Source: an uncultured Oscillospiraceae bacterium
GTDB taxonomy: Bacteria > Bacillota > Clostridia > Oscillospirales > Oscillospiraceae
Reading direction: 5' to 3'
DNA length: 34,934 nucleotides
NCBI GenBank assembly: GCA_947625355.1
Contig: CANQOA010000019.1
Location: forward strand, 1-34,934
Position 1 is the stretch's first letter. Each line of letters opens with the position of its first letter. The position numbers and the translations under genes were made by a program. Shown here one piece after another: positions 1 to 34,934 of the stretch. The notes under the pieces were generated by a model, which made no database searches, was not told where the DNA came from, and was given only the letters and a program-made list of their open reading frames with translations.

Positions 1-393
1 GAGGGCGAGACCTTCCACTACTCCTCCTGGGAGAGCATGATCACCGACCCCAAGAACGACGCCGAGAAGGATTGGCGCGAGCACAACGGTGTGAACACCA
101 ACCAGGAGTATCTGGAGAACCAGAGCTACAGCGTTATCCCCGGCGTGAACTACTCCGCCAGCACCCGTTCCTCTGAGTTGGAGCTGACCTGGTCTCAGGT
201 GACCACCGCTGTGAAGCAGGGTTCCTGGAATGCCATCTATGCCAACAGCGACGAGGAGTTCGACCAGATCGTGGCCCAGATGATCTCCGACTGCGAGGAG
301 TACGGCTATGCCGACTGCCTGGCCTGGGGCGAGAACGAGGCCGCGCTGAAGTATCAGCTGCAGGTCGATGCCGGCCTGAGCCCTGCCAAGTAA
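1..393 (+). CDS. Extracellular solute-binding protein of a sugar ABC transporter (C-terminal part)
   Basis: Only the last 130 codons are present; the frame is open from base 1, so the start lies upstream. The acidic, aromatic-rich sequence with a final stretch on a bound-monomer theme (WNAIYANSDEEFDQIVAQM, then a helix ending in GLSPAK) resembles the C-terminal lobe of family 1 carbohydrate-binding lipoproteins, which capture an oligosaccharide outside the cell and pass it to two permeases. No enzyme or membrane motif is visible. It is followed by a strong terminator and then by a DUF624 gene and glycosidases, the usual company of a carbohydrate uptake operon. The ligand cannot be read from this fragment; xyloglucan oligosaccharides are suggested only by the neighbours. 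Confidence 0.65.
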   Translation, partial: EGETFHYSSWESMITDPKNDAEKDWREHNGVNTNQEYLENQSYSVIPGVNYSASTRSSELELTWSQVTTAVKQGSWNAIYANSDEEFDQIVAQMISDCEEYGYADCLAWGENEAALKYQLQVDAGLSPAK

Positions 394-429
394 GAGCGAG
401 GACCCTTTGAAAGCATAAAGCAAATTCCC

Positions 430-480
430 GCGGGGAGCGGAGCCACCCGTTTATGCCCGGCTCCGCTTCCCGCCGTTTTA
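430..480 (+). terminator. Intrinsic terminator after the solute-binding protein gene
   Basis: A 15-bp stem (430-444 with 459-473, one G-U pair) encloses a 14-nt loop and is followed by CGTTTTATTA. It separates the binding-protein gene from the DUF624 gene 38 bases further on. Such a hairpin often lets the abundant binding protein be made in excess over the genes downstream. Confidence 0.75.
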
Positions 481-511
481 TTACGGAGGCCCCGCGGCGA
501 AAGGAGCGCCT

Positions 512-1174
512 ATGAATCTGAAAGTGGATTCCCCCATCATCCAGACAGGGATCCGCATCGTGGACCTGCTGATCCTGAATCTGCTGTGGGCCGTGGGGTG
601 CATCCCCCTGGTCACCGCGGGCGCGTCCACCATCGCGGCCTTTACCGTCACGCTGAAAATGGCCGAGCACCGGGAGTCCTCCGGGGTGTTCGCCGCCTTC
701 TGGACGGCGTACGGGAAAAACCTCAAGCACGGCATCCCCCTGACGCTGATCTTCGCCGTGGTGGTCTACGGCATATGGCTGGACTGGCAGCTTTTCGAGA
801 ACCTGGAAGGGAACACGGTGGGGTTTCTCATCGTGGGCCTCCTGGCCGGCTTTTTCCTTCTGATGCACTATCTTTACGTGTTTCCCCTGGAGGCCCGGTA
901 CGCTAATACGCTGCTGCGCAGCCTCGCCAATTCCCGGCGCATCTTCGTGCGCTTTTTCGTCCGCACCCTGGGCCTGATCGGCATCCTGGTCATCCAGGTG
1001 CTGCTGTTCACCCAGATCAACGCGGTGCTTTTGTATATCGGCATTTTCTGCCTGCCGATCCTGATGATCTATACCACCAGCCAGGTCATCATGCCCATTT
1101 TCCGCAAGATCGAGAAGGACGGCGCCGCTGACGACGGCTTCTCCATCGACCGGGAGGGCTATTCCATCCACTGA
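512..1174 (+). CDS. DUF624 (YesL-like) integral membrane protein
   Basis: A 220-residue protein with about five hydrophobic spans (roughly residues 15-40, 70-92, 102-125, 148-170 and 172-195) and basic loops between them. The opening pattern, with a hydrophobic segment ending in CIPLVTAGAS and followed by a predicted helix with AFWTAYGKNLK, is characteristic of the DUF624/YesL family. Members sit beside sugar ABC transporters and glycosidases in Firmicutes; their biochemical role is unknown, though a part in transport or its control is usually assumed. The start has a good AAGGAG site eight bases upstream. It lies between the binding-protein gene and the alpha-xylosidase gene, on the same strand. 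Confidence 0.8.
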   Translation: MNLKVDSPIIQTGIRIVDLLILNLLWAVGCIPLVTAGASTIAAFTVTLKMAEHRESSGVFAAFWTAYGKNLKHGIPLTLIFAVVVYGIWLDWQLFENLEGNTVGFLIVGLLAGFFLLMHYLYVFPLEARYANTLLRSLANSRRIFVRFFVRTLGLIGILVIQVLLFTQINAVLLYIGIFCLPILMIYTTSQVIMPIFRKIEKDGAADDGFSIDREGYSIH

Positions 1175-1237
1175 AAACAGCGGCGGGCATATACCCGCCT
1201 GAGAAATACACGGTGTGATTTCCGAAAGGAGAGAACC

Positions 1238-3496
1238 ATGAAATTCCACTATGGCGAATGGCTCATGCGTCCGGGCGTCAAGACGTATAACTGCGAACAG
1301 ATCCGCCAGGTCCGGCTGTCCGAGGACGGGCGGGAGGTGCGGCTGTTCGCGGTGCCCTACCGGCAGGACGACCGGAGTCTGGACGGTCCGGCCCAGGAGA
1401 TCAGCGTCTCGTCGCCTCAGCCGGATATGCTCCGGCTGCGCTCGGTGCACTTCAAGGGCGTCCGGCGCAAGATGCCCCGGTTCGACCTGGAGGACCGGCG
1501 CTGCCCGCTGGAGGTGTGCGAGGACGCCGAGACCCTGCAGATCGCCTCCGGACAGCTGCGGCTTCTCATCCACAAAAAGCCGCCCTGCACGCTCACCTAT
1601 TATTATGGCGATCGGAAGCTCACCAACGTGGGGGAGCGGTTCGGCTCCGCCATGCTGAGCTATGTGGAGGCGCCGGAGGGCCCCTTCATGAGCTGCCAGC
1701 TCCAGGTGGACGTGGGGGAGAAGATCTACGGCATGGGCGAGCGGTTCACGCCTTTCGTGCGCAACGGCCAGACTGTGGACATCTGGAACGAGGACGGCGG
1801 CACCTCCAGCGAGATCTCCTATAAGAACATCCCGTTCTATCTCAGCTCCAACAGCTACGGCGTGCTGGTGGACGACACCGGCCCGGTGTCCTTCGAGGTG
1901 TGCTCCGAGGCGGTGACGAAGGTGCAGTTCAGCGTCCCCGGCCATGCCCTGGACTTCATCCTCATCGGCGCGCCGGACCGCAAGGGCGTGCTGGAGCGGT
2001 ATACCGCTCTCGCGGGCCGTCCGGCGCTGCCGCCGGCCTGGACCTTCGGACTGTGGCTGTCTTCCTCGTTCACCACCGACTATGACGAGCGGACCGTCAT
2101 GGGCTTTGTGGACGGCATGAAGGAGCGGGATATCCCCTTGCGGGTGTTCCACTTCGACTGCTTTTGGATGCGGGAGAACGAGTGGTGCGGCTTTGAGTGG
2201 GACCGGGACATGTTCCCCGACGTGGAGGGGATGCTGGCACGGCTGCACGAAAAGGGGCTGAAGGTCTGCGTGTGGATCAACCCCTATCTCGCCCAGCACA
2301 GCGCCGCCTTCGACGAGGCGGCGGAGAAGGGCTACCTGCTCAAACGGCCCGATGGGGACATCTGGCAGTGGGATCTGTGGCAGGCGGGCCTGGCGGTGGT
2401 TGACTTTACCAATCCCGACGCCGTAAAATGGTATCAGGATAAACTGCGCCGGCTCATGGCCCAGGGGGTGGACTGCTTCAAGACGGATTTCGGCGAGCGC
2501 ATCCCCACCGACGCGGTATATTTCGACGGCAGCGACCCTCAGCGGATGCACAACTACTACACCTTCCTGTACAACAAGGCGGTGTTCGACGTCATCCGGG
2601 AGGTGAAGGGCGAGGGGGAGGCCGTGGTCTTTGCCCGCAGCGCCACCGTGGGCGGCCAGCGGTTCCCGGTCCACTGGGGCGGCGACTGCAACAGCACCTA
2701 TGTGTCCATGGCCGAGTCTCTGCGGGCGGGCCTGAGCCTGTGCTTGAGCGGGTTCGGCTACTGGAGCCACGACATCGGCGGCTTTGAGGGCACCGCGCCG
2801 GCGGACGTGTATAAGCGCTGGCTGGCCTTCGGCCTTTTGAGCCCCCATTCCCGGCTCCATGGCTCCGGCTCCTACCGAGTGCCCTGGCTGTTCGGGGAGG
2901 AGGCGGTGGATGTGTGCCGCCGGTTCACCAAGCTGAAAAACCGCCTGATGCCCTATCTTTACGCCCTGGCGGCGGAGAACAGCCGCACCGGCGTGCCGGT
3001 GATGCGCGCCATGCTGCTGGAGTTCGACGACCCCGGCTGCGAGGAGTTGGACCGGCAGTATATGCTGGGCGACGCGCTGCTCGCCGCGCCGGTGATGCGG
3101 GAAAACGGCACGGTGGACTATTATCTGCCTCATGGGACCTGGACCCATCTTCTCTCCGGTGAGAGAGCGGAGGGCACCGGCTGGCGGCGGGAGAGCTATG
3201 ACTTTTTCTCCCTGCCCCTTTTCGTGCGGGAGAACACCATCCTGCCTCTGGGCGGGCGTGACGACCGGCCGGACTATGACTATACGCGGGATCTGACCGT
3301 GCGGCTCTATGCCATGGCCGACGGAGGTCAGGCGGAGCGGGTGGTCTGCGATACGGCCGGCGCGCCGGTGCTGCGCCTGTCCGCCGCCAGGACGGGGGAC
3401 GAGATCACCGTGACCGTCCGCGGAAAGGCGCCGGGTCTGCGCCTGGAACAGATCGGTACGGACTGCCGGCTCACGGTGGATGAGTCGGGAGAATGA
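1238..3496 (+). CDS. yicI: GH31 alpha-xylosidase (YicI type)
   Basis: A 752-residue cytoplasmic glycoside hydrolase of family 31, which cleaves alpha-1,6-xylosyl residues such as the isoprimeverose unit of xyloglucan oligosaccharides. No signal peptide is seen. The beta-sandwich N-domain covers about residues 1-255 and the (beta/alpha)8 barrel about 265-590. Asp417 in KTDFGE is the expected nucleophile and Asp483 in GGDCNSTY the acid/base; these positions are almost identical to Asp416 and Asp482 of E. coli YicI. The segment FHFDCFWM (305-312) is also typical of the alpha-xylosidase subgroup rather than of alpha-glucosidases. Length is near the usual 770. A GGAGAG site precedes the ATG. The next gene, a GH42 enzyme, starts 18 bases after the stop, so both are probably cotranscribed. 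Confidence 0.88.
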   Translation: MKFHYGEWLMRPGVKTYNCEQIRQVRLSEDGREVRLFAVPYRQDDRSLDGPAQEISVSSPQPDMLRLRSVHFKGVRRKMPRFDLEDRRCPLEVCEDAETLQIASGQLRLLIHKKPPCTLTYYYGDRKLTNVGERFGSAMLSYVEAPEGPFMSCQLQVDVGEKIYGMGERFTPFVRNGQTVDIWNEDGGTSSEISYKNIPFYLSSNSYGVLVDDTGPVSFEVCSEAVTKVQFSVPGHALDFILIGAPDRKGVLERYTALAGRPALPPAWTFGLWLSSSFTTDYDERTVMGFVDGMKERDIPLRVFHFDCFWMRENEWCGFEWDRDMFPDVEGMLARLHEKGLKVCVWINPYLAQHSAAFDEAAEKGYLLKRPDGDIWQWDLWQAGLAVVDFTNPDAVKWYQDKLRRLMAQGVDCFKTDFGERIPTDAVYFDGSDPQRMHNYYTFLYNKAVFDVIREVKGEGEAVVFARSATVGGQRFPVHWGGDCNSTYVSMAESLRAGLSLCLSGFGYWSHDIGGFEGTAPADVYKRWLAFGLLSPHSRLHGSGSYRVPWLFGEEAVDVCRRFTKLKNRLMPYLYALAAENSRTGVPVMRAMLLEFDDPGCEELDRQYMLGDALLAAPVMRENGTVDYYLPHGTWTHLLSGERAEGTGWRRESYDFFSLPLFVRENTILPLGGRDDRPDYDYTRDLTVRLYAMADGGQAERVVCDTAGAPVLRLSAARTGDEITVTVRGKAPGLRLEQIGTDCRLTVDESGE

Positions 3497-3514
3497 AGCG
3501 GAGGAGGGACCGAT

Positions 3515-5479
3515 ATGATCAAGGTCGGAATGGCCTATTACCCGGAACACTGGGACCGCTCCCTATGGGAAGAGGACGCCGCCCGGATGAAGGCGCTGGG
3601 CGTGCATGTGGTGCGCCTGGCGGAATTTGCCTGGGGCCGGATGGAGCCGGAGGAAGGGCGGTTCGACTTCAGCTGGCTGGATGAGGCCATCGATGTCATC
3701 GCCCGCCATGGGATGCAGGTGATCCTGTGCACCCCCACCAACAGCGCCCCGGTGTGGCTCTATACCGACCACCCGGAGACGGTCCAGTGGGGCCGGAACG
3801 GTCGCCCCACAGACATCGGCATCCGGGGCCACCGGTGCATCCAGAGCCCGGTGTTCCGCCGCTATGCCGGCCGGATCGTGGACGAGATGGCCAGGCGCTA
3901 TGCCGGCCGGCCGGAGGTCTATGCCTGGCAGATCGACAACGAGCTGGAGAGCAACCACTGCACCTGCCCCTCCTGCCGGGAGGCGTTCCGCCGCTGGCTG
4001 GAGGAGAAGTACGGCACGGTGGCGGCGCTGAACAGGGCTTGGGGCACCGACGTCTGGAGCGGCCAGATCACCCGCTGGGACCAGGTCCAGCCATTGCTGG
4101 CGCCGGACTGTCTGCCGGACTGGCACAATCCCGCTTTCATGCTGGACTATGAGCGCTTCGCCGCCTGGTGCACGGCGGATTATGTCCGGTGGCAGCGCCA
4201 GCTCATCCGGCATTTTGACCCGGACGCCATCGTCACCACCAACAGCTGCTTCTGCGGCAACATGCCGGACTTCCACCAGGAATTTGCCCAGCTGGATGTG
4301 GCCGCCTATGACAACTATCCGCCCATGGACGTGCCGGAGGACCCGGAGACGCTCTATTCCAACGCGTTCGCCCTGGATTTCATCCGGGGCTTCAAGCGCA
4401 AAAACTTCTGGATATTGGAGCAGCTGGGCGGCGCGGGCGGCTGCTGGAGCCCCATGGGCGTCGCGCCGGAGCCGGGCATGATCGAGGGCTACGCGATGCA
4501 GACTGTGGCCCACGGGGCGGACCTGGTGAGCTTTTTCCGCTGGCGCTCTTCCTGCTCGGGCGCGGAGATGCTGGGCCACGGCGTGCTGGACCACGACAAC
4601 CGGGACAACCGCCGTCTGGCGGAGATCGGCAATTTCTGCCGCCGGCTGGAAAAGCTGCCGGCGCTGGATGAGACCGGTCTGCACAGCGACGTGGCGCTGC
4701 TGTACGGCGCGGACCAGGAGTTCGCCCTCAAGAACCAGCGCCAGTCCCGCAATTTTGCCTACTGGACCCAGCTGAAGCTGTTCCACGACGCCTGCATGGG
4801 TCTGGGCGTCAACGTGGACGTGGTGGCCGAGGACACGCCGCTGGACGGCTATAAGGCGGTGCTGGTCCCCACCCATTATGTGACGGACCGCGCCCTGGCG
4901 GAGCGGCTGGAGGCATTTGCCGCCGCCGGCGGCACCGCGGTGCTCACGAATCGCAGCGGCGTGAAGGACGCGCACAACAACTGCATCTTCGGCGAGACGC
5001 TGCCCACGGCGTTCCGGAAGCTGTGCGGCTGCCGGGTGGAGGAATATGACGCCATCGGAGAGCGGCGCATGCGCATCGCCTCGGTCAACGGCGGCAGCTA
5101 TCTCGTCACCGGCTGGTGCGATATCCTGGAGCCGGAGGGCGCGCAGGTATGGGCCCGCTATACGGAGAAGTTCTATGCCGGCGCGGCGGCGGTCACGAAA
5201 AACGCCTTTGGCGCGGGCCGCGCTTACTACGTCGGCGCGGTGGGCGAGCGGGCGCTGTACCGGGCGCTCCTCACCGAGATCTTCCGGGAGCTGTCCATCC
5301 CGGTGGTGCCCGGACTGCCCGATGGGGTGGAGGTGACGACACGGAGCGGCGCGGAGGGCTGCTATCGCTTCTTCTTCAACAATACCCTGCGCGGCAAGAG
5401 CTTTGCCCTGGGGGAGCGGCGGGTCACGCTGCGGCCTCTGGAGATGAAGATCGAGACCGAGGGAGGCGAGTGGCTGTGA
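3515..5479 (+). CDS. GH42 beta-galactosidase
   Basis: A 654-residue cytoplasmic enzyme expected to release terminal beta-galactose from oligosaccharides. The barrel domain (about 1-375) opens with GMAYYPEHWD. Glu143 in QIDNE is the likely acid/base and Glu302 in ILEQ the likely nucleophile. The family's zinc site is intact: Cys108 plus the CxCxxC set Cys149, Cys151 and Cys154. A trimerisation domain (about 390-590) and a small C-terminal beta domain follow, the normal GH42 order. A GGAGG site lies upstream of the ATG. The stop codon overlaps the GTG start of the next gene (GTGA), showing translational coupling. Beside an alpha-xylosidase, the natural substrate could be the Gal-beta-1,2-Xyl side chain of xyloglucan, but other galactosides are possible. 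Confidence 0.9.
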   Translation: MIKVGMAYYPEHWDRSLWEEDAARMKALGVHVVRLAEFAWGRMEPEEGRFDFSWLDEAIDVIARHGMQVILCTPTNSAPVWLYTDHPETVQWGRNGRPTDIGIRGHRCIQSPVFRRYAGRIVDEMARRYAGRPEVYAWQIDNELESNHCTCPSCREAFRRWLEEKYGTVAALNRAWGTDVWSGQITRWDQVQPLLAPDCLPDWHNPAFMLDYERFAAWCTADYVRWQRQLIRHFDPDAIVTTNSCFCGNMPDFHQEFAQLDVAAYDNYPPMDVPEDPETLYSNAFALDFIRGFKRKNFWILEQLGGAGGCWSPMGVAPEPGMIEGYAMQTVAHGADLVSFFRWRSSCSGAEMLGHGVLDHDNRDNRRLAEIGNFCRRLEKLPALDETGLHSDVALLYGADQEFALKNQRQSRNFAYWTQLKLFHDACMGLGVNVDVVAEDTPLDGYKAVLVPTHYVTDRALAERLEAFAAAGGTAVLTNRSGVKDAHNNCIFGETLPTAFRKLCGCRVEEYDAIGERRMRIASVNGGSYLVTGWCDILEPEGAQVWARYTEKFYAGAAAVTKNAFGAGRAYYVGAVGERALYRALLTEIFRELSIPVVPGLPDGVEVTTRSGAEGCYRFFFNNTLRGKSFALGERRVTLRPLEMKIETEGGEWL

Positions 5480-6600
5480 ACTTCCAGCCGGTCACAGAGT
5501 TTCTGGACAGCGTGGACGCCCGCTGGGGCGTGCCCGCCTGCGAGTGCATCGTGGCCCAGGACCACAAGGTCCTGTACCGCCACTGGGCGGGCCATATGGG
5601 CTGGGGCGCGCCCAGCGAACCTCTCCGGGGCGGAGAGTGGTACTGGATCTATTCCTGCACCAAGCTCATGACCATGACCGCCGCGCTCCAGCTCTGGGAG
5701 CAGGGAAAGCTGGGTCTGGACGACGCGGCGGAAAAGTACATCCCGGAGCTGGGCGCGCTCACGGTCCGGGACGGGGACAGCGTCCGGCCGGCGCGGACCA
5801 CGCTGACGGTCCGGCATCTCATGACCATGACCGGCGGCTTCACCTACGACCAGACCCTGCCCGCCATCCAGGCGGCCCAGGCGAAAAACGCTGGGACCCG
5901 GGAGCTCATCCGGGCGCTGGCAGGCGAGCCGCTGGCTTTCGATCCGGGGACGCATTTTTGTTATAGCATGTGCCACGACGTGATGGCCGCGGTGATCGAG
6001 GCGGCCTCCGGCGAGCGGTTTTCCGACTACATCGCCCGGCACATCACCGCTCCCCTGGGGATCAGGGGCGTCACCTTCCGGCCGGGGGCGCGGGAGCTGG
6101 CGCGCATGCCGGCGCAGATCTGCTGGCACGACCAGCGGAAGGAGTTCTTCCTGGCGGGAAAGGACAACTCCCACCAGCTCACGGCGGACTATGACTCCGG
6201 CGGCGCGGGCATCTGCTGCCGGGCGGAGGATTACATTCCCTTCGTGGACGCGCTCGCCTGCGGCGGCGTGGGGGCCAACGGCGCGCGCATCCTGGCCCCG
6301 GAGACCGTCGAGCTGATGCGCGCAAACCAGCTCTCCGGCCAGACTCTGGCGGATTACAACAACACCATGAAGCCCGCCCCGGAGGGGTACGCCCTGGGCG
6401 TGCGGGTGCATCTGGTGGACGACCGCTTCCCAAAGGGCGAATTCGGCTGGGACGGCGCGGCGGGCGCGCTGGCGCTGATGGAGCCCAAGCGGCGGCTGAG
6501 CGTGTTTTACGTACAGCATGTGCTCAACTACCTGCCCAACTACTCCGAGCTGCATCCCGCGCTGATGGAGCGCATCTACGCGGCGGTGGACGGTAAGTGA
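5476..6600 (+). CDS. Serine beta-lactamase-fold hydrolase / esterase (class C-like, EstB family)
   Basis: A protein of about 374 residues with the penicillin-binding/beta-lactamase fold. The SxxK nucleophile motif is Ser60-Cys-Thr-Lys63 (YSCTK), and the second motif is Tyr163-Ser-Met, where classical class C enzymes have YxN; a Gly-rich third motif lies near GWDGAAGA. There is no signal peptide, which argues for an intracellular esterase rather than a periplasmic beta-lactamase. I start it at the GTG at 5476, nine bases after GGGAGG and overlapping the previous stop; an in-frame GTG at 5470 is too close to the site. Its place in the glycosidase operon suggests removal of acyl groups from imported oligosaccharides, an inference only. 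Confidence 0.8.
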   Translation: MNFQPVTEFLDSVDARWGVPACECIVAQDHKVLYRHWAGHMGWGAPSEPLRGGEWYWIYSCTKLMTMTAALQLWEQGKLGLDDAAEKYIPELGALTVRDGDSVRPARTTLTVRHLMTMTGGFTYDQTLPAIQAAQAKNAGTRELIRALAGEPLAFDPGTHFCYSMCHDVMAAVIEAASGERFSDYIARHITAPLGIRGVTFRPGARELARMPAQICWHDQRKEFFLAGKDNSHQLTADYDSGGAGICCRAEDYIPFVDALACGGVGANGARILAPETVELMRANQLSGQTLADYNNTMKPAPEGYALGVRVHLVDDRFPKGEFGWDGAAGALALMEPKRRLSVFYVQHVLNYLPNYSELHPALMERIYAAVDGK

Positions 6601-6623
6601 TGAGATTGGGAGGAGAGGATACT

Positions 6624-7061
6624 GTGACGATCAGGCGGGCCACCGGCACGGAGGCGGGCGCGCTGGCCAGACTGGCCGCCGAACTGTGGGAAAGCCCCCT
6701 TCAGGAGCTGGAGGAACTGTTCGCCGGCCTCACGAACAGCGGGAACGCCGCCTGCTTTCTCGCGTATCAGGACGATAATGAGCCGCTGGGATTTGCCCAG
6801 TGCCAGCTCCGGCATGACTACGTGGAGGGCACCAGGACCAGCCCGGTGGGGTATTTGGAGGGCCTATACGTCCGGCCCCAGTACCGCCGGCAGGGGACCG
6901 CGTCCCGGCTCCTTGCCGCTTGCCAGGATTGGGCGAGGGCGAAGGGCTGCGCGGAATTTGCCAGCGACTGCGAGCTCGGCAATGACGCCAGTCTGCGGTT
7001 CCATTTGAAGATGGGCTTCGCGGAAGCCAACCGGATCATCTGCTTCACCAAAGCGCTGTAA
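6624..7061 (+). CDS. GNAT acetyltransferase resembling aminoglycoside 6'-N-acetyltransferase AAC(6')
   Basis: A GNAT-fold protein of about 145 residues that should transfer an acetyl group from acetyl-CoA. The segment GYLEGLYVRPQYRRQGTAS holds motif A with the pyrophosphate-binding RRxGxA pattern. The following stretches EFASDCELGNDAS and FHLKMGFAEANRIICFTK are strikingly like the AAC(6')-I group of Acinetobacter-type enzymes, and the length fits that group. I chose GTG at 6624, about seven bases after GGAGGAGAG; the frame is open further upstream from 6597, but that places the ribosome site inside the gene. It is the last gene of the glycan operon and ends at a strong terminator. Whether it acetylates aminoglycosides or an amino sugar cannot be told from sequence. 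Confidence 0.75.
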   Translation: MTIRRATGTEAGALARLAAELWESPLQELEELFAGLTNSGNAACFLAYQDDNEPLGFAQCQLRHDYVEGTRTSPVGYLEGLYVRPQYRRQGTASRLLAACQDWARAKGCAEFASDCELGNDASLRFHLKMGFAEANRIICFTKAL

Positions 7062-7082
7062 AAGTGGCATGATCCAATGACG

Positions 7083-7123
7083 AGCCCCGCCCTGGGATGA
7101 TGTTTCCCAGGGCGGGGCTTTTT
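7083..7123 (+). terminator. Intrinsic terminator closing the plus-strand glycan operon
   Basis: A perfect 15-bp GC-rich stem (7083-7097 with 7105-7119) with a 7-nt loop, followed by five T. It lies between the convergent acetyltransferase and esterase genes and has a T-run only on the plus strand. Confidence 0.9.
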
Positions 7124-7133
7124 GTAATGTTTT

Positions 7134-8111
7134 TCAGAGCGCTCCCAGCTTTTTGGCCAGCGTTTGCAGCAGCGCCTGGGAGATCCGGCCCTCCTGGGCG
7201 AACATCCGAAGGGACTTGCCGCTCTCCATGGGATCGGCCGACAGCTCCTTCGTCAGACCGGGACGCGCCGCCTCCATGGCGGACACACAGGCGGGGCAGG
7301 CGGCCAGACGGCGGATGGGCGTGTCCGGACCGAACCGATCCGCCGGCGGCAGCGTGCCCGGCTGGGCCTTGCCGTCCAGGGGGAAGTCGCCGAACACATG
7401 GCGGAGAAAGCGCACGCTGTCCGGCAGCCAGTCCTGGGTGTCCGGCACGGCGTTGGCGGGATTGCCGTTGGCGTGGGCGGCTTTGCCTGTAGAGAAGCCG
7501 TGCCCAGCCTGGAGATAGACGCGCATCTCAAAGTAGACCGCGTTTTTCGCCAGAGCCTGGGCGAAGCTGAGGGCGTTCTCCACCGGCACGCAGCCGTCGT
7601 CAGAGCTGGCAAAGAGGAAGCTGGGCGGCGTGGTCCAGTCCACGGCGGCGCTGGCGTCGGGGATCTCGATCCCCATGGGCGGGCCCATCTCGGGCAGGAT
7701 GACGGGATAGCCCAGCAGAAGCGCGTCGGGTTTTTCCGGGCCCATGGCGCCCAGGCAGGCCGCCAGGTGCCCGCCCGCGGAAAAGCCGATGGCGGCCACC
7801 TTGGCCGGGTCGATGTGCAGCTCGCCGGCGTGCTCCCGGATATAGCGCAGCGCCGCCGCGCCGTCCTCATGGGCCCGCTCCCAGGGCTTGCCGTTCACGC
7901 TGTAGCGCAGCACGAAGGCGTTGAAGCCCTCGGCCAGATACGCCAGGGCGATGGGCTCCGCCTCCCGGTCCGAGCACATGACGTACCCGCCGCCGGGGAG
8001 CACCAGCATGGCGGGCCGGACGCTCGCCGTGGGCATCTCCCAGCTGTCCTGCTGCAGATAGCAGGTCAGCTCCGCCCCGTTGGGGGCCAGCTTTTCAGTG
8101 AAGATATCCAT
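7134..8111 (-). CDS. Alpha/beta-hydrolase esterase (acetyl-xylan-esterase / Aes-like) with a C-terminal extension
   Basis: A 325-residue alpha/beta hydrolase without signal peptide. The oxyanion segment is PGGGY (39-43), the nucleophile Ser111 sits in GFSAGG, Asp171/172 in SSDD is the probable acid and His204 in AGHGFS the histidine, spaced as in the BD-FAE/acetylxylan esterase group. After about residue 245 comes a roughly 75-residue tail, including RRLAACPACVSAME and a basic helical end, which the core fold does not need and which I do not recognise. A GGAGG site precedes the ATG. It lies 39 bases downstream of the minus-strand GH31 gene and probably shares its transcript. Deacetylation of xyloglucan or xylan oligosaccharides is the likely role. 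Confidence 0.8.
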   Translation of the reverse strand: MDIFTEKLAPNGAELTCYLQQDSWEMPTASVRPAMLVLPGGGYVMCSDREAEPIALAYLAEGFNAFVLRYSVNGKPWERAHEDGAAALRYIREHAGELHIDPAKVAAIGFSAGGHLAACLGAMGPEKPDALLLGYPVILPEMGPPMGIEIPDASAAVDWTTPPSFLFASSDDGCVPVENALSFAQALAKNAVYFEMRVYLQAGHGFSTGKAAHANGNPANAVPDTQDWLPDSVRFLRHVFGDFPLDGKAQPGTLPPADRFGPDTPIRRLAACPACVSAMEAARPGLTKELSADPMESGKSLRMFAQEGRISQALLQTLAKKLGAL

Positions 8112-8150
8112 ACCTTACCTCCGTTTCATTTTGAAGGCGGGACAGCCCGG

Positions 8151-10172
8151 TCAGTGCCGCTCAAAGACAGGCATGTATTCGATGGGCGCGTCCGCCGTGA
8201 CCGGCTGCCCGCCGGCGTATGCTTCGCCGGTGGATGTGAGCGTCCAAGTCCCCGCGGGGAGGTATACCTCCCGCCGGAACTGGTCCAGGCGCAGGATCGG
8301 CGCCACCAGATAGCGGCCGCCGAACATATACTGGTCCGTCAGCTGCCAGCACTTGGGATCGTCAGGGAATTCATAGAACATGGTGCGGATCAGGGGCGAG
8401 CCGTCGGTGTGGGCCTGCTCGAAGAGGCTCTTGATGTAGTCGTGCATGCCGACGCGGATGTCGTAGTATTTTCGCATGATCCGGTAATTGTCCTCGCCGT
8501 AGCTCCACAGCTCGTTGGGCTGGCCGGTGTGCAGATACCCGCCGCCCCAGTCCCGGTCGTCCAGGGCGGGGATGTCATAGGGGCCCCGGTCGCCGTGCAT
8601 GCGCAGCACCGCCGAATAGACGGCGAACTGGTACCAGCGGATGAGAAGCTGCCGGAAGGCGGGGTCGTTCGCATCGTCCGTCATGAACCCGCCGATATCG
8701 GTTGTCCACCAGGGGATGCCCGCCAGGCCCATGCTGAGCCCGGCCTGGAGCTGATCGGCGAACGCCTCGAAGGTGGAGGGCACGTCCCCGGACCAGATCA
8801 CGTTGCCGTATTTCTGGCTGCCGGCCCAGGCGCACCGGAGAAGGTTCACCACCGGCTTTCCATCCTTGCGCATCTCGTCGTAGAACGCGCGGCTGTACAT
8901 CTGGGGGTACAGGTTGCTGACGGCCAGGGCGGGACCGGCGCTGTAGCGGTAGTGGTCGAAGTCGTAGACGCCGTAATCCGGCTCCGAGTTGTCCAGCCAG
9001 AAGGCGTCGATGCCCAAGTCGTAATAGTTCCGCTTGCACACATCCCAGATATACTTGCGGGCCTCGGGGTTGAAGGGGTCGATCTCCACGCAGTCGCCCT
9101 GATAATCATAGGTCTGGGCGGCGCCCCGCTCGGTCCTGATGAGAAGGCCCCGCTCCATCATGGGATAGAAATTCTCGCTCCGCCGGTCCACAGAGGGCCA
9201 GACGGACACGATCACCTTGATCCCCATGCTGTGCAGCTCGTCTACCATCGCCTTGGGATCGGGCCAGTAGCGGGGATCGAACTTCCAGTCGCCCTGGACG
9301 GTCCAGTGGAAGAAGTCGATCACGATCTGGTCGATCCTGATGCCCTCGTCCCGATACCGGCGGGCCACAGAGAGCACCTCGTCTTGGGTCCGGTAGCGCA
9401 GCTTGCACTGCCAAAGCCCCATCCGGTCCTCCGGGAACATGTCCGCCCGGCCGGTGGCGGCGGTGTAGTTGAAGAGGATGTCCCTGGGAGTATCCGCCAC
9501 GGTGATATAGTAATCCATCTCCCTGGTGGCACTGGCGATCCACTCGGTATAGTTCTTGCCGAAGGTGACGCGGCCCACGGCGGGGTTGTTCCAGAGAAAA
9601 CCGTATCCCAGGGAGGACAGGGCAAAGGGGACGGAGATCTGGGAGTTGCGCTGGGCCAGCTCCAGTACGCAGCCCTTCTGGTCCAGGCAGCCGTGCTGAT
9701 ACTGCCCCATGCCGAAGATGCTCTCCCCGGGATTGGGGTCGAACTTCACGTTCAGCTCATATTCCGACCCGCCGATGACGCCCTTCCACTGCCGGTTCAC
9801 GACCTTCAGGCACCGGCTGCCCCGGGAGATGGTCCCGTCGTACATGCGGTAATACTCCCGCAGGATGAGCACGTCGTCCCGGTAAAAGGAGATGACGCCC
9901 ATGAAGTTGACCTCGGCCCGTACCCGGCCATTGGTGATGCTGGCGATCTCATGCGTGTCGAGCGTCCCATAGCCCGCCCAGCGGTCGGCCTTTTTGATCT
10001 GGACGGTCGGCTCCGTTTTCTCCGGCTTTTCCGTCAGGGCCCAGTTCTCGTCCATGAACCGGCCCAGCATGGTGCTCCGGACCCGGAGGGAATCCCGGCC
10101 CCATGCCTCGATGCGCAGCGTCTCGCCGTTGTGATGGCCGACCAGCGCGCCGTTGTCGTTTTCAAATCTCAT
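8151..10172 (-). CDS. GH31 glycoside hydrolase, probable alpha-xylosidase / alpha-glucosidase
   Basis: A 673-residue cytoplasmic GH31 enzyme, only distantly related to the YicI-type enzyme encoded at 1238. The N-terminal beta-sandwich covers about 1-235 and the barrel about 245-590. Asp394 in FWLDNSEPDY is the expected nucleophile and Asp463 in WSGDVPST the acid/base. The motif IDFFHWTVQGDWKFDP before the first catalytic strand is typical of the alpha-xylosidase branch that acts on xyloglucan oligosaccharides, although some relatives are alpha-glucosidases. An AAGGGGA ribosome site precedes the ATG. The gene is followed at once by an esterase gene and converges with the plus-strand glycan operon, making a two-operon locus. 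Confidence 0.85.
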   Translation of the reverse strand: MRFENDNGALVGHHNGETLRIEAWGRDSLRVRSTMLGRFMDENWALTEKPEKTEPTVQIKKADRWAGYGTLDTHEIASITNGRVRAEVNFMGVISFYRDDVLILREYYRMYDGTISRGSRCLKVVNRQWKGVIGGSEYELNVKFDPNPGESIFGMGQYQHGCLDQKGCVLELAQRNSQISVPFALSSLGYGFLWNNPAVGRVTFGKNYTEWIASATREMDYYITVADTPRDILFNYTAATGRADMFPEDRMGLWQCKLRYRTQDEVLSVARRYRDEGIRIDQIVIDFFHWTVQGDWKFDPRYWPDPKAMVDELHSMGIKVIVSVWPSVDRRSENFYPMMERGLLIRTERGAAQTYDYQGDCVEIDPFNPEARKYIWDVCKRNYYDLGIDAFWLDNSEPDYGVYDFDHYRYSAGPALAVSNLYPQMYSRAFYDEMRKDGKPVVNLLRCAWAGSQKYGNVIWSGDVPSTFEAFADQLQAGLSMGLAGIPWWTTDIGGFMTDDANDPAFRQLLIRWYQFAVYSAVLRMHGDRGPYDIPALDDRDWGGGYLHTGQPNELWSYGEDNYRIMRKYYDIRVGMHDYIKSLFEQAHTDGSPLIRTMFYEFPDDPKCWQLTDQYMFGGRYLVAPILRLDQFRREVYLPAGTWTLTSTGEAYAGGQPVTADAPIEYMPVFERH

Positions 10173-10195
10173 AGCCGTTCCCCTTATATGTGGTG

Positions 10196-10220
10196 ATTAT
10201 ATAGCGTCCCTATCTTATCA
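10196..10220 (-). promoter_or_regulatory. Possible promoter of the minus-strand GH31-esterase operon
   Basis: On the minus strand a perfect TATAAT (10196-10201) lies 24 bases upstream of the start codon. The hexamer 16-17 bp further up (TTATGA or TTTATG) is a poor -35, so an activator may be needed. The rest of the gap to 10347 shows no other structure I can support. Confidence 0.45.
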
Positions 10221-10346
10221 TAAAAGCCGGGAGCATACAATGAAAAATCCCGTTTTTTGGCGGCCTCTTTCCGCAGGGAATGGGTCATGCGGCTGGCGGC
10301 CCTGTACTTACGGGCCCACGGCCCGGTTCCGACCGAAAAGGGCGAT

Positions 10347-10391
10347 TCGACCACCGGTCGATTTACAAAACCGGGCCTTGGGTGGTATGCT
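10347..10391 (+). promoter_or_regulatory. Promoter and likely operator of the XRE regulator gene
   Basis: TTTACA (10362-10367) and TATGCT (10386-10391) are separated by 18 bp. Abutting the -35 is an inverted repeat, TCGACC-acc-GGTCGA (10347-10361), well placed for a dimeric HTH protein to control its own gene. The start codon follows 18 bases after the -10. Confidence 0.55.
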
Positions 10392-10409
10392 GGTCACGAG
10401 GTGATGGAT

Positions 10410-11192
10410 ATGGAACCGGCGCGGTTTGGTCCCTTTTTGAAAAACGCCCGGCAGGAGGCCGGCCTGACCCAGGCGCAGCTGGCGGAGAGGCTGCACGTCA
10501 CCACGGCGGCGGTCAGCAAATGGGAGCGGGGCAAGTGTCTGCCCGACGTGACGAAGCTCGACGACATCGCCGCGGCGCTGGACATGAGCGTGCTGGAGGT
10601 GCTGCGCTGCGAGCGGCAGCGGCAGTCGGAGGCGCCCCGGGAGGCGCTGGCGGTGGTCTATACCGAGACGGTGCGGGCGAGCAGGGCCCAGCATCGGCGG
10701 GCATGGACCGCGGCATGCGTCTGCGTTACCGCGGTGCTGCTGGCGGCGCTGGCGCTGCACTGGTTCCCGGTGTATCGCATCGCCAGGGTATGGCAGCCAA
10801 GCTATTATGATACGGGCGAGGTGTCCCTGCTGGCCTACATCGGCTCGCCGGAGGACCGGCGTGCCGCCAGGACCGTGCTGGCAAAGGCGGAGCTGGCCTT
10901 TTCCGAGCTGGGGCTCGGCAGGGAGGAGGCCCAGGAAAAATACGGCGCCCTGAGCCGCTACGTCATCTGCGCCGACAGCTATCCCACGGCGGTGTCGGAG
11001 CGCCATACGCTGAAGCTCTGGTCCGCCCGGTTTTACGGCAGCGATGGTCTCATGTGGGTGTGGTACAGCCAGGAGGGCATGGACACCGACGGGAACACCG
11101 TCACCGGCAGCTGGGACATCCCGGCCCTGTGGTCGCTGGAAAAGACCCTGGACGGGACATGGGAGGTCACCCATATCAAAGAGCATCCGTAG
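10410..11192 (+). CDS. XRE-family transcriptional regulator with a membrane anchor
   Basis: About 260 residues. Residues 5-62 form a Cro/CI-type helix-turn-helix (GLTQAQLAERLHVTTAAVSK, then WERGKCLPD). A single hydrophobic span follows at about 100-120, then a domain of about 140 residues with no recognisable family, probably on the outer face of the membrane. Such one-protein sensors couple an external signal to DNA binding. I start at the ATG at 10410, eight bases after GAGG; the frame stays open back to 10257 but that region contains the promoter. It converges with the AlkZ-related gene. The target is unknown; a role in the neighbouring glycan locus is possible but nothing here proves it. 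Confidence 0.75.
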   Translation: MEPARFGPFLKNARQEAGLTQAQLAERLHVTTAAVSKWERGKCLPDVTKLDDIAAALDMSVLEVLRCERQRQSEAPREALAVVYTETVRASRAQHRRAWTAACVCVTAVLLAALALHWFPVYRIARVWQPSYYDTGEVSLLAYIGSPEDRRAARTVLAKAELAFSELGLGREEAQEKYGALSRYVICADSYPTAVSERHTLKLWSARFYGSDGLMWVWYSQEGMDTDGNTVTGSWDIPALWSLEKTLDGTWEVTHIKEHP

Positions 11193-11213
11193 GGGATATC
11201 CATGAACAGAGAA

Positions 11214-11249
11214 GCTCCGCACGCTTTCCGGCCGGAAAGCGTGCGGAGC
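11214..11249. repeat. Perfect 36-bp palindrome between convergent genes
   Basis: GCTCCGCACGCTTTCCGG (11214-11231) is followed directly by its exact reverse complement (11232-11249). It lies between the ends of two convergent genes (11192 and 11270) and has no T-run on either side, so it is either a bidirectional, non-canonical terminator or a protein-binding or cruciform site. Confidence 0.8.
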
Positions 11250-11269
11250 GCAGTCATTCGAGGGACCGT

Positions 11270-11953
11270 TTACAGGCTCAGCAGCTTTGTGAGCTGCTTT
11301 TCCATCGCGTGGGGCAGCCGCTTTTGCAGGTGCTCCATCAGCCGCTGCCGGGACTGGGCCGGCGCGCGGCCATAGGCGGCGGTGACGGCGTCATAGCCGA
11401 AGATGGCCTCCGGGGTGGACCAGCGGGCGATGCCCCAGCCATAGGGGACGCCGTGCTTATCGGTGGCGTAGTCGAAGTCCGCCACGGTGACATAGGTCTG
11501 CATCTGCAGGCGGGTGATCACCGTCTCGAAGCCCTTTTTGCCGTCTTGGCCCCCGTAGCCGCAAAGCTGCTTGAGCCGGCCGGTCTGGAGCGAGCCGTTT
11601 CTCGCGATGGCGTCATAGATCTCCTTGTCCTTATAGGACGCCAGCTCGTCGTCATACCGGGCGTCGAAATCGTAGCCGTCCCGGCGCCAGTTCGCCAGGT
11701 CCGGGAACCACTCCATGCTCACGAAGCCTGCCTTTTTCCAGAAGAGCTTTCCGTATGCGCAGGTGCCCATCCGGGCCACCGGGCCTTTCCAGTCCCAGGG
11801 CGCCCATTCGCCGCTCTCGCTGTCGTACCAAAGCTCCGGCGGGGTGTGCTCCTCGATGGAGAAGCCGGGGATGTCGTTTTTGAAAAACGGCAGCAGTCCC
11901 CATTCCAGCACCAGCCGCTCCATATCCTTTTCCGAGTGGATCTCCCGGATCAT
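11270..11953 (-). CDS. AlkZ-related (winged-helix glycosylase-like) conserved protein
   Basis: A 227-residue soluble protein. Its aromatic-rich middle (ELWYDSESGEWAPWDWKGPV, CAYGKLFWKKAGFVS, LANWRRDGYDFDARYDD) and the following GFETVITRLQMQTYV segment match what I remember of small Firmicutes proteins annotated as AlkZ-related, which share part of the winged-helix architecture of the AlkZ/YcaQ interstrand-crosslink glycosylases. The QxQ catalytic pair of true AlkZ enzymes is not evident: a single QMQ occurs in RLQMQTY, so enzyme activity is uncertain. An AAAGGGG site precedes the ATG, and a promoter with 17-bp spacing lies upstream, divergent from dus. Confidence 0.55.
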   Translation of the reverse strand: MIREIHSEKDMERLVLEWGLLPFFKNDIPGFSIEEHTPPELWYDSESGEWAPWDWKGPVARMGTCAYGKLFWKKAGFVSMEWFPDLANWRRDGYDFDARYDDELASYKDKEIYDAIARNGSLQTGRLKQLCGYGGQDGKKGFETVITRLQMQTYVTVADFDYATDKHGVPYGWGIARWSTPEAIFGYDAVTAAYGRAPAQSRQRLMEHLQKRLPHAMEKQLTKLLSL

Positions 11954-11983
11954 AAGCCGCGCCCCTTTCCAGTACTCCCGGAG

Positions 11984-12012
11984 ATTCTACCATAGTCCCG
12001 CACGGTTGGCAA
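11984..12012 (-). promoter_or_regulatory. Promoter of the AlkZ-related gene
   Basis: Reading leftwards, TTGCCA (12007-12012) and TAGAAT (11984-11989) are spaced by 17 bp, with an extended -10 TG. The -35 lies only five bases from the -35 of the divergent dus promoter. Confidence 0.65.
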
Positions 12013-12016
12013 GAGC

Positions 12017-12045
12017 TTGCAGCGGGGGAAGAGATATGCTACAAT
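12017..12045 (+). promoter_or_regulatory. Promoter of dus
   Basis: TTGCAG (12017-12022) and TACAAT (12040-12045) with a 17-bp spacer. Transcription would begin near 12052, directly at the ATG at 12053, so the message looks leaderless. Confidence 0.65.
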
Positions 12046-12052
12046 ACGGCCC

Positions 12053-13036
12053 ATGGAACTGCTTTTCGCGCCCCTGGAGGGCATCACCGACCACATCTAC
12101 CGCCGGCTGCACCGGCGGTATTTTCCCGGCGTGGACCGATACTTCACGCCCTTTCTCAGCCCCACGCAGAACCATGTTTTCCCGCCCCGCGAGCTGCGGC
12201 AGGTGCTGCCGGAGAACAACCGGGACGTGCCCCTGACGCCTCAGCTATTGACGAAGAACGCCGCCGACTTCCTCTGGGCGGCCCGGACGCTGGCGGATAT
12301 GGGCTATGACGAGGTGGACCTGAACGCGGGCTGCCCCTCCGGCACCGTCACCGCCAAGGGAAAGGGTGCGGGCCTGCTGGCGGACCGGGACGGGCTGCGC
12401 CGGCTGCTGGACGGCATTTTTGCCGCCTGTCCCGTGGGGGTGTCCGTCAAGACCCGGCTGGGCGTCCGGGACCCGGAGGAGTTCCCGGCGCTGGTGGATG
12501 TTTTCAACGACTATCCCATTGTCCGGCTCACAGTCCACGCCCGCACCAAGGCGGAGATGTACGCCGGCCCCGTCCATCCGGACGCCTTCGCCGCCGCGCT
12601 GGCGGCCAGCCGCGCGCCGGTGTGCTACAACGGCGACGTGCGCACGGCGGCGGACGTGCGCGCTCTCCAGGCGCGGTTTCCCCGGCTGCAAGCAGTGATG
12701 ATCGGCAGGGGGATGGTAGCCGATCCGGGGCTCATCGCCCGGCTGCGGGGCGCGCGGGTGCGGCAGGACGCTCTGCGGCGGTTCCATGAGGACCTGTGCC
12801 GGGCCTACTGCGACGCCTTCGGCGGTCCCGGCAGCGCCATCCACCGGATGAAGGCCATCTGGGCGCTGATGCTGCCAAGCCTGGAGGGCGGGGAGGCGCT
12901 GGCCAAGCCCATGGGAAAGGCGCGGCGCTGGGAGGACTTCACCGCCCTGGCGGACCGGGCGCTGGCCCTGCCCCGGAAGGGGGAGGACGCCCTCGGCGGC
13001 CTGGCGGGACGGTACAGCGAATTTTGCGGATTATGA
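12053..13036 (+). CDS. dus: tRNA-dihydrouridine synthase
   Basis: A 327-residue flavoprotein that reduces uridines in tRNA to dihydrouridine with NADPH. The TIM barrel opens with FAPLEGITDHIYR; the FMN/tRNA motif NAGCPS carries the catalytic Cys94, followed by VTAKGKGAGLLAD, and HARTKAEMY and CYNGDV are the phosphate- and FMN-contact strands. Length is normal for a single-barrel Dus. The ATG at 12053 fits the family start exactly, yet there is no ribosome site and the promoter's expected start point is one base upstream; the frame extends back to 12017 but only through promoter sequence. uvrA follows from its own promoter. Confidence 0.9.
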   Translation: MELLFAPLEGITDHIYRRLHRRYFPGVDRYFTPFLSPTQNHVFPPRELRQVLPENNRDVPLTPQLLTKNAADFLWAARTLADMGYDEVDLNAGCPSGTVTAKGKGAGLLADRDGLRRLLDGIFAACPVGVSVKTRLGVRDPEEFPALVDVFNDYPIVRLTVHARTKAEMYAGPVHPDAFAAALAASRAPVCYNGDVRTAADVRALQARFPRLQAVMIGRGMVADPGLIARLRGARVRQDALRRFHEDLCRAYCDAFGGPGSAIHRMKAIWALMLPSLEGGEALAKPMGKARRWEDFTALADRALALPRKGEDALGGLAGRYSEFCGL

Positions 13037-13066
13037 TTGTAATTTGTGGCAGGACCAGTGTATAAT
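13037..13066 (+). promoter_or_regulatory. Promoter of the uvrA operon
   Basis: TTGTAA (13037-13042), an 18-bp spacer and a perfect TATAAT (13061-13066), 35 bases before the uvrA start. No SOS box of the Gram-positive LexA type (GAAC-n4-GTTC) is evident next to it. Confidence 0.65.
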
Positions 13067-13101
13067 AAGACGTTAACGATATCCCACAGCGAGGAGAACC
13101 C

Positions 13102-15941
<2,840 letters not shown>

Positions 15942-15951
<10 letters not shown>

Positions 15952-16433
15952 CCAGTCTGATCTCGAATATGGGCGCGGGGGAGGCCCTGGCCACGCTGAT
16001 CGTGTCCATGCTCCCGGTGGTCGAGCTGCGGGGCGCGATCCCGGTGGGGGTGGGCCTCGGTCTGCCTGTGTGGCAGGCGGCGCTGATCAGCGTGATCGGC
16101 AACCTGCTGCCGGTGCCCTTCATCATCGCCTTCGTGCGCACGATCATGGACTGGCTGCGGACAAAGTCCGACCATGCCCGGCGATTCGTAGCGTGGCTGG
16201 AGCGGAAGGGCACGGGCAAAAAGGCGGAGCGCGTCCGGCAGACCCAGTTTTGGGGGCTGCTGCTGTTCGTGGCGGTGCCTCTGCCGGGCACCGGCGCCTG
16301 GACGGGCGCGCTGGTGGCCGCGCTGCTCAACATGCGCATGAAGCGCGCCCTGCCGCCGATCCTGCTGGGCGTGCTCATCGCGGGACTGATCGTGTCCCTG
16401 GCCACGGCCGGGGTCATCAAGCTGCTGGTGTGA
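15942..16433 (+). CDS. Small multidrug export protein family (COG2426) membrane protein
   Basis: A 163-residue integral membrane protein with about four spans. The hallmarks are [15 protein letters not shown] near residue 28 and [21 protein letters not shown] near 108, both re-entrant-loop-like and shared with DedA-related transporters; the family name is historical and no substrate is established. AAAGGAG lies six bases before the ATG. The gene overlaps uvrA by 10 bases and is followed one base after its stop by recD2, so all three are translated from one message. Confidence 0.85.
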
Positions 16434-16434
16434 T

Positions 16435-18645
16435 ATGCAGGAAAAGCCGTTGGAACGGATATCGGGCCAGGTGGCCGCTGTCATCTATTTCAATGAGGAC
16501 AACGGCTATTCTGTGCTGCGCCTGCGTGTGGACGACGGCTCCCAGGCCATCGTCGTGGGGTGCATCCCCCTGGCGGCGCCGGGGGAGAGCCTGACCGCGT
16601 GGGGGGAGTGGACCCGCCACGCCGCCCACGGCGAGCAGTTCAGGGCCGCCTATACCGAGCGGACCATGCCCACCGGCGCGGCGGCCATCTTCGACTATCT
16701 GTCCAGCCGGACCATCAAGGGCATCGGTCCGGCTACGGCGGCGCTGATCGTGGGAAAGTTCGGGGACGCGTCCCTGGAGGTGCTCCATGACCACCCGGAA
16801 AAGCTGGCGGAGCTGCGGGGCATCAGCCGGGAAAAGGCGGAGCAGATGAGCGCGGCCTTCCGTCACCAGACGGGCATGCGCTCCCTGATGGAATATCTGG
16901 GCGCGGCGGGCATCGCGCCGCTGCTGGCGCTGCGGCTGTACCGCTGCTACGGGGACGAGGCGCTGGATATGGTCCGGGAAAACCCCTATCTTTTGGCGGG
17001 CGTGCAGATCGGCGCCACCTTTGCCGAGGCGGACGCCCTGGCCCTGGCCAACGGCATCGAGGCCGACTCGCCCCAGCGGATCGCGGCGGCGCTGCTTTTT
17101 GAGCTGCGCCACAACGCCGATAACGGCCACTGCTTCCTGCCCGTGGACAAGCTCACCGCCGCCACCGCCCAGCTCATCGGTGTGGAGGCAGAGCAGGTCG
17201 GCGAGGGGCTGGACATCCTGCTGGACGCGGGAGACGTGGTATGCGAGCCGGTGTCCAATGTGACGGCCTGCTACCTGGCGCCCCTTTACGCCGCGGAGGT
17301 GTATGTGGCCCGGCGGCTGCGGGAGATGGCCCTGGAGCCGGCCGAGACCGCCAGCGTCGATGTGGAGCGCATCGCCGAGAAGATCGAGTCGGAACAGGGC
17401 ATCCGCTTCGCGCCATTGCAGCGCAGGGCGCTGGAGGCGGCCGCATCGCGGCGGCTGGTGGTCATCACCGGCGGCCCCGGCACCGGCAAGACCACCTCCG
17501 TACGGGCGGTGCTGGCGCTGTTCGACGCCATGGGCCTGGAGACCATGCTGGCCGCGCCCACCGGCCAGGCGGCCAAGCGCCTGGGCGATCTCACCGGCCG
17601 GGACGCCTCCACCATCCATCGGCTTTTGGAGGCCAGCTTTTCCCCGGAGACGGACAGCACCGTCTTTCGCAAGTGCGAGAGCGACCGGCTCCGCTGCGGG
17701 GCGCTCATCGTGGACGAGTGCTCCATGGTGGACATGACGCTGATGCGGGCCGTACTGGCCGCCGTCAGCCCCTCCTGCCGGCTGGTGCTGGTGGGCGACG
17801 CGGACCAGCTGCCGTCGGTGGGGCCGGGAGCGGTGTTCCGGGACGTGATCCGCTCCGGCGTGGCCGAGACGGTACGTCTGACGGAGATCTTTCGCCAAAA
17901 GCAGGCCAGCCGGATCGTGGTGGGCGCCCACCAGATCAACCGGGGAGAGATCCCCGATCTGCGGGCCAACAAGGGAGACTTTTTCTTCCTGCGCCGCCGG
18001 GAGCCGGACGCCGCGGCGGAGACGATCATCGAGCTATGCCGGGAGCGGCTGCCCAAAAATATGGCCATGCGGCCCGACCAGATCCAAGTGCTGACGCCCA
18101 CCCGAAAGGGGCCGGCGGGCACGGAGGAGCTGAACCGCCGCCTGCAGGAGGCCCTCAATCCTCCAGCGGTGGGCAAACAGGAATTCGCCTTCGCCGGCCG
18201 CATCTTCCGGGAGGGCGACCGGGTCATGCAGGTGCGCAACGACTACGATATCCTTTGGCACGCCGACAGCGGCGAGAGCGGCTACGGCGTGTTCAACGGC
18301 GACATCGGCTACATCGATTCCATCGATCCCGCCGCAGAGAGCTTCGTCATCCGCTTTGACAGCCGCCGGGCGGAGTATGTCTACGAGCAGGCCTCGGAGC
18401 TGGATCACGCCTGGGCCACCACGGTCCACAAGTCCCAGGGCAGCGAATACCGGGCGGTGGTGCTGTCCGCCGTGCGGGCGGCGCCACAGCTGATGTACAG
18501 GAGCCTGCTCTATACGGCCGTGACACGGGCCGCGGAGCTCTTGGTGATCGTGGGGGACGACGAGGTGATCCGCGTCATGACCGAGAATGCCCGCCGGGCC
18601 AAGCGGTACAGCGGCCTGCGGCTGCGGATGGTGGACGATGGGTAA
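16435..18645 (+). CDS. recD2: RecD2-type 5'-3' DNA helicase
   Basis: A 736-residue SF1B helicase acting outside RecBCD, in DNA repair and fork rescue. The N-terminal OB-like domain (1-90) is followed by helix-hairpin-helix repeats (about 95-190), including the GIGPATAALIVGKFG motif, which marks RecD2 rather than RecD. Walker A is GGPGTGKTT (346-354), Walker B is LIVDECSMVD, and motif III (VGDADQLPSVGPG) and the C-terminal SH3-like and motif VI segments (WATTVHKSQGSEY, TAVTRA) are present. Length is usual. There is no clear ribosome site; the start lies one base after the previous stop, so translation is probably coupled. Its own stop overlaps comF. Confidence 0.95.
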   Translation: MQEKPLERISGQVAAVIYFNEDNGYSVLRLRVDDGSQAIVVGCIPLAAPGESLTAWGEWTRHAAHGEQFRAAYTERTMPTGAAAIFDYLSSRTIKGIGPATAALIVGKFGDASLEVLHDHPEKLAELRGISREKAEQMSAAFRHQTGMRSLMEYLGAAGIAPLLALRLYRCYGDEALDMVRENPYLLAGVQIGATFAEADALALANGIEADSPQRIAAALLFELRHNADNGHCFLPVDKLTAATAQLIGVEAEQVGEGLDILLDAGDVVCEPVSNVTACYLAPLYAAEVYVARRLREMALEPAETASVDVERIAEKIESEQGIRFAPLQRRALEAAASRRLVVITGGPGTGKTTSVRAVLALFDAMGLETMLAAPTGQAAKRLGDLTGRDASTIHRLLEASFSPETDSTVFRKCESDRLRCGALIVDECSMVDMTLMRAVLAAVSPSCRLVLVGDADQLPSVGPGAVFRDVIRSGVAETVRLTEIFRQKQASRIVVGAHQINRGEIPDLRANKGDFFFLRRREPDAAAETIIELCRERLPKNMAMRPDQIQVLTPTRKGPAGTEELNRRLQEALNPPAVGKQEFAFAGRIFREGDRVMQVRNDYDILWHADSGESGYGVFNGDIGYIDSIDPAAESFVIRFDSRRAEYVYEQASELDHAWATTVHKSQGSEYRAVVLSAVRAAPQLMYRSLLYTAVTRAAELLVIVGDDEVIRVMTENARRAKRYSGLRLRMVDDG

Positions 18646-19291
18646 GCTGACGGACTGGCTGCTGGACCTGGTCTATCCCACACGGTGCGTATTCTGCCGC
18701 CGGCTCATCGGGCCCGGACAGCCCCGGGCATGTCCCGCCTGCGGGGAGAAGCTGCCCCGGACGGAGGACGGCCGCCGGCGGCGGGGAGATTTCTTCTCCG
18801 AGTGCGTGTCGGCCCTCTATTATGAGGGTGACGTGCGGGAGGCCATCCACCGCTATAAGTTCGGCGGCGTTCAGGCATATGCGCCGCTTTTCGGGGAGCT
18901 GATCGCCGCGCTCGTCTATGAGCAGCTGGAGGGGGAGTACGACATCCTCACCTGGGTGCCCCTGGACGCGGGACGAAAGCGCCGCCGGGGCTATGACCAG
19001 GCGGAGCTTCTGGCCCGAAACGCGGGCGTGCGCCTGCGGCGGGAGCCGGTCCAACTGCTGAAAAAGCGCCGGGGCGTGAAGCCCCAATCCGGCACCGGCG
19101 CGCCGGAAAAACGCAAAGCCAACATCGCGGGGGCCTATCGGGTCATCGACCCGGCGGCCGTTGCCGGAAAACGGATACTGATCATCGACGATATCGTGAC
19201 CACCGGGTCCACGCTCTCGGAGTGCGCCAAGACGCTGCTCTTGGCGGGAGCGGAGGACGTGCGGTGCGCCACCCTTGCCAGCACGCGCTAG
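18638..19291 (+). CDS. comF: ComF-family phosphoribosyltransferase-like protein
   Basis: About 217 residues. The N-terminal zinc finger has Cys17, Cys20, Cys32 and Cys35 (CVFC, CPAC), and a type I phosphoribosyltransferase fold ends in the PRPP-binding loop ILIIDDIVTTGSTL. Homologues (ComFC) help DNA uptake during competence, probably on single-stranded DNA; other relatives are found in non-competent species. The ATG at 18638 overlaps the end of recD2 by eight bases; an in-frame codon at 18587 would overlap it much more. The link with recD2 recurs in Firmicutes. Its TAG stop overlaps the AGGAGG site of the following gene. Confidence 0.9.
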   Translation: MGKLTDWLLDLVYPTRCVFCRRLIGPGQPRACPACGEKLPRTEDGRRRRGDFFSECVSALYYEGDVREAIHRYKFGGVQAYAPLFGELIAALVYEQLEGEYDILTWVPLDAGRKRRRGYDQAELLARNAGVRLRREPVQLLKKRRGVKPQSGTGAPEKRKANIAGAYRVIDPAAVAGKRILIIDDIVTTGSTLSECAKTLLLAGAEDVRCATLASTR

Positions 19292-19302
19292 GAGGAAAGA
19301 CC

Positions 19303-20334
19303 ATGCTGTTTTTTGAGAGAGACATCGCCATCGATCTGGGCACCATGACCACGCTCATGTATGTGCGCGGCCGGGGCATACGCCTGCGGGAGTCCACCCT
19401 CGTGGCGCTGGACAGTACCAACGGGCGTCTGCTGCGCATCGGCGAGGAGGCCAAGAAGATGCTGGGCCGGACCCCGGCCAACATCGTGCCCATCAGCCCC
19501 ATCGCGGCGGGGGTCATCTCCGACTACGATATGACGGCCCAGATGCTTAAGGAGTTCATCAGCCGCATCACTTCCTTCAGCCTGTTCAAGCCGCGGGTGC
19601 TCATCTGCGTCCCCGGCTCCATCACGGGCGTGGAGGAGCGCGCGCTCATCGACGCGGCCATCGAGGCCGGCGCCCGGAAGGTCTATTTGAAGGAGGCGTC
19701 CCTCGCCACGGCCGTCGGCGCCGGTATCGACATCTCCAAGGCCGACGGCCACATGGTCGTGGACATCGGCGGCGGCACCACGGAGGTGGCGGTGGTATCC
19801 CTGGGCGGGGTGGTGGAGCAGGAGTCCATCAAGACCGCCGGCGCGTCCTTTGACGAGGCCATCGTCCGCTATATCCGCCGCAAGCATAACCTGCTCATCG
19901 GCACCCGGACGGCGGAGGAGCTGAAGCTCTCCATCGGCTGCGTCCATCCCCGGCCGGAGGTCACCTACGAAGAGGTGAAGGGCCGGTGCCTGGTAACGGG
20001 CCTGCCCCGGAGCGTCACCGTCAGCTCCGCCGACATGATCGAGGCCCTGGAGGAGCCCATGTCTCAGCTGATGGAGGCCATCCACACCGTGCTGGAGCGC
20101 ACGCCTCCGGAGCTGGTGGGAGACGTGTCCCAGAACGGCATCGTCCTGTCCGGCGGCGGCAGCCAGCTCTGGGGCCTGGACAAGCTGGTCACGGAAAAGA
20201 CCGGCATCGAGGCGGTGCTGGTGGACGACGCCCTCAGCTGTACCGCGTATGGCGCGGGGCGGATGCTCCAGAACCTGAACGACATGCAGGAGGGCATGAT
20301 CAATCTGGCCCGCCGCCGTCAGATGAAGGCATGA
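19303..20334 (+). CDS. mreB: MreB/Mbl-family actin-like protein
   Basis: A 343-residue actin-fold ATPase expected to polymerise along the membrane and steer cell-wall synthesis. The phosphate-1 loop is IAIDLGTMTTLMYV (MreB usually has DLGTANTL), the connect and phosphate-2 segments include DIGGGTTEVAVVSLGG, and the adenosine motif is LSGGGSQLWGLD. The N-terminal MLFFERD may serve as the membrane-binding amphipathic end. AGGAGG lies six bases before the ATG at 19303. It is not followed by mreC or mreD but ends at a terminator, so it looks like an Mbl-type paralogue rather than the main mre operon copy. Confidence 0.9.
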   Translation: MLFFERDIAIDLGTMTTLMYVRGRGIRLRESTLVALDSTNGRLLRIGEEAKKMLGRTPANIVPISPIAAGVISDYDMTAQMLKEFISRITSFSLFKPRVLICVPGSITGVEERALIDAAIEAGARKVYLKEASLATAVGAGIDISKADGHMVVDIGGGTTEVAVVSLGGVVEQESIKTAGASFDEAIVRYIRRKHNLLIGTRTAEELKLSIGCVHPRPEVTYEEVKGRCLVTGLPRSVTVSSADMIEALEEPMSQLMEAIHTVLERTPPELVGDVSQNGIVLSGGGSQLWGLDKLVTEKTGIEAVLVDDALSCTAYGAGRMLQNLNDMQEGMINLARRRQMKA

Positions 20335-20339
20335 AAAGA

Positions 20340-20371
20340 CCCGGGAGGCATTCGCGCCTCCCGGGCTTTTT
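20340..20371. terminator. Bidirectional intrinsic terminator
   Basis: A perfect 10-bp stem (20340-20349 with 20356-20365) with a 6-nt loop. CTTTTT follows on the plus strand and TCTTTT on the minus strand, so it can end both the mreB-type operon and the convergent hydrolase gene. Confidence 0.85.
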
Positions 20372-20381
20372 GCACATCTTT

Positions 20382-21311
20382 TTATAACTGCCGCTCCATC
20401 CAGTCCAGCACGTCGGCATAGACGCGGTCTTTGTCCGGCTCGTTGAGGATCTCGTGCCGGTCGTCGGGATAGAGCTTCACGGTCACGTCATGCATCCCGG
20501 CCTTGCGGAACGCCGCGGCCGCCCGCTCCACGCCCTTGCCCCAACTGCCCACCGGGTCTTTGGCCCCGGCGACGAACAGCACCGGCAGGTCCTTTTTCAT
20601 CTTCGCCAGGTGGCCGGCGTCGCCGATGATGGTGAGACCCTCCGCCATGTCACGCATGAGCCCCGCCGTGGCTGTGAAGCCGCACAGCGGGTCGGCGTTA
20701 TAGGCCCGGACCACCGCCGGGTCCCGGCTGATCCAGTCGTTGGGGCTCGTCGGGGACTCGATGCCCTTCAGATAGCTGCCGAAAGCGACCTTTTGCAGGG
20801 CAGGGCTGCGGTATTTGCCGCCATGGCGGCGGACCTCCCGGCCGGAGAGGAACCGTCCCATAGCGCAGACGGCCGGGCTCTGCCAGCCGGTGCCGGACAG
20901 CACGCATGCGGAAAAATCGTCCGGGTGCCAGCCCAGATAGGTCCGGGCGATGAAGCTGCCCATGCTGTGGCCGAACAGGATCAGCGGCACGCCGGGACAG
21001 TCCTCTTTCAACCTGTCCCGCAGGACCTTTTCGTCCTCCGTCAGGTGCTCCCAGCCCTTTTCCTCGGCGAACCATCCCAGCTCCGATTCGTCCCCGACGC
21101 TCCTGCCATGACCCAGATGGTCGTCGCCCGCCACGGCAAAGCCGCGCTCCGCCAGATACCGGGCGAAGGCGTCATAGCGGTCGATGTGCTCCGCCACGCC
21201 GTGCGCCAGCTGTACCGCCGCCCGGACGGGGCCGTCCGGCGTCCAGCGGCGGGCGCGGATGGTATGTACGCCGTCGGTGGAGGGAAATGTAAAATCCTCT
21301 GCCCGTACCAT
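20382..21311 (-). CDS. Alpha/beta hydrolase, monoacylglycerol lipase / lysophospholipase-like
   Basis: A 309-residue serine hydrolase of the Hydrolase_4 (PldB/monoglyceride lipase) group. The oxyanion motif LAHGVAEH lies at 35-42, the nucleophile Ser116 in GHSMG, Asp252 in GAKDPVG and His286 in DDRHEILNE complete the triad; the lid occupies about 150-200. There is no signal peptide. AGGAGGG lies about 10 bases before the ATG, and the promoter (21350-21378) overlaps the ribosome-site region of the divergent glpK. If it is a monoglyceride lipase, its product glycerol would feed glycerol kinase next door. Confidence 0.82.
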   Translation of the reverse strand: MVRAEDFTFPSTDGVHTIRARRWTPDGPVRAAVQLAHGVAEHIDRYDAFARYLAERGFAVAGDDHLGHGRSVGDESELGWFAEEKGWEHLTEDEKVLRDRLKEDCPGVPLILFGHSMGSFIARTYLGWHPDDFSACVLSGTGWQSPAVCAMGRFLSGREVRRHGGKYRSPALQKVAFGSYLKGIESPTSPNDWISRDPAVVRAYNADPLCGFTATAGLMRDMAEGLTIIGDAGHLAKMKKDLPVLFVAGAKDPVGSWGKGVERAAAAFRKAGMHDVTVKLYPDDRHEILNEPDKDRVYADVLDWMERQL

Positions 21312-21339
21312 AGAAAAACGCCCTCCTGTATGGTATAAT
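21311..21339 (+). promoter_or_regulatory. Promoter of glpK
   Basis: TAGAAA (21311-21316), 17 bp, then a perfect TATAAT (21334-21339). The -35 begins in the start codon of the divergent hydrolase. Confidence 0.55.
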
Positions 21340-21349
21340 TCGTGTATCC

Positions 21350-21378
21350 ATTTTACAATATTCCCATTTGTCCGTCAA
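21350..21378 (-). promoter_or_regulatory. Promoter of the lipase-like gene
   Basis: Reading leftwards, TTGACG (21373-21378), 17 bp, then TAAAAT (21350-21355). The RNAs of this promoter and of glpK overlap over about 30 bases. Confidence 0.6.
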
Positions 21379-21394
21379 CAAGGAGGCAGCTGCC

Positions 21395-22894
21395 ATGAAA
21401 GGCTACGTGATCGCTCTGGACCAGGGAACCACCAGCTCCCGCGCCATCATCTTCGATCAGCGGGGGAATATCGTCAGCCAGGCCCAATGCCCGTTCGAGC
21501 AGCATTATCCCAAGCCCGGCTGGGTAGAGCACGACCCCATGGACATCGTGGGCACCCAGTTCCACGCCCTGGGGGCGGCCTTTGAAAAGTCCGGCCTGTC
21601 CGCGGCGGACCTGGAGGCCATCGGCATCACCAACCAGCGGGAGACCGCCATCGTCTGGGACCGGGACACGGGGGAGCCGGTATACAACGCCATCGTCTGG
21701 CAATGCCGGCGCACCGCGCCGATGATCCGCAGATTGGAGCAGGAGGGCCTCAGCGACACCATCCGCCGCACCACGGGCCTGGTGCCGGACCCCTATTTCT
21801 CCGGCACGAAGATCCGCTGGATCCTGGATAACGTGCCCGGCGCCCGGGAAAAGGCTCAGGCAGGTCGGCTGCTGTTCGGCACGGTGGACTCCTGGCTCAT
21901 CTGGAACCTGACAGGGGAGCATGTGACGGACCCGTCCAACGCCTCCCGGACCATGCTCTTTGACATCCGAAAGCTCTGCTGGGACGAGCAGCTGTGCCGG
22001 GTGCTGGGCATCCCCATGGTCATGCTGCCGCGCGTTGTGCCCAATTCCGGCCGGTTCGGGACGGTGAAACGGGGCATCCCCGGTCTGGAGCGGCTGGAGG
22101 GCATCCCCATCTGCGGCGCGGCGGGCGATCAGCAGGCGGCGCTGCTGGGCCAGGGCTGCATCCTCCCGGGGCAGGGGAAAAACACCTATGGCACCGGCTG
22201 CTTCACCCTGATGAACGTGGGGGACACGGTCCCCGAGAGCGCCGGGGGCCTTCTCACCAGCGTGGGCTGGCAGGCAGGGGGCGCTGTCAGCTATGCCGTG
22301 GAGGGCAGCGTGTTCAACGCCGGCTCCTCCATCCAGTGGCTGCGGGACGAGCTGGGGCTCATCTCCACCGCCCACGAGTGCGATATCCTGGCCGCGTCCG
22401 TGCCGGACACCGGCGGGGTGTATATGGTCAGCGCCTTCACCGGCCTGGGGGCGCCCTGGTGGGACCCCTATGCCAGAGGCTCCCTGTCCGGCATCACCCG
22501 GGGCACCCGGCGGGAGCATATCTGCCGGGCGGTGCTGGAGGGCATCGCCTACCAGGTTGCGGACCTGCTGGAGGCCATGGAGACAGAGGGCGGCCACCGG
22601 CTGGACGTGCTGCGGGTGGACGGCGGCGCGTCGGTGTCGGACATCCTGATGCAGTTCCAGGCGGACATCCTGCAAAAGCCCATCGACCGGCCCCAGACCG
22701 TGGAGACCACCGCGCTGGGAGCGGCGTTCCTGGCGGGCCTCTCCGCCGGGGTGTGGACGGACATGGCCCAGGTCCGCGACCTGCGCGTGACCCAGCGGCG
22801 GTTCGAGCCGGCCATGGAGCCGGAGAGGGCGGCGCGCCTGATGGCCGGCTGGCACCGGGCCGTGGAGAGGGCCCGGGGCTGGGCAACGGAATAA
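21395..22894 (+). CDS. glpK: Glycerol kinase
   Basis: A 499-residue FGGY-family kinase that converts glycerol to sn-glycerol 3-phosphate using ATP. The N-terminal ATPase motif DQGTTSSRAI lies at 9-18, followed by the glycerol-contact segments GWVEHDP and ITNQRET; the second half has the adenine motif RVDGGASVSD and the FGGY signatures GTGCFTLMNVG and GLGAPWWDPYARG. Length is as usual. AAGGAGG lies eight bases before the ATG. There is no glpF or glpD beside it, so glycerol enters by another route or comes from lipid turnover, as the divergent lipase-like gene suggests. Confidence 0.96.
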   Translation: MKGYVIALDQGTTSSRAIIFDQRGNIVSQAQCPFEQHYPKPGWVEHDPMDIVGTQFHALGAAFEKSGLSAADLEAIGITNQRETAIVWDRDTGEPVYNAIVWQCRRTAPMIRRLEQEGLSDTIRRTTGLVPDPYFSGTKIRWILDNVPGAREKAQAGRLLFGTVDSWLIWNLTGEHVTDPSNASRTMLFDIRKLCWDEQLCRVLGIPMVMLPRVVPNSGRFGTVKRGIPGLERLEGIPICGAAGDQQAALLGQGCILPGQGKNTYGTGCFTLMNVGDTVPESAGGLLTSVGWQAGGAVSYAVEGSVFNAGSSIQWLRDELGLISTAHECDILAASVPDTGGVYMVSAFTGLGAPWWDPYARGSLSGITRGTRREHICRAVLEGIAYQVADLLEAMETEGGHRLDVLRVDGGASVSDILMQFQADILQKPIDRPQTVETTALGAAFLAGLSAGVWTDMAQVRDLRVTQRRFEPAMEPERAARLMAGWHRAVERARGWATE

Positions 22895-22903
22895 GGATAT
22901 GAT

Positions 22904-22947
22904 AAGCCCCGGAGAGGACTTCCTCTCCGGGGCTTTGCGCTTTTAAG
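22904..22947 (+). terminator. Terminator between glpK and gdhA
   Basis: A perfect 14-bp stem (22904-22917 with 22922-22935) with a four-base loop lies just after glpK. The T-run is displaced (GCGCTTTTAAG), so efficiency may be moderate. It also sits at the end of the convergent gdhA. Confidence 0.7.
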
Positions 22948-22953
22948 GGATGA

Positions 22954-25255
<2,302 letters not shown>

Positions 25256-25271
25256 ATGCGTCTGTCTGTGA

Positions 25272-25300
25272 TTGATTTCCTTTTTGTTCCGTGATAGAAT
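25272..25300 (+). promoter_or_regulatory. Promoter of the hybrid histidine kinase gene
   Basis: TTGATT (25272-25277), 17 bp, then TAGAAT (25295-25300); transcription would start about 50 bases before the ATG. Confidence 0.65.
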
Positions 25301-25355
25301 AACTGTGGGAAAGCAGCAGAAAAACTTTTGTGAGAGCAAGGAGAACGGGCCTTCG

Positions 25356-28289
25356 ATGAGAAAGCGTTTTGGGAGAGTCCTGCCGGTGGCCCTGGTGGGA
25401 GCGGTCGCCATCGCAGTCGTGCTGATCGGCATCGTCTACTTCCGGTTTATTTCCCTGCGAATCTATGAGGACAGCACCGGGCACCTGGAGGAGATATACA
25501 GCCAGGTGAACCGGGCCTTTGGCGCTTTCCTGGACCGAAACTGGGGCCTGCTGGACAGCTGCGACGAATACTTCACGCTCCTGTCAGACGCCGACGACCA
25601 GGTGGTCCGCGACTTTGTCGCCAGGAAAAAGGAATATTGGCGGTTCTCGGAGTTCTACTTCCTGTCCTCCGCGGATCAGACCTGCCTGACGCCCGAGGGC
25701 GAGGACGCCGGCATCCTGCTGGACGGCGCGTGGGACGACCTTGCGGCCCAGGGCGATCCCGTCATGGCCGGCTCCAAGCTGCCCAGCGGCAAGGAGATCA
25801 CCGTGTTCGCCGCCCCGGTACAGCCGGGGGAGTACAGCGGCTTTTCCTATGACGCCATCGCCGTCAGCTATACGAACGCGGACCTTGCCAGCTCCCTGAA
25901 TGTGAACGCCTTCTCCGGCAAGGCCAAGTGCTTCGTGATCCATGACGACGGCAGCGTGCTGCTGTCCACCCAGACCGGCGGCAATGTGTTCGCCAACTAT
26001 CTCGTCTATCTGCGGGCCGCCTCCGATCTGGACGAGCAGGCGCTGAGCGCCATCCAAAACGACTGGCACAACGGTACCTCCGGTCTGCTCCAATGCCAGA
26101 TCGGCGGGGTCAGCCACTGCATACTCTATCAGCCGATCGGCTATAAGGACTATACCATCCTGAGCGTGGTGCCGCAGAGCGCCGTCAGCGGCGGGTTCCT
26201 ATCCGTGCAGAAGGCCACCATGAACGTGCTGATCGTGATCTTCCTGCTGGTCGGGGCGTCGGCGCTCACGCTGATCCTGCTGCGCAACCGGAAGGTGTCC
26301 CGCCTCAACCGGCTGGAGCTGCAATATCGGGATCGGATGTTCGACGTGCTCTCCAGCAGCGTGGACGACATCTTTATCATGCTCAACGCTCAGGACCAGA
26401 ACGTGGAGTACATCAGCCCCAACATCCAGCGCCTTCTCGGCATCCCGGTGGAGGAGGCCCGAAAGGATATCCGCGTCATGGAAAAATGCGCGGTCGACTA
26501 TGACGTGGTGATCCCCAAGGCGGAGCTGGCCGCCATTCCCCTCAACGGCAACCGGTATTGGGAATGCGAGTACATGCACCAGGACACCGGCGAACGCCGC
26601 TGGTACCGGATGACCGTGTACCACATGAGCATCCAGGAGGTCCATAAATACATCATCGTTCTCAGCGACCGGACCCTGGAGCAGCAGATGAACCAGAAGC
26701 TCCAGGAGGCCCTCAACGCCGCCCAGAGCGCCAATGAGGCCAAGAGCAACTTCCTCAGCAATATGTCCCACGATATCCGCACTCCCATGAACGCCATCGT
26801 CGGGTTTTCCATGCTCCTGGAGAAGGACGCGGACGATCCCGACAAGGTCCGGGAGTATACCCGCAAGATCACCGCCTCCAGCCACCATCTGCTGAGCCTG
26901 ATCAACGACGTGTTGGACATGTCCAAGATCGAGAGCGGCAAGACCAGCCTCAACGTGGACCAGTTCAGCCTTCCCGAGGTATTGGAGGAACTGAACATCA
27001 TCCTCATGCCCCAGGCCAAGGCCAAGCACCAGAGCTTCACCATCCACGTCCAGGGCGCCCCCGCCGAGCAGATCGTCGGCGACAAGCTGCGGCTCAACCA
27101 GATCCTGATCAACCTGCTCTCCAATGCCATCAAGTACACGCCGGACGGGGGAAAGATCGAATTTCTGGTGAGCGAGCTGCCCTCCGCCGTGGAGCAATAC
27201 GCGAAGCTTCGCTTCACGGTCCGGGATAACGGCATCGGGATGAGCGAGGAATTCCAAAAGCACGTTTTTGCGCCCTTCAGCCGGGAGATCAGCTCTGTCA
27301 CCAATAAGATCCAGGGCACCGGTCTGGGCATGGCCATCACAAAGAATCTGGTGGACTTGATGGGCGGCATCATCCAGGTGGAGAGCCAGCCGGGGAAGGG
27401 GAGCACCTTCACGGTGGAGCTTTCCTTCGCGCTGCCGGAGCCGGAGGACGCGGAGCGGTGGTACCGCCACAAGGTCACTCGCATGCTGGCGGCGGACGAC
27501 GAGGAGCAGATCTGCCTGGATATCCGGGAGCTGATGAAGGACACCGGCGTGGACGTGGTCTGCGCCACGGGAGGGGCCGACGCCGTGGAGCAGGCGGTCC
27601 GGGCCCATGAGCGCGGCGAGGATTACGACGTGATCCTGCTGGACTGGAAAATGCCCGGCGTGAGCGGTGTGGAGGCCGCCCGCCGCATCCGCGAGCGCGT
27701 CGGACAGGGCGTCCCGATCCTCATCCTCACCTCCTACGACTGGAGCGATATCGAAACCGAGGCGCGCCAGGCGGGCATCGACGCGTTCATGCCCAAGCCC
27801 TTCTTCGCCACCACCTTCTGGAACACCGTCCGCCCGTTCTTTATGGACCATGCCCCGGCCCCGGAGGCGGCCGCCGAGGGCATGCAGGGCGTGATGGAAG
27901 GGCGGCTCTTCCTCATGGCGGAGGACAACGAGCTGAACGCGGAGATCCTCACGGAGATGCTGGACATGGAGGGCGCCCGATGCGAGCTGGCCCAGAACGG
28001 CCAGGAGGCGGTGGACCTATTCTTGCGGTCGGAGCCCGGTCATTACGACATGATCCTGATGGACGTACAAATGCCCGTGATGAACGGCTATGAGGCCACC
28101 CGCCGCATCCGCGCCAGCGGCCACCCCGAGGCAAAGACCATCCCCATCGTGGCCATGACGGCCAACACCTTTGCCGAGGACGTCCGCAACGCCATGGACG
28201 CCGGGATGGACGGCCACCTGGCCAAGCCCATCGATATGGCGGCCGTGCGGGAGACGGTGGGACGGCTGCTGCGGAAGAAAGAGACCTGA
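25356..28289 (+). CDS. Hybrid sensor histidine kinase with two receiver domains
   Basis: A 977-residue membrane sensor. TM1 is about 10-33, a Cache-like extracellular sensor about 35-285, and TM2 about 289-309. A PAS domain (about 325-440) leads to the HisKA dimer (phosphoacceptor His472 in SNMSHDIRTPMN) and the ATPase domain (N box LNQILINLLSNAIKY, G boxes DNGIGMS and GTGLGMA). Two receiver domains follow, with phospho-Asp763 (LLDWKMPG) and Asp903 (LMDVQMP); the Lys residues KPF and KPI are present, so both look active. No DNA-binding output is fused and no separate regulator lies nearby. I start at 25356 behind AAGGAG; the frame is open upstream to 25272. A lipoprotein gene follows 57 bases on. 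Confidence 0.92.
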   Translation: MRKRFGRVLPVALVGAVAIAVVLIGIVYFRFISLRIYEDSTGHLEEIYSQVNRAFGAFLDRNWGLLDSCDEYFTLLSDADDQVVRDFVARKKEYWRFSEFYFLSSADQTCLTPEGEDAGILLDGAWDDLAAQGDPVMAGSKLPSGKEITVFAAPVQPGEYSGFSYDAIAVSYTNADLASSLNVNAFSGKAKCFVIHDDGSVLLSTQTGGNVFANYLVYLRAASDLDEQALSAIQNDWHNGTSGLLQCQIGGVSHCILYQPIGYKDYTILSVVPQSAVSGGFLSVQKATMNVLIVIFLLVGASALTLILLRNRKVSRLNRLELQYRDRMFDVLSSSVDDIFIMLNAQDQNVEYISPNIQRLLGIPVEEARKDIRVMEKCAVDYDVVIPKAELAAIPLNGNRYWECEYMHQDTGERRWYRMTVYHMSIQEVHKYIIVLSDRTLEQQMNQKLQEALNAAQSANEAKSNFLSNMSHDIRTPMNAIVGFSMLLEKDADDPDKVREYTRKITASSHHLLSLINDVLDMSKIESGKTSLNVDQFSLPEVLEELNIILMPQAKAKHQSFTIHVQGAPAEQIVGDKLRLNQILINLLSNAIKYTPDGGKIEFLVSELPSAVEQYAKLRFTVRDNGIGMSEEFQKHVFAPFSREISSVTNKIQGTGLGMAITKNLVDLMGGIIQVESQPGKGSTFTVELSFALPEPEDAERWYRHKVTRMLAADDEEQICLDIRELMKDTGVDVVCATGGADAVEQAVRAHERGEDYDVILLDWKMPGVSGVEAARRIRERVGQGVPILILTSYDWSDIETEARQAGIDAFMPKPFFATTFWNTVRPFFMDHAPAPEAAAEGMQGVMEGRLFLMAEDNELNAEILTEMLDMEGARCELAQNGQEAVDLFLRSEPGHYDMILMDVQMPVMNGYEATRRIRASGHPEAKTIPIVAMTANTFAEDVRNAMDAGMDGHLAKPIDMAAVRETVGRLLRKKET

Positions 28290-28346
28290 TCCCGCGCCCG
28301 CTGCCGGGCGGGTTTCCCAATACAGAGCGAAGAAGGAGATGACCGG

Positions 28347-29660
28347 ATGAGAAGGCGGATATCTCTGCTGGCGGCGATGCTCGCGCTGGCAGTCCTGCTG
28401 ACGGCCTGCGGCGGCACGCAGCAGGCCAGCGACCCCGATCACGTCACCCTGACGGTGATGGGAAAGCGGACCGACCTGGAAAAGAGCTATATGACCAGCA
28501 TTTTCGACCTCTACGAAAAGACCACCGGGAACGAGCTGCACATCATCGCCTATGAGGACTCCGCGTTCGAGCAGACCGCTGCCGAGCAGTTCGCCCAGGG
28601 CAACGTGCCAGACGTGTTCCTGCACTTCCACAACGCGGATCTGAGCCGTTTTGACATAGCCGGCAATTTCTATATGCTCAACGAAGAGCCCTGGGCGGAC
28701 GATCTGACGGACAGCGCCCGGGCCTACTGCCAGAATGGGGAGGGAGAGCTGCTCGGCCTGCCGTTTTGGGAGAGCTCCGTTTCCGGCTGCTATTACAATA
28801 AGACCATCCTGGACGGCCTGGGACTCAAGCCCGCCAATACCCAGGCGGAGTTCGACATGCTCTGCCAGGCCCTGGCCGATATCGACTATACGCCCATCTG
28901 CTGGCCCGCCAACGGCTGCACCTGGATGTTCCAGTTCGGCCTCGATCCGGTGTTCGCGGACGATCCCTCTCTGCTGGAGGCTCTGAACCGCAACGAGCTC
29001 CACTATGCCGACATCCCGGCGGTGGAGGATATGGCCCGCTGGATCACCGACGCCGCCCGAAAGGGCTGGTTCGGCCCCAGCTATCTGGACACCGGATGGG
29101 GAGAGATCAGCACTGCCCTCAGCTCCGGCGAGGCGGTCATGACCTTCATCTGGGACACCTGGTTCTATACGGATTTCGCGGCGGACGGCCAGTATACCAA
29201 AGAAGATTTCGCCCTGATGCCTGTGTTCATGAATACGGCCGACAGCGGCTCCTACGAGGGCGGCAACCTCAATATGATGATGGTCAACAAGAACAGCCCC
29301 CGTCTGGAAACGGCGCTGGAGTTTCTCTCCTTCTGCGCCGCGCCGGAAAACTATAACGTCGCCTTTGACGGGATCTCCACCGTCAGCTGCTTCAAAGGTC
29401 AGACCACCAACATCCAGTCTCATATGGTGACGGACGCGCAGGTCTCCATCGCCGCCAACGAGCGGGTCTCCACCGCCGCCACCAAGATCGTCGGCTACAG
29501 CGCGGACGACGTGGCCCGCGCCTTTGACAGCGCGTTCCGCGGCGAAACGGACGCGGCCGGCTGCGTGCAGCTCATGGACGAATACCGCGTGATCGAGGCC
29601 GGCTCCCAGGGCGCGGCCGGGTTCCCGACACCGCCGGCCGGGGGCGCCGGCGGAGACTGA
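28347..29660 (+). CDS. Orphan extracellular solute-binding lipoprotein (family 1)
   Basis: A 437-residue secreted lipoprotein. The signal peptide has an RRR n-region and a hydrophobic core, with the lipobox LLTAC and lipidated Cys21. The mature protein opens VTLTVMGKRTDLEKSYMTSIFDLYEKTTG, and later GLPFWESSVSGCYYNKTILDGLGL, the typical lobe pattern of family 1 sugar-binding proteins. A low-complexity PTPPAGGAGGD tail ends it. AAGGAG lies eight bases before the ATG. No permease or ATPase gene lies on either side; instead it follows a hybrid histidine kinase. It may present a ligand to that sensor or serve a transporter elsewhere. A small hairpin (28295-28310) lies between the two genes. Confidence 0.88.
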   Translation: MRRRISLLAAMLALAVLLTACGGTQQASDPDHVTLTVMGKRTDLEKSYMTSIFDLYEKTTGNELHIIAYEDSAFEQTAAEQFAQGNVPDVFLHFHNADLSRFDIAGNFYMLNEEPWADDLTDSARAYCQNGEGELLGLPFWESSVSGCYYNKTILDGLGLKPANTQAEFDMLCQALADIDYTPICWPANGCTWMFQFGLDPVFADDPSLLEALNRNELHYADIPAVEDMARWITDAARKGWFGPSYLDTGWGEISTALSSGEAVMTFIWDTWFYTDFAADGQYTKEDFALMPVFMNTADSGSYEGGNLNMMMVNKNSPRLETALEFLSFCAAPENYNVAFDGISTVSCFKGQTTNIQSHMVTDAQVSIAANERVSTAATKIVGYSADDVARAFDSAFRGETDAAGCVQLMDEYRVIEAGSQGAAGFPTPPAGGAGGD

Positions 29661-29698
29661 CCGCCGCGCCGCGCAAAAAGTCGAATCAGGACAAACCG

Positions 29699-29743
29699 GG
29701 AAAGCATAGTCTGCTCACGGAGGTGATGACGGCTATGCTTTCC
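29699..29743 (+). promoter_or_regulatory. Perfect 11-bp inverted repeat around the sigK ribosome site and start
   Basis: GGAAAGCATAG (29699-29709) is repeated as its exact complement CTATGCTTTCC (29733-29743). The 23-base loop holds GGAGG (29719-29723), and the start codon 29735-29737 lies in the 3' arm. In RNA this would hide the start; in DNA it could be an operator. CATAGTCT (29704-29711) weakly recalls a sigma-E -10 element. Confidence 0.6.
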
Positions 29744-30394
29744 GCCACTTTTATGCTGCTGCTCTCCAGCGCGCTGCTGATGCTGCGACTGGGGGACAAC
29801 GCCTCGTCCTTTCCCCGTCCGCTGAAGCCCCAGGAGGAGCAGCAGTACATCGAGCGGGCCATCCAGGGGGATCTGGAAGCCCGGAACACGCTCATCGAAC
29901 ATAACCTGCGCCTGGTGATGCATATCATCAAGAAATACTACACCACCAGCGCCGACGCCGAGGACCTGGTGTCCATCGGCACCATCGGCCTGATCAAGGG
30001 CGTTTCCACATACCGGCCCGACAAGGGCGTGCGCCTGGCCACCTATGCCTCCAAGTGTATCGAAAACGAGATCCTCATGCACTTCCGCGGCCAAAAAAAG
30101 ACCGCCGGGGACGTATCGCTGTCCGACGCGCTGGACGCGGACGGAGAGGGGGAGGGGCTAGCGCTGCTGGACACCATCTCCTGCGATCAGGATATGCTGG
30201 AAGAGCTGTCCCGCATGGAGGCGGCGGAGCATGTCCGCAAGGCCGTGGCGACCGTACTGGCGGGGCGGGAGGCGGAGGTCATCCGTCTGCGCTACGGCCT
30301 GGACGGCAGCCCGCCCATGCCCCAGCGGGAGGTGGCCGCCCGCATCGGCATCTCCCGGTCCTATGTATCACGCCGCTGTAATTGTAAGTCATGA
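29735..30394 (+). CDS. sigK: Pro-sigma-K, interrupted in region 4.2 (3' end missing)
   Basis: The late mother-cell sporulation sigma factor. The first roughly 20 residues are a hydrophobic pro-sequence, as removed by SpoIVFB in Bacillus, and PRPLKPQEEQQYIERAIQGD begins the mature protein. Region 2 is intact (LIEHNLRLVMHIIKKY, EDLVSIGTIGLIKGV, LATYASKCIENEI). Region 4 reads normally (REAEVIRLRYGLD, REVAARIGISRSYVSR) up to Arg213 at 30371-30373; relatives continue with IEK-type residues and about 20-30 more. Here six unrelated codons and a TGA follow. The lost end is part of the -35-binding helix, so this copy should be inactive unless the inserted DNA is removed. I prefer ATG 29735; ATG 29726 is only two bases from GGAGG. 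Confidence 0.88.
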   Translation: MLSATFMLLLSSALLMLRLGDNASSFPRPLKPQEEQQYIERAIQGDLEARNTLIEHNLRLVMHIIKKYYTTSADAEDLVSIGTIGLIKGVSTYRPDKGVRLATYASKCIENEILMHFRGQKKTAGDVSLSDALDADGEGEGLALLDTISCDQDMLEELSRMEAAEHVRKAVATVLAGREAEVIRLRYGLDGSPPMPQREVAARIGISRSYVSRRCNCKS

Positions 30395-30633
30395 CCACCA
30401 GTAAACTGGTGGCATGACGAGCCCCTAGAAGGGGCTATTGCCGGCTTAGCCCCTATAAGGGGCACTGAAGGTTTATCATCGCATCACACGCCCCACCACC
30501 CGTAAACGGGTCATAGCTTCTATCTTGGCGTAGGTGCTAAATCTTAGTGCCCCACTCACAGGGTTTGCTTCCCTTCGGGAAGCCTCATGCTAAAGCTATT
30601 TTTCTTCCCCCGGTAAAACCGGGGGCTTTCTTT
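30388..30633 (+). ncRNA. Candidate structured RNA, HEARO / IscB omega-RNA-like, with its own terminator
   Basis: Seven hairpins follow one another: 30388-30418 (13 bp with one bulged A, TAAA loop), 30420-30436, 30449-30463, 30498-30511, 30533-30551 (two G-U), 30567-30583 and the terminator 30607-30625. Between them are unpaired stretches that look conserved-type (ATTGCCGGCTT, CACTGAAGG). No reading frame fits. Density, plus-strand terminator and an ATGA at the 5' edge recall the HEARO/omega-RNAs of IscB elements, whose guide is the flank just upstream; no iscB follows. Identity rests on memory of the class, not a search. A non-autonomous IS200/IS605-type remnant is the main alternative. Confidence 0.4.
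30607..30633 (+). terminator. Intrinsic terminator of the hairpin-rich segment
   Basis: A perfect 8-bp stem, CCCCCGGT (30607-30614) with ACCGGGGG (30618-30625), and an AAA loop, followed by CTTTCTTTC. Confidence 0.7.
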
Positions 30634-30653
30634 CACGTCTAAAGACACCAGTG

Positions 30654-30692
30654 AAACCCGGAAAGCCTTGTGTGTCAGGCGTTTCCGGGTTT
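30654..30692. repeat. Inverted repeat in the gap after the candidate RNA
   Basis: AAACCCGGAAA (30654-30664) pairs exactly with TTTCCGGGTTT (30682-30692), with an inner GCC/GGC. The rest of 30634-30782 has no gene; it also holds CGCTTA-TTG-TAAGCG and a second copy of ATTGTAAG (30721-30728; first copy 30381-30388). Confidence 0.6.
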
Positions 30693-30782
30693 GTGTTCAT
30701 TTTAGAGTAGCACCGCGCTTATTGTAAGCGGTCAGGAAAACAGGAAATTTTGATACAAGGCGGCCATTCATCGGCATAAACC

Positions 30783-30816
30783 AAGGCTCACCGAAACGGT
30801 GGGCCTTGATAGTTTT
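30783..30816. terminator. Terminator downstream of the accessory gene
   Basis: An 11-bp stem (30783-30793 with 30797-30807, one G-U) with an AAA loop. On the plus strand TAGTTTTTA follows. It lies just past the 3' end of the minus-strand gene at 30822 and may stop transcription both ways. Confidence 0.65.
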
Positions 30817-30821
30817 TATAC

Positions 30822-31961
30822 TTAGCTGACATTGTCTAGCTTTTTGTCGAGTTCAATTCCACCATGAGATGCGGCCAATATTAGTGTTTTTGTGCTCTCG
30901 GTAATAGATTTAATCGCCGCTTGCTCTTTTTGATTAGCAAGTTCAATTGCCTGCGCTTCAGCTAATGTCTTACGAGCCTGCGCTTCAATAAGAGCGGTTT
31001 CAGCAACGGTCTTTTTTGTTTCCGCTTCTATTTGATTAATCTCTGCTTTTACTTTTTTTCGCTCGCAGTGGTCGTTAGCAAGCTCATTTCCTTTTGACAG
31101 GATTGCCATCAATCCTGTGCTTACTTCACCATCTTTAGTTGTTGTTTTCCCTACTATTGCTCTGCCAATCCATACAGCAGTTAAAACAGATGCAGGCGTT
31201 GTAGGGAATCCCATTTCCATAAAACCAGGTGATCCAACAGCGGTTTTAATCGTCACCTGCCCACTAGTATCCTCAGTGCCAAAATAGTCAGCAAATGCCT
31301 TGTTGATTTGTAAAACTGACAATTGCAAATTAAGACTGTCCTGAACACGGAAGTCAGATGTTGTTGTTTTAATTAATGTTAGATGAATTCTACTGTCAGT
31401 GATGTAACAAGGGTGTAGATTGCGATAAACCATATCAGAGTACTGGGTTATATCAGAAATTGTCTGCTGTGCGCGAAGTACTCTGAACAGATACACATCG
31501 GCCCACCATTCGATTTGTTTTATCCATTTTACAGACCGCTTATGTTTGTACTCACATTGATCGTATTCATCTTTCAAGTATTTATGTTTAATCTCAGAAG
31601 TAATATCCTCCAATATGCCAATAGCTATGCGTCTGCCACTAAAATCTGGTATAACAACCAAATCACCTTTCGCCATTCTCCTATAAAATGAGTCCATTTG
31701 GCTATAAATCAATCCCGGGCGTTTTTCATCGGGATATAACTTAGCTATTGCCTCTTTCTTTTCCGTTTCAGTCTTTTCCTTGTCAGAGATAAGGTCCGAA
31801 GAAACTAAATCCCAGCCCAAGGCAATGTAGTTGTTAAAATGAAAATCGAAGTAATACTTGCCAGACTGGGTCCTAAAAAACCATATATGTGTACTTTCCT
31901 CGATTATAGGGATATTAAATGCATTTGCCAGACTATGAACTATGTTTTCAGCATTAAGCAT
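30822..31961 (-). CDS. Accessory protein: EVE/PUA-like N-domain with C-terminal coiled coil, possible defence factor
   Basis: A 379-residue protein I do not recognise as a whole. Residues 25-185 follow the pattern of EVE-like (PUA superfamily) domains at the front of Mrr/McrB-type restriction proteins: WFFRTQSGKYY, then IALGWDLV, AIAKLYPDE, MAKGDLVVIPDF, RRIAIGILEDI and VKWIKQIEW. A middle part (186-250) is unassigned; 252-272 is mildly hydrophobic. Residues 295-345 are an Ala/Glu/Lys-rich coiled coil. No nuclease motif is evident. The gene is far more AT-rich than its surroundings and is read against the element's other genes from its own promoter, typical of cargo. GAGGGA precedes the ATG. 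Confidence 0.6.
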   Translation of the reverse strand: MLNAENIVHSLANAFNIPIIEESTHIWFFRTQSGKYYFDFHFNNYIALGWDLVSSDLISDKEKTETEKKEAIAKLYPDEKRPGLIYSQMDSFYRRMAKGDLVVIPDFSGRRIAIGILEDITSEIKHKYLKDEYDQCEYKHKRSVKWIKQIEWWADVYLFRVLRAQQTISDITQYSDMVYRNLHPCYITDSRIHLTLIKTTTSDFRVQDSLNLQLSVLQINKAFADYFGTEDTSGQVTIKTAVGSPGFMEMGFPTTPASVLTAVWIGRAIVGKTTTKDGEVSTGLMAILSKGNELANDHCERKKVKAEINQIEAETKKTVAETALIEAQARKTLAEAQAIELANQKEQAAIKSITESTKTLILAASHGGIELDKKLDNVS

Positions 31962-32006
31962 ATTACTTCCCTCGTTTCTCTTTATAGGAGGATTAGCATT
32001 TAATTA

Positions 32007-32035
32007 ATTATACCATATTTTGTACCTGTATGCAA
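32007..32035 (-). promoter_or_regulatory. Promoter of the accessory gene
   Basis: Reading leftwards, TTGCAT (32030-32035), 17 bp, then a perfect TATAAT (32007-32012), about 45 bases before the start codon. Confidence 0.7.
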
Positions 32036-32084
32036 CAGCGGCACACAAATCTAGGTTGAATAATGTTAGATAGGAGGTTAGTCC

Positions 32085-32798
32085 ATGCCATTTGATTACT
32101 ACTACGGCGGACAATCGGAGAGCTTCGCATTTTACCGCATACCCCGTATCCTCGTGACCGGGCAGGAGTTTCGGTGCCTGTCCACGGACGCCAAGCTGCT
32201 GTACGGCCTCATGCTGGACCGCATGGGCCTTTCCATGCGGAACGGCTGGTATGACGCCCAGGGCCGGGTGTTCATCTACTACACCATGGAGCAGATACAG
32301 GAGGACATGAACTGCGGCCACGACAAGGCCCTCAAGCTGCTGGCCGAGCTGGACGCAGCCAAGGGCGTCGGCCTTATTGAGCGCGTAAAGCAGGGCCAGG
32401 GCAAGCCCACCATCATCTATGTGAAGCAGTTTACCGCCCCGGAGGTCCCGGCTCCCGCCCCAGACGAGGACGACGCAGAGGGCCGAGGTGCAGACATGGG
32501 AAAAGCCCACGTCAAGACATCGGATATTCCCATGTCCAGACATCGGAAAATCCGAGGTCAAGACTTCGATTTTTCCGAGGCAAATAAGAATAATATAAAC
32601 AAGACTGATATGAGCAATACTGATCCATCAATCTATCCATCCTATCCAGACCCCGGAGGATCGATGGATGGATACGAGCATGAGGCAAGAGAAAGTATCA
32701 TTTTCTCCCGTGGGAGTGGCGGCGCCTTCGGTGCCGACACTCTTGCAAGTATGCCGTTTGGTAGCACAAACGGCCTTGTTAGGGGGCGCTCCCCCTAA
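32085..32798 (+). CDS. repA: Replication initiator protein A (RepA N-terminal family), short form
   Basis: A 237-residue protein of the type encoded by clostridial integrative and mobilizable elements. The N-terminal winged-helix domain (about 10-115) has YRIPRILVTGQEFRCLSTDAKLLYGLMLDRM and YYTMEQIQEDMNCGHDKALKLL, the standard signature. An acidic linker and an Asn/Lys stretch follow. Long relatives then carry a second domain of roughly 100 residues; here the frame instead runs through GC-rich palindromic DNA from about codon 205 (RESIIFSRGSGG...) to its stop, so the C-terminus is probably lost. TAGGAGG lies seven bases before the ATG. It should start replication of the excised circle, if still active. 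Confidence 0.82.
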   Translation: MPFDYYYGGQSESFAFYRIPRILVTGQEFRCLSTDAKLLYGLMLDRMGLSMRNGWYDAQGRVFIYYTMEQIQEDMNCGHDKALKLLAELDAAKGVGLIERVKQGQGKPTIIYVKQFTAPEVPAPAPDEDDAEGRGADMGKAHVKTSDIPMSRHRKIRGQDFDFSEANKNNINKTDMSNTDPSIYPSYPDPGGSMDGYEHEARESIIFSRGSGGAFGADTLASMPFGSTNGLVRGRSP

Positions 32799-32837
32799 TA
32801 CCCCACCACGGAAATACGTCTCACCGTGAGACGCATT
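32700..32837 (+). other. Candidate origin of transfer (oriT): cluster of inverted repeats before mobC
   Basis: Four palindromes lie in a row: CGGCGCC/GGTGCCG around 32719-32736, GCCGTTTG/CAAACGGC (32753-32760 with 32767-32774), TTAGGGGG/CCCCCTAA (32779-32786 with 32791-32798) and CGTCTCAC/GTGAGACG (32817-32824 with 32826-32833). The position just upstream of mobC and the relaxase gene is the normal place of a MOBP oriT. The nick site is not identified. Confidence 0.55.
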
Positions 32838-32864
32838 TATATCACGACACGAAAGGATGATGCC

Positions 32865-33173
32865 ATGAGAAAACGAAACCGCCATGTGAGCGTCTGGATG
32901 AATGACGGGGAGTACCGCCATCTGAAGCAACAGGCTCACGCCGCCGGAATGGGCATAGACCCATTCATCCGCTGCCTCGTCGCAGACAGGGAGATCGCCT
33001 CCAGGCCGCCCGACAGCTACGACGACATCCTGCGGGAACTGTCCGCCATCGGCAACAACGTCAACCAGATCGCCCGCTGGGCCAACGCCAGGAAAGGCGT
33101 GACCGACCCGGAAATGGAGACTGCCGCCGCCCTCGTCCGTCAGGCGTGGCGGCTGGTGAAGGGGGTGCGGTGA
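32865..33173 (+). CDS. mobC: MobC-like relaxosome accessory protein
   Basis: A basic protein of about 102 residues. It has a ribbon-helix-helix start (RHVSVWMNDGEYRHLKQQA) and the MobC core LRELSAIGNNVNQIARWAN, which binds near oriT and helps the relaxase open the strands. I start at 32865, seven bases after AAAGGA; the frame is open from 32826, within the palindrome. Its TGA overlaps the relaxase ATG (TGATG), so the two are translated as a unit. Confidence 0.88.
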   Translation: MRKRNRHVSVWMNDGEYRHLKQQAHAAGMGIDPFIRCLVADREIASRPPDSYDDILRELSAIGNNVNQIARWANARKGVTDPEMETAAALVRQAWRLVKGVR

Positions 33174-34510
33174 TGGCATACGACAAGATCTATACGATCC
33201 GCGCCCGGCTCTATGACCGCATCTGCTATATCCTGGACCCGGCCAAGACCACCGCAGAGGGCGGACTTGTGCTTCAATACGGGCTGAACTGCGACCTGCT
33301 GGACGCCTACCGGGAAATGATGCACACCAAGGCCAGATGGGACAAGCAGAGCGGCGTCCAGGGCTATCACCTTATCCACTCTTATGCGCCCGGAGAGATC
33401 GAGCCGGAGCAGGCCCACGCCCTGGGCGTGGAGCTTGCCGACCGCCTTGTGGGGGATCGCTTCGAGGCCGTCGTTGCCACCCATATTGACCACGCCCACA
33501 TCCACTGTCATATCATCTTCAACTCCGTGTCCTTCATGGACGGGAGGAAGTACCGCAGCAACTTCAAAGCCTACTACGGGGACATACGGGGCACGTCCAA
33601 CGCCATAAGCCGGGAAAACGGCCTGTCCGTCATTGAGCCGAGGAACCACGGCAAACACTACGTCGAATGGGACGCCGAGCGCCAGGGCAAGCCCAATATC
33701 CGCGCTCTTATCCGGCAGGACATGGACGCGGCCATCGAGGACAGCTTTACCTACCAGAGCTTTTTCGCCGTTCTGGAGAAGCGGGGCTACACCGTAAAGC
33801 GCGGCCCCAATGTGACCCACACCGCCGTCCGGCCACCGGGCGGCTCCCGCTTCATCCGGCTGGACAGCCTGGGAGACAGCTACACCGAGGCGGGGATCAT
33901 GGAGCGGTTGAAAGGCGTCCGGGCCGGGCAGAAAAAGCAGCCGGAATTACCGAATATTCCCGTCGTGACTCTGGTCCCCGGCAGACGGTGTACCATAAAG
34001 CGGGGCATGATAGACCACCGCCCCGGCCAGAAGCTGCATGGCCTCCGGGCGCTGTATGTGCGGTATCTGTATATCCTGGGCGTGATAGGCGTCCGGGGCC
34101 AGCGCCGCCGTCCCGTCCCGTTCAACGTCCGGGCGGAGGTACGGAGGCTGGACAGATACAAAGAGCAATTCCGGCTCCTGCACAATTACCACGTTGAAAC
34201 CACAGACCAGCTATCCATGCTCCGGGACGCTTTGCAAACGGATATGGAGGCGGAGATAGAGGCCCGTCGGGACCTATATCGCCGCAAGCGCCGAGGCGAG
34301 GACGTGGACGGCGAGATCGCCCTGGCCAACAAAAGCATTTGGGCGGTGCGGAAGGAAATTCGCGTCTACGACAGGATCGCCGCAGAGCTTCCTGGCATCC
34401 GGGAACAGGTGGAGGAATACACACAATCACAGAAGAAGAATCAAAACATAGACCATGCCAAGGCAAGAGAAAGGAGGGAGCCGTTCACCCTACCGCGCAC
34501 AGATAGGTAG
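33173..34510 (+). CDS. Relaxase / mobilization nuclease (MOBP type)
   Basis: A 445-residue relaxase that would nick oriT and lead the strand into a recipient. The N-terminal domain has a candidate catalytic Tyr19 in DRICYILDP, a GYHLIHSYAPGE strand and the metal site THIDHAHIHCHIIFNSV (His104, His107, His109, His111 and His113). A second part (about 190-300) ends in an arginine-rich segment, and the C-terminus (about 340-440) is a charged helical region. The start overlaps mobC. It carries no conjugation channel genes, so transfer would depend on a helper element. The stop lies one base before a long nested inverted repeat. Confidence 0.9.
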   Translation: MAYDKIYTIRARLYDRICYILDPAKTTAEGGLVLQYGLNCDLLDAYREMMHTKARWDKQSGVQGYHLIHSYAPGEIEPEQAHALGVELADRLVGDRFEAVVATHIDHAHIHCHIIFNSVSFMDGRKYRSNFKAYYGDIRGTSNAISRENGLSVIEPRNHGKHYVEWDAERQGKPNIRALIRQDMDAAIEDSFTYQSFFAVLEKRGYTVKRGPNVTHTAVRPPGGSRFIRLDSLGDSYTEAGIMERLKGVRAGQKKQPELPNIPVVTLVPGRRCTIKRGMIDHRPGQKLHGLRALYVRYLYILGVIGVRGQRRRPVPFNVRAEVRRLDRYKEQFRLLHNYHVETTDQLSMLRDALQTDMEAEIEARRDLYRRKRRGEDVDGEIALANKSIWAVRKEIRVYDRIAAELPGIREQVEEYTQSQKKNQNIDHAKARERREPFTLPRTDR

Positions 34511-34664
34511 GCTGTTATCCCCCGCGGGGAGTGTGATCCGGCGTCCGGCCCCCGTCAAGGCTGGCGTCTGCTTCGCAGCCGCTCACGAGCCGGCCAGTCT
34601 GCGGACTGGCCGGGCCTTGACAGAAACCGGGCGCCGGATCATTTGTCGGTAAGGGGATAACAGC
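34511..34664 (+). repeat. Nested inverted repeat of 154 nt after the relaxase gene
   Basis: Four arms lie inside one another: GCTGTTATCCCC (34511-34522) with GGGGATAACAGC (34653-34664); a 15-bp arm with one mismatch (34534-34548 with 34627-34641); GTCAAGGC (34554-34561) with GCCTTGAC (34614-34621); and an inner 10-bp hairpin (34590-34599 with 34604-34613, loop TGCG). A small CTGC-TTC-GCAG hairpin lies beside the inner one, giving a branched fold. No gene lies here. Confidence 0.75.
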
Positions 34665-34667
34665 AGC

Positions 34668-34690
34668 AAAGCCCGCGTTTCGCGGGCTTT
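34668..34690. terminator. Hairpin after the nested repeat, possible terminator
   Basis: A perfect 10-bp stem, AAAGCCCGCG (34668-34677) with CGCGGGCTTT (34681-34690), loop TTT. The T-run is only the last three bases of the stem, so termination may be weak. Confidence 0.5.
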
Positions 34691-34750
34691 GGGCATAGTG
34701 GGAGCGCGGGCGCACCGCCGGAGGCTGGGTGCTGGCCCCGGCCCGGTGCT

Positions 34751-34778
34751 GGAAATTCGTCTCACCATGAGACGCATT
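34751..34778 (+). repeat. Second copy of the oriT-side hairpin
   Basis: A 28-base stretch nearly identical to 32810-32837 (two differences), both folding as CGTCTCA/TGAGACG. One copy lies before mobC, the other before the promoter at 34821. Confidence 0.75.
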
Positions 34779-34820
34779 TCCGGCAGCATAGAAATTGCCA
34801 AGGGAAATAAAAGAAAGCGG

Positions 34821-34849
34821 TTGACACGCCTCGTCGCCTCGCATATAAT
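34821..34849 (+). promoter_or_regulatory. Consensus sigma-A promoter near the window end
   Basis: TTGACA (34821-34826), exactly 17 bp, and TATAAT (34844-34849): both hexamers are perfect, the strongest promoter in the window. It must serve a gene that begins past 34934. Confidence 0.85.
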
Positions 34850-34876
34850 ATATCTGCGGGTGTATCTCAGCCCTAA

Positions 34877-34933
34877 ATGAGAAACTTATTGCGCGGGCTT
34901 CTCTTGGCCCTTGATCAAGACAGTTACAAGTGA
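34877..34933 (+). CDS. Possible leader peptide, 18 residues
   Basis: The reading frame MRNLLRGLLLALDQDSYK begins about 21 bases after the expected transcription start and ends just before the window edge. It is rich in leucine (seven of 18). There is no good ribosome site (GCGGGTG is the nearest purine-rich run), so translation is unproven. A short leader ORF behind a strong promoter suggests attenuation of the next gene, but it may be chance. Confidence 0.35.
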   Translation: MRNLLRGLLLALDQDSYK

Positions 34934-34934
34934 G

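Follow-up and report, generated by a model that had tools for sequence, protein, structure and literature searches.

Descriptions of developmental gene splitting so far cover a limited number of spore-formers and mostly concern prophage-like elements. In Bacillus subtilis, skin interrupts sigK at codon ~112 with the core AATGA, a position which we take to be site 2 of the bacterial family treated here and not site 3, where the present element sits. Spores matter to gut commensals for spread from host to host. The cited passages on B. subtilis skin place skr, the gene of a recombination directionality factor (RDF), directly before spoIVCA (PMC6957869), and those on Clostridioides difficile describe CD1234 as a small RDF under sigma-E and SpoIIID (PMC5025042). 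Non-phage elements with a serine recombinase and excision in sporulation are described as island IV (sigK, B. cereus group) and gin (gerE, B. cereus ATCC 10987) (PMC10745906, PMC5595907).

Here we analyzed a stretch of 34,934 nucleotides (the window) from an uncultured Oscillospiraceae bacterium, in which an earlier note had seen sigK broken off by foreign DNA. Our main reading, to which we assign a probability of about 0.78, is that a site-specific, mobilizable, skin-like element occupies codon 214 of sigK (ATG frame) in region 4.2, that a large serine recombinase (LSR) inserts it, and that a small ORF turns the LSR to excision in the mother cell, by which sigK would be rejoined.

The Two Halves of sigK

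The 5′ frame extends over 29723-30394 from a GTG and ends in SRSYVSR-RCNCKS-TGA; with the ATG at 29735 as the start, the last sigK residue is Arg213, at which the matches to the NCBIfam SigK models stop (Table 1). This agrees with the earlier note, which had read a normal sigK up to this Arg, then six foreign codons and a stop. The missing 3′ end, for which IEK-type codons had been predicted, was located through an LSR search on contig C18 of the same genome (G000), where a 534-aa LSR, an attachment arm, VSR-IEKRALEKLRGQLE and rimP-nusA follow in this order; the exact codon pattern IEKKALE-LR had 0 matches to this end, because the codons there read AAATTG. Both halves are in frame and in the same orientation. 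Relatives with an intact sigK provide the empty site that had been sought: rimP-nusA lies directly 3′ of the gene in 19 of 21 intact loci, and 3′ of the split-off piece in G000, G012 and G021. A second intact sigK, a possibility raised in the earlier note, was not found in G000, in which the next full-length match is SigE-like (43%). Against TIGR02846 the rejoined sigK scores 274 bits, the cut form 255 and an intact relative 273, all below the cut-off of 298.65, and PRK05803 (cut-off 252) is passed by both forms (rejoined 272, cut 252).

The repeat expected at the junctions is a short core common to both ends and flanked by inverted arms, and joining there restores sigK. The two cores differ by one base in G000 (GTATCACGC vs. 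GTATCGCGC); in G026 the left one is GTATCGCGC and the right one GTTTCCAGG, the latter being that of the intact sister G030, which places the exchange no later than the shared GT. In G021, the arms form a 20-bp perfect inverted repeat.

Table 1. Features at the sigK break and in the left part of the element (window positions).
Feature	Position	Strand	Evidence or remark
sigK promoter-like stretch: AGGACAAAC box, then GCATAGTCT (CATANNNT)	29688..29713	+	Sigma factor putative
5′ part of sigK, GTG 29723 or ATG 29735 to Arg codon of SRSYVSR	29723..30373	+	NCBIfam SigK models, aa 4-217; sigK 98-73% identical in genus relatives
attL: host TAT, crossover GT at 30365-30366, element arm ATCACGC-CGCTGTAATTGTAAGT	30362..30389	+	Comparison of junctions
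Six element-derived codons RCNCKS and TGA closing cut sigK	30374..30394	+	RCNCK or RRYCK/RRDCK tail also in 8 sister species
Nested insert, ~260 bp, short hairpins	30390..30649		Absent from sister elements compared
Conserved left-end region of element	30650..30810		93-98% identical over ~160 bp in G011, G012, G015, G026, G029, G032; 100% over 95 bp in G022
Cargo ORF, 379 aa, weakly similar to candidate defence protein PDC-S02	30822..31961	-	PADLOC E 4.9e-14, N-terminal part only
RepA_N replication initiator	32085..32798	+	Pfam E 4.2e-27; 92-95% identical in G011, G026, G029
NikA-like/MobC mobilization protein	32826..33173	+	Pfam E 1.4e-15 and 4.4e-10
MobA/VirD2-type relaxase	33146..34510	+	Pfam E 8.2e-35; 90% identical in G011 and G029
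Element up to contig end; LSR, right arm and sigK 3′ end on C18:1-1960 of same genome	34511..34934		Stretch 90% identical in G012 element

Content of the Element

Pfam matches at 32085-34510 bear out the replication initiator, MobC and relaxase named in the earlier note, and its DNA of different composition is also present, the G+C falling from ~0.64 to 0.39 at 31.0-32.0 kb and returning to ~0.6. The low-G+C part is mostly cargo (30811-32085) that is missing from the fetched sister-species elements; the cargo ORF had no match in Pfam or NCBIfam. Pfam and NCBIfam searches with five window ORFs found no phage-like gene, and Rfam gave no match over 29700-34934 at E up to 0.5. Judged by its predicted mobilization set (relaxase and NikA/MobC), the element, read in G000 without its middle, is probably mobilizable rather than prophage-like.

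The plasmid-like carrier proposed earlier stands only in part: the RepA/MobC/relaxase module is common to elements of the window genus, but it was not found in the compared elements of other genera, which bear other cargo. We rejected the module as the cause of the sigK break: elements that occupy this site in other genera do not have it, and what they share is the LSR.

Distribution of the Recombinase and of the Split Gene

The recombinase sought proved to be of the serine type, with Resolvase, Recombinase and Zn-ribbon domains and invariant catalytic-domain residues including S29; its gene adjoins the sigK 3′ junction on C18 and has TTGACA-N17-TACAAT directly upstream. Rather than marking a single odd strain, the split belongs to a family-wide element lineage, the LSR family being present in 52 of 400 family genomes. 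Among the best 80 named loci, 73 have the LSR directly beside a sigK piece (54 by script, 9 by eye and 10 in reverse layout), and in 30 loci that were checked the piece lies on the 3′ side of the LSR in 26, with the reverse layout in two more. Cut loci are scattered over the sigK tree of the genus with 7 gain/loss changes, at least 5 of them forced, and sister species differ in presence; G000 and G012 share 99% identity in the LSR and 90% in sigK. The RepA_N and relaxase genes adjoining the break might suggest that a plasmid or an insertion sequence simply landed somewhere in sigK by chance, but the same position, the same arms and a dedicated LSR recur in many genera, which refutes this vanishingly improbable explanation.

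Among phage and plasmid records the best listed LSR matches had 34.8% and 36.3% identity, respectively, and thus no free phage or plasmid form was found. Locus L145 as a circular excised element was rejected, its flanks being chromosome-like and no terminal repeat being found.

Two Further Sites and Stacked Elements

Besides the window site, sigK in this family has two further sites occupied by two unrelated LSR families, sometimes jointly, and some genomes, among them that of the cultured Oscillibacter valericigenes An907, hold two or three elements, which leaves sigK in three or four pieces. The site-1 LSR search matched 81 of 400 family genomes at E<=1e-80, of which only the 30 best were checked; site-1 matches of ~38-45% identity are probably other LSRs. 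For the break at aa ~113 in G007 we considered an insertion sequence (12-bp ends, 3-bp repeat) and rejected it because the same arms (TGTGAGGATAGC/GCTATCCTCACA) and an LSR occur at this position in other genera.

The assembly of the window genome has 78 contigs, and the sigK ends are on two different ones, C19 (the window) and C18; the element is known from the end of C19 and the start of C18, the stretch between them being absent from the recovered sequence. This fragmentation favors an assembly or binning artefact at the junction. However, 9 of the 30 sigK loci read in the genus are interrupted at the same codon, G012 and G021 have both element ends on a single contig, and cultured isolates are among the named LSR loci (such as Flavonifractor plautii ATCC 29863, O. 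valericigenes An907, Pseudoflavonifractor capillosus An827 and Caproicibacter fermentans EA1). A single contig also bears three sigK pieces in order in G135 (4.3 Mb, one contig in all), G237, G291, G337 and G449. For the pattern as a whole an artefact is refuted, and we give it almost no weight.

A Candidate Excision Factor and the CATA Box

Upstream of the LSR, a small conserved ORF of ~45 aa is present in 66 of 67 regions; it had no match in Pfam or NCBIfam, and we regard it as a candidate excision factor (RDF). The motif CATANNNT occurs within 60 nt upstream of sigK in 29/29 genus loci (shuffle mean 1.0), upstream of sigK in 39/57 of all loci (shuffle mean 1.9, max 6) and upstream of the small ORF in 56/63 (shuffle mean 3.2, max 11), the shuffles being by single base and the sequences compared being related. 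Site-1 LSRs show the same layout with an unrelated small ORF, and the motif in 22/28 (shuffle mean 5.3, max 13). Two points count against our main reading: the CATA box and the ACA-type box are ~16 nt apart at sigK vs. ~26 nt at the small ORF, and the CATA box differs from the textbook sigma-E -10. SpoIIID boxes have the consensus WWRRACARNY, for which a paper search found nothing; it occurs in 9/45 small-ORF promoters (shuffle mean 0.4, max 3), and is therefore a hint and not a rule.

Does the Element Leave sigK in Sporulation?

We propose that the LSR would insert the element by exchange at the GT within the VSR codons, and that the vegetative cell would make only truncated sigma-K. In sporulation, the small protein encoded just before the LSR would serve as the RDF; its mother-cell expression, driven by a CATA-type promoter resembling that of sigK, would switch the LSR to excision, and sigK would be rejoined exactly in the mother cell, the spore retaining the element. 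Horizontal transfer by the relaxase module may explain the scatter among species, and many relatives could make sigma-K only once two or three elements had left, every one with an LSR of its own. Mother-cell excision is suggested here by analogy with the known skin elements. With sigK cut by one LSR-bearing element, or by up to three in relatives, spores can probably be completed only if the cell splices its DNA.

Alternatively, a selfish integrative mobilizable element may use sigK merely as a landing site and knock it out, exiting only for its own transfer and leaving its carriers blocked late in sporulation. The scattered presence, with sister species differing, and the relaxase module fit this explanation, as do the in-frame stops in 4 of the 52 LSR matches (G080, G180, G194 and G390), which count against excision. 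The excision product was also missing from scans with an exact attP-joint pattern (0 in viral_contigs, 0/400 family genomes and 0/208 loci), a pattern that is weak because its two halves both fit the ends of G000, G012 and G021 and of only 4/13 other elements. Four loci (L134, L145, L147 and L199) in which no sigK 3′ piece follows the LSR, and of which two have an intact attP-like site, likewise count against excision. However, dozens of species keep their sigK pieces conserved and in frame, also through two or three insertions, and a gene in three or four pieces with every frame kept is strong indirect evidence that joins happen. Cut sigK is also under purifying selection near the intact level (dN/dS has a median of 0.161 vs. 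0.121 in intact pairs, and is 0.074 between the sisters G000 and G029, both of which are cut), a signal that young insertions could retain from older selection, and the small ORF and the CATA box are kept in nearly every element of the LSR family with its upstream read. We consider the selfish element unlikely and prefer the skin-like element excised in the mother cell.

More tentatively, and at somewhat less than even odds, sigK, an essential sporulation gene, may be a three-bay docking hub for three unrelated LSR lineages, each with its own site and candidate excision factor and often together. Sigma-K would then need two or three independent, timed mother-cell excisions (a recombination AND-gate), and the elements, of which many bear defence-like cargo and some are mobilizable, would pass into the spore unharmed.

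Implications and Comparison with Known Systems

Among the gut commensals of this large family, a split sigK appears to be common and to spread horizontally. It offers many natural replicates for asking if these elements act as parasites, as regulators or in both ways, a comparison that sister species with and without the element allow, and it supplies new candidate pairs of LSR and RDF. In such genomes, gene finders will report sigK as absent or truncated, and spore-formers may therefore look like non-spore-formers.

The skin-like arrangement at a different codon, which the earlier note had suggested, is borne out by a sigK cut in frame, a core repeat and an LSR. As described in the cited passages, B. 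subtilis skin (spoIVCA, skr) shares with the window element the in-frame cut, an LSR by the junction, an RDF (in the window element a candidate) directly before it and a short core in a dyad (PMC6957869, PMC13141910). Skin differs as a prophage remnant in another sigK codon, the LSRs being compared by their arrangement. In skinCd (CD1231, CD1234), the LSR gene is likewise immediately upstream of the sigK 3′ part and has a sigma-A type promoter, to which the TTGACA-N17-TACAAT before the window LSR corresponds; unlike the window element, skinCd is prophage-like with 19 genes, its sigK site also differs from that of B. subtilis, and the cited passages report no relaxase (PMC5025042). Island IV resembles the window element in defence-type cargo (type I restriction; in the window element a weak similarity to a candidate defence protein), whereas its sites (sigK nt 195, in AH820 nt 423), gerE as the target of gin, and the other cargo differ (PMC10745906, PMC5595907). 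Alicyclobacillus MMB025 and C. perfringens phiS63 also integrate site-specifically into sigK and are described there as complete phages (PMC13141910), whereas no phage gene was found in the part of the window element that was read. Skin is thus a known kind of system, and what appears to be new here is the site, the recombinase family, the mobilization module and the stacking of elements in one gene.

Results

We searched 60 relatives with the SigK protein of the window, 35 of them from the same genus, and read the 3' end of sigK in 30 loci of this genus, leaving out G007 (cut elsewhere), G023, G005, G020 and G024; the last three gave no sigK match to this query at the threshold used, G005 having only a SigE-like match. 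sigK is intact in 21 loci, where it goes on with IEKKALE(K/R)LR or near variants to a normal stop, and cut in nine (the window genome G000, G011, G012, G015, G021, G022, G026, G029 and G032), at exactly the same codon and ending in R(C/R)(N/Y/D)CK. The 21 uncut genes supply the relatives with an empty site that the earlier note had proposed for comparison. Its description of a normal sigK followed by six foreign codons and TGA is borne out by the frame, which is open up to the Arg of SRSYVSR and continues as RCNCKS, and by the matches to the NCBIfam SigK models, which end at the same Arg.

A search for short pieces with an intact SigK as query (35 genomes searched, regions of 11 genomes read) revealed two further cut places: site 1, after HI(I/V) and before KKYY (about aa 75 of the query). 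Site 2 separates CIE from NEILM (about aa 122), where the skin element of B. subtilis also sits; the window's own insertion, within the VSR codons, is site 3. Among 18 large serine recombinases (LSRs), six per site, identity was 52-87% within site 1, 41-62% within site 2 and 73-94% within site 3, and 19-29% between sites, some pairs having no match at all; sequence comparison assigns every sigK site an LSR of its own. At site 1, 29 of the 30 best LSR loci adjoin a sigK piece cut there, and in the 30th (G124) the piece lies 2.4 kb further. The arms at site 2 are mostly TGTGAGGATAGC/GCTATCCTCACA, and the exact site-2 junction pattern was present in 17 of the 400 family genomes, compared with 0/400 for the reversed pattern used as control. 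G007, a member of the window's genus, has a site-2 type break; its element (L049) measures 2.7 kb, one of its ORFs looks MATE-like by eye, and its LSR frame is short (358 aa).

The missing sigK end and a serine recombinase, sought by the earlier note to the right of the window, were both located on C18, a separate contig of the same genome: near the contig start lies an LSR 99% identical to that of G012, followed by the 3' end, which reads GCTTACAATCCCGGCGGCGGAAAGTATCGCGC-ATCGAAAAGCGGGCGCTGGAG and encodes VSR-IEKRALEKLRGQLE-stop, with rimP and nusA next. In G012 and G021 the 3' end is on the same contig as the 5' part, 9,720 and 15,941 bp onward (GT to GT), with rimP beyond the element; rimP also lies 3' of sigK in 19 of the 21 intact genus loci, none being seen in G004 and G017. 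In G021 the right arm GCTTACAATCCCGGCGGCGG recurs at the left end as a perfect inverted copy, the arms surround the centre AAAGTATC, and GT is common to the left and right junctions. The cores of G026 are GTATCGCGC (left) and GTTTCCAGG (right); because the intact sister G030 also has GTTTCCAGG, the DNA to the right of the shared GT is that of the host on the right side and that of the element on the left. In some other genera (L138, L160, L186) the element's own half holds a stop, TATGTATAGCG, which joining of the sigK halves would take out. The exact attP-joint pattern, which matches the element ends in G000, G012 and G021 and, as run, both ends in only 4 of 13 other elements, gave no excised circle in the viral collection (0), 400 genomes (0) or 208 loci (0).

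Coordinates of sigK pieces, recombinases and element features
Sequence	Feature	Position
Window	sigK 5' part	29723..30373 (+)
Window	Arg codon of SRSYVSR	30371-30373
Window	TGA	30392-30394
Window	hairpin-rich insert	30390-30649
Window	region with 379-aa ORF	30811-32085
Window	palindrome	32818 and 34759
C18	LSR	239-1840
L177	sigK element	449-5963
G135 (one contig, 4,308,696 bp)	sigK aa 7-122	1133681
G135	sigK aa ~117-220	to 1145258
G135	LSR (sigK 3' piece after it)	1165306-1166916
G237, contig C1	~103-kb element	~260-363 kb

The replication initiator, MobC and relaxase that the earlier note saw after the break are present (RepA_N, NikA/MobC, relaxase) and recur at about 90-97% identity in G011, G026 and G029, and partially in G032 and G015, but this module was not found in the loci of other genera compared, with the sole exception of a 32% relaxase match in L189. 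The G012 element (L040) has an SBF-type permease and an OLD-type ATPase in its place, with repA and relaxase remnants flanking both sides. Two stretches of the window are absent from the sister elements compared: a hairpin-rich insert of about 260 bp directly beside attL, which looks like a small transposon relic, and a region whose 379-aa ORF is weakly similar to the candidate defence protein PDC-S02. Ten cargo ORFs were searched in PADLOC, some also against Pfam, yielding an AriA/OLD-type ATPase (G012), SIR2 and Fic proteins (P. capillosus An827), a Pycsar-type cyclase (L138), a PtuA-like ATPase (Blautia wexlerae MSK.20.46), weak matches only (L133) and no match (the ORF of L154); given this mixed outcome, the cargo is, by similarity, often, though not always, defence-like. 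A palindrome, GTCTCAC(C/A)(G/A)TGAGACG followed by CATTT, is repeated at intergenic positions in these elements (present in 8 of the 305 loci fetched) and may be the reason for the assembly break at the window end. The 5.5-kb sigK element of a Lachnospiraceae MAG (L177) has ORFs that resemble shikimate-pathway enzymes (by eye).

Directly before the site-3 LSR stands an ORF of about 45 aa (MVLAKKERELDVICQYAEKGESAANSIQRSLRVFIERELRAHRENLTTAL in G000), with no Pfam or NCBIfam match, in 66 of 67 upstream regions; it is missing only in L199, a non-sigK case. Ahead of the ribosome site of this ORF, 56 of 63 regions contain CATANNNT (shuffle mean 3.2, max 11 of 500), preceded by a GCAA block at a distance of 16-17 nt. 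The same box precedes sigK in 39 of 57 loci overall and in every genus locus compared (29 of 29). Site-1 LSRs have a different conserved small ORF that extends into the LSR start, and 22 of 28 carry CATANNNT (shuffle mean 5.3, max 13). The shuffles were made by single base, and the sequences are related to each other. The -10 is CATA-type, unlike the textbook sigma-E -10, and box spacing differs between sigK and small-ORF promoters; the G000 LSR has a sigma-A-like TTGACA-N17-TACAAT (by eye).

At a threshold of E<=1e-130, the site-3 LSR family was detected in 52 of the 400 family genomes (35/246 among good-quality ones). The sigK 3' piece follows the LSR directly in 26 of 30 family loci read; in L097 and L098 the LSR is at the opposite element end, facing the sigK 5' piece, in L092 the 5' piece is 7.6 kb from the LSR on the same contig, and L100 is the remaining locus. 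When genome contigs were scanned with the site-3 LSR and the best 80 of 563 relatives kept, a 3' piece stood beside the LSR in 54 by script and in nine others recognised by eye (L132, L149, L159, L160, L172, L173, L176, L202, L208), some of which are diverged; the layout was reversed in 10 (L140, L141, L142, L157, L161, L164, L167, L178, L186, L195), and seven had neither layout (L134, L145, L147, L187, L188, L199, L201), the sequence of L188 ending 34 bp past the LSR. The 5' piece and LSR are on the same strand, 3.2-9.8 kb apart, in 13 loci; in L187 a 3' piece was looked for and not found. Named isolates with this LSR include F. plautii ATCC 29863, P. capillosus An827, O. valericigenes An907, B. 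wexlerae MSK.20.46 and C. fermentans EA1. In L199 (Anaerotruncus colihominis JM4-15) and L145 (a Flavonifractor MAG) an apparently intact attP, with both arms around the core, follows the LSR away from sigK.

Several genomes have sigK in three pieces on one contig: G135 (elements of ~10.9 and ~21.7 kb), G237 (~17 and ~103 kb), G291 (~56 and ~7 kb), G337 (~18.5 and ~30 kb) and G449 (~18.7 and ~7.5 kb). The largest element of G237 is a site-3 element of tenfold the usual size. In G148 sigK is split into four pieces, of which the first three share a contig and the fourth is on a different one; of its three LSRs, that of site 2 is short (344 aa). G124 has site-1 and site-2 junctions plus a site-3 LSR, an arrangement very likely shared by G304. 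Full-length matches in the multi-piece genomes, among the matches listed, were all SigE-like (41-47%), and the pieces joined on paper give a sigma-K of 229-244 aa with scores similar to an intact relative.

Discussion

Mapped onto a sigK tree of 30 species of the genus, the cut or intact state requires seven changes, at least five by well-supported branches, which is no fewer than with shuffled labels (mean 8.0), and the sister pairs G012/G034 and G026/G030 disagree in state. Median dN/dS is 0.161 for cut pairs (n=36), 0.133 for mixed (n=183) and 0.121 for intact pairs (n=204), and G000 and G029, both cut, have 0.074 at dS 0.20; these sequence-based values are consistent with a cut sigK that is still in use, although recent insertion would give the same picture.

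In the openly licensed literature, a scope outside which the sigK-element survey of Abe et al. (2013, Mol. Microbiol.) falls, the portions compared of PMC5025042, PMC13141910, PMC10745906, PMC6957869, PMC5595907, PMC10747680 and PMC11536998 yielded no report of sigK elements in Oscillospiraceae, nor of two elements in one sigK. The small ORF just before the LSR has the layout of skr-spoIVCA, the recombination directionality factor and LSR genes of B. subtilis (PMC6957869), and its predicted control is like that of CD1234, the directionality factor of C. difficile (PMC5025042).
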